Positions 1 through 41,670 of a stretch of 41,670 bases of DNA are shown in pieces (positions within the stretch are counted from its first letter, which is position 1; the number at the start of each line of letters is the position of its first letter). Position numbers and translations under genes: made by a program. This DNA comes from Candidatus Latescibacterota bacterium (lineage in GTDB: Bacteria; Krumholzibacteriota; Krumholzibacteriia; Krumholzibacteriales; Krumholzibacteriaceae): contig JAHOYU010000012.1 of assembly GCA_019038625.1 (NCBI GenBank), positions 1-41,670 of the forward strand, in the 5' to 3' direction. A model generated the notes under the pieces. The model made no database searches and was not told where the DNA came from. It saw only the letters and a list, made by a program, of their open reading frames with translations.

Positions 1-1
1 C

Positions 2-829
2 TATATAGGTGGCAGGAAGAACAGGGTCGATCCTATGCTCGGCCTGATGATGGGACATGAGTCGATCGTGGCTGAATTTAAAAAAGCCTTGAAGGACGAT
101 GATGTGGCAGCCATCGTATTCAGAGTGAATAGTGGTGGTGGAGAGAGCCTCGCCAGCGACCTGATGGGGCACCAGGTGGAGATTACCGTTAAGGAGAAGC
201 CAGTCGTCGTCTCGATGGTCGATGTCGCTGCTTCGGGCGGTTACCATATAGCTTATCGCGCGACAAAGATACTTGCGGACAAGTTGACTATTACCGGGTC
301 GATCGGATCGATAAGCGGAAAGATGAATATCGCGGGATTGCATGACAAGATCGGGATATCACATGATTTTGTAACGAAGGGGCCGAACGCCCTCTTCTAT
401 TCTCCATACAGGGATTTTACGGCTGAAGAATGGAAGCTGTTCACCGACGATCACTGGGAGGGGTTCAATAACTGGCTCAGGGACGTATCGGAACACAGGG
501 GAATGACTTTCGAGGAGGCCGAGAAACTGGCTCACGGAAGAGTATATTTCGGCAGACAGGCGTTGGAGAACGGTCTGATCGATGAGGTCGGAGGTTTCTA
601 CCGGGCGATCGAGGTAGCAAAAGAACTGGCAGAGATACCCGCTGAAGATAATGTGACGATAGCCCATTATCCTGTTAAGAAGGGGTTTTTCGAGGAACTG
701 GTCGGCGGGAATTTCTCGGCCGTTGCCCAGTATGTCGTCTACAGGTATATCAGGGACGATCTGTCGCAGACCTGGAACATGGTTGTGGGTTCCGGGAACG
801 CGGTTATGGAGCCGATAAATATACGGTAG
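2..829 (+). CDS. sppA: Signal peptide peptidase SppA (protease IV family), C-terminal part, 5' end cut off by window
   Basis: The reading frame is open from base 2 to the stop at 829, so the gene begins before the window and about 275 C-terminal residues are visible. SppA is a membrane-anchored serine protease that degrades signal peptides left after secretion. The visible part is the S49 domain: a VNSGGGES loop, the AASGGY segment that carries the family's nucleophilic serine, a TGSIGSI segment, and a helical tail with FGRQALENGLIDEVGG, which is typical of S49 proteins. The catalytic lysine of two-domain SppA proteins lies in the first domain, which is not in the window. A hairpin terminator follows at 855-886. 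Identification as S49/SppA is firm; whether it is the two-domain (67K) form cannot be seen. Confidence 0.9.
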   Translation, partial: YIGGRKNRVDPMLGLMMGHESIVAEFKKALKDDDVAAIVFRVNSGGGESLASDLMGHQVEITVKEKPVVVSMVDVAASGGYHIAYRATKILADKLTITGSIGSISGKMNIAGLHDKIGISHDFVTKGPNALFYSPYRDFTAEEWKLFTDDHWEGFNNWLRDVSEHRGMTFEEAEKLAHGRVYFGRQALENGLIDEVGGFYRAIEVAKELAEIPAEDNVTIAHYPVKKGFFEELVGGNFSAVAQYVVYRYIRDDLSQTWNMVVGSGNAVMEPINIR

Positions 830-854
830 GATGCTCATCGGGAATTCGATTGCG

Positions 855-886
855 GGGCGTCGCGCGAAAGCGTGGCGCCCTTTTTT
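855..886 (+). terminator. Rho-independent terminator after sppA
   Basis: An 11-bp stem (GGGCGTCGCGC pairing with GCGTGGCGCCC, two G-U wobbles) is closed by a GAAA tetraloop at 866-869 and followed by six T residues at 881-886. It lies 26 bases after the sppA stop and ends that transcription unit before the kinase promoter. Confidence 0.9.
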
Positions 887-903
887 CATATATCCGGGGC
901 AGA

Positions 904-931
904 TTGTTTCACCCGCCTCATTTTATATAAA
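904..931 (+). promoter_or_regulatory. Candidate sigma-70 promoter of the hybrid kinase gene
   Basis: TTGTTT at 904-909 and TATAAA at 926-931 are separated by 16 bases, between the sppA terminator and the kinase start. The -10 element is a good match and the -35 moderate. Assigned by position and pattern only. Confidence 0.4.
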
Positions 932-1018
932 GAATCCTGGTAAATAGACGATAACCTTAAATGGCAGATGAGTTTATACCGAGCCAACACGGCCGGAAGG
1001 TCGGCAGATGGAGAAAGA

Positions 1019-3163
1019 ATGCCAGAGCAGCCGAATAGAACGGTCACAGCCGAGGAATACGGATCCGTTGTAGAGGAGCGGGACAAAGCCCTGGGTGAGG
1101 TCGAACGTTCGAAGGCGATGATTGAAAAGATAAAAATCGATCGTGACAATGCGCTCAGGAAAGCAGCTTTTCTTGAAATCGAAACCCGGAAAGCCGATAT
1201 CGCGAAAAGTTATTTTCTGGCGAATATGAGTCACGAGATCAGGACGCCGATGAACGGTGTCATGGGTATGACTACACTTCTGCTCGATACGGAGCTGGAT
1301 CCGGATCAGAGGGAGTTTGCCGAGACGATAAGCCAGAGTGCCGAAGCTCTTCTGATGATAATCAATGATGTGCTCGATTTTTCCAGGATGGAATCGGGCA
1401 ATTTCGAGCTTGAGAACGAATCATTTGATCTAAGGAGTGTGATTGACGATATCGGGGAGATGATGGGGTTGAGGGCTCACGAGAAGGGTCTTGAATACGT
1501 CAGCATCATCGATAATGAAGTCCCTTATCGGATCAGGGGCGACGCGGAACGGATGCGCCAGGTCATAATCAATCTGATCAATAACTCGATAAAGTTTACA
1601 CATAAGGGAGAAGTTGTACTGAGAATCGAATCGACCGGATGTGCGGATGGCCGGATGTTAAAATTCGTGGTGACCGACACCGGCATCGGGATTCCTGCCG
1701 ACAAACTCGACACCTTGTTCGAAGTGTTCACCCAGGTCGACGCGAGTACTACGAAACAGTTCGGGGGAACAGGGTTGGGCCTGTCGATCTCAAAGCAGCT
1801 TGTAAAAATGATGGGTGGGGAAATATCGGCGAGGAGTGTCGAAGGAGATGGATCGGAATTCACTTTTACCGCTTCGTTCGAATATGACGAGACGGCAGTA
1901 ACCGAATCGGCCCGGAAACGAAAAACGATCCGGCCGATGAAAGTGCTGGTGGTGAATGAAAACTCTACAGTTCGCGGATGGATCAGGATGCTCCTCGAAA
2001 GCAGAGGATGTACACTTGAGGAAGCCGAAGACCTGGAAAAAGCGGACAGGATCGCAAGAGACGTTATCTCTGCCGGTGGATCTGTAGACATAGTCCTGAT
2101 CGATGCTCATCTCTATCTCGATCTCGAAAAGGACCCCGCCAGGTTTATTATGGATATTTCCCAGCAGAACAATACGAATATCATATTGATATTTCCTCCG
2201 TCCAGGACGGAGGCTCTCAGGAATATCAGCGAGGAGGAGCATCCTTACTATCTTTCGAGGCCGATAAGTGAAAGAAGCCTGTTTGAATGTCTTGAAGCCA
2301 TCGATGTGATTAAAGGCGAGGTCGAGGATTCAGTGACTGAAAGCGCTGAAAAATCTGAGATCCCGGCTACTGGAAGGTCGGAGCGGAGCATAGAGGATGT
2401 GAAAGACGTAAAGATACTGCTTGCTGACGACAACCTTGTCAACCAGATGGTCGCTGTGAAATTTCTCGAGAAAATCGGATATTCGGCCGATGTTGTCACA
2501 AATGGACAAGAGGCCCTCGATGCTTTGGCAGAAAAAGTCTATGACCTGGTCCTTATGGATTGCATGATGCCGGTCATGGACGGCTATATAGCAACGGAGA
2601 TGATAAGAAGTGGAGAGACGCCGGTCCTCGACCCAGCAATCCCGGTGATCGCAATGACGGCCAATGCTATGGACGGTGACAGGGAAAAATGCATCGAATA
2701 CGGGATGGATGACTATATCGCAAAACCGATCGATATTGAAAAACTCAGGGAAATCCTGGAAAAATGGAGTGTCGATTTAACCGAAGTTCAGCCCGAGGCC
2801 GTTTCAGGCCCTCAGGAGGAAGTCGGACAGCCTTTCAGCCGCGAGGAATTCCTGGAAAAGATAGATGGCAGTGAAGAGCTTTTCGAGAGTCTGATTCAGA
2901 TCTACACAGAAGACACCAGGCGGCAGATAGATGCCATGCGCGAAGGGATGGTAGCGGGCGACGATCCGGCTGTACGCATAGAGGCGCATACACTCAAGGG
3001 CGCGTCGGGGACTATCGGTGAGGGCGTGATCCAGGGGCTCGCGTTTCAGATCGAGAAAGCCGCAAAGTCTTCCGATCTGTCGATCGTTCCACTTGTACTG
3101 GAGAAGATAGAAACAGAGTTCGAACGTTTTCTGTCCGGTCTGGGACTTACGGAAAAAGTCTGA
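1019..3163 (+). CDS. Hybrid sensor histidine kinase with two receiver domains and an HPt domain
   Basis: The start ATG at 1019 has GGAG five bases upstream. An in-frame ATG at 968 has no clear ribosome site and would add 17 residues. No signal peptide or membrane helix is visible, so the protein should be cytoplasmic. Domains in order (numbered from 1019): a coiled-coil N-terminus; HisKA with the phospho-acceptor His72 in MSHEIRTPMN; an ATPase domain with N, G1 (DTGIGIP) and G2 (GGTGLGLSI) boxes; a receiver with degraded active site (VNEN in place of the acidic pair, and SRP where the conserved lysine is expected); an intact receiver (LADDN, Asp514 in LMDCMMP, KP); and a C-terminal HPt with His657 in AHTLKGAS. 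This is the usual phosphorelay order of BarA/ArcB-like kinases without a periplasmic sensor. No response regulator is adjacent, so the output is unknown. Confidence 0.92.
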   Translation: MPEQPNRTVTAEEYGSVVEERDKALGEVERSKAMIEKIKIDRDNALRKAAFLEIETRKADIAKSYFLANMSHEIRTPMNGVMGMTTLLLDTELDPDQREFAETISQSAEALLMIINDVLDFSRMESGNFELENESFDLRSVIDDIGEMMGLRAHEKGLEYVSIIDNEVPYRIRGDAERMRQVIINLINNSIKFTHKGEVVLRIESTGCADGRMLKFVVTDTGIGIPADKLDTLFEVFTQVDASTTKQFGGTGLGLSISKQLVKMMGGEISARSVEGDGSEFTFTASFEYDETAVTESARKRKTIRPMKVLVVNENSTVRGWIRMLLESRGCTLEEAEDLEKADRIARDVISAGGSVDIVLIDAHLYLDLEKDPARFIMDISQQNNTNIILIFPPSRTEALRNISEEEHPYYLSRPISERSLFECLEAIDVIKGEVEDSVTESAEKSEIPATGRSERSIEDVKDVKILLADDNLVNQMVAVKFLEKIGYSADVVTNGQEALDALAEKVYDLVLMDCMMPVMDGYIATEMIRSGETPVLDPAIPVIAMTANAMDGDREKCIEYGMDDYIAKPIDIEKLREILEKWSVDLTEVQPEAVSGPQEEVGQPFSREEFLEKIDGSEELFESLIQIYTEDTRRQIDAMREGMVAGDDPAVRIEAHTLKGASGTIGEGVIQGLAFQIEKAAKSSDLSIVPLVLEKIETEFERFLSGLGLTEKV

Positions 3164-3242
3164 TCCTGTTTCCATCGGTATACGAACATACCAATTGTCA
3201 CATTCGAAAAACCAGGCTGTTCACGAGCTGACCAAGCTGGGA

Positions 3243-3271
3243 TTGACAGTGTACGTCGGGAAGAGTAATCT
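3243..3271 (+). promoter_or_regulatory. Candidate sigma-70 promoter of the S9 peptidase gene
   Basis: A consensus TTGACA at 3243-3248 is followed after 17 bases by TAATCT at 3266-3271, a weak -10. It lies 42 bases before the peptidase start and just ahead of a perfect palindrome at 3280-3293. Confidence 0.4.
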
Positions 3272-3279
3272 GACCTCAT

Positions 3280-3293
3280 AGATCGATCTATCA
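3280..3293. promoter_or_regulatory. Perfect 14-bp palindrome, possible operator of the S9 peptidase gene
   Basis: ATAGATCGATCTAT reads the same on both strands. It sits directly downstream of the proposed -10 box, where a bound repressor would block initiation, and 19 bases before the start codon. The binding protein is unknown and the role is inferred from position. Confidence 0.35.
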
Positions 3294-3312
3294 CAGCATT
3301 CAGGAGGTCAAA

Positions 3313-5409
3313 TTGAACAGCTCTTCGACAATATTCAGAATCATTGTTTTTGCCAGTGTCCTCTTTGTGTCGGCCGGTTTCCAGCCGACAGGACTTGCTG
3401 CAGACGAGGACACGGGAATCGATACAGGACGGGGGAGAATGCCCATCACGGCGACCGACCTGTGGATGATGAAGCGGGTGGGTTCGCTGAGATTGTCCCC
3501 GGATGGAAGGCTTGCCGCCATAACGGTCATGGAGTACGATATAGACGAAAACAGCGGGCAAGGTGACATATGGCTGGTAAATACTGACGGATCGGGTTTT
3601 CGCCGTTTTACAACAGGGAACACGACGGAGAGTTCGCCAGCCTGGAGTCCTGACGGAACGCGCCTGGCCTTTATCTCGAGACGTGATGGAGAAAAATCTC
3701 AGCTTCAGGTCATATCGATGAAAGGCGGAGAGGCCATCGAATTTACCGATATGCCTCTCGGCGTTTCGGACCCTCGCTGGCTTCCCTGCGGCAGGAGGAT
3801 CGTCTTTTCTTCGAAGACTCTGCCCGGACTCGGAGATGACCGGGACGCGTTGAGAGAGGAATTGAAGAAAAGAGATAAGAGCAAGGTGACAGCGAAGGTC
3901 ACTGAGGATAGATATTACCGCTACTGGGACCATTGGCTGACAGACGGGTATGTCAGTCATCTATACGTGATAGATCTTGATACAGGGGAAATCACCGATC
4001 TGATGCCGGGGTGGGACAAGTATACGAGGAATTCCGGTGGGATCGAGTATGATATAGCGCCAGATGGCGGGGAGATCGCTTTTACAGCTTTCAGAGAAGG
4101 ATCTCCCTACGATAAGCTTGAGACAGACATTTATCTTCTCGACGTTTCATCACCAGGAAAGGTCAGGAACCTGACGGCCGATAATCCTGCTGATGATTTT
4201 GCTCCATACTACACGCCTGACGGGAAATATATCCTGTACGGAAAGCAGCAGATACTCGGGTTCTATGGTGACAGGGTGCGGCTTGTCAGATACAACAGGC
4301 GGACTGACGGCAAGAAAGTACTTACGGAATCGTTCGATCGTTCACCTTCAGGTTGGGTGGCCGATCCGAAAAGTAAAAACATATATTTCAGCGCCGAAGA
4401 CAGGGCGATGGTATCGATCTTTACAATTGGAATGGGCGGAGGAGAAGTAAGAGAGGTCTATCGTGGTGGCGCGAACAGGTCGGTCGATGTAGTTCCTGGC
4501 GGTGGCCTCATATTCCTTCACCAGAGCAGTATCGAGCCGAATACCGTTTGTGTCGTGGACAGAAATGGTGGTTCGTTTGAAAGGATCACTTCCTTCAACA
4601 ATGATATCCTGGCACGTATTGAGATGGGTGTTGTAGAGGACGTCACCTTCACCGGGGCCGAGGGTGAAGATGTACAGATGTTCATCCTCTATCCACCGGG
4701 ATTCGATCCGGAGATGAAGTACCCTCTCCTTGTTCTTGTGCATGGGGGCCCTCATGGCACCTTCGGTGACATATTCCACCCCAGGTGGAACACGCAGGTC
4801 TTCGCGGCGCCGGGCTATGTGACGGCGATGGTGAACTTTCACGGTTCGTCGAGTTTCGGGCAGGATTTTACCGATGCTATAACCGGAGAGAACGGCCGGA
4901 AGCCGTATATCGATGTGATGAAAGCGGTCGACTACCTGGTCGCGAAGGGTTTTGTGGCAGAGGACCGCATGGCAGTAGCGGGCGGAAGTTATGGGGGATA
5001 CCTTGCAAGCTGGATCGGTACGCAGACGGACAGGTTCGCCTGTCTGATCAATCATGCCGGTGTCTTCGATCTCTGTGCCCAGTTCGGTTCGGATATCACA
5101 TCCGGACGGTCCCGGGGCTATGGTGGCACTCCCTGGGATGATCTCGAGGATGTGATCAGGTGGAGTCCGGCTCACAATATGAAAGACTATGTAACGCCCA
5201 CTCTCGTGATCCATGGTGAGAAGGACTACAGGGTTCCGGTCGGTAACGGTCTTGAAGCTTACGGTATGCTCAAGGCAAAGGGTGTCCCCGCGCGGTTTAT
5301 ATATTTTCCGGACGAGAATCACTGGGTACTTACTCCGCAGAACTCGATATTCTGGTACAAAGAGTTTCACTCGTGGCTCGACAGGTGGATCGGGACAGAG
5401 CCCGAGTGA
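3313..5409 (+). CDS. Secreted S9-family prolyl oligopeptidase (acylaminoacyl-peptidase type)
   Basis: The start is TTG at 3313, supported by AGGAGG at 3302-3307 with five bases of spacing. The 698-residue product begins with a signal peptide (hydrophobic stretch to about residue 28, then GLAADE), so it acts outside the cytoplasm. Residues about 45-420 form a WD40-like beta-propeller with SPDG-type repeats (LSPDGRLAA, WSPDGTRLAF, YTPDGKYILYG). Residues about 440-695 are the alpha/beta-hydrolase domain: HGGPHG oxyanion region, nucleophile Ser559 in GGSYGGY, Asp638 in HGEKDYRVP and His670 in DENHWV. Such enzymes cleave short peptides selected by the propeller. The gamma-glutamyltransferase gene follows after 62 bases on the same strand, consistent with peptide use. 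Family and triad are clear; exact specificity is not. Confidence 0.93.
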   Translation: MNSSSTIFRIIVFASVLFVSAGFQPTGLAADEDTGIDTGRGRMPITATDLWMMKRVGSLRLSPDGRLAAITVMEYDIDENSGQGDIWLVNTDGSGFRRFTTGNTTESSPAWSPDGTRLAFISRRDGEKSQLQVISMKGGEAIEFTDMPLGVSDPRWLPCGRRIVFSSKTLPGLGDDRDALREELKKRDKSKVTAKVTEDRYYRYWDHWLTDGYVSHLYVIDLDTGEITDLMPGWDKYTRNSGGIEYDIAPDGGEIAFTAFREGSPYDKLETDIYLLDVSSPGKVRNLTADNPADDFAPYYTPDGKYILYGKQQILGFYGDRVRLVRYNRRTDGKKVLTESFDRSPSGWVADPKSKNIYFSAEDRAMVSIFTIGMGGGEVREVYRGGANRSVDVVPGGGLIFLHQSSIEPNTVCVVDRNGGSFERITSFNNDILARIEMGVVEDVTFTGAEGEDVQMFILYPPGFDPEMKYPLLVLVHGGPHGTFGDIFHPRWNTQVFAAPGYVTAMVNFHGSSSFGQDFTDAITGENGRKPYIDVMKAVDYLVAKGFVAEDRMAVAGGSYGGYLASWIGTQTDRFACLINHAGVFDLCAQFGSDITSGRSRGYGGTPWDDLEDVIRWSPAHNMKDYVTPTLVIHGEKDYRVPVGNGLEAYGMLKAKGVPARFIYFPDENHWVLTPQNSIFWYKEFHSWLDRWIGTEPE

Positions 5410-5471
5410 GGACTGTCGCACGGGGCTGGTTATGGAAATGGGCTTATAAAGTCCTCTAGAGGGAAAAGAGA

Positions 5472-7217
5472 ATGGAGACTGAAATGACGGAATATCTCAG
5501 GCATGTGATTGCCATTCTGGCTCTGCCGTTGATTATTCCCATGCTTATGGCGGTATTGCTGCCGGAAGAAGCCGAAGCATATGACCGGCCTGTCGGTGAT
5601 ATGAAGGTTTCGCGATCCGAGGTCGTCGGCAGACATGGCATGGTTTGCGCCGCGCAGCCCCTTGCCGCACAGATAGGGCTGGATATCCTGAAAAAGGGTG
5701 GAAACGCAATAGATGCCGCTATAGCTGTTAACGCGGCTCTGGGACTGATGGAGCCGGTATCAAATGGAATCGGTGGTGATCTTTTCGCGATCGTCTGGGA
5801 CGCAAAATCGAAAAAGCTCTATGGTTTGAATGCCAGCGGCAGGAGTCCATATCTTCTCGATATTGATAAGGTCAGAGAGGCTGGTGTAGAGGCGATCCCT
5901 TACACCGGGATGCTACCGCAGACGGTGCCGGGATGTGTGGATGGCTGGTTCGAACTCCATGGGAGATTCGGATCGATGCCGATGAAGGAGATCCTGGCTC
6001 CCGCGATCAAATACGCGGAAGAAGGATTCCCCGTGACGGAAGTGATAGCGCATTACTGGGAGCTCGGTTGCAGGCGGCTTCGGGATGAGCCTAATTTTTC
6101 CGCCACTTACATGCCTGAGGGCAGGGCGCCTCGTAAGGGAGAGATCTTTCGCAATCCCGATCTGGCAGAGACTTATCGCAGGCTCGCGGCAAAGGGCAGG
6201 GACGAATTCTACCGGGGGTCCATCGCAAGGGAGATCGACAGGTTCTGTGACGCGAACGACGGATATTTAAGATTGAAAGATCTGGAGGACCATTCTTCTA
6301 CGTGGGTCGAACCGGTCGGTGTCGACTACAGGGGGTACGAGGTCTGGGAACTGCCTCCAAACGGGCAGGGAATAGCAGCCCTGCAGATGCTCAACATCCT
6401 TGAGAATTACGATATAGCATCGATGGGATTCGGAAGTACTGAGTATATTCATTATCTTGTGGAAGCGAAGAAACTTGCGTTTGAGGATAGAGCGAGGTTC
6501 TATGCCGATCCCGACTTCATCGATATTCCGGTCGAAGGCCTTGTCTCGAAGGAATACGCGAGGCAGCGGATGAAGTTGATCGATTCGGGAAGAGCGCTAA
6601 GAGAGGTATCGCACGGGGACCCCATGCTGGAGAGTGGAGAGACGACCTACCTGGTCGTGGCAGACAGCGAGAGGAACTTCGTGTCGCTTATCCAGAGCAA
6701 TTATGCCGGTTTCGGATCGGGGCCGGTGCCGGATGGATTGGGTTTCTGCCTCCAGGACAGGGGCGCACTGTTCAATCTCGATCCGGAACATCCCAACTCT
6801 CTTCAGCCCCATAAAAGACCGTTTCATACTATAATCCCCGCCATGGTCACAAAAGACGGCAGGCCGGTCTTCGCGTTCGGTGTGATGGGTGGGTCGATGC
6901 AACCACAGGGACATGTGCAGGTCCTCTGCAATATCATCGATTTCGGGATGGGTATCCAGGAAGCGGGCGATGCCCCGAGAGTAAGGCATTACGGATCCTC
7001 CCAGCCGACAGGGAGCGTGATGACCGATGGTGGAAAGGTGGCCTTCGAATCGGGATTCGATCTTGAGATCCTGAGGACGCTTACCGACATGGGCCATCTC
7101 CTGGTGAAGGAGAACGGCGGGTTTGGAGGGTATCAGGGGATATGGTACGATCACGTTAATGACGTGTTGATCGGTGGCACGGAATCGAGGAAAGATGGTT
7201 GCTCTCTTGGCTGGTAG
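5472..7217 (+). CDS. ggt: Gamma-glutamyltransferase (GGT)
   Basis: GGT is an Ntn hydrolase that matures by self-cleavage and removes or transfers gamma-glutamyl groups from glutathione and gamma-glutamyl peptides, usually in the periplasm. An N-terminal hydrophobic segment followed by EEAEAYD looks like a signal peptide. The family block GGNAIDAAIAVNAALG is near residue 80, and SNGIGGDLF follows. The autoprocessing and catalytic threonine is Thr391 in GETTYLVV; the small-subunit glycine-rich region GVMGGSMQPQGHVQ follows. Two starts are plausible: ATG 5472 (AGAGGG upstream) and ATG 5484 (GGAG six bases upstream), and both keep the signal peptide. At 581 residues the length is normal. The usual TTH at the new N-terminus reads TTY here. 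It lies 62 bases after the S9 peptidase and is probably cotranscribed with it. Confidence 0.93.
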   Translation: METEMTEYLRHVIAILALPLIIPMLMAVLLPEEAEAYDRPVGDMKVSRSEVVGRHGMVCAAQPLAAQIGLDILKKGGNAIDAAIAVNAALGLMEPVSNGIGGDLFAIVWDAKSKKLYGLNASGRSPYLLDIDKVREAGVEAIPYTGMLPQTVPGCVDGWFELHGRFGSMPMKEILAPAIKYAEEGFPVTEVIAHYWELGCRRLRDEPNFSATYMPEGRAPRKGEIFRNPDLAETYRRLAAKGRDEFYRGSIAREIDRFCDANDGYLRLKDLEDHSSTWVEPVGVDYRGYEVWELPPNGQGIAALQMLNILENYDIASMGFGSTEYIHYLVEAKKLAFEDRARFYADPDFIDIPVEGLVSKEYARQRMKLIDSGRALREVSHGDPMLESGETTYLVVADSERNFVSLIQSNYAGFGSGPVPDGLGFCLQDRGALFNLDPEHPNSLQPHKRPFHTIIPAMVTKDGRPVFAFGVMGGSMQPQGHVQVLCNIIDFGMGIQEAGDAPRVRHYGSSQPTGSVMTDGGKVAFESGFDLEILRTLTDMGHLLVKENGGFGGYQGIWYDHVNDVLIGGTESRKDGCSLGW

Positions 7218-7281
7218 AAATCGAATCGATTTCTGGGCGACCGCATGACAGGGATACAGGCAGGATGGTGTGAGGACAGGT

Positions 7282-7668
7282 ATGGATTTTGTCGATTCAA
7301 GATTTTTCGACCACTTCATGGATCCCCGTAATGTGGGGACGATAGAAGATCCCGATGGCATGGGTATGGGTGGCGACCCTGACTGTGGCGACTGGCTCCT
7401 GGTTACTATCAGAGTCTCGGATGGGAGCATCGAGGATATCAGGTTTCAGTGCCGTGGCTGCTCGTCGGCTATAGTAACATCGAGTTCGATGACAGAGCTG
7501 GCAAAAGGCAGGAGCCTGGAGGAAGCGATGAATATATCGGCAACAGACATCGAAGATTCCGTTGGAGGCCTGAGCGATGAAAAAAGGCATTGTTCACTGC
7601 TCGGCGAGCAGGCGCTGAGAGAGGCTATAAAGGATTTCAGGGCGAGGGAGAGGCCGCAGGCCCAGTAG
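7282..7668 (+). CDS. IscU/NifU-N-like iron-sulfur cluster scaffold
   Basis: The 128-residue product (ATG 7282, GAGG six bases upstream; an in-frame GTG at 7270 is weaker) matches the IscU/SufU fold. It keeps the three cluster-ligand cysteines: Cys35 in DPDCGD, Cys60 in CRGCSSAIVTSSS and Cys104 in KRHCSLL, plus the conserved aspartate after the first. An extra Cys57 lies just before Cys60. These proteins assemble an Fe-S cluster with sulfur from a cysteine desulfurase and pass it to target proteins. No desulfurase, HscA/B or ferredoxin gene is nearby. It follows ggt by 64 bases on the same strand. The LPxxK element before the third cysteine is replaced by LSDEK. Confidence 0.87.
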   Translation: MDFVDSRFFDHFMDPRNVGTIEDPDGMGMGGDPDCGDWLLVTIRVSDGSIEDIRFQCRGCSSAIVTSSSMTELAKGRSLEEAMNISATDIEDSVGGLSDEKRHCSLLGEQALREAIKDFRARERPQAQ

Positions 7669-7726
7669 TAGAAAATGAAAACATGGAATCAAAGGGTGTG
7701 TCGAAATAATGATCTGTTGCTGTGTT

Positions 7727-7755
7727 CCGGAGAGAGCGGTTGCCGCCCTCTCCGG
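7727..7755 (-). terminator. Hairpin between convergent genes, possible terminator
   Basis: CCGGAGAG pairs with CTCTCCGG and GCGG with CCGC around a TTG loop. The inner A/C mismatch of the plus strand becomes a G-U wobble in minus-strand RNA, so the stem is continuous only in minus transcripts. It lies just after the lipoprotein stop at 7763. No T-run follows directly on either strand, so termination is inferred. Confidence 0.45.
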
Positions 7756-7762
7756 GGCCTGG

Positions 7763-8296
7763 CTATTTTATTCTTTGGTGAAGCTCGTTATGCATATACT
7801 GGATATACAATTCGGTTTCAGGGTTTTTCGTTATTCTTCTGAGTGTGATCGACATATCCGTCACCTTGAACCGGTAGGTCTTGTATGCCATCTCGGTCGT
7901 GCCATCCGGTGAGGTTGGGTTCACTCCGTAGTCTTCCTCTATCCTGTGCTTCAGAAGATTCAGCTTTGTGACGTTTGTACTCTTCATATAGGCAATGACT
8001 TCCATCAACATGTCATCGACGAAGGTCAGTCTGAGGTGGGATATTTCCCTGGAACCGTCGGCAGCTCTTGAGAACTCGTACATTTTACCCCTGTAGCCGG
8101 TCCTGGGGTTTTCTGTTTTGTTCCACGAAGTCTTGTTTCGGACCCGTTCGAAAAGATCGCCGGATTTCTCGCCCAGATAAAAACCGTAGACCGGGTCTTC
8201 CAGGACTTCGACGGTACCACCGCCCCCGCCTGTGCAGGAGGGCAGGAAAGCAATCAATGCAGCAAGGGCGACGACATATCTATTTTTGACTATCAA
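7763..8296 (-). CDS. Uncharacterised lipoprotein
   Basis: I do not recognise this family. The product begins with a short signal sequence (MIVKNRYVVALAALIAFLPSC) ending in a lipobox-like LPSC, then a glycine run, so it is probably a lipoprotein exported to the envelope. The mature part of about 155 residues is hydrophilic and mixed alpha/beta, with no catalytic motif I can name. Two TTG starts are possible. The one at 8296 has AGAGGA six bases upstream; the one at 8311 overlaps the stop of the upstream transporter gene. Either way translation is probably coupled to the POT-family transporter. A role with that transporter is inference from the gene order alone. Confidence 0.7.
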   Translation of the reverse strand: MIVKNRYVVALAALIAFLPSCTGGGGGTVEVLEDPVYGFYLGEKSGDLFERVRNKTSWNKTENPRTGYRGKMYEFSRAADGSREISHLRLTFVDDMLMEVIAYMKSTNVTKLNLLKHRIEEDYGVNPTSPDGTTEMAYKTYRFKVTDMSITLRRITKNPETELYIQYMHNELHQRIK

Positions 8297-8307
8297 TGCG
8301 TGTCCTC

Positions 8308-9867
8308 TCAATTTTCGGCTACTTTGTTGCTCTTCTTGAGAGTGTAGAGTCCTCCCATACCGATCAAGAGCATAATCGCAGACTGTATCCAGGTCTTGGG
8401 AGGAATGCCGCCACTGGTTGCATTAACGAAAATGACCATGCCGCCTGAAATGAATACTAAAAGACCGTAGATGAAGAACATGACTTTTCTGGCCTTGTTG
8501 CGGGTCTCTTCTGTGTCTTCCCCGAACAGTTTGTTGTAAATGATCAGGGCGAACATCGTCACCACTCCGAGAGCGGCGAATACAAGCCAGAAATTCCGCA
8601 ATGTAGTGGAGACGTCAGGTTTGCCTACAAGAGGAGCAAGGATCGAGTGATACATCTCACCACCGACATTCGAGCCGACGAGAGAACCTATTACTCCATA
8701 TAGAAAAGCATATCCCATATAGGTAGCCTTTTTGTCCTGCGGGGCTACCAGGCCGATATAGCTGTAGTACTTCGGATGACAGGTCATCTCTCCGATCGAG
8801 AATATCGCGATTCCGAGGATGAAGATCCAGGCATGCTGTGAAAACGCGAGAAAGAGGAACCCGGCCGACCCGATCAGGATACCGCCTACCATCGACGGCA
8901 GAGGCTTGAAGTTTTTTACGATCATATTCACAAAGATCTGAAGGATCACTATCGTACCCGCGTTTATCACCGTGACGTGCTCGGGGCCGAGTTTGAAGTT
9001 CATCCCCATACCGGCAAAGAAATTGTTTATCGGCGCCGGGTCGATGAAGTCCCGGAGATACCAGAGTACCGATCCGAAGTTCTGAAAATAGAGGATCCAG
9101 AAACAGGAATAGACGAAGATGAGAAGCATGAAGCGGGCATCCGAGAGTACAGTGAGGGCCCCCGAGAGCACTTCAGCAAAGCTCTTCCGATTCTTCGGTT
9201 TCGGCGGATCCCTGTATATGAAGATGGTCGGCAGAAGCATCAGAGCGCAGTAAATCGAACTGATCGTGAACACCCAGCTCCAGGAAAGGGTATCCCTTAT
9301 ATATCCGGCCACGAGGGGTGCTACGAGAGCGCCGAGGTTGATCATCCAGTAATAGACTCCGAACCCGAATCCCGAATTCTTTTCGTTTGTCGTTCTCGCG
9401 ATTGTACCGGAGATTATCGGTTTAAACAGGCCCGAGCCTGTGGCCATTACGAGCAGTGTGACGAATATCACGCCATAACTGGAAACCTGTCCCGACATGA
9501 AGTAACCCGCGGATAGCAGAGAGAAGGCTACGAGAAGCATCTTTCTGTACCCGTACCTGTCCGCAAGGGCGCCGCCAAGGATCGGTACGATGTAAGTCAA
9601 TGCGTAGACGAAACTCTGCAGGAGTCCGACCATGTCTGCGGTAAAGCCCAGCCCGCCGTTGCGGACATGTTCGGAGAGATAGATGGCCAGAAGGGCGTTC
9701 AATCCGTAATATGCTCCCCTTTCGAAGAGCACCATCACGTTCGCTACCCAGAAGGAGCGGGGGAAAGAGCCTGCTCCGGTCTTTAATTCAGGTTGGTTCT
9801 CCACTTGTGGTCTGTCCTTTCCGGGTCGATCCCTTTTGTAGAGTCTGCGTACTGTGATCGGCAGCAA
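8308..9867 (-). CDS. POT/PTR-family proton-dependent oligopeptide transporter
   Basis: This MFS protein of up to 519 residues has about 12-14 hydrophobic helices and belongs to the proton-coupled peptide transporter family, which imports di- and tripeptides through the inner membrane. The signature VLFERGAYYGL near residue 47 corresponds to the ExxER-YYG motif of helix 1, and YYWMINLGALVAPL corresponds to the second PTR2 signature. The first glutamate of ExxER is missing: a valine is in that place. It starts at TTG 9867; a GTG at 9804 is an alternative that would remove a basic leader. The lipoprotein gene is coupled downstream. Family is firm; substrate and coupling ion may differ from classical members. 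Confidence 0.86.
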   Translation of the reverse strand: MLPITVRRLYKRDRPGKDRPQVENQPELKTGAGSFPRSFWVANVMVLFERGAYYGLNALLAIYLSEHVRNGGLGFTADMVGLLQSFVYALTYIVPILGGALADRYGYRKMLLVAFSLLSAGYFMSGQVSSYGVIFVTLLVMATGSGLFKPIISGTIARTTNEKNSGFGFGVYYWMINLGALVAPLVAGYIRDTLSWSWVFTISSIYCALMLLPTIFIYRDPPKPKNRKSFAEVLSGALTVLSDARFMLLIFVYSCFWILYFQNFGSVLWYLRDFIDPAPINNFFAGMGMNFKLGPEHVTVINAGTIVILQIFVNMIVKNFKPLPSMVGGILIGSAGFLFLAFSQHAWIFILGIAIFSIGEMTCHPKYYSYIGLVAPQDKKATYMGYAFLYGVIGSLVGSNVGGEMYHSILAPLVGKPDVSTTLRNFWLVFAALGVVTMFALIIYNKLFGEDTEETRNKARKVMFFIYGLLVFISGGMVIFVNATSGGIPPKTWIQSAIMLLIGMGGLYTLKKSNKVAEN

Positions 9868-9981
9868 TACATGCCGCTAATTACTGAACTCGGGGGGGGT
9901 TCCCCACAAGATTTTACCTGGGGTTGAATCTAGCAGAAACGAAAGGTTGAATAAATATAAATTACCTGGACGCGAGCCGAA

Positions 9982-10365
9982 TCAGTTCCGAAATCGCAGT
10001 TCGAAATTACCGATACCGATCAGATCACCTTTCTTAAGTTTGGTCTTGTGGACTTCGTTTCCGTTTATGGACGTCCCATGCCTGCTGTTAAGGTCCTCCA
10101 GGACGTAGTAGTTATCGCTCTTTGTAATCGTAGCGTGTTGATCGGAAACGAACGAGTGGTCGAGACAGACATCACACGATATATCGCTTCCTAGAACGGT
10201 AGTGTCTTTCTTCAGAGGGATCTCAAGACCGGAGAAACATCCATTGGTGATCGTGATGCCGGCGCGGCCGTTCTTATGTTTTGAACAGTTATTCCTGCCT
10301 GTTTTCGTAGAGTATTTTCTTGGTTTTGTTCCGGTCGAACCGGAACGTATGTTGTTTATTTTCAT
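9982..10365 (-). CDS. Small FHA-domain protein
   Basis: The 127-residue protein has a basic N-terminus and one forkhead-associated domain, which binds phosphothreonine peptides. The FHA signatures are visible in order: TVLGSDISCDV, VSDQHATI and DLNSRHGTSING, then a terminal FELRF strand. The start at ATG 10365 is chosen for the AAAGG seven bases upstream and because a sigma-54-type promoter at 10423-10438 lies inside the longer open frame, so starts above it would not be transcribed. It lies downstream of prsR. No Ser/Thr kinase is in the window, so its partner is unknown. The promoter suggests it is a member of the PrsR regulon (inference). Confidence 0.85.
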   Translation of the reverse strand: MKINNIRSGSTGTKPRKYSTKTGRNNCSKHKNGRAGITITNGCFSGLEIPLKKDTTVLGSDISCDVCLDHSFVSDQHATITKSDNYYVLEDLNSRHGTSINGNEVHKTKLKKGDLIGIGNFELRFRN

Positions 10366-10728
10366 TATCGGACCTTTCTCAAAGTGAAGGATCGGACCGG
10401 ATAGTTGATCCACGCGGAGTTTCGCAATTTCCGTACCATTGAGTGTCGGGGCTGGTTCGTTCCACCTTGGGGGTGTACGTGGAAGCGGCCGTTCAGGAAG
10501 GATATCGTGCAAGCTCAGGGAATTAAGGGGAACAATAAGGATCATCGGGATATGATTCGGCACAGGTCATGAAGATCAAAAGAAGTTCGGGAAACAGATA
10601 AGGATCGGTGGGAGATTAGTCCTCCGCGGTCGGTAGAGATGATCATGGAATACCTCGATGGCGTCGTAAAAAGCACGATTGAGTGGAGTGGGACTCCGTG
10701 AGGACAGGGGTGGCAACGGACCCGGGGA
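10366..10728. other. Intergenic region between prsR and the FHA gene
   Basis: These 363 bases hold no gene that I can support. The open frame extending upstream from the FHA gene has no ribosome site and crosses a sigma-54-type promoter. Apart from that promoter I see only weak short inverted repeats, including a 5-bp TCCGT/ACGGA stem around 10695-10722 that could mark the prsR 3' end, without a T-run. Confidence 0.5.
10423..10438 (-). promoter_or_regulatory. Sigma-54-type promoter of the FHA gene
   Basis: The minus strand reads TGGTACGGAAATTGCG. This matches the -24/-12 consensus TGGCAC-N5-TTGC with one change in the -24 box and exactly 12 bases between GG and GC. Transcription would begin near 10412, about 47 bases before the FHA start. 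It is the third such element in the PEP-CTERM island, next to the gene for a sigma-54 activator. Confidence 0.65.
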
Positions 10729-12153
10729 TTATTTTTTCTTTGCAGGAGGCCTGAATTCCGCCGGGTCGATATTGTGCTTGTTCATCAGATCATGAAGGGT
10801 GGGTCGGCTGATATCGAGTTCCTGTGAGGCCGCCGAAACATTACCTGCGCATCTGAGAAGCGTGTTCAGAATCAGCCTTTCCTCGGTGTCATCCCTCGCC
10901 TCTTTCAAGGATACAAGTTTATCGGTACAGATCAGGTCAGGGCTCCCCGGAATTCTGATTTCCTCATCCCTGACATCTCCGGTTACCGGGAGATCGAGAT
11001 CGGCCGGTTGAATGATCTTGCCGGTAGACATTATGACCGCCCGTTTGACCCTGTTCTCAAGTTCACGAACATTTCCCGGCCATGGGTACTTATACAGATT
11101 CATCTGTGCGGCCTGGCTGAACCCCCTGACGTTTTTCGAAAATTCGTTGCGATACTGGTACAGAAACCTCATGGCGAGAAGCAGAATATCGTCATCTCTC
11201 TCTTTCAACGGGGGAAGAGAGACCGCGATAGTGTTTATCCTGTAGAAAAGGTCTTCCCTGAAGGTCCTTTCCTCGATCATATCGGCCAGATCCCTGTTCG
11301 TGGCTGCAACTACACGCACGTCTACCTGAATGGGCTGCTGGCCGCCGACCCGCTCTATGACCTGATCCTGGAGAAATCTCAGTATCTTGACCTGGAGTGC
11401 AAGAGGAAGCTCTCCGATCTCGTCCAGAAAAAGGGTGCCGCCGTTCGCTATTTCGAACTTGCCAGGCCTGGACGAATCGGCGCCGGTAAAACTGCCCTTT
11501 TCGTGTCCGAACAGTTCGCTTTCGAGCAGGTTTTCCGGTATGGCACCGCAGTTGATAGGGATGAATGGCTTGCCTTTTCTACTGGATCGGTGGTGAATGG
11601 CTCTGGCGATCAATTCTTTTCCTGTGCCGCTTTCCCCGGTGATCAGGACCGATACGTCGGTCGTGGCGACTTTTCTGACAGTTTCAAACACCTCCAGCAT
11701 CGATGGAGACATCGCGATGATTCCTTCGAAATCACCACCCGGCTTGAGGCTTTTTGTCAGCCCGGCCAGCTCGGTTTCGAGGGAATGTATATATGCAGCC
11801 CTGTTAAGTATTATCCGGAGTTCCTCGATCTCCACCGGTTTCGAGTAGAAGTCCACAGCTCCGGCTTCGAGAGCCTTCAGTGCGTTTTCACGGTCGTCAT
11901 GCCCGGTGATGACGATCACCTTCAGCCCGGGTGATATATCGAGCGAATCGTTGAGTACCTGGAACCCCTCCAGGATGCCGGAGCCTGGTGTGAGGGAAAG
12001 ATCCAGGATCATCAAGGCCGGCGCTTCGGTCCTTACCGTTTCTACCGCTTCTTTGGCGGACACTGCGGTAAGGATCTCATATTCCTTCTTGTATGCCCAC
12101 TTGAGCTGTTTGAGGATGGCTTCTTCATCATCTACTATAAGGAGTTTCGTCAC
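10729..12153 (-). CDS. prsR: PrsR: PEP-CTERM-system sigma-54-dependent response regulator
   Basis: This 474-residue NtrC-type regulator has a receiver domain (Asp8-Asp9, phospho-acceptor Asp51 in LILDLSLTPG, Lys105), an AAA+ sigma-54 activation domain (Walker A GESGTGKE at 173-180; GSFTGA at 220-225 where GAFTGA is canonical; Walker B LFLDE at 241-245; arginine-finger region FREDLFYRIN) and a C-terminal Fis-type helix-turn-helix (CAGNVSAASQELDISRPTLHDLM). The LSLTPG receiver context and the gene partner are typical of PrsR, which activates PEP-CTERM genes together with RpoN. It starts at GTG 12153, 12 bases after the prsK stop, with AAAGGA upstream. It is the last gene of the exosortase operon, whose promoter is itself sigma-54-like. 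Confidence 0.93.
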   Translation of the reverse strand: MTKLLIVDDEEAILKQLKWAYKKEYEILTAVSAKEAVETVRTEAPALMILDLSLTPGSGILEGFQVLNDSLDISPGLKVIVITGHDDRENALKALEAGAVDFYSKPVEIEELRIILNRAAYIHSLETELAGLTKSLKPGGDFEGIIAMSPSMLEVFETVRKVATTDVSVLITGESGTGKELIARAIHHRSSRKGKPFIPINCGAIPENLLESELFGHEKGSFTGADSSRPGKFEIANGGTLFLDEIGELPLALQVKILRFLQDQVIERVGGQQPIQVDVRVVAATNRDLADMIEERTFREDLFYRINTIAVSLPPLKERDDDILLLAMRFLYQYRNEFSKNVRGFSQAAQMNLYKYPWPGNVRELENRVKRAVIMSTGKIIQPADLDLPVTGDVRDEEIRIPGSPDLICTDKLVSLKEARDDTEERLILNTLLRCAGNVSAASQELDISRPTLHDLMNKHNIDPAEFRPPAKKK

Positions 12154-12165
12154 CAGGATTTCCTT

Positions 12166-14292
12166 TCATCGGTTTCCCGGAACAAACCGGTCAGGCTCAT
12201 TTGACGGGGGGAGTATAACCGAAACCCTGGCTCCGTTTCCAGGGATATTGCCAGCGCTGATCTTTCCTCCGTGAGCCTCCACCAGTCCACGGCACAGCAC
12301 GAGGCCGATTCCCAGGCCGTTCTGTTTCGTGCTGCTGAAGGGCTTGAAAAGACTGGTTTCAAGGTAGCCTGGATCGAACCCGGGCCCGGTGTCGGTCACG
12401 TCGATAAAGAGAACACCTTCGTCGTCCACCCTGGTGTCGAGATCGATCTCACCTCCGGGTGGAGTCGATTCTATGGAATTCAAAACGAGATTCTCTACGA
12501 TACGCTCAAGTGCGGAAGGATCGATTTCCGCGATCTGGGCCTTGGGACAGTCGAACCGTATTTCTATGTCTCTTGCGAGTGCCACATTCGAAATCGCCGA
12601 TAGTTTCCCGCGGATCACGGATGAAATGTCCGTTTTCTTCCGGACGATCGTGCCGGGTGATTTATGGGCGTTCAGGGAGTCGATCAGAGCACGCATCTTA
12701 TCCACAGACCGGTTGATCGTGTCTATGGTGTCTTTCTGAAATTCCTTGTCGTCTATATTGTCTTTTGCGTTTTCGGCGGTCAGAGAGAGCATCCCCACCG
12801 TGTTTTTCAGGTCGTGGATCACGAACGACGCGAAACGGTTGAATGATTCGATCTGGCTTGATTCGAGTATCTTCTCCTCCATGAGGAGATTTTCCAGTGT
12901 TATAGTGGCCTGGTCCGAGACACTGGTCAGAAAGTCGCGGTCTTCCTCAGTGTATGATCTTCCCATATCCTTGCGTCCCAGGGCTATTACGCCACGGCAT
13001 TCTTCGCCATGGCGGAGGAAGGCGACCGCCTCGACCCAGGTCGCAAGGCCGCTTCGCCTGTTGTTTTCCTCAAGCTGCAGGAGTCTTTTCAGTTCATGGT
13101 TTCGGCGTCCGAGGATGACCATCTCCCCGTCCGGTCGGTTCTCGAAAAGGGAGCGGGCCTCTTCCTCGCTCCAGTTGTCCGAAGTAAGACCGTAAGTAGA
13201 AGGTCGTTCGTTCTCGATGTCAAACCAGATAATGCCTTTTCTGACCATTACCGTTTCGCAGAGGGAACTGATCGTGTTCGAGGCAAGATCATTCACCGAA
13301 CTGCTCGAGGCCATCAGCGTGGCGTAATGCCGCCACTCCTTCCTGTAGTTGTATCTTCCGACCAGGAAGTTGTCGTTCATGAATCGTCGCAATCTCCTGC
13401 GCGCGTTGCCTGACATCAACGTAGCAGCCAAAAGGAAGATCGCAAAGACCCCTGCCACGTAGAATCCAGACCGGTCGAATGAAAGTCCAGCCAGCGCTGA
13501 AATGTAATAGACGAGGGCTATGGACAGGATGTACAGTCCGGCGACTATCACGGATAGAACAGAAGAGTTCTCCGAACGCATCCTCGTTCTGATATCAAAC
13601 AGCGGATACCTCAGGTCGGCATAGAGAAAAGATGCTGCGACCAGCATCATGCCGCAGGTCTCCAGGACCATCGACTGCAGGTCGACTATCGAAAGGGACA
13701 GGGCCTTCCCGATTACGAACAGATTGATGAGGGATGCGGTGAATATGCCGAGTGTCGGGTATTTCAGCGTCACCTTGGCTGGTACGTTGGCAGTCCTGTA
13801 AGTGTTTTCGATGCCATAAAGAAAAAAGACGTTGGCTATGATGAAGATCATCCCAAGTGTCTTGCCCGCTCCTGTGATGGTGACGCTCCAGAACAACATC
13901 TCCTCTGTAAACGAGATCTCTTTAATGATCATCCTTGCCGGGAGAAACAGCGCGAGCAATCCGAGAAGCAGGCCAAGGGTTATGATCCCCGGCATTCGTT
14001 TTCTGGTCGACTCCCGATCGATGCTTCTGGCGAAAAAGAAGAAAAAAGGAATGCCGAAGGTCGGGAATATCATCATCAGGCCGATCATTATCCGGAATTC
14101 CGAAAGAGCGATATCGGGCGAAGATGAACGGATCAACAGGCCCTGGGCGAGCATTATCGAGGACATCATCAGCGCAGACAGGATGTAGAAGACTTTCTGA
14201 GTGCTGAATCTGCCACGGACCGACGCAGTGAGCACGGACAGCAGGAGCATACCCGAAGCAGCAAGGGAGAAGGTCGAGGGGAGTCTGATCAT
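12166..14292 (-). CDS. prsK: PrsK: PEP-CTERM-system membrane histidine kinase
   Basis: PrsK is the sensor kinase that partners PrsR. The 708-residue protein has about eight N-terminal membrane helices (to about residue 305), a GAF-like domain (about 325-470), then the kinase core: His493 in the PrsK-type motif FVIHDLKN, and an ATPase domain with LVLNSIEST, DTGPGFD and GLGIGLVL. The start is ATG 14292, with AAGGAG six bases upstream, and it forms an ATGA overlap with the stop of the TPR lipoprotein gene. A longer open frame to 14367 would run into that gene and is rejected. The prsR start lies 12 bases downstream. The signal it senses is unknown. Confidence 0.93.
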   Translation of the reverse strand: MIRLPSTFSLAASGMLLLSVLTASVRGRFSTQKVFYILSALMMSSIMLAQGLLIRSSSPDIALSEFRIMIGLMMIFPTFGIPFFFFFARSIDRESTRKRMPGIITLGLLLGLLALFLPARMIIKEISFTEEMLFWSVTITGAGKTLGMIFIIANVFFLYGIENTYRTANVPAKVTLKYPTLGIFTASLINLFVIGKALSLSIVDLQSMVLETCGMMLVAASFLYADLRYPLFDIRTRMRSENSSVLSVIVAGLYILSIALVYYISALAGLSFDRSGFYVAGVFAIFLLAATLMSGNARRRLRRFMNDNFLVGRYNYRKEWRHYATLMASSSSVNDLASNTISSLCETVMVRKGIIWFDIENERPSTYGLTSDNWSEEEARSLFENRPDGEMVILGRRNHELKRLLQLEENNRRSGLATWVEAVAFLRHGEECRGVIALGRKDMGRSYTEEDRDFLTSVSDQATITLENLLMEEKILESSQIESFNRFASFVIHDLKNTVGMLSLTAENAKDNIDDKEFQKDTIDTINRSVDKMRALIDSLNAHKSPGTIVRKKTDISSVIRGKLSAISNVALARDIEIRFDCPKAQIAEIDPSALERIVENLVLNSIESTPPGGEIDLDTRVDDEGVLFIDVTDTGPGFDPGYLETSLFKPFSSTKQNGLGIGLVLCRGLVEAHGGKISAGNIPGNGARVSVILPPSNEPDRFVPGNR

Positions 14293-15782
14293 CTTGAGCT
14301 CCTTATCCTCTCTATCTGTTTTTCTGCTTCGGTATCTATTCCCGTGTCCGGATATCTTTCGATGCATTCGGCGAGGATCGCTGTGGCCCTCTCCGTGTCG
14401 CCAAGTTCATTCTCGAAAATCGATGCGGCCAGCAGGTAGTTGCCCCTGAACTTGTGATAATCGGGATATTTTTCAGGCAGGCCGAGGAGGTGTTCAGCAG
14501 CTTCATTCCACTTGCCGTCTTCTGAATAGGCGCGGACGATATATTCTTCCGCCAGTATTCTTACTCCTTCGTTGTACTGTTCAGAGATGAGTTTTTTGAA
14601 TTGATCCATGGCTCTGTCAAAGGCGCTTTTGGTGGCTTCTCTTTCACCCAGCTCGCGAAAATGGGTCACGATGCGGAGAGGAGCTTCCATGCCCTGTATC
14701 GTTGATGGATAGTTAGTGTATGTCAACTTGTAATGAAGCGCCGCGCTGATCCAGTCGTTTTCCGATTCGGCGATCCTGGCAAGCTGCCATGCAGCTTCAG
14801 CCGCCTGGGCTGTGGCCCCGCTGTGTTCTTCGACGATTTCGTTGTAAATGTTTTCAGCCTTCCGCAATTCTCCCTGTTTGAAATAGATGCCGGCGATATC
14901 GATCATGGCAGGAAGAGCCTGATGTGAGTCGGGATATTCATCGATGATTTCTTTAAGTAAGGGTATGGCACGCTCGGGCCTGCCCAGGCCTTCTGTCTCG
15001 GTCCTGGATTCGAGAAACAACAGGGATGGTATGTCGGAAGGGTTATTGTAAAGTCGTTTCATTCCTGCAATCGTCGTTCGGGCCTCATTCCATCTTTTTC
15101 CCTGGAGGAGGGCAGTCAGCAGGTTGTATCGCGTCTCTCTGACCAGAAGGCTGTCTGTGGATGAGGCGATCAGATTGTTAAATATCTTTTCAGCTTTTCC
15201 GAGCCACCGGCCCGACTCTATCTCGGCACCAAGCATCGAGTGGATCCCAGCTATTCGTACAGGTGTGACCAGGTAGCGATTATTCATGTGGAACGTAGCC
15301 TCAGCCTTGTCGGGGGTCAGGTATTCAGAGACGAACATCTCGAAGAATTTCAGGGAAGAGGCATGGTCGTTCATCTCCAGCGATATGTATCCGGCGGACC
15401 AGATCGCATTGGCCCTCGCCTCTGTTATCGTTTCCTTCATGTCGGCGACAACAGCGAAGTCGTCTCGGGCTTCCTCGATCATCCCGGCTCTGAATTCGAG
15501 TTCGGCGAGTTCCATCCGGGCCGAAACGACAATCAGTTCCATACCCTCTATTTCACCACGCTGAGGGTCGTATTTCTCCACTATCCCGTTGTATGCGGCC
15601 AGTGTCCTGTCGAGGAATTCCCTGTTCATCGATGCTACAACAAGTTCACGATTCAATTTTCTCGCGTTGAACAGATCTTTCTCCGCATTGTAAAGGTCGC
15701 TGTCTCCGCCGCAGGAAACACACATGATAGAAAGCATCGCCAGAATAATCGTTGTCGAGATTCCCTGTATCAGGATTTTCAT
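14289..15782 (-). CDS. TPR-repeat lipoprotein of the exosortase operon
   Basis: The 497-residue product has a signal peptide ending MCVSCGGDSD, a slightly atypical lipobox with Cys where Leu is usual at -3, followed by a body made of helical repeats. Several segments read as TPR units (for example AIPLLKEIIDEYPDS, KAENIYNEIVEEHSG and RATAILAECIERYPDT). Its position before prsK recalls PrsT, the large TPR lipoprotein of other PEP-CTERM loci, but it is only about half PrsT length. It probably sits in the envelope and scaffolds protein contacts. The start overlaps the upstream stop by ATGA at 15779-15782 and its own stop overlaps the prsK start, so all three are translationally coupled. Confidence 0.88.
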   Translation of the reverse strand: MKILIQGISTTIILAMLSIMCVSCGGDSDLYNAEKDLFNARKLNRELVVASMNREFLDRTLAAYNGIVEKYDPQRGEIEGMELIVVSARMELAELEFRAGMIEEARDDFAVVADMKETITEARANAIWSAGYISLEMNDHASSLKFFEMFVSEYLTPDKAEATFHMNNRYLVTPVRIAGIHSMLGAEIESGRWLGKAEKIFNNLIASSTDSLLVRETRYNLLTALLQGKRWNEARTTIAGMKRLYNNPSDIPSLLFLESRTETEGLGRPERAIPLLKEIIDEYPDSHQALPAMIDIAGIYFKQGELRKAENIYNEIVEEHSGATAQAAEAAWQLARIAESENDWISAALHYKLTYTNYPSTIQGMEAPLRIVTHFRELGEREATKSAFDRAMDQFKKLISEQYNEGVRILAEEYIVRAYSEDGKWNEAAEHLLGLPEKYPDYHKFRGNYLLAASIFENELGDTERATAILAECIERYPDTGIDTEAEKQIERIRSSR

Positions 15783-16684
15783 CGTTTTCCCTCCATGGAA
15801 GAGGATTCGTGGACTTCTGTCGTCCTGTGGATATAGAAGATCACCGCTCCGGCCGTTATCAGGTAGGTGGCTATAGATTCCATTACAAGGGACGCGATCC
15901 TGCTGTGGATCATGAAATCGGGAGCAAGCTGGAGAGCGATCATTTCAGATTTGAGGCTGAGAAATGTCGTTGGCATAGTCACTATAAAAGGAATCAGAAC
16001 AATAAGCAGTGAAGGGATCGGAAACCTCAGGGCAAACCTGACCGAACCGGGAATGACTTTCCAGAACGGCTGATCCTTGTAAATGATCAATGTGATCGCG
16101 TATAGGAACAACACCTGTATAAGAAGAGCCACGACTACGCCCGATCCGCTGATCGCTATCCTCGTCAGGCCATCGAATCCGCTGGACAGGGACCTTGCGA
16201 TATTGATCGCGGCGAAGACTGCAACAGAACTGATCACGGAGATTCCGACGAGCCTGAAATAGCGACTGCCGGCGAGTCTGAAACTCGCGCCGATCGATGC
16301 GCCCTTTTTTCTGAAAGCCGACGCGATCAGCGATACTGTCGCTGCCTGGAATATTATATGGACGAAAGAGTCGAGGAAGATCTCGACCCTTCCCAATATT
16401 GGTTGCATGAGGATCAGATGACCCGGGAAATGGCCGAGAGCTTCGCTGCTTATCCCTTGCGCGAATGCGGCCCAGAATGTGGTCCAGGGCTCGGCAAGGC
16501 TGTTGACATAAGCTGCCACGAGCAATATCTGCAGCAATAGATACAGCAAGACAGGCAGGATCACCTTGAAATTCTGAAGAAGGGTCACCGAGGTGAAGAA
16601 GGCTCTGGATGCTGTCCTTAATCCGACAGAAAAATTGAATCTTTCTCTCGAGTCGGGGTCGTTCTGTATCATGGAACCTGCCAT
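15779..16684 (-). CDS. Unrecognised six-helix membrane protein of the exosortase operon
   Basis: I do not recognise this family. The 301-residue protein has a cytoplasm-like polar N-terminus and about six hydrophobic segments (approximately residues 40-60, 105-125, 145-165, 175-200, 225-245 and 275-292). No catalytic motif is evident. The long second loop holds EPWTTFWAAF. Its ATG at 16684 directly follows the epsI stop (TAAATG), and its stop overlaps the TPR lipoprotein start by ATGA. Such tight packing between epsI and prsK suggests a role in the sorting system or in signal input to PrsK (inference). A second ATG at 16672 is possible. Confidence 0.85.
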   Translation of the reverse strand: MAGSMIQNDPDSRERFNFSVGLRTASRAFFTSVTLLQNFKVILPVLLYLLLQILLVAAYVNSLAEPWTTFWAAFAQGISSEALGHFPGHLILMQPILGRVEIFLDSFVHIIFQAATVSLIASAFRKKGASIGASFRLAGSRYFRLVGISVISSVAVFAAINIARSLSSGFDGLTRIAISGSGVVVALLIQVLFLYAITLIIYKDQPFWKVIPGSVRFALRFPIPSLLIVLIPFIVTMPTTFLSLKSEMIALQLAPDFMIHSRIASLVMESIATYLITAGAVIFYIHRTTEVHESSSMEGKR

Positions 16685-17353
16685 TTAACCATCTTTCCTT
16701 TCCGAGCCGGACTTTTCGCCGATCGCAGACATGATCGCCGGAGAAAGCTCCTCCATGAATGGAAGAAGACGTTTCCTGGCGGTTGCTTCCGATCCCTCAG
16801 TGATGGGAGTGGAAAACCTGATAAATGCCGCCGCCTGGGAACGCGACAGCAATGCACTTTTCATCTGGTGAAATTTCAGTGCGAACTCATCCGGGATGAA
16901 TTCGCCGTTCATGCTGAACCAGTATATCACAAGTCGGCGTGATCCGCCGTCTGTGATCACCAACTCTTTCGCACGGTTCTTTTTGCTGCCGACAGCGATG
17001 ATGACTCCACTTTCGGAAATTATATTCCATCCCGATCCTGGATAGCAATGTTTCGGCGAATGTATCTGCGAGTTTTCCTGCTGCCTGGCAAAATATCCGA
17101 GGAAAAGTTCGATGGTCCCTTCTTCTCCCGTATAGGAGCGTGCCAGCGTGGTGTCAGCGCCAAGGAGGCGAAGGGATTCCGGTTCGATATACTCTTCGAC
17201 AGCGCTATAGCCGATTGTCTGCAGGGGGATGGCTGAGAGGTCGGGAAGTGCGGTGGTCGGTGCTTCCCTGTATCTGAGCACATATGTATAGATAGTGAGC
17301 GCGGCCAGTATTGCTGATAGAACGACAAGGCGAGATCTGTTTACTTTATCCAT
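16685..17353 (-). CDS. epsI: EpsI-family exosortase-associated protein
   Basis: EpsI proteins accompany exosortases, either as a separate gene or fused to the C-terminus of the exosortase. The 222-residue product has one N-terminal membrane anchor (about residues 9-25) and an extracytoplasmic domain with the family signature IHSPKHCYPGSGW, in which Cys103 is conserved. The chosen start is ATG 17353, with GGAG seven bases upstream; it overlaps the exosortase stop by 13 bases. An ATG at 17371 would add six residues. Its stop touches the start of the next membrane protein. EpsI function remains poorly known; the family call is firm. Confidence 0.9.
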   Translation of the reverse strand: MDKVNRSRLVVLSAILAALTIYTYVLRYREAPTTALPDLSAIPLQTIGYSAVEEYIEPESLRLLGADTTLARSYTGEEGTIELFLGYFARQQENSQIHSPKHCYPGSGWNIISESGVIIAVGSKKNRAKELVITDGGSRRLVIYWFSMNGEFIPDEFALKFHQMKSALLSRSQAAAFIRFSTPITEGSEATARKRLLPFMEELSPAIMSAIGEKSGSERKDG

Positions 17354-18195
17354 TTCAACACTCCGGCACATAGCATAAGCAGGAGGAGTCCTGCCAGGAA
17401 GACGATCAGTCCCGATATCTCATGGAGCGGACCATCGGCAAATCCGGCCCCGACGGTGTATGCGCCGAGAGCCGTTACGACGAGCCTGATCATATTAGCT
17501 GCGATTGCTACAGGGACCGAACAGGCGACTAGAATTATTTTTTTTGTTTTCCCAAGGGACGAGAAGTACGCGAATACCATCGAAAGGGTGATCATCGTCA
17601 TCAATGACCTGAGTCCGCTGCAAGCGGCGACTACTTCCAGTGTATAACCGGGAAGCATCAGGATGTTACCCTTCCGTATGACGCTTACTCCGATCGTGCG
17701 CAGGATGACTGAGCTTAGTCTCGCGCTGAGTATCTGCATCGGGAAGGTCATCTTGAAGTATATGATATAGGGGAGGGGAACCATCATCAGCAGGAACAGG
17801 ATCGGAAAAGCGATCTTTCCCGCAAATCCCCGTCCGCGTAGATACAGGGTGGTCCCGAAAATCATCAAGGGAATCGATATCCTGGTCGTGAAGAGCTCGG
17901 AGGCAGCCGTGCCCGTTATCAGGAGGCCCGCGGCAATAACGATCAGAAACAGGCCGTAGAGGTTGCCGGTATTTTTATATGACCCTGAAAGGGAATCGCG
18001 GTCACGCCAGATGATGAGGCCTGATATCAGGGGTATGAGTAGTCCGTGCCTGTAATTGGGATCCGACATCCATTGGCTGGCGAGGCCTCTGATGACAGGC
18101 AGGTACAATGCTATGGCCAGTATCACACAGGTGAGAAACAATACTTTCTTTATCACCCGGGATCCGTCTGTTGGCGTTTCGGCTGAAAGGCCCAA
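17341..18195 (-). CDS. epsH: Exosortase (EpsH family), PEP-CTERM protein sorting transpeptidase
   Basis: Exosortases are polytopic membrane cysteine proteases thought to cut C-terminal PEP motifs and transfer the protein to a surface acceptor. The 284-residue product has about eight membrane helices and all three conserved residues: Cys192 in AACSGLRSL, Arg237 in ANMIRLVV and His258 in PLHEISG. The start is TTG 18195, with GGAGG six bases upstream. The open frame reaches a GTG at 18288, but a sigma-54-type promoter at 18272-18287 lies within that extension, so the shorter start is preferred. EpsI is a separate overlapping gene and not fused as in many XrtA proteins. The substrate gene lies just upstream. 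Subclass not determined. Confidence 0.92.
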   Translation of the reverse strand: MGLSAETPTDGSRVIKKVLFLTCVILAIALYLPVIRGLASQWMSDPNYRHGLLIPLISGLIIWRDRDSLSGSYKNTGNLYGLFLIVIAAGLLITGTAASELFTTRISIPLMIFGTTLYLRGRGFAGKIAFPILFLLMMVPLPYIIYFKMTFPMQILSARLSSVILRTIGVSVIRKGNILMLPGYTLEVVAACSGLRSLMTMITLSMVFAYFSSLGKTKKIILVACSVPVAIAANMIRLVVTALGAYTVGAGFADGPLHEISGLIVFLAGLLLLMLCAGVLKWIK

Positions 18196-18271
18196 GATGC
18201 CCCTCCATTCCGGCAAGTTGTTATTCAGCGATACTATAAGGTTTTCACTAGTTTCGGCAAGGAGAATGAGC

Positions 18272-18287
18272 AGCAAAAGGGATGCCA
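18272..18287 (-). promoter_or_regulatory. Sigma-54-type promoter of the exosortase operon
   Basis: The minus strand reads TGGCATCCCTTTTGCT, with GG and GC 12 bases apart as in -24/-12 promoters. Transcription would start near 18261, about 66 bases before the exosortase TTG. It sits right after the terminator of the PEP-CTERM gene, so the operon ending in prsK-prsR has its own promoter and may be autoregulated. Confidence 0.72.
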
Positions 18288-18288
18288 C

Positions 18289-18323
18289 AAAAAAAAGGCG
18301 GAAGTCGCAGGGACCTCCGCCTT
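18289..18323 (-). terminator. Rho-independent terminator after the PEP-CTERM gene
   Basis: On the minus strand an AAGGCGGA/TCCGCCTT stem, a G-U wobble and a GTC/GAC inner stem close on a five-base loop, followed by eight T residues. It lies 21 bases after the PEP-CTERM stop and directly before the exosortase promoter. Confidence 0.9.
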
Positions 18324-18343
18324 GAAATCGTCTTTATCCGGGA

Positions 18344-19072
18344 TCAACCGACCTTTTTCTTTCTCAGAAGAGGAGCTATTCCGATGAGCCCGAGCCCTAG
18401 CAGGCTCAGGGTGCCAGGTTCGGGAGTCGCGAAGTAACTCGAGTCATGGCAGTAGGAGTTGGTGTAGGTCCTGCCCTTTGAGTCGACGCCGATCGCATCG
18501 AAGTGAGCCCAGTCGAAACCGCTCACTACCACGTCCATCAATATCTCGTCACCCCATCCGGCTGCACCGATGATGCCGTGGTCGTAATGCCATGCACTGG
18601 CCTGATCGTTATCGATCCTGCCGATATTGTGAAAGTTGAACTTTCCGTACAGGGCAGGGGGTAAAGTGCTGAGGTATATGTCAGGAAATGCGCCGACAGG
18701 GACAGAGGCTCCATATGTGTAGAAAGAGTTTATCTCTACGCCATTGATCCAGACTGTGCCCGATTCGTTCCAGGGAACGCTGATTGCCAGGTAACAGTCC
18801 ATATAATCGTAGGTAGGTACGCTGCTTGTGACAAAAGGAACGTATCCTCCGCCGATATCATACTCGGTCGTAGCCGAAACTCCCCAGTAGCCTACGACCT
18901 TAAGGTCGAATTCCTGCGAATGGGTGATCCACGATCTGCTGTCGATCGAACTGTACCTCTCGGCATACTCCGAGTCGACGATGTAGGTCTGCAGCCGTGG
19001 TACCGCATATGCAGAGCCGAAGGTCGCCAGGATCACGATAGCCGTAAGTGAAAGCAGTGTAATCTTTTTCAT
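18344..19072 (-). CDS. PEP-CTERM sorting-domain protein (exosortase substrate)
   Basis: The 242-residue protein has an N-terminal signal peptide (cleavage near SAYAVPR) and a C-terminal PEP-CTERM domain: the motif PEPGTLSLLGLG, a hydrophobic helix and a basic RKKK end. These are the hallmarks of proteins recognised and anchored or released by exosortases. The 190-residue middle part is rich in Tyr, Trp, Gly and Ser with no enzyme motif, as is common for such surface proteins. The ATG at 19072 has AAGGAG five bases upstream. A sigma-54-type promoter lies 71-86 bases upstream. The exosortase gene follows on the same strand after a terminator. It is the only PEP-CTERM protein I see in the window. 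Confidence 0.93.
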   Translation of the reverse strand: MKKITLLSLTAIVILATFGSAYAVPRLQTYIVDSEYAERYSSIDSRSWITHSQEFDLKVVGYWGVSATTEYDIGGGYVPFVTSSVPTYDYMDCYLAISVPWNESGTVWINGVEINSFYTYGASVPVGAFPDIYLSTLPPALYGKFNFHNIGRIDNDQASAWHYDHGIIGAAGWGDEILMDVVVSGFDWAHFDAIGVDSKGRTYTNSYCHDSSYFATPEPGTLSLLGLGLIGIAPLLRKKKVG

Positions 19073-19142
19073 CTCATCTCCTTATATAGTGTCGAAATCC
19101 ATTATAATATTCGTTGTATTGACACGTTCATACCTATGATGT

Positions 19143-19158
19143 GGCAATTGGTATGCCA
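19143..19158 (-). promoter_or_regulatory. Sigma-54-type promoter of the PEP-CTERM gene
   Basis: The minus strand reads TGGCATACCAATTGCC: a -24 box TGGCAT, five bases, and a -12 box TTGC with exact 12-base GG-GC spacing. Start of transcription would be near 19132, giving a leader of about 60 bases. Sigma-54 promoters are known for PrsR-controlled PEP-CTERM genes, and prsR lies in the adjacent operon. Confidence 0.72.
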
Positions 19159-19165
19159 GCCTGTG

Positions 19166-19189
19166 TGTTTTGCAATTCGTTGTAAAACA
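19166..19189. promoter_or_regulatory. Inverted repeat just upstream of the PEP-CTERM promoter
   Basis: TGTTTTGC and GTAAAACA, separated by eight bases, pair at seven of eight positions. The repeat begins 8 bases upstream of the -24 box, close for an enhancer but suitable for a second regulator. The binding protein is unknown. Confidence 0.35.
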
Positions 19190-19237
19190 AGCAGATGGAT
19201 GATGTATGACATGGGGGATTTTTCGCAGCTTTAATAG

Positions 19238-19254
19238 TGTAAGATATTCCGACA
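19238..19254. promoter_or_regulatory. Candidate upstream activator site for PrsR
   Basis: TGTAAGATATTCCGACA is an imperfect dyad (TGTxxG half-sites, five-base spacer) about 80-95 bases upstream of the -24 box, the normal distance for a sigma-54 activator site. No similar copy was found near the other two promoters, so the call is weak. Confidence 0.25.
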
Positions 19255-19261
19255 GCTTGAC

Positions 19262-19296
19262 AAGAAAAAGGCAGAGCCGCACAGTGGCCCTGCCTT
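19262..19296 (-). terminator. Rho-independent terminator after the Ser/Arg-rich protein gene
   Basis: On the minus strand AAGGCAG and CTGCCTT form a 7-bp stem, continued by a G-U wobble and GCC/GGC, with a seven-base loop and a run of five T residues. It separates the Ser/Arg-rich protein gene from the PEP-CTERM promoter. Confidence 0.85.
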
Positions 19297-19334
19297 ACTT
19301 CTATTCGTCTCCTGACGGCCAGGGAGGCGGCCCG

Positions 19335-19943
19335 TCAGCGACTCCTTCTCACGCGGGACGCTCCGAGACGTCCCGATGAGGATATAGATGACCTTCTCCG
19401 GCTGCTTCCTCCGCGCCTGGTGCCCATCCGGGGACTTTTTCTATATGTCCCTCTGCTGCCGGTACTGATACTTCTTTTGAAATTCGAGGAATTGAAAGGA
19501 GCGCGTCTTATGCCCGCCAGCCTGGCGCTTGCGGGGCTTTTCGGCATGTTCTGGCCTCTGGATGCTCCACTCCTCTCCCTCGTGCTCAGGGAAAAGTAGT
19601 TGGATCTGATTCCCTTGCGGATAAATCCGCCCGAATTGATCCGGCTGTTCCAGGTCATGGAACTGCTGCCAGGAATAAGGACCGACGACATGCCCGAAAC
19701 AGTCCTCGAGCCGTAACGTCGCCTGGCTCTTGACCTTTTGCCGTAAACCGGGGTCATCATTGTGGACCGTCCACCAGAACTCCTGTTCACTGCGGTTTCC
19801 CAGTTCCTGTCCAGAGTATTCGATTGTTCGACTGCCCAGTCAAACATCTCACTGTTCGCCGTGTCGGCACGACCAGCCGCAAAAGCGGGGGCGGAAGCCG
19901 AAAAGACGAGCAGGAAAATTGAAATAGCGATGAAATAGCGCAT
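19335..19943 (-). CDS. Secreted Ser/Arg/Gly-rich basic protein
   Basis: I do not recognise this family. The start ATG 19943 has AAGGAA about seven bases upstream; the open frame runs 15 codons further without a ribosome site. The 202-residue product begins with a clear signal peptide (cleavage near APAFAAG). After a short acidic-neutral part (residues about 25-50) the rest is low-complexity, dominated by Arg, Ser and Gly, ending RRGGSSRRRSSISSSGRL and a basic tail. Its charge is strongly positive, so it may bind acidic polysaccharide, nucleic acid or the cell surface. It lies between a DUF5916 gene and the PEP-CTERM gene but has no PEP motif and its own terminator. Confidence 0.72.
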   Translation of the reverse strand: MRYFIAISIFLLVFSASAPAFAAGRADTANSEMFDWAVEQSNTLDRNWETAVNRSSGGRSTMMTPVYGKRSRARRRYGSRTVSGMSSVLIPGSSSMTWNSRINSGGFIRKGIRSNYFSLSTRERSGASRGQNMPKSPASARLAGIRRAPFNSSNFKRSISTGSRGTYRKSPRMGTRRGGSSRRRSSISSSGRLGASRVRRSR

Positions 19944-20092
19944 GACCGTTTCCTTTTCAGTATCTATATATAATTTGATTATCTGCAAATTTAGCGGATT
20001 TAGACACTAGGGTCATGTTACGCAGAGAGTAGAAGAGGAGAGATTCTTCTGTTCACATAAAAAGCATAGCATATTGTCGAATCCCGTGTCAA

Positions 20093-20136
20093 CCCCCTCC
20101 CCCCCTGATGACATCGTCTTCTCTTTGGGGGAGGGG
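20093..20136. repeat. C/G-tract hairpin downstream of the DUF5916 gene
   Basis: CCCCTCCCCC at 20094-20103 pairs with GGGGGAGGGG at 20127-20136 (10 bp, no mismatch) across a 23-base loop. It lies just after the DUF5916 gene stop and could end or protect that transcript, but no T-run follows on either strand. Confidence 0.5.
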
Positions 20137-20154
20137 CTTGATACGGTGTGCTGA

Positions 20155-22824
20155 CTAGAGACTGAACCACTTGTTAATCTTGACGAGGAAGGTGTTGTCA
20201 CCTGCTATGGAGAATAGCCTGCTCATATCCCTCTCAAATCCGAAGTCGCCGTATTCTTCCTCAAAATCGGTCGCCCCTCTCGACCATACGAGATATATGG
20301 TGGACCCGGGGTCGAATTCCCATCGGAAGACGAGGTTGGACCGGAACTGTTTGAAGTTGAAGTCTGGGTTGTCGCTGTAATCGTATGGCGCGAATCTGTC
20401 GTCATAGGAGTTGGCGCGTGGCTGGACGACTTCCCTGATACCGCTGAATTTTCCGGCCGAGACGAAGGGCATCCCATAGAACTGAAAAGACATCTCAGGC
20501 GAAATGGTGAAATCCAGTCTCGCAGTGATGGCGATTGTCCTTTGGTCAAGATGTCCCATAATATACTTGTCTCCGTCAGGACTTTCGATACAGTCAATAT
20601 ACTGCATATCGTTATTGTTGATAGTATAGGAGGGGCTCAGGTTGATGTTGAAGCGTGTCGCGGGACGAATGCGCAGCGAAGGTCTTATCTCGTATGTCCA
20701 CCAGCCCTCATCGCTCCTGCTGCCCCAGCCGTTGTACCTGAAACTGAACATATTTCGGTCATCTGTATGTATACCGTGCCAGCTGTTCCATCTTCCTGGG
20801 TAGAGGATGGAGGGGCCTCCCCTTAGTAGCGTGTTGGTCGGTCTGGCGTTGTTGCGGGCCATTCCGCCCCACAGGCCCCAGTAATTCGCGAGTAGCATAT
20901 AGCCGTTCATATTTCCGCCCCAGCCCAGGTAGTCTCCCCCATAGTTGGCGCTGTGCCAGTGATTGAAGTTCAAGTTCCAGTTTCTTACGATCTTTCCCGG
21001 ATCATAGTCCCTGTAGCCGACCCAGATGACACCGAAAGTGTTGTCGGCATTCCTGGCAAATCCGAGGTCGTTTACTTCGAATCCGGGTGACTTTGTATTG
21101 AAGCCAAGGCCGAAGCGCCAGGGTTCTCCTGAAAACTTGCCTCCCCACAGGGTGGCCGAAATACCTTCCATGTGTGTCAGGGTCGAATCGACTCCGAGAT
21201 GGCTGGCGTCTGGACGCTGGTAATAACGAACAGGTGATCTCTGAGCGGCGATCATCGCTTCTTCGCTTCCGCTGATGTGGCTTCCCATGACCCGGGCGAT
21301 GATAGTGTACTTGTCGTCGTTCCATCTGTGGTTGAGGTCCAGGCCGGAAGTGATTGCTCTCGTACTGAGTGAACTTAAATCCTCGTTGGGAAGGTCGCGG
21401 TAGACACTGGTCGCCATACCTCCGATTGTACTCCTGCCTTCATTGAATTCACGGGTAGCTCTCAGTATCGTGTAGCTGGTCATCGGTTCGACCGCTACTC
21501 CGATCCGTTCTCTGCCCGGGACCTCGACCATGGCTTCTTCCTTGTCGGTGATCGCCTCGAGTAGCCCTATCGACCACCCGCCCGATGTCCTTCCTGTGAC
21601 CTTGGCGGCTCCAAGGATTTTTGTGAATTGTGGGGTTTCCGTATAAAAATCATCGATTCCTGAAAGTCTTTCGGAGTCATCTGCGTAGAACTGTGGACTG
21701 CGTCCTATCCGTCTTGAGTAGAAGAGTTGTTCTCTTTCGTTATCTCCAATGCCGAGAGAGAAATTGAAGATATTCCCACCCTCAACAAAAAATGGGCGTC
21801 TTTCGTCTAAATATGTCTCGAAAGCCGTGAGATTGAATTCTGAGGGATCCTGTTCGACCTGCCCGAAATCGGGGTTGATGGTCATGTTGAGAGTGATATC
21901 ACTCGAAATCCCATACTTGATATCGGCGCCGAGCCTGAAATCGGGGTTGTTTCCATCTGGAAATCCCCATTTATTCTCAAGGAAAGGATTCCCGTCAGGG
22001 TCTCCATTGTGGTCGGCATTCATGACAATGTAAGGTAGTATCTCCAGATTTCTGAGTGCAGGAAGATCTGCCAGCCCCTCAAGGATGCCGAAGCAGGAGA
22101 CGACCTGGCTGACATCCTGGGGACGGGGAGACCACAGGGCGGCTTCGTTGTTTCTATTGATGTAACGTTCCACCTGGAAACCCCAGTTTTTCCTTGTGCC
22201 GTTACTGGAATATCTGAGTTGGCTGAAGGGTATGGCAAATTCTGCGCACCAACCGGTTTCATCCACTCTGGTCTTCACTTCCCATATGGCGTCCCAGTTT
22301 TCGTCATTGTTGTTTCCGTCAAACCAGAATGCGTCTCTCTTTACGCCAGCTGGATTTACACTGAACTCGAATGCTGTACGGTTGTCGTCGTAACTGTCGA
22401 AATGGACCTTGATCCAGTCGGATGGAGAATCCTCGTCTCTTCTTGTCAGGAGTCCACAGATTTCCAAAGGACAGGAATCGAAAGCCCTGACTCCCACATA
22501 GATGCACTGGTCGTCATAAACCACACGGACCATCGTCTTTTCTGTCGATGGGTCCCCATCATTGGGCTGACGTTGTATGAAACCGGAACTGGCTTGAGCC
22601 GATTGCCAGTCTTCCTCATCAAGGATGCCGTCAAGTTTTATGACGTTGGAAGAGATTTTCACAGCATAGACTGTTTTGAGCAATTCCAGAGGTTCTTCTA
22701 CGGAATCGGCCACTGTAATGGTCGGCAGGTACAGTATCGAAGCGGAGAAGATCAATATCAGCAGGAATCCTGCCCCTGGGGGAACAAGGGATTTTCCTGC
22801 TGGGAAAGGATTGTTGATTTTCAT
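20155..22824 (-). CDS. DUF5916 outer-membrane protein with N-terminal CBM9-like domain
   Basis: The 889-residue protein starts at ATG 22824 with GGAGG five bases upstream and has an N-terminal hydrophobic export signal. Residues about 55-240 resemble the carbohydrate-binding family 9 fold (KLDGILDEEDWQSA, ENWDAIWEVKT, WCAEFAIPFSQLRY). The remainder matches the DUF5916 barrel pattern: NPDFGQVEQDPSEFNLTAFE, ERRPFFVEGGNIF and many alternating aromatic strands ending in a terminal Phe-rich strand. Such proteins are common in FCB-group bacteria next to peptidases and probably sit in the outer membrane; their function is not established. It is transcribed on its own between the Ser/Arg-rich gene and glnA. 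Confidence 0.87.
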   Translation of the reverse strand: MKINNPFPAGKSLVPPGAGFLLILIFSASILYLPTITVADSVEEPLELLKTVYAVKISSNVIKLDGILDEEDWQSAQASSGFIQRQPNDGDPSTEKTMVRVVYDDQCIYVGVRAFDSCPLEICGLLTRRDEDSPSDWIKVHFDSYDDNRTAFEFSVNPAGVKRDAFWFDGNNNDENWDAIWEVKTRVDETGWCAEFAIPFSQLRYSSNGTRKNWGFQVERYINRNNEAALWSPRPQDVSQVVSCFGILEGLADLPALRNLEILPYIVMNADHNGDPDGNPFLENKWGFPDGNNPDFRLGADIKYGISSDITLNMTINPDFGQVEQDPSEFNLTAFETYLDERRPFFVEGGNIFNFSLGIGDNEREQLFYSRRIGRSPQFYADDSERLSGIDDFYTETPQFTKILGAAKVTGRTSGGWSIGLLEAITDKEEAMVEVPGRERIGVAVEPMTSYTILRATREFNEGRSTIGGMATSVYRDLPNEDLSSLSTRAITSGLDLNHRWNDDKYTIIARVMGSHISGSEEAMIAAQRSPVRYYQRPDASHLGVDSTLTHMEGISATLWGGKFSGEPWRFGLGFNTKSPGFEVNDLGFARNADNTFGVIWVGYRDYDPGKIVRNWNLNFNHWHSANYGGDYLGWGGNMNGYMLLANYWGLWGGMARNNARPTNTLLRGGPSILYPGRWNSWHGIHTDDRNMFSFRYNGWGSRSDEGWWTYEIRPSLRIRPATRFNINLSPSYTINNNDMQYIDCIESPDGDKYIMGHLDQRTIAITARLDFTISPEMSFQFYGMPFVSAGKFSGIREVVQPRANSYDDRFAPYDYSDNPDFNFKQFRSNLVFRWEFDPGSTIYLVWSRGATDFEEEYGDFGFERDMSRLFSIAGDNTFLVKINKWFSL

Positions 22825-22954
22825 TATTCCTCCCGACCGAATCTATTTGGATCCTGCTGATACCAGGGGCTGACTGGCCTTGGCAAGGCGAGGATCACTC
22901 CATTACCGTTTCAGAAGGTATCGGTTGAAATCGGGAAATCCGACCCGGTCTACC

Positions 22955-22989
22955 TATTGAAACGAAAGAGTGAGAGAAAGGTTTCAATA
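22955..22989. repeat. 9-bp perfect inverted repeat between glnA and the DUF5916 gene
   Basis: TATTGAAAC and GTTTCAATA are separated by 17 purine-rich bases. There is no T-run on the minus strand, so it is more likely an operator or RNA structure than a terminator. It shares the TTGAAA/TTTCAA core with the repeat in the glnA leader. Confidence 0.4.
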
Positions 22990-23068
22990 AAAAGGGCGAT
23001 TCCGTGTTAATTATTTAACAGTAGGTGTAATTCGTTCGGACGCAACGGGTTGAGCTGGGCGTAATTGT

Positions 23069-24397
23069 TCAGCACTTGTCGATATATTTTTCGATCTCCC
23101 AGTCTGTGACGGCCACGCGGAAATCGAAGGCTTCTTTCTCCTTTGCGTCGGCATACTTGGTGAACAGTTCCTCGCCGAGGAGGTCTTTCATCAGTTTGCT
23201 CTCTCTGAAGAGGGATATGGCCTGGGAGAGCGATTGAGGCAGGATGTTTATGCCCTGTGATGCCAGTTCATCAGGGGAAACATCGTAGACGATATCTTCC
23301 ATTTCGGGCATCAGCTCAAGATTGTTTCTTATGCCGACCAGTCCGGCCTTCAGTATTGAAGCAAAGAGAAGGTAGGGGTTGGCGCTTGGGTCGGGACATC
23401 TCAGTTCCGCCCTGACGGAAGATTCGCGGCCTTTCGTGAAGTGGGGTATTCTGACCAGAGATGAACGGTTCTTGCTGCCCCAGCATACATAAACGGGTGC
23501 TTCGTATCCGGAGACGAGACGCTTATACGAATTGACAGTCGGGTTTGTGATGACGCACATCTCCCTGATGTGGGCCAGAATACCGGCGATAAATTGTTTC
23601 GCGGTCCCGGAGAGCCTGTTCGGGTCGTTTTCGTCATAAAAGACCGGGCTGCCGTCCATCCCGAAGAGGGATGAGTGTACATGCATCCCTGTGCCGGCTT
23701 TGTCGAAGAGGGGTTTTGCCATGAAAGAGGCAATAAGGCCATGTTCGTGAGCGATCGATTTTATCAATTTCTTGAGGATGATCACCTTGTCGGCAGTACT
23801 CACCGGATCGCCATATCTGAATCCGACCTCATGCTGTCCGACCCCGACCTCGTGATGAGCCCTCTCTGAATCGATACCGAATATCTTGAGGGCGCACATG
23901 ATCTCCTTGCGCAGATCGCTGCCGATGTCCCTGGAACTGCTGTCGAAGTAGGATCCCGTATCGAATTCGGGTGTGATGTAGCTTCCGTCTTCCAGCTTCT
24001 TGAACAGGTAGAACTCCACCTCGGGCCCGACATTGAACCTGTATCCCATCTCCTCGGCTTCCGAGACGACTTTTTTGAGTACCGCCCTCGGGTCGCCTTC
24101 GAACAGAGTCCCATCGGGAGTATATATATCGCAGATGAACCGGGCGGTCCTCCTGCTCTCGTCTTCCCCTGGGAGAACAGCATAGCTCCCGACCTCCGGG
24201 ATCAGGTACATATCGCTTTCCCTGAGACGGGCGAATCCGCGGATCGAGGAACCGTCAAACCATACACCTTTTTCGAGAGCATTCTTCAGGTGTACCACAG
24301 GGATCTCGATCGATTTCAATGTACCGAATATATCGGTAAACTCGAGTTCTATGAAAACCACTCCATCGGCTTTAACTTTTTCGAGGATATCGCTCAT
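23069..24397 (-). CDS. glnA: Glutamine synthetase, type I
   Basis: The enzyme makes glutamine from glutamate, ammonia and ATP in the cytoplasm. The 442-residue product has the type I signatures: WFDGSSIRGF, NVGPEVEFYLF, HHEVGVGQHEV, KAGTGMHVHSS, NPTVNSYKRL and the RPE-equivalent region VRAELRCPDPSANPYL. Length and the absence of the NLYDLP adenylylation loop point to the alpha subtype, which is controlled by feedback and not by adenylylation. The arginine used for feedback in Bacillus (the Arg in GFxR) is conserved. The start ATG 24397 follows GGGAG; a longer frame to 24565 would cover the proposed promoter and is rejected. It lies among peptide-degrading functions. Confidence 0.95.
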   Translation of the reverse strand: MSDILEKVKADGVVFIELEFTDIFGTLKSIEIPVVHLKNALEKGVWFDGSSIRGFARLRESDMYLIPEVGSYAVLPGEDESRRTARFICDIYTPDGTLFEGDPRAVLKKVVSEAEEMGYRFNVGPEVEFYLFKKLEDGSYITPEFDTGSYFDSSSRDIGSDLRKEIMCALKIFGIDSERAHHEVGVGQHEVGFRYGDPVSTADKVIILKKLIKSIAHEHGLIASFMAKPLFDKAGTGMHVHSSLFGMDGSPVFYDENDPNRLSGTAKQFIAGILAHIREMCVITNPTVNSYKRLVSGYEAPVYVCWGSKNRSSLVRIPHFTKGRESSVRAELRCPDPSANPYLLFASILKAGLVGIRNNLELMPEMEDIVYDVSPDELASQGINILPQSLSQAISLFRESKLMKDLLGEELFTKYADAKEKEAFDFRVAVTDWEIEKYIDKC

Positions 24398-24491
24398 CTT
24401 GATCGTCTCCCTTGACGTGATACTTCCGGTAATCACCAGCTGGAAACAAAATATAGCTTCCAGCCAGCCGTTAACATTGATTTTTGTGATT

Positions 24492-24514
24492 TTTTCAAGA
24501 CCCGAGCTTGAAAA
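24492..24514. promoter_or_regulatory. 8-bp inverted repeat in the glnA leader
   Basis: TTTTCAAG and CTTGAAAA flank a seven-base loop (ACCCGAG). The element is about 95 bases before the glnA start and just downstream of the proposed promoter, consistent with an operator or a leader hairpin. No match to a known glutamine or nitrogen riboswitch was seen. Confidence 0.35.
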
Positions 24515-24546
24515 TCTAACATTACAGCCGGAGCACCGATTTGTCC

Positions 24547-24574
24547 ATAATATTTTCAACTTCAATTAATGCAA
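24547..24574 (-). promoter_or_regulatory. Candidate sigma-70 promoter of glnA
   Basis: On the minus strand TTGCAT (24574-24569) and TATTAT (24552-24547) are separated by 16 bases. Transcription would start near 24540. Pattern only. Confidence 0.4.
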
Positions 24575-24616
24575 TAAGATAAATGATTGGTGAAGGGATC
24601 GAGGGGCCAAGTCGGA

Positions 24617-27007
24617 TCATCGGAGCAGAACGGCTTTTCTGCTGATCTTCGAGTCAGGTGTCCTGAGGATGTAGAAGTAGACTCCGCTCGACAGGTTTTC
24701 CGGCTGCCAGGGCACTGAATGGGGCCCGGATTCCATCTCGCGGTCCAGGATGGTCTCGACCATGCGTCCAGCAGCATCATAGACGGTCAGGCTGACCCTG
24801 CCCGAGGCTGGAAGGGAGAAGCTGATCGTCGTCACCGGGTTAAAAGGATTCGGCTGGTTCTGCCCGAGGGTCAATGGGGATGGAGTGGTGACAGAGGAAG
24901 TCGATTCGACCACATCGATGGTAGATCTGTACATCAGCCTGTCATGAGCAGTCACTGTCAGAATCAAAGAATCGATTTCCGCGCCCAGCGGACCGCCAGT
25001 CGGAATGATGAGCCTGCCGGCTTCATCAGAGAAGGAGACACCGACACAATCGTTGCCGTCATATAAAGAAGCAAGGGCACCCGGGATATCTGTTTCGGCG
25101 ACCAGGAACAGTTCGTCCCTCCCTGTTTCTGCCGGATGGGTCACAGGGAGCGTGGATGGTGTCGAAGTCCAGCCGTCCATGGCCGGGTCACCGAGAAGGT
25201 TGAGACAGTAGTAGCACCAGCGGTGTGCTCCCGGCTCGTATTCATCAGGAAGGTCTACGAACGGCGCGGTCTCATCTTTAGCTCTCCCCAGGGCATCTCC
25301 GAGCATCGAAATGCCCTCGGCAAAGATTGCGTCGAAGAATTCTCTCTGAAAGTGGTGGGAGGGTCCGTTTGTCGTCCCCTCTGTAAACCATCCGTATCTT
25401 GAATGGCAGAGCAGGGCAGAGGCATATGTATCGATAGTGACCATAGTCTCACATATGCAGTCATCGGCGTCGAAAGCGCCTGCGTAACAGCCATAAGTGT
25501 AGACGATGGGGAAATTCGTCGAGATACCGTCATTGGTAAAATTGGATGTGTTGACATCGCCGACGCCCAGCCGCATCGCGTAGTATGTGTTTGAATGTCC
25601 CGCGTGGCTCAGCCAGCCTGTTCCAGCGTTTACAGCCGCGTAAAGCATAGCCGCGGACCAGCTCCCAAGGTCCCGGTCATAATATCGCGTGATATCGAAG
25701 CCTTCAGGGATGCCGTTGGTAGTGAATCCCCAGGTGCCGCATTCGCCGACCAGCTGGTCCATCTCGTCTCCGCCCCAGGTCAGAGGGCTCGAATATAGAT
25801 GCTCGCCGAGCAACAGCGACTTTTCCAGATCGCCAGTGACCGGCGATTCCTGATACATGACGACCTTGTTTATAAATGCGGCGGCCTCGGCCGGAGAATC
25901 GACCGGCGCCCTGCCTACAGAGATCTCCTGGTAGAGGTCGTCCTCGCCGGGCTCGCCCCACAGGGCATCCCCGTCTGTGTTCCAGTCGCCGTCGAGTGCG
26001 GCGAAGTAAATATCGGAGGGTATATTTCCGTCCTCATATAGAGAGGAAGATTGAACGGCACAGTACAGGCCTCTGAACGGCACGCTCGCGACTCCCCCCG
26101 GGTCGCCGTCGCCGGCAAGGAGAAGGTATCCTATGCCCTGTGTCATGTACTGGTCTATTACAGCGGAACGGATCTTTTCAGCGGTATCGCTGCCAGTCCA
26201 CCCCGCGTCTATATCTTCGACGGTCATTATACTGGTCCGAATCCCACGCTTCTCATAATGATCTCTAAGCGGAGTAAACTCGCCGGCCATCGAAGCTGTT
26301 GAGATGATCAGATAATCATATCCTGTGCCGGCAGCGATCGAACCACCTCTGGCATCAGTCATGGGGACGGCTGACGGGTTATCGACCAGGCTTGTCAGTC
26401 TGTCCCTGGTGATTTTATCCCACCTGATGAACCGCAATGCTTTCGCCGCCGCTGCTCCAGGGGCCGTCTCTATTACGATCTCGACTTCGCTGTACCAGCC
26501 AGCCTCAGACGTAGCGGGATTGTACGATACAGGTGAGAAACAGCCCGTGGCGATCGCATGACCCCTGAGGAAATGTGTTCTGAAATCGCTATCGGCTGGA
26601 TCAGTCATCCTGTCGATCAGGTATGCCTCCTGCAAGAACAGAAATCCGTTGTTTCGTCCATCGTCGGCAGGATCCGATCCGGGCCGGACATACTGCCTTG
26701 GATGAAGTCGGATCGATTCCGATATCGGTCTCCAACCCTTCCTTATGATTTTCGAAGCTATTGCTTCTTCGCCCTCGGGGAGGAGGATCCGCACTCCGTG
26801 GAACGGGAATTCCGGCTCACCAGGTTTTCCTGCCTGGATAACGCCGGGAAAGAATATTCTCTGAAAGCCATTTCCGGCGCTTTCGATAACGGGATCTTCG
26901 AAATGACAGACCAGTCGGACTTCACCGGCGTTGACTTTAGCATGAAGGAACAGGCCTGAGGAGGCGACAATCAGCACCAGAGATGTGGCAAGAGATGATA
27001 GTTTCAT
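24617..27007 (-). CDS. C25 (gingipain-like) secreted cysteine protease with C-terminal sorting domain
   Basis: The 796-residue protein has a signal peptide, a propeptide-like N-terminal domain (to about residue 230) and a C25 catalytic domain with probable dyad His471 in LSHAGHSN and Cys507 in YTYGCYAGAFD; the 36-residue spacing resembles that of gingipains. The last 80 residues begin with QNQPNPFNPVTTISFSLP and continue as a FlgD-like Ig sandwich (SLTVYDAAGRMV, SSGVYFYIL), ending KAVLLR. This tail is the type found on proteins exported by type IX secretion or its relatives. The ATG at 27007 lacks a ribosome site and lies seven bases after a perfect TATAAT, so the mRNA may be leaderless. No T9SS core gene is visible. 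Confidence 0.92.
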   Translation of the reverse strand: MKLSSLATSLVLIVASSGLFLHAKVNAGEVRLVCHFEDPVIESAGNGFQRIFFPGVIQAGKPGEPEFPFHGVRILLPEGEEAIASKIIRKGWRPISESIRLHPRQYVRPGSDPADDGRNNGFLFLQEAYLIDRMTDPADSDFRTHFLRGHAIATGCFSPVSYNPATSEAGWYSEVEIVIETAPGAAAAKALRFIRWDKITRDRLTSLVDNPSAVPMTDARGGSIAAGTGYDYLIISTASMAGEFTPLRDHYEKRGIRTSIMTVEDIDAGWTGSDTAEKIRSAVIDQYMTQGIGYLLLAGDGDPGGVASVPFRGLYCAVQSSSLYEDGNIPSDIYFAALDGDWNTDGDALWGEPGEDDLYQEISVGRAPVDSPAEAAAFINKVVMYQESPVTGDLEKSLLLGEHLYSSPLTWGGDEMDQLVGECGTWGFTTNGIPEGFDITRYYDRDLGSWSAAMLYAAVNAGTGWLSHAGHSNTYYAMRLGVGDVNTSNFTNDGISTNFPIVYTYGCYAGAFDADDCICETMVTIDTYASALLCHSRYGWFTEGTTNGPSHHFQREFFDAIFAEGISMLGDALGRAKDETAPFVDLPDEYEPGAHRWCYYCLNLLGDPAMDGWTSTPSTLPVTHPAETGRDELFLVAETDIPGALASLYDGNDCVGVSFSDEAGRLIIPTGGPLGAEIDSLILTVTAHDRLMYRSTIDVVESTSSVTTPSPLTLGQNQPNPFNPVTTISFSLPASGRVSLTVYDAAGRMVETILDREMESGPHSVPWQPENLSSGVYFYILRTPDSKISRKAVLLR

Positions 27008-27014
27008 GAAAACG

Positions 27015-27020
27015 ATTATA
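27015..27020 (-). promoter_or_regulatory. -10 element of the C25 protease gene
   Basis: The minus strand reads TATAAT, seven bases before the ATG at 27007. A poor -35 (TGGCAA) lies 17 bases upstream. Start of transcription would fall at or next to the start codon. Confidence 0.45.
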
Positions 27021-27159
27021 TCACATGTGACCGGTCTTTGCCAGAGAAGCCGATTCTATCCCCGGCATTATTGAAAATAAGTAGATGAAAGATCCAGCAT
27101 GGGCTATTATGCCCGGGTCAAGTCATATGGGCAAAACAGAATGACGGAGGAAAAGGTTG

Positions 27160-28527
27160 ATGAAGGCTTCAGAGAGCAGGTCCGGCGTTGGTTCCGCCCC
27201 CCACGGGGCATCGAAATGGTATCTCGTACTGGCCATCGTGGCCATTCTGCAGAGCACATTTCCATCGGGCTCGATGGCAGATGAAGGCAGTGCATTTAAG
27301 TGGGGTTTCAAGGAGCGAGTGAGGCAGGCCTACCTTCTGAACGGATTCGATCTATCAGACGATATCGATGCCGACAGAAATTATATCAGGGTCCGTTCAC
27401 AGCTATGGGCCAGCTGGGCGCCTCGCGATGGCTGGAAGATCCATGCCGGGCTTAACAACGAACACAGGCACTGGTTCAAGTCGGAAAAAGGGCTCCAGGA
27501 CGAGGACTTCGAGATCGATGAGCTGATAGTCGAGAACTTCTATCTGTCTGCCGAAAAGATCGGTGGTTCTCCCTTCAGCATAGTGGTGGGAAGGCAGGAT
27601 ATCGCGTACGGTGAAGGTTTTCTGATGATGGACGGCGGCCCTCTCGATGGTTCACGGACCAGGTATTTTGATGCTGTGAGAGTAAAAGCGGAAAGAGGCC
27701 CCAGATCTATAGAGGCTCATTTTATCACCGATTCTTTCTGGGACAAACATATGCCGGTCGTAAATCCGCTCTACAAGAAACTTATCGAATATAACGAAAC
27801 GGGTGCGGGAGTCTATTACATAGACGAATCGTTAGAAGGGAATAAGCTGGAAGGCTACTACTTCTATAAGAATGAAAAAGATGAGGATGATCTGATCCCC
27901 GAAAGTGATATCCATACTTTCGGAAGCAGGGTGACTGGGAAATATGGCGATCATCTGGATTACGCGGCCGAACTGGCTTATCAGGTGGGGGACAGGGGTG
28001 AGTCGGCGCGCAAGGGCCTCGGAGGGATCGCCAGCGCCACCTGGTCGTTCGATGTAAGGATGGACCCATCGGTGAAGGCGGGGTTCGTATATATGTCGGG
28101 AGACGATCCGTCGACCGATGATTTCGAGGGCTGGAACCCCCTTTACAGCAGATTCCCAAAATGGAGCGAGATGTATATCTACACTCTTGCCGCCACAGAG
28201 AGAGGCGCGGCTTACTGGGAAAATCTCATCATCTATCACCTGAATTTTGTGATAAAACCAGTCGATGATATCACTGTCGAGACCATATTCTGTCTTCTGA
28301 TGGCGCCGCAGGGAGATCTGGCTACCGATCCGGGACTCCTTACCCCAGACCCGATATTTGGAACGGGAGATAGCAGGGGTGTCGTATCGAAGGTGAAGTT
28401 GAGTTGGAGATTAAAGAAATGTTTATCCGGGCATCTGCTGTGGGAGAGGTTTGTTCCTGGCGATTACTATTTCGACGGCGCAGACACAGCGCATTTCCTC
28501 AGGTGCGAGTTGATGTTCGAATATTGA
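27160..28527 (+). CDS. Alginate-export-like outer-membrane beta-barrel protein
   Basis: The product of about 455 residues has an N-terminal export signal (hydrophobic segment about residues 21-37, cleavage near SMADEG) and then alternating aromatic beta-strands ending in the outer-membrane signal ELMFEY. The segment RQDIAYGEGFLMMDGG followed by a FDAVRV strand resembles the alginate-export/AlgE-type porin family (PF13372-like). In this family the barrel lets anionic solutes or polymers pass; the substrate here is unknown. Starts at ATG 27160 or TTG 27157 fit the GGAGG at 27146-27150 equally. It lies directly before a symporter operon on the same strand, so it could be the outer-membrane part of one uptake route (inference). 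Confidence 0.75.
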   Translation: MKASESRSGVGSAPHGASKWYLVLAIVAILQSTFPSGSMADEGSAFKWGFKERVRQAYLLNGFDLSDDIDADRNYIRVRSQLWASWAPRDGWKIHAGLNNEHRHWFKSEKGLQDEDFEIDELIVENFYLSAEKIGGSPFSIVVGRQDIAYGEGFLMMDGGPLDGSRTRYFDAVRVKAERGPRSIEAHFITDSFWDKHMPVVNPLYKKLIEYNETGAGVYYIDESLEGNKLEGYYFYKNEKDEDDLIPESDIHTFGSRVTGKYGDHLDYAAELAYQVGDRGESARKGLGGIASATWSFDVRMDPSVKAGFVYMSGDDPSTDDFEGWNPLYSRFPKWSEMYIYTLAATERGAAYWENLIIYHLNFVIKPVDDITVETIFCLLMAPQGDLATDPGLLTPDPIFGTGDSRGVVSKVKLSWRLKKCLSGHLLWERFVPGDYYFDGADTAHFLRCELMFEY

Positions 28528-28573
28528 GGTAAACAGGGCAGGAGACCGGAAGTCTGAAGAAAGGTGGTTGAGA

Positions 28574-28717
28574 ATGGGTCCTTTTAATATGCCGTGGCTG
28601 ACATTTTCGGCATTCATAGTCATCGATATAAGCATCCTTGCCGCAATCATCTGGGCGGTATGGGATATCATGAAGGATCCTGAAAAGGGCGGGGAGAATG
28701 GGGAGGGACGACGATGA
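28574..28717 (+). CDS. 47-residue single-helix membrane peptide, symporter accessory subunit
   Basis: A short gene starts at ATG 28574 (AGGTGG seven bases upstream). It encodes MGPFNMPWLTFSAF, a hydrophobic helix (about residues 8-29, with WAVWDIM at its end) and a charged tail rich in Lys, Glu, Gly and Arg. Its stop overlaps the symporter start in an ATGA, so translation is coupled. Small membrane proteins encoded just before SSS-family symporters are known (for example the TIGR03647/DUF4212 small subunit and the DUF997 partner of PanF); this one is shorter and I cannot place it in those families. A stabilising or regulatory subunit role is inferred. Confidence 0.75.
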   Translation: MGPFNMPWLTFSAFIVIDISILAAIIWAVWDIMKDPEKGGENGEGRR

Positions 28718-30153
28718 GTCTGCTGGCAGCCTGTATAGTGGTATTGATACTTTATGTCGGAGTCCTGGTCGGAATCGGGGTCTGGAGCAGTCGGAAGACT
28801 GCCACGGCGGAAGATTTCATTATCGGCGGGAGGAAGGTCGGGCCATGGGTGACCGCCCTTTCATTCATAGCAGTTTATTTCAGTTCGGTGCTGATCATCG
28901 GTGGCGGTGCGTTCGGATACAAGTTCGGAATGGGAACGGTCTGGATAGGCGCGATAAACGTCCTCGTCGGATGCACACTATGCTGGATAGTCCTCGGTCG
29001 CCGGGTCAGGCGCTTCACAGAGAGGATGGGCGTCAACACCATCTCCGGCTTCTTTTCGAAAAGATATAATTCGCCCGAGGCCGGAGTATTCTCGGCTCTC
29101 ATCATCTTTATCTTTCTTATCATCTATAATGTCAGTGTCGTCAAGGGTATGGCTCATTCATTCGAAGTCCTGATGGGGCTTCCCTACTGGGGCGGAGTAC
29201 TCATCTCAGGGATCGTCATCATCTTCTATGTTGTGCTGGGTGGATACCAGGCGGTCGTCTGGACCGGATTGATCCAGGCCTGGGTGATGATATTCAGCCT
29301 TCTCTTACTGACATTTCGGACCCTGAACGCTGTTGGAGGCCTGAGCGAAGGAATGCGAAGACTGGCCGAGATCGGTCCGGGGTATGTAAATACTCCCGGT
29401 GAATGGGGATGGGCGGGGTTGATCAGTTTCTGCCTCGTAGTCAGTCTCGGAGTATGGGGTATGCCACAGTTGCTAATCAGGTTCTACTCGATCAAGGACG
29501 CGAAGACATTCCGGCTCGGGACCGTGATAGTCACCGTAGGCGCTGCGATCGCTGTTCTTCCATATCTTAACGGCGCACTTTCGAGGTTGCTCATTCCCGA
29601 CCTTCAGAATGCCGACCTTGCGATTCCCTCTCTGTCCCGGATCGTCCTTTCTCCCTGGGGAGCGGCTATACTTCTTGCCGGGGTAGTGGCGGCCGGGATG
29701 TCGACATTCGCAGGGGTCCTCATAATCATATCGAGTTCCCTTGTGCGGGACGTCTATATCAACGGGATGAAGAAGGTGATGACCGGTAAGCAGGAGATCC
29801 TTGCAAACAGGGTCATAAGTGGTGCGGTTGGTGTCATAGCCCTCCTGATAGCTCTGAAGCCGCCAGCCCTGATCCTTGTCCTCACCGGATTTTCATGGGC
29901 CGTCATCGCTTCGACCAACCTGTGGCCTCTTCTCCTGGGTCTGTACTGGAAGGGAGCCAGCAGGGCCGGAGCCTTCGCATCGATGCTGGCCGGCACGGCT
30001 ACAGCCATTATCTGGACCTGGCTGGGCAAGCCTTTCGGGATCCACGGGTTTATCACGGGGACAGCCGTATCATTGATAGTCATCGTAGTGGTCAGCCTTG
30101 TGAAGAGGGCTTCATACCCTGAGGGCCATATAGAGGAGATATACGGGGACTAG
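28714..30153 (+). CDS. Sodium:solute symporter (SSS/SLC5 family)
   Basis: The 479-residue protein has about 13 membrane helices with the LeuT-like fold of the SSS family, using the sodium gradient for uptake. Family landmarks are EDFIIGGRKVGPWVTALS near the first helices, GGYQAVVWTGLIQA, GMPQLLIRFYSIKDAK and AAGMSTFAGVLIIISSSL-VRDVY. The overall plan resembles PutP/PanF-type carriers, which take up proline, pantothenate or other small organic acids; the substrate cannot be read from the sequence. The start ATG 28714 overlaps the small membrane peptide gene in ATGA. The AbgT-family gene follows after 112 bases. Confidence 0.92.
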   Translation: MSLLAACIVVLILYVGVLVGIGVWSSRKTATAEDFIIGGRKVGPWVTALSFIAVYFSSVLIIGGGAFGYKFGMGTVWIGAINVLVGCTLCWIVLGRRVRRFTERMGVNTISGFFSKRYNSPEAGVFSALIIFIFLIIYNVSVVKGMAHSFEVLMGLPYWGGVLISGIVIIFYVVLGGYQAVVWTGLIQAWVMIFSLLLLTFRTLNAVGGLSEGMRRLAEIGPGYVNTPGEWGWAGLISFCLVVSLGVWGMPQLLIRFYSIKDAKTFRLGTVIVTVGAAIAVLPYLNGALSRLLIPDLQNADLAIPSLSRIVLSPWGAAILLAGVVAAGMSTFAGVLIIISSSLVRDVYINGMKKVMTGKQEILANRVISGAVGVIALLIALKPPALILVLTGFSWAVIASTNLWPLLLGLYWKGASRAGAFASMLAGTATAIIWTWLGKPFGIHGFITGTAVSLIVIVVVSLVKRASYPEGHIEEIYGD

Positions 30154-30265
30154 GATATACGTTCCGAACCATATCGACAGGATTGAAAAAACAGATCCAC
30201 TCTCGAAGGATTGACAGAAATAATTTTCTGGATTTCTGAACGCACGTACTATAGATTGTAGCACT

Positions 30266-31987
30266 ATGGAAAAATTTCTTACGTGGGTTGAAAAAACAGG
30301 AAACAAATTACCGCATCCTTTCTGGATGTTCGTCTATATGGGTGTCCTGGTCCTGGTCCTGTCACTTATACTGGGGCTAATGGGTGTCTCTGTGGTCCAC
30401 CCCGTGACCAATGAGACCATAATAGCGAAAAATCTGATATCTGAACATGGCCTTCAGATGTTTGTTCTCGAGATGGTTACGAATTTCTCTCACTTTGCTC
30501 CACTCGGCCTTGTCCTGGTGATGTTGATGGGTGTCTCTCTGTCACTTCATTCCGGGCTCATGGAAACGGCGCTGGCCCGAATGACGCGGGTCCCTGAATT
30601 TCTCATATTGCCTATGATCGTGGTCACAGGGATTATGGGCAACCTAGGCTCTGACGCAGGGATCGTCGTGGTGCCTCCACTTGCCGCTGTGGCTTTCAAA
30701 AAGATGGGAAAGAGCCCTTTGGCCGGGATCATTCTTGCCTACGCCTCCTGTACGGCAGGTTTCACAGCCACATTGATTCCCAGAGGTACAGATGTGCTGA
30801 TGGCCGGCTTTACCAACTCGGCACTCGATGATCCGAACATGCACGTGGGTGCCTCGGCAAACCTGTATTTCATGATCGCCTCTGTTTTTGTTCTTGCGGG
30901 AGTAATGACCTGGGTCGCCAAACGATTTACACTTCCAGTCTGTGATGTCGTTACTGAGGATTCAGTTATCGACAATGCTGAGCCAGGGGAAAAAGAAAAA
31001 AAGGGAATGAAGTGGGCGATGGTAGCGTTGGCTCTTTATCTGGTGCTTGCCTTCATGACAGTGCTGCCTGAAAATGGGCCTCTTCGCTACGATATTTCCA
31101 GGATCCAGACAGTGAACTTCGAGAAAATGCCTGAGAATGGGGAAGTTCAGAAATTGTCCGGTAAAACGGCTTATGTTCTCGATGGGGAAACGAAAAAATT
31201 TGCCGTTGTTCAGGGCGACCAGAAACTATTCCTGGCTGATTCAGACCTGAACAATAAAAGAGAGGGTGCAAAGGTTCGCATCTATCTTCCGGAAGGTGAG
31301 ACGGCCCTGTCCAGTGTTTGCTATATAGAGATCATGCCCCCCGTGATGCGAGGCCCGTTCTTCAAGGGACTCGTGGTAATTCTCTTCTTCTTCTTTGCTG
31401 TTCCCGGCGTGGTCTATGGTGTGATAGTCGGTAAGATCAAGAGCCTTTCCGATATTCCATCCATGATGGTTAAGAGTGTAAAAGGTATATCCGGTCTTGT
31501 CGTCCTGGTATTGGTCATCTCTCAGTTCGTGGCATTCTTTCAATGGTCCAATCTCGACCAGCTGATAGCGATCTCTGGAGCCAATCTACTCAACAAACTG
31601 GCATTTCAGGGCCCCATATTGTTCATTGTCACTATCCTGATAGTCATGGTCATGAATCTTTTCCTCGGGTCCAGTTCAGCAAAATGGGCGATGCTGGCCC
31701 CTATCCTTGTTCCCATGTTTCTGTTGCTGAAGACTTCGGTCTCACCGGCGCTCACCCAGCTCATATACAGGATCGGGGACTCTACCACGAACGGTATCTC
31801 CCCTCTTTATCCTTATTTCCCGCTTGCTCTCGGCTGGGTAAAGGAATACAGGAAAGACGCCGGTATCGGAACATTGATACGGCTTCTCATGCCCTACGCT
31901 ATATTCACCGGGATCGCGTGGGTCGCGTTACTGCTCCTCTGGTACTTCCTGGGCATACCTATCGGCCCCGGAGAACCAATCAGGTAA
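30266..31987 (+). CDS. AbgT-family transporter with an extra ~80-residue domain
   Basis: AbgT-family proteins carry p-aminobenzoyl-glutamate (AbgT) or export sulfonamides (MtrF, YdaH) and work as dimers in the inner membrane. Signatures are present throughout: the N-terminal WVEKTGNKLPHPFWMF, GNLGSDAGIVVVPPLAA, ASCTAGFTATLIPRGTDVL and the C-terminal RIGDSTTNGISPLYPYFPL. The family is normally about 510 residues; this protein has 573. The surplus is a soluble, beta-looking insert at about residues 276-357 (with YVLDGETKKFAVVQGDQKL), between LPENGPLR and FKGLVVILFFFF, where other members have a short loop. There is no clear ribosome site. It ends one base from the convergent GT-C gene. Confidence 0.92.
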   Translation: MEKFLTWVEKTGNKLPHPFWMFVYMGVLVLVLSLILGLMGVSVVHPVTNETIIAKNLISEHGLQMFVLEMVTNFSHFAPLGLVLVMLMGVSLSLHSGLMETALARMTRVPEFLILPMIVVTGIMGNLGSDAGIVVVPPLAAVAFKKMGKSPLAGIILAYASCTAGFTATLIPRGTDVLMAGFTNSALDDPNMHVGASANLYFMIASVFVLAGVMTWVAKRFTLPVCDVVTEDSVIDNAEPGEKEKKGMKWAMVALALYLVLAFMTVLPENGPLRYDISRIQTVNFEKMPENGEVQKLSGKTAYVLDGETKKFAVVQGDQKLFLADSDLNNKREGAKVRIYLPEGETALSSVCYIEIMPPVMRGPFFKGLVVILFFFFAVPGVVYGVIVGKIKSLSDIPSMMVKSVKGISGLVVLVLVISQFVAFFQWSNLDQLIAISGANLLNKLAFQGPILFIVTILIVMVMNLFLGSSSAKWAMLAPILVPMFLLLKTSVSPALTQLIYRIGDSTTNGISPLYPYFPLALGWVKEYRKDAGIGTLIRLLMPYAIFTGIAWVALLLLWYFLGIPIGPGEPIR

Positions 31988-31988
31988 G

Positions 31989-33197
31989 TCAGTCATCTCG
32001 CGGAGAATCCTTCAATCTATCAGGTATACTGCGGAAATATTCGACAAGTATTGTCGGGATCCTTTTCATGGATGCGAGCAATTCCTCTTTCGGCTTCTCT
32101 CTCAATATCAGGATTTTTTCTCCTGCTCCCCTGCACCATGCGATGAGGACCAGTGACGCGAATGGGATCAGCAGGAGTTCAAGGGGCAACCTGTATCTCA
32201 GGTCGAATTCGGTGAGCAGGATCGCCATCAGGATATAGCCGGCTGTAGATATTACCGGGATGAGATCTTTTCGCCTCGTCCGCGTTATCAGACCGAGCAT
32301 GCCAAGCAGCATTATCGCTGTATATGAATATGCTGCCGAATACCTCATGTTCTGCCTTGCTTGATCGATCCCGACGATATCTCCCTTCCAGCCCTTTGTG
32401 AAGACGCGAGTGACCCCGTCGTACAGGTCGTCGACGATCTCCCAACCTGTCTCATCATAATAAAATTTATCCGTGTTAAGGGCGTAACCAGCGCTTCTGT
32501 AGAGAGGGATGGGTTTTCCGACTACCAGAGAGTTACGGATCGCCCATGGCAGTAGAAGTAATATCAACACGACGACAAATGTGAACCTTTTTTTGATAGT
32601 GACGAGTATGCCCGGTGCCAGGTACAGAAGAATGGGGTGAATGAGTGCCGCGATGGACAGGGTTATTGCTGCCCAGACAGCTTTTTTTCTGGAAGCCGGC
32701 ATTGTGACAAGGATGGCAAAAAGAACAGCGGTCATGAGGAGGCCCGGTGAATCGGGGAATGTCTTCATATTGTAAAGGATGAAAGGAGTGTACACAGAAC
32801 TTATTGCTGCTGCGATAAGACCGTTCGCCTTGCCTCCGAGGGCCCGGCCGATGACGAAGAGGGGAAAGACAACCAGTGCGGACAATATCCCCTGGACGAT
32901 CGATACGGCTGTCATATTGCCGCTGCCGAAGACTGCATAAATGAATCTGAGGAAAAGTATATAGAGCGGAGGCTGGTAACTTTTAAATCCACCTTCGAGC
33001 GCGACGCTGCTGAGTCTTCCTGAATCGTCGGGAAAAGGTATGATCTCATAGTTGAGAGCAAAGAAGGTATGAACCGTCACAGACAGCGCGAAAAGAACGA
33101 TCAATGTCAGCAATACTCTGGCACCGGGCCAGAACGGGAATCCTTTATCGGTTGTCGCAGTGTCGATATTCATTCCCTTGTCCACTTCCGGTTTCAT
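31989..33197 (-). CDS. GT-C type membrane glycosyltransferase-like protein (second of a tandem pair)
   Basis: The 402-residue protein has about ten hydrophobic helices and a first extracytoplasmic loop with PFPDDSGRLSSVAL, the place where GT39/ArnT-like transferases hold their acidic catalytic pair. The FTKGWKGD motif and the LRYRLPLELLLIPFA segment near the end are shared with its neighbour, so the two are tandem paralogues. Such proteins move sugars from polyprenyl phosphate donors to proteins, lipids or glycans; the acceptor is unknown. The start ATG 33197 (AAGGA four bases upstream) is six bases after the neighbour's stop. An ATG at 33173 with AAGGGA is an alternative. It converges with the AbgT-family gene. 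Confidence 0.75.
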   Translation of the reverse strand: MKPEVDKGMNIDTATTDKGFPFWPGARVLLTLIVLFALSVTVHTFFALNYEIIPFPDDSGRLSSVALEGGFKSYQPPLYILFLRFIYAVFGSGNMTAVSIVQGILSALVVFPLFVIGRALGGKANGLIAAAISSVYTPFILYNMKTFPDSPGLLMTAVLFAILVTMPASRKKAVWAAITLSIAALIHPILLYLAPGILVTIKKRFTFVVVLILLLLPWAIRNSLVVGKPIPLYRSAGYALNTDKFYYDETGWEIVDDLYDGVTRVFTKGWKGDIVGIDQARQNMRYSAAYSYTAIMLLGMLGLITRTRRKDLIPVISTAGYILMAILLTEFDLRYRLPLELLLIPFASLVLIAWCRGAGEKILILREKPKEELLASMKRIPTILVEYFRSIPDRLKDSPRDD

Positions 33198-33203
33198 TTG
33201 TCC

Positions 33204-34475
33204 TTACGCCTCGTTCTCTGATCCGGTCGCGGCGATTGTTCCGTCAGTCGTCTCTGCTTCATTCCGCTTGAAGAGGTCGGTAATCAGGATCGCAGCGAAA
33301 ATGATCAGCATCGGTTCGATCATCAATCTGTACCTCACCTTGAAGATCGCAAGGATAGTTATGAAGACCACATAGCTGATCGTCATTCGGAATATGATAG
33401 AGTTACGGCTGTCTCTGAGTCTCAGCATACCGATCAGTCCCGCGATCATCACTGGCAGCCAGGCATATTCGATGATCTTGTGTACGTTCCTGTTCTCGGG
33501 GACAAGTCTGACCATGACGAAGCTATCCCATCCCCGGGTCACGAAAACAGCTGCCTTGTTGTAGACTATATCAAGTGTTTCCCACTTGTTCTTCTTGATG
33601 AAATCCGCTGCTCCGCGGAGATACCGTCCGCTGGACAGGTCCCTGCTTCCGAGTTTAGTCTGCCGCATCTCGTAGCTTCGCACCCCTGTCGCTTTCTCAT
33701 TGTACGATTTGTACAGAGCGAGCGCTGCTCTGTTTGACACCTTGCCGGTCGCGAGTCCGACGACCATGAGCGGCAGTACGACGATTGCTGTCGCGGTGAC
33801 GAACAGAAGTTTCTTCTTTACTCCTGTGAAGATTCCTGGCCAGAAATACAGGAACGGAGGCCTGAACGCGCATCCCGCGAACAGGATCAGGGCAGCGGCG
33901 ACCGATCTTTTCCTCCCGGAGGAGGGATGGACCAATGCTGCCATCAGCAGAACGACGAACAACAGGCTGACAGATTCGGTCAGGGTGGTAAGGTTGTAGA
34001 TGATAAAGTTCGGATAGATCGCGGCAATCGCGGCGGCGACTATGCCGGTTGCCCTGTCCCTGACGCGAGCTGTGACATAATAGATCCCGAAGACGGTCAG
34101 AGTGCTGAGAAGTGCCTGTATTAAGAAGATTGCTTTATAGTTCGACTTGCCAAAAATCCCGTACACTGTCTTCAGGAAAAGTGGATACCCTGGCGGGGGA
34201 GATACCCGCGGAGTCTCGAGGGATGTGGCGTGAGCCTTTTTCTTTGTGGAGCCGCGCGCACTTCTTTTTGCCATTGCTTTCTTGTCATATAATCTTTGTC
34301 TCGTCGCTGACTGTGTTTCGATATTCACTGCCGGGGCGTCGTCTCCGAGGGCGATCCTGTTGTATGTGGCCATATCGCTGTAATCGGGGACTGTATCACA
34401 GTCAAGCGCCGTATAGACACGTATTGCTGCCGCGGCAAGGATTGTTATGATGAGAATGGTCTTCCAGGGTCGCAT
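33204..34475 (-). CDS. GT-C type membrane glycosyltransferase-like protein (first of a tandem pair)
   Basis: The 423-residue protein has about nine or ten hydrophobic helices. The first loop holds VPDYSDMATYNRIAL, equivalent to the acidic site of GT39-like enzymes, and then an unusual basic stretch (residues about 60-88, KKAMAKRSARGSTKKKAHA) before the conserved SPPPGYPLFLK. TLTESVSLLF, VTRGWDSF and KVRYRLMIEPMLIIFA align with parts of the downstream gene. The start ATG 34475 is chosen over TTG 34487 (both have weak ribosome sites). The pair forms a two-gene unit separated by six bases. Its substrate is unknown; a role in surface glycan or protein glycosylation is inference. Confidence 0.74.
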   Translation of the reverse strand: MRPWKTILIITILAAAAIRVYTALDCDTVPDYSDMATYNRIALGDDAPAVNIETQSATRQRLYDKKAMAKRSARGSTKKKAHATSLETPRVSPPPGYPLFLKTVYGIFGKSNYKAIFLIQALLSTLTVFGIYYVTARVRDRATGIVAAAIAAIYPNFIIYNLTTLTESVSLLFVVLLMAALVHPSSGRKRSVAAALILFAGCAFRPPFLYFWPGIFTGVKKKLLFVTATAIVVLPLMVVGLATGKVSNRAALALYKSYNEKATGVRSYEMRQTKLGSRDLSSGRYLRGAADFIKKNKWETLDIVYNKAAVFVTRGWDSFVMVRLVPENRNVHKIIEYAWLPVMIAGLIGMLRLRDSRNSIIFRMTISYVVFITILAIFKVRYRLMIEPMLIIFAAILITDLFKRNEAETTDGTIAATGSENEA

Positions 34476-34632
34476 CGTCCATTCCAACAGGATTGGTGTC
34501 CAGAAGGTTCCCGCCGATCAAAGTACTCGGACAGGGCGGTTCCGATAGCAGGAAATCTAAAGGAAATCGGAGGCTGTGTCAACCAGGGTACAGGATTTGA
34601 TGACCTGATGGCTGTGGATCTTCAGAGCTTGT

Positions 34633-34664
34633 AAAAAAGGCCCCTCCATGAGTGAGGGGCCTTT
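34633..34664 (-). terminator. Rho-independent terminator after the tricorn protease gene
   Basis: AAAGGCCCCTC and GAGGGGCCTTT form a perfect 11-bp stem with a seven-base loop, and six T residues follow on the minus strand. It lies 82 bases after the tricorn stop. Confidence 0.92.
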
Positions 34665-34745
34665 CTCCGCAGGCTTCCGTTGCTGCTCAGCACGGAACCC
34701 GAGTAGCGCAGATGATCCTGCTGCCAAACTATGTATATCCAGAGC

Positions 34746-37700
34746 CTAACTTCTGTCAGGATCTTTCGGCGTCGAAGGATATTTTTTCGCCGGAGGATCC
34801 TTCTTTATCTGTTCCATCAGATATTCAACGGCCTTTTCGAGCTGCGGGTCGTGGCCGTCGACCACAAGGTCGGGCCGGTTGTCGACTTCGATGTCGGGAG
34901 CGACACCGATCCTCTCCACATCCCATTCACCGTCCATGTTGATGAATCCGATCGAGGGCATCGAGATAAATCCGCCGTCGAGTAGCGGGATGCCCCGGTC
35001 ATATCCGACAAGGCCGCCCCAGGTCTTCATTCCAACGAGGGGACCGAGGCCCGCCTGTTTGAAATAGTAGGGGAAGGCATCTCCGCCGGAACCTGCGTAT
35101 CCATTGATGATACATGCCAGATGACCCTTGACCGCAGTCACGGGAATTTCCATGGGTTTGCGATCGCGGCGCTTGAATGTGTTCGTCATCTTCTGTCCGA
35201 GCTTGTTGATGAAATAGTTCGGTATCCAGCCGCCACTGTTGTAGCGTACATCGACGACTATCCCGTCCATGCCGGCCTGCGGGAAGAAGTATTTGCCGAA
35301 CTCCATCAGGCCCTGGACATTGGTGTCGGGTACGTGGAGATAGCCGATCTTTCCGCCGCTTGCCTTGAGGACCTTCTGCCTGTTCGACTCTATCCAGTCA
35401 GCGTAGCGCAGATTGGTGTCGTTGCGCAGAGGCTCGATAGTATATTCTTTCGCGTCCTCATCCGATGCGTTCTTGCCGACCTTGATCACGATCTGGTGGC
35501 CGGCGGTATTCTCAAGCAACTCGTGGACGTTTGTCGGGTAGACAAGTTCCCTGCCATTGATCTCGAGCAGGTAATCGCCCTCTGCCACATTGATCCCGGC
35601 CTGGGCCAGAGGTGCCAGGAACCGGCCGTCCCAGTTCCTTCCTGTATAGATCTTCGAGAACTTGTAGAGCCCTGTCTTCTTGTCGATCTCGAAGTCACAA
35701 CCGAGATATCCACCGCCAATGAGCGGACTTCTCGGCCCGGGAGCCCTTCCGCCGCCTATGTAGGCGTGACCTACGTTCAGCTCACCCTGGAGCTCGCCGA
35801 GAACATAGTTGAGGTCGCCCCTGCTTGTAAGGTAGGGCAGGAAGACTTCATAACGTTTTTTGATCTTTTTCCAGTTGACTCCATGCATGTTTTCCACATA
35901 GAAGAAGTCGCGTTCGAGTCTCCAGGCTTCATAGAAGATCTGGCGCCATTCGGCAGCCGGATCGGTCTTCATCTGAAGATTCGTGCTTATACTTTCGTCG
36001 CCTATCTTCTTGCCTGCGGCAACGTCTATGATGCCGAAACTTCCGCCGGGACCAGCATAGAGTATCTTGTTTCCCGAGGAAGATATCGCCCATCCGTTGA
36101 TTCCGGAGATAATCGTCTTTTCCTCGCGCTCTTTCAGGTCGAAGTATTTCAGTGCTCCACCGTTGGCGCCTGCGTCGGTAAAGGAGATCACTCCAGCGTT
36201 CGGAGGGAACTCTCCGTAGATGACCTTGCCGGAGATGGCAGTAAGGCCACCGAAATTACCTGATCCGATCGGAAGGGATATGGCTCGGGATTCGAGCCCT
36301 GCGATATCGATTTCGAGTTCTTTATCCTCTTTCTCTTCTTCGTCTTTTTTCTCGTCATCCTTGTCGTCTTCTTTGTCCGCTTTGTCTTTGTCTCCATCTT
36401 CCTTTTCGTCTTCCTTCACTTCGATCTCGTCACTCTCCGGGGCGAGAGGAGAGGGAGTGTCGGCCTTCAGGGTTGTGACGCAGACCGTGGTCGGTGAGAC
36501 GAATTCCCATCCCATTTCGAAATTCCTGAACCTGATGTTGATTGTACGGTCGGTGAGGAAATAGAGATATTTCCCATCAGGATCGAATGATGGTGAATAA
36601 TCGTTGTACAGGTCGCTCGTAGCCTGGAACTTCTCGTCTTTCGTCAGGCTGTAGAGATATACCGACGAGAAGTTGTTGTCGCCGATCTTCGAGTAGGTGA
36701 TCCACTTGCTGTCGGCTGACCATGAGAAATCTCGCAGGTCACCGTACTCGTTCCGGTCGATCTTCGTGATCTTTTTTGATTCGACATCGAGGCAGTAGAG
36801 CCAGCTAAGTTGATCGAAGAAGGCTATATGCTTACTGTCAGGAGACCAGAGCATGCCCAGGGGGTAGTTCTCTCCGATTTTGGTGATCTGTTCTTCTTTG
36901 CCTGTCCCGTCAGGTTTTGTCAGATAGAGTTCGTATTCTCCGGTCCGGTCGGAGAAGTAGGCGACCCAATTGCCGTCCGGTGAAAACGCGGGGCTGCGTT
37001 CGCGGATTCCCGGAGTCTTTGTAAGATTGCGTACTTCTCCTTTTTTGGCCGGAACCGTAAAGATATCACCCCTGGCGCCGAACATGGCGCGCTTGCCCGA
37101 TGAGGAGAGATCGAAACTGTTGATGAGGTTCCCAGCGTTTATATAGGCTTCCCTCTTCAGGTTGTGTTCGGAGGGGACGTTAATATTGAGCCTGGCCGTT
37201 TTTTCGGTCTTAAGGTCGAGTACATATAGATAACCGGCGTTCTCGTAAATAATGCGGTCGTCGCCAAGGCTCGGCCATTTGACGTCGTATTCGTCGTGGT
37301 CGGTGATCTTGCGTATCTGTTTCGTGTCAAGGTCGTAGCAGAAGATATTCATTGTGTGGTCGCGGTCCGATATGAAGTAAATAGTGTTTCCGTACCACAT
37401 CGGGAAGGCGTCTGTGCCTTCGTATTCGGTGAGTTTTTCGGCCTTGTTCTTTTTAAAGTCGTATGTCCATATATTCTGTTCCATACCGCCACGGTATCGT
37501 TTCCATGTGCGGAACTCGCGGGACATCCGGTTGTAAGCGATCTTCTTGCCGTCAGGGGAGTAGCTGGTAAGCTGTCCCTCGAAGAGAGGCAGGACTTCCG
37601 GGTAGCCGCCCTTTGAGTCTATCGTATAGAGCCTGGCGTATCTTGGGCCCGGATTGGTCTTGGTGTCCTTGTTGCTTCTGAAAAGGACCTTTTTCCCTGA

Positions 37701-38054
37701 AGGATGCCAGTCGAGGACCATGTCAGCCTTGGGATGCCAGGTCAGTCGCTTCGGGACACCGCCGGCTGCGGGAATAGTATATACATCGAAGTTGCCGTCG
37801 TAACTGGCAGAAAAAGCCACGGTCTTCCCGTCAGGCGAGAATTTAGCGTATGCCTCTCCACCGATATGCGTAGTCAGGCGGGTGGCCGTCCCTCCGCTGG
37901 TGGGGGCTGTCCAGAGGTCTCCTGCATATGAGAAGACGATCATGTCCCCGTAAATGTCGGGGCGACGCATCAGACGGCTTTCGTCAGCCGCAAAGACAGT
38001 GTTTGCAACGAGTAAAAACGAAAGTGTCAGAGCGATAAGTACTCTTTTACCCAT
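34746..38054 (-). CDS. Secreted tricorn-type protease (S41 family)
   Basis: Tricorn proteases cut oligopeptides from upstream degradation into short peptides. The 1102-residue product starts at ATG 38054 (AAGGAG seven bases upstream) with a signal peptide (cleavage near VFAADE), so unlike archaeal tricorn it is exported. Residues about 30-540 are two beta-propellers with many SPDG/DRT repeats. A charged linker (about 545-590, almost only Asp, Glu and Lys) follows, then a C1/PDZ/C2 core: His763 in NVGHAYIGGG, a PDZ segment near GDYLLEINGRELV, nucleophile Ser989 in NGYAGSGGDAF and the Glu region DGEWDVERIGVAPD. Length and domain order are those of the family. It is a single-gene unit with its own terminator. 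Confidence 0.94.
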   Translation of the reverse strand: MGKRVLIALTLSFLLVANTVFAADESRLMRRPDIYGDMIVFSYAGDLWTAPTSGGTATRLTTHIGGEAYAKFSPDGKTVAFSASYDGNFDVYTIPAAGGVPKRLTWHPKADMVLDWHPSGKKVLFRSNKDTKTNPGPRYARLYTIDSKGGYPEVLPLFEGQLTSYSPDGKKIAYNRMSREFRTWKRYRGGMEQNIWTYDFKKNKAEKLTEYEGTDAFPMWYGNTIYFISDRDHTMNIFCYDLDTKQIRKITDHDEYDVKWPSLGDDRIIYENAGYLYVLDLKTEKTARLNINVPSEHNLKREAYINAGNLINSFDLSSSGKRAMFGARGDIFTVPAKKGEVRNLTKTPGIRERSPAFSPDGNWVAYFSDRTGEYELYLTKPDGTGKEEQITKIGENYPLGMLWSPDSKHIAFFDQLSWLYCLDVESKKITKIDRNEYGDLRDFSWSADSKWITYSKIGDNNFSSVYLYSLTKDEKFQATSDLYNDYSPSFDPDGKYLYFLTDRTINIRFRNFEMGWEFVSPTTVCVTTLKADTPSPLAPESDEIEVKEDEKEDGDKDKADKEDDKDDEKKDEEEKEDKELEIDIAGLESRAISLPIGSGNFGGLTAISGKVIYGEFPPNAGVISFTDAGANGGALKYFDLKEREEKTIISGINGWAISSSGNKILYAGPGGSFGIIDVAAGKKIGDESISTNLQMKTDPAAEWRQIFYEAWRLERDFFYVENMHGVNWKKIKKRYEVFLPYLTSRGDLNYVLGELQGELNVGHAYIGGGRAPGPRSPLIGGGYLGCDFEIDKKTGLYKFSKIYTGRNWDGRFLAPLAQAGINVAEGDYLLEINGRELVYPTNVHELLENTAGHQIVIKVGKNASDEDAKEYTIEPLRNDTNLRYADWIESNRQKVLKASGGKIGYLHVPDTNVQGLMEFGKYFFPQAGMDGIVVDVRYNSGGWIPNYFINKLGQKMTNTFKRRDRKPMEIPVTAVKGHLACIINGYAGSGGDAFPYYFKQAGLGPLVGMKTWGGLVGYDRGIPLLDGGFISMPSIGFINMDGEWDVERIGVAPDIEVDNRPDLVVDGHDPQLEKAVEYLMEQIKKDPPAKKYPSTPKDPDRS

Positions 38055-38192
38055 TTAAGAACTCCTTTCAGGGGTTTCAGCTAGCGTATTCTGAAAACAA
38101 TGATTCGGTTGTATCCGTAGTAAGTAATACTGATTAAGGAGGAAATAGTTTCAATTATTCAGGATTGATTCACGATTTTATTAACAAATCCC

Positions 38193-38774
38193 TCAAATCC
38201 AGGGATACCCATCCCTTTCGACACAGATCCTGCCGCTGCTGCCCTGATAAAGTTCGATCTGAGCTTCAAGGACCTCACCACCATTATTGTAGAGTTCATC
38301 GAATACTATAGTGTAAGTGCCCGGAGTGAGACCCGATATCTCGATCATGACATCATAGAGACAGAGGCAGTCGCACGGTTGGGAATCAGGGCCTTCTTTT
38401 TCCTGGATCGTGATACTGTCTCCTTCGATGACTATATCGACTTCGATCGTCCCCGGACAGCAGTTGAGCGTCAGGTTAGAATGAGTGATCTGCAGGGTTC
38501 CTGAAGTATCGTATAGATACTCGAAACAGTCTTCCGCTGCCACGGGGGAAGTGATCGGAGTTTCGCCGGAATTGCCGGAGGCCTCTCTCAGGGCAGTCGA
38601 TCCCTTGCACCCGGACGCGTGTGACAGGGTCCAGGAAGGTTCCTCTATCCACGATCCCGCCCTCTGGTCATCTCCGCATCCTGTCATGGGAACCGTAACA
38701 AGCGAGACAAGCGTGAGGCATAGGGCCATGGAGATCATCCTGTGCGCTAAGAATGGGAACTTGTGAAAATTCAT
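38193..38774 (-). CDS. Cysteine-rich lipoprotein of unknown function
   Basis: The 193-residue product starts at ATG 38774 (AGGGGGA upstream). The longer frame starts with a TTG that is part of the -35 box at 38841-38846. The signal peptide ends in a lipobox, PMTGCGDD, so the protein should be lipid-anchored. The mature part has many cysteines (SGCKG, AEDCFEY, NCCPG, PCDCLCLY and RICVERDG), probably disulfide pairs, with beta-strand character (TYTIVFDELY). I do not recognise the family. It is transcribed divergently from the AsmA-like gene. Confidence 0.75.
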   Translation of the reverse strand: MNFHKFPFLAHRMISMALCLTLVSLVTVPMTGCGDDQRAGSWIEEPSWTLSHASGCKGSTALREASGNSGETPITSPVAAEDCFEYLYDTSGTLQITHSNLTLNCCPGTIEVDIVIEGDSITIQEKEGPDSQPCDCLCLYDVMIEISGLTPGTYTIVFDELYNNGGEVLEAQIELYQGSSGRICVERDGYPWI

Positions 38775-38817
38775 CGTAATCCCCCTTGATTGTTTATTTG
38801 ATATCACTCCCTGTAAA

Positions 38818-38846
38818 AAGATAGTCGATTTTATCGGTGCAGTCAA
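38818..38846 (-). promoter_or_regulatory. Sigma-70 promoter of the Cys-rich lipoprotein gene
   Basis: On the minus strand TTGACT (38846-38841) and TATCTT (38823-38818) are separated by 17 bases. The start of transcription would be near 38811, 37 bases before the ATG. It points away from the AsmA-like promoter, with 21 bases between the two -35 boxes. Confidence 0.6.
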
Positions 38847-38867
38847 TACGACTCGGCAGTAAAAGTT

Positions 38868-38896
38868 TTGATATCCAACCCCCGTTGCGATAGAGT
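38868..38896 (+). promoter_or_regulatory. Candidate sigma-70 promoter of the AsmA-like gene
   Basis: TTGATA at 38868-38873 and TAGAGT at 38891-38896 have a 17-base spacer. It ends 33 bases before the AsmA-like start and is divergent to the lipoprotein promoter. Confidence 0.5.
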
Positions 38897-38929
38897 AAGT
38901 CCCGGCTGATAACGAAAGAGGTGTTTAAG

Positions 38930-41473
38930 ATGAAAAGTAGAAATAAGAAGGGGCTGATCGCTCTGACGGTGATAGCCGTTCTGATAATCGCGGTCAGCGT
39001 CACACTGCGCATGATGCTTTCCAGGGACAGGCTTGTCGCCCTTATTGTGCCTCGTATCGAGGAGGCTGTCGATGCGAGCATCAGCATAGGAGATATAGGA
39101 ATCAGATTTCCATTCGGTTTCGGAGTGAATGTATCTGACCTGTCGTTTGAAAAGACTCTTCCTGGTTCCGGAGATCTCAGCGTCAATGCGGCGAGGACGT
39201 CGGTAAATGTCTCGTTGATGAGTCTCGTAAGGAAACGCCCGAATATAGAAAAGGTAGATGTCGAGGATGCCGTGATCGTGTTCTCGGGAACCGGGACAGA
39301 TCCGGGTATCGAGCTTCATGGCGTCAGGGGTAGTTTCTCCATGCAGCCTCGAGACAGTCTGAATGTCATCAATGTAGATCTGAAGATCGGAAAAGTGACC
39401 GTCAAAGGAATCGGGGAAGATGGGGAATTCAGGATCGAGGATGTCGGGATCAAGGCAGGCATTGTGGCTCCACCCGATTTTAATTCGATAGATCTGACAG
39501 AATCTGTCATAAAGATCGGTGATAATATCAGCGCTGACCTGACAGCTGAGATAGAAGACCTGTCGGGCCAGGGACTGTTTTCATTCAGCTTGTCCGGCAG
39601 AGAGATGGATCTGCCAGCATTGATCGAGTGGGCACTCGGAACAGGAGTCCTGGAACAGGCAGGACCTGCGGGGAGAGGAATATCGATCGACACATTGCCG
39701 GTCAAGATCTCTTCCGGCACATTGGCGGTGTCGGCTGGGGGCAGTGGTTCACTTCAGAATGCTTCTGTCGCTGCGCTGAAAGGGAGCGCCGTCTTAAAGG
39801 GTCTTGCGGGGACTCACGTCGCGACGGGCCTGCCATTCAGTGTAGATGGGGAGGTAAGTTTCGCCGGAGATGAAGTGTGGGGCGATGACCTTACCCTGAA
39901 GTCAGGAAATTCCAGCATAATAAATAAGCTGAAGGTGAAGCTAGGGACTGACATGAAGCCTGTAAAGGCAGAAATCGTTTCGGAGTATATTCTCGATCTC
40001 GGCGAACTGGCTGCCGCTGTCCCGGGGGACGGTGGTATTGAGATGGCTGGAACGGCAGAAGGAAAAATCGTACTTGGCGGGAAAACTTCTACGCTGAATA
40101 ATCTGTTCCCTGGCGGCCCGGGCAGACTGGACGCATCGATGATAAGAAGAGCGTGGAAAGATGTCGGCCTGGATGGACAGCTTGCTCTGAAGGGAGGCGC
40201 TATCAGGATAGAGGGCGAGGAGCTCGATCTGTCCGGAATCGGGATAGAGTGCGGGATCAGGGGGGGCAGCATCGAATCGGTGAAAGGCGCATGGATGATC
40301 GATGGAAAGGCCTGGTCTGTCAATGGATCGATGCAGGACATCTTCCCATGTCTGTCGGAGATGATGCTTCTTGCTATGGTGGCTGAGGGTAGTGGAGATG
40401 AGGATACCGCGAGTAAAGGAGCCTCCGGGGAAATCGGGTCGACGGGCGTTTTGCTGGATTCGATTCATAACAGACCTGCTGTAACCCTGGAACTGAACGG
40501 GCAATGTTTTGACGCCAGGCCGTTTCAGACGAAAGAAAAACAGGCTGTGGACACTCGAAAAGAGGCCGATGCTGGCGGGACGACAGGAGACCGCGGGGCA
40601 TCGTCAGGGGAAAACAGTCTTTCGGGCGCCGCACCCTTTTTGTTGAACACTCATTTTTCTGCCACGCTTGATACATTGATAACAGAAAAGGCTGTTTTTA
40701 CTTCAATCAGAACAGAGGGCAATATAGATAACGGAAGGATTCACGCGAATTCGATCGACTTGAAGTATGCCGGAGGTAGTGGGGCAGGTAAGGCTGATAT
40801 CGATCTCAGGAGTGCCCCTTGCGTAAGCTCGGATTTCGACATTGATTTCAAGGAGATACAGGCAGACAGGGCACTGATGGGAATCCACAATATGGGCTCC
40901 CTGGTCAAGGGCGTATTTTCTTTTAAGGCTGCGGGTGATCTGTTGTCGGGGCCTGGAATCGATCCTGTGAAATATATTACGGTCTCTGGAGACGCTTCTT
41001 CGACGAGTGGGATGGTCGACCTGACGTCGTTTATCGCTCCACTCTCTGGTGTGGCGGCTATTGATCTGTCCCGGCTCCAGAAGGTCGATTTCAAATCCTG
41101 GACCGGAAGCTATTTCATAAGGAACGGGAGATTTGGGACAGAGGACTGGAAGATCGCTTCGAGAAGTGGAGACTGGGACATAAAGGGCTCATTCGGTTTC
41201 GATGGTTCGCTTGACTACAGGGCGCGTCTGGTCATTCCTCCCGCAGCACAGAAGGAGATGAAGGATCTCAAGAAGTACGGTGATCTCGTGGACCTGTTCA
41301 TGGATGAAAGTGGCAACCTTGTGCTTGATCTTGATGTGGGAGGCTCAGCAAAATCGCCGAAGATCCGTCTTGACCAGTCCGCGGCGAAAGCGAAGGCGGG
41401 TCAGAAACTGATGGACAGCCTGAAGGATGGCACTGTCGACAAATTGAAAGACCTGTTCAAGAAAAAAAAATAG
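38930..41473 (+). CDS. AsmA-family envelope protein
   Basis: AsmA-like proteins are anchored by one N-terminal helix and form long beta-structures across the periplasm, thought to help lipid transport and outer-membrane assembly. The 847-residue product starts at ATG 38930 (AGAGG eight bases upstream; GTG 38921 is an alternative) with a basic end and a helix (GLIALTVIAVLIIAVSV). It then shows the AsmA start pattern (VPRIEEAVDASISIGDIGIRFPFGFGV, given in parts: VPRIEEAV and ISIGDIGIRF) and long stretches of alternating strands, with a C-terminal AsmA_2-like part (ATSG-like SSTSGMVDL, SYFIRNGRF, GSFGFDGSLDYRARL) and a lysine-rich end. A low-complexity region lies near residues 545-575. A strong terminator follows. 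Confidence 0.8.
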   Translation: MKSRNKKGLIALTVIAVLIIAVSVTLRMMLSRDRLVALIVPRIEEAVDASISIGDIGIRFPFGFGVNVSDLSFEKTLPGSGDLSVNAARTSVNVSLMSLVRKRPNIEKVDVEDAVIVFSGTGTDPGIELHGVRGSFSMQPRDSLNVINVDLKIGKVTVKGIGEDGEFRIEDVGIKAGIVAPPDFNSIDLTESVIKIGDNISADLTAEIEDLSGQGLFSFSLSGREMDLPALIEWALGTGVLEQAGPAGRGISIDTLPVKISSGTLAVSAGGSGSLQNASVAALKGSAVLKGLAGTHVATGLPFSVDGEVSFAGDEVWGDDLTLKSGNSSIINKLKVKLGTDMKPVKAEIVSEYILDLGELAAAVPGDGGIEMAGTAEGKIVLGGKTSTLNNLFPGGPGRLDASMIRRAWKDVGLDGQLALKGGAIRIEGEELDLSGIGIECGIRGGSIESVKGAWMIDGKAWSVNGSMQDIFPCLSEMMLLAMVAEGSGDEDTASKGASGEIGSTGVLLDSIHNRPAVTLELNGQCFDARPFQTKEKQAVDTRKEADAGGTTGDRGASSGENSLSGAAPFLLNTHFSATLDTLITEKAVFTSIRTEGNIDNGRIHANSIDLKYAGGSGAGKADIDLRSAPCVSSDFDIDFKEIQADRALMGIHNMGSLVKGVFSFKAAGDLLSGPGIDPVKYITVSGDASSTSGMVDLTSFIAPLSGVAAIDLSRLQKVDFKSWTGSYFIRNGRFGTEDWKIASRSGDWDIKGSFGFDGSLDYRARLVIPPAAQKEMKDLKKYGDLVDLFMDESGNLVLDLDVGGSAKSPKIRLDQSAAKAKAGQKLMDSLKDGTVDKLKDLFKKKK

Positions 41474-41494
41474 GATTGCCTGCACGAATAGAAA

Positions 41495-41552
41495 AAGCCC
41501 CCCGGGAGCAGCGGTCAGAACCGCGTTTCCCAAGGGGGCTTGTTTTCTTTTT
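41495..41552. terminator. Bidirectional rho-independent terminator
   Basis: AAGCCCCC (41495-41502) and GGGGGCTT (41534-41541) close a hairpin with inner stems GGGA/TCCC and GCGGT/ACCGC. T-rich sequence follows on the plus strand (TGTTTTCTTTTTC) and a T5 run on the minus strand, so it can serve both the AsmA-like gene and a convergent gene. Confidence 0.88.
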
Positions 41553-41564
41553 CTATCTCTTCAT

Positions 41565-41670
41565 CTATTCCGTAGGATAGTTGAGAGCAGAGCTGCGTCC
41601 ATCGACCTCAATGATCGATTTGGCATCATCACAGCTAGAGATGATCGGGCGCGTGCGATCAGTATCAGGA
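41565..41670 (-). CDS. Possible C-terminal end of a minus-strand gene cut by the window edge
   Basis: A minus-strand frame is open from the window edge to a TAG at 41567-41565 and would end AKSIIEVDGRSSALNYPTE. It stops 13 bases before the bidirectional terminator, which fits a real gene end. But only 34 codons are visible, another frame of the same strand is also open (ending LSTILRNR), and no family can be recognised. Confidence 0.35.
   Translation of the reverse strand, partial: PDTDRTRPIISSCDDAKSIIEVDGRSSALNYPTE

Follow-up and report, generated by a model that had tools for sequence, protein, structure and literature searches.

An unassigned membrane protein gene in an exosortase gene set

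What does a membrane protein of no named family do in the middle of an exosortase gene set? The question is raised by the window, the whole 41,670-nucleotide stretch analysed here (contig JAHOYU010000012.1 of assembly GCA_019038625.1), which comes from a member of the Krumholzibacteriota. One strand carries a compact set of genes encoding a PEP-CTERM protein, an exosortase, EpsI, a six-helix membrane protein of 301 amino acids (hereafter MP; ORF 15779-16684, minus strand), a TPR lipoprotein, PrsK and PrsR. The first-pass annotation had suggested that MP might be a third component of the sorting complex or the sensor input for PrsK. The features considered below are these:

10729..12153, minus strand: PrsR, sigma-54-dependent response regulator (TIGR02915, 574.1 bits, cut-off 502.6)
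12166..14367, minus strand: PrsK histidine kinase (TIGR02916, 303.1 bits, cut-off 300)
14289..15782, minus strand: TPR-repeat lipoprotein, the most constant partner of MP and not PrsT (TIGR02917, 21 bits, cut-off 312; N-terminal motif; junctions)
15779..16684, minus strand: MP, predicted six-helix inner-membrane protein of an unnamed family (ORF, junctions, family, pLDDT 94, dN/dS)
15917..15928, minus strand: MP codons 253-256, L-x-P-[DE], the second conserved motif, in the loop joining helix 5 to helix 6 and including P255 (alignment A3)
16409..16504, minus strand: MP codons 61-92, loop joining helix 1 to helix 2 and including P87 and the motif GE-x(2-3)-HYP, here SEALGHFP (alignments A1 and A3, charge distribution)
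16685..17371, minus strand: EpsI/DUF3485 (PF11984, 8.7e-45; TIGR02914, 117 bits)
17341..18288, minus strand: exosortase of the EpsH family, no named Xrt class given (PF09721, 1.4e-64; TIGR02602, 181 bits)
18272..18287, minus strand: sigma-54-like -24/-12 element TGGCATCCCTTTTGCT, before the exosortase-MP operon (scan; recurrence in related loci)
18344..19072, minus strand: PEP-CTERM protein, choice-of-anchor N (PF07589, 5.9e-6; NF038141, 71.8 bits)
19143..19158, minus strand: sigma-54-like element TGGCATACCAATTGCC, preceding the PEP-CTERM gene (scan; recurrence in related loci)

Pfam and NCBIfam profiles confirmed the earlier calls for the flanking genes, namely DUF3485/EpsI, the EpsH exosortase, the TPR lipoprotein, PrsK and PrsR. 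The exosortase translation contains C-S-G-L-R, N-M-I-R and H-E-I-S-G, and so has the Cys, N-x-x-R and H-x-x-x-G elements of the family. Its likely substrate is the choice-of-anchor N PEP-CTERM protein encoded at 18344..19072. The genome as a whole has just three PF07589 matches above the cut-off, one of them beside the exosortase, suggesting few substrates.

MP had been described as lying between epsI and prsK. This is correct on the epsI side, where the stop codon TAA (16687-16685) is followed directly by the MP start codon (ATG, 16684-16682); on the other side the neighbour is the TPR lipoprotein gene, and prsK comes one gene further. The MP stop codon (TGA, 15781-15779) overlaps the start of the TPR gene (ATG, 15782-15780) as ATGA. 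Both junctions (TAAATG and ATGA) read as first reported. MP is a real gene under purifying selection at the protein level: compared with its nearest relative, an 87% identical copy from the same genus, dN is 0.065 and dS 0.375, with 21, 23 and 65 differences at the three codon positions.

MP belongs to a coherent family outside existing models

A protein search of 98 genomes returned about 22 clear MP homologues and several distant ones. They form a coherent family, which profiles built from alignments A1-A3 extended beyond the phylum. In the final search strong matches scored at least 77 bits and a truncated copy in G003 scored 37 bits; the next weak matches (34-37 bits) fell in G323, G335 and G351, none of which has a detected exosortase. 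Because the last profile contains sequences from other phyla, the unbiased discovery is that of the earlier profile search.

Alignment A3 shows P87 to be invariant in 32 sequences and P44, S214 and P255 to be nearly so, with P255 conserved in at least 90%. The clearest motif, GE..(L)HYP, lies in the loop after helix 1 (the HYP loop), and a second, L-x-P-[DE], lies between helices 5 and 6 (the PE loop).

That MP matches no known family, as the first-pass annotation had it, was upheld by Pfam and NCBIfam scans of MP and all family members, which gave sub-threshold matches only and none for the protein of the window. A few members matched GPDPase_memb (PF10110) at 13-16 bits (best 16.4, cut-off 29.6), at corresponding positions around helices 4-5, and one matched the BPSS1780 family (BPSS1780_fam, NF041043) at 23.3 bits against a cut-off of 90. 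One reading of these matches is that MP transports small solutes or lipids, in the manner of CysZ or GPDPase_memb, and is only incidentally part of the operon. The likeness to GPDPase_memb is confined to those few members and helices; no phosphodiesterase domain was seen in MP, and GPDPase_memb itself was not found among the 98 relatives.

The predicted fold loosely resembles CysZ and PNS1

AlphaFold2 models of MP reached a pLDDT of 84 with alignment A1 and of 94 with alignment A3, to which rows from other phyla had been added. The latter contains six membrane helices, in agreement with the helix count given initially. Amphipathic helices at residues 18-35, 131-140 and 207-220 are each followed by two membrane helices. 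The suggestion of an internal three-fold repeat is slight, with only units 2 and 3 scoring above shuffled columns (10.5, where the highest of 30 shuffles reached 8.9). Positive charge is concentrated at the N-terminus and in loops 2 and 4, from which both ends of the protein and these two loops are predicted to face the inside, and the HYP and PE loops to be periplasmic.

This predicted arrangement, in which a pair of membrane helices follows each of three amphipathic helices, resembles the fold of CysZ (EI24, PF07264; described in PMC5967866) and of CTL1/PNS1 (SLC44). When the first model was compared with the PDB using Foldseek, PNS1 and CysZ were the best full-length matches, with probabilities of 0.99-1.00 for most chains (up to 1.00 for CysZ and 0.99 for PNS1) and E values of 0.14-0.83. 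With the second model CysZ was retrieved at a probability of 0.84-0.91 and an E value near 1; the 50 matches listed did not include PNS1. Overall, CysZ probabilities spanned 0.84-1.00, TM scores 0.46-0.54 (query) and 0.55-0.69 (target), and E values 0.16-1.3.

This resemblance counts in favour of the transporter reading, and we treat it as a lead and not as family membership, since the E values (0.14-1.3 for CysZ and PNS1 together) are statistically weak and the better model lowered the rank of CysZ. CTL1/PNS1 proteins, moreover, have ten membrane helices. Profile comparison with hhalign found no relation of MP to EI24, exosortase, EpsI, PrsK or TPR profiles; for EI24/CysZ the probabilities were 0.4 and 0.1 percent, with an EI24 profile of three sequences. 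The MP profile had no match among PDB sequences, and Foldseek against viral structures returned nothing useful. The HYP and PE motifs are conserved within the MP family, and its distribution, described next, follows that of exosortase, which would be unexpected for a general nutrient transporter. A transporter that is a bystander in the operon thus appears distinctly unlikely.

MP and exosortase occur together

We surveyed 387 genomes, 80 inside and 307 outside the Krumholzibacteriota. Within the phylum 27 genomes have a full-length exosortase and 33 have MP, which none of the 27 lacks; of the 53 that lack a full-length exosortase, 47 lack MP too (Fisher p 7e-16, a value that ignores shared ancestry and so overstates the strength of the association). 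Outside the phylum, exosortase is present in 10 of the 11 MP genomes compared with 51 of 307 overall, with a Fisher p of 7e-8, or 4e-7 using a profile blind to those sequences, again ignoring shared ancestry. The eleventh genome, G352, is a draft with PEP-CTERM proteins, and its sister G215 has an exosortase. The co-occurrence that the first-pass annotation had named as support for the link is therefore strong on both sides of the phylum boundary, and across the 387 genomes homologues were not widespread where exosortase is missing.

Joint absence points the same way. MP and exosortase are both missing, separately, from members of families f1, f2, f3, f4, f6 and f7, and family f5 lacks exosortase and strong MP matches throughout. 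G020 has a short PF09721 match only and no MP. Short, weak PF09721 matches of this kind (frames of about 190-365 amino acids), seen also in G033, G007, G023 and others, are separate from the full-length exosortases and possibly archaeosortase-like.

Six genomes inside the phylum have MP and lack exosortase. In four (G006, G040, G044 and G047) MP sits at the edge of a contig or close to it; one of these, G044, encodes a PEP-CTERM protein. The other two, G035 (99% complete) and G036, keep MP and the TPR lipoprotein as a pair, have no exosortase or PEP-CTERM match and are real exceptions to the linkage; the pair can therefore persist without the sorting system. Conversely, MP was not detected in 41 of the 51 genomes outside the phylum that carry exosortase, so MP is not needed for exosortase function in general.

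A TPR lipoprotein is the most constant neighbour of MP

Close homologues preserve the order exosortase-EpsI-MP-TPR-PrsK-PrsR as far as the contigs reach. In other lineages MP lies beside a TPR lipoprotein gene with exosortase adjacent in G288, G147, G285 and G144, and in G272 over two contigs. G194 has an exosortase near MP and an ORF between MP and the TPR gene. In G215, G284 and G316 the MP-TPR pair is kept and exosortase is encoded elsewhere. MP adjoins neither exosortase nor TPR gene in family f4 (G026, G030 and G037), although in G026 and G030 a related lipoprotein is found near exosortase, away from MP. An fn3 lipoprotein replaces the TPR lipoprotein beside MP in G375.

The most constant neighbour of MP is thus the TPR lipoprotein. 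The two genes often share a 4-base start/stop overlap across loci of several lineages, and in most loci the motif [YF]xAE[KR] is conserved at the mature N-terminus of the lipoprotein, which follows the lipobox Cys. The lipoprotein of the window has no specific family model above its cut-off and is distinct from PrsT (PrsT-type TIGR02917, 21.1 versus 312.2 bits).

Along locus L129 of G144 (8546-10912) the reading frame runs from MP into the TPR lipoprotein without an intervening stop codon; the junction codons include no ATG or GTG, and the only TTG lies inside a signal-peptide-like stretch. Our first reading was a gene fusion; because a lipobox remains, the frame may instead reflect a lost stop, and we give the case little weight.

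The neighbourhoods also bear on whether the pair serves primarily in surface polysaccharide export or assembly, its linkage to exosortase reflecting the known tie between exosortase and exopolysaccharide. Exopolysaccharide export systems include TPR lipoproteins such as AlgK. MP lies near Wzz/GNVR and Poly_export genes in G035, near a polysaccharide biosynthesis (flippase-type) gene in G036, and near heparinase-like and glycosyltransferase genes in G030; according to PMC1569441, exosortase loci classically lie within exopolysaccharide loci. The operon of the window, in contrast, is outside any polysaccharide biosynthesis cluster, most MP genomes carry exosortase, and the f5 genomes, which also belong to the Krumholzibacteriota, have no strong MP match. 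We consider a primarily polysaccharide role unlikely, and what probability it retains is owed to G035, G036 and family f4.

PrsK is probably not an obligate partner

The gene order MP-TPR-PrsK-PrsR, found in the window and in other lineages, would suit a protein that senses the state of sorting or of the envelope and passes the signal to PrsK/PrsR. G215 and G352 have these genes as a four-gene unit without adjacent exosortase, and in G375 a short ORF directly after MP at a contig end weakly resembles the PrsK N-terminus (12.8 bits). However, when PrsK was scored with TIGR02916 (E<=1e-40) in 79 genomes, 16 MP genomes had no match (G003, G004, G013, G026, G030, G032, G035, G036, G037, G039, G044, G047, G144, G194, G285 and G316), five of them (G003, G004, G013, G044 and G047) represented by cut or incomplete assemblies. 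Ten genomes have PrsK and exosortase without MP (G120, G135, G170, G176, G265, G308, G314, G343, G361 and G364). PrsK also has a membrane region of its own, and the available portion of PMC1569441 reports no MP-like protein in the proteobacterial PrsK/R/T systems. Its absence from so many MP genomes argues against PrsK as an obligate partner, and the sensor input proposed in the first-pass annotation is improbable as the core role of MP. The data are still compatible with MP reporting to PrsK where both exist.

Sigma-54-like elements recur upstream of exosortase and PEP-CTERM genes

Elements resembling sigma-54 promoters were found upstream of exosortase in 13 of 23 loci and upstream of PEP-CTERM genes in 18 of 22 regions, compared with 0.06 expected in either case from mononucleotide shuffles, the sequences in both sets being related to one another. 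Over the window as a whole the count of such elements was not above chance. The element at 18272..18287 overlaps the annotated GTG start of exosortase at 18288, which is therefore probably placed too early, the true start probably lying downstream. Together with PrsR at the end of the gene set, the recurring elements make joint sigma-54 control of MP and exosortase likely, with transcription presumably starting from them.

A candidate accessory module for exosortase

Across several bacterial groups MP is inherited with exosortase and nearly always paired with the TPR lipoprotein, which suggests a functional part of the system that has gone unnoticed. The reading that we favour, and hold to be somewhat better than an even bet, places MP in the inner membrane as an accessory protein of the exosortase/PEP-CTERM pathway, acting with the adjacent TPR lipoprotein. 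Of the original proposal of a third component of the sorting complex, the link to exosortase stands. Because the pair persists in G035 and G036, where neither exosortase nor PEP-CTERM proteins were found, we recast MP as part of an accessory module, probably formed with the TPR lipoprotein.

The sequences themselves establish the family, the compact gene set, its linkage to exosortase and the TPR protein, and the recurrent sigma-54-like elements; the complex, ligand, pathway position and biochemical activity that we propose for this accessory protein are inferred. MP would span the inner membrane with its N- and C-termini facing inwards, its HYP and PE loops forming an outward-facing periplasmic site on which the TPR lipoprotein docks. 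The site might hold a ligand that is lipid-like or a glycolipid, or the end released when a PEP-CTERM protein is cleaved, either for the exosortase-EpsI step or for a subsequent hand-off. The whole set would be transcribed from a sigma-54 promoter under PrsK/PrsR where that pair exists.

The attachment target of exosortase and the exit of sorted proteins from the inner membrane are poorly understood. A more specific and rather doubtful proposal is that MP and the TPR lipoprotein constitute an unrecognised two-protein exosortase module, which binds the cleaved protein, or else an acceptor that is a lipid or glycolipid, at the periplasmic face and carries out acceptor loading or outward hand-off. 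If true, the module would supply a step missing from present exosortase models. In any case, a pair inherited with exosortase in defined lineages offers concrete extra parts to test, and the two genomes that have the pair and lack exosortase are a natural handle on its own role.

The locus resembles the PEP-CTERM/exosortase system with PrsK/PrsR/PrsT of Haft et al. 2006 (PMC1569441) in its EpsH-family exosortase, EpsI, PrsK, PrsR, PEP-CTERM protein and sigma-54-like elements. It differs in the additional six-helix MP and in a TPR lipoprotein that is not PrsT. A search of one literature library found no paper joining exosortase and Krumholzibacteria, and none on a membrane protein of an exosortase operon with a tetratricopeptide protein.

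Further observations at the locus

The MP-TPR pairs at loci L133 and L060, from two genomes in which neither exosortase nor a PEP-CTERM protein was detected, have genes of polysaccharide export or flippase type close by. Where close loci extend far enough, nearly all have a choice-of-anchor N PEP-CTERM gene adjacent to exosortase. Before the PEP-CTERM gene on its upstream side, in the window (19335-19988) and in many related loci, is a gene for a Ser/Arg-rich predicted secreted protein of 217 amino acids, which matched no Pfam or NCBIfam family. Downstream of PrsR, an MFS transporter gene (8308-9867) and an FHA-domain gene (9982-10563) are kept beside the operon in several relatives. Finally, the Peptidase C25 (gingipain-type) protein encoded at 24617-27007 carries a Por_Secre_tail sorting domain, which places a type IX-like sorting signal near the exosortase locus.
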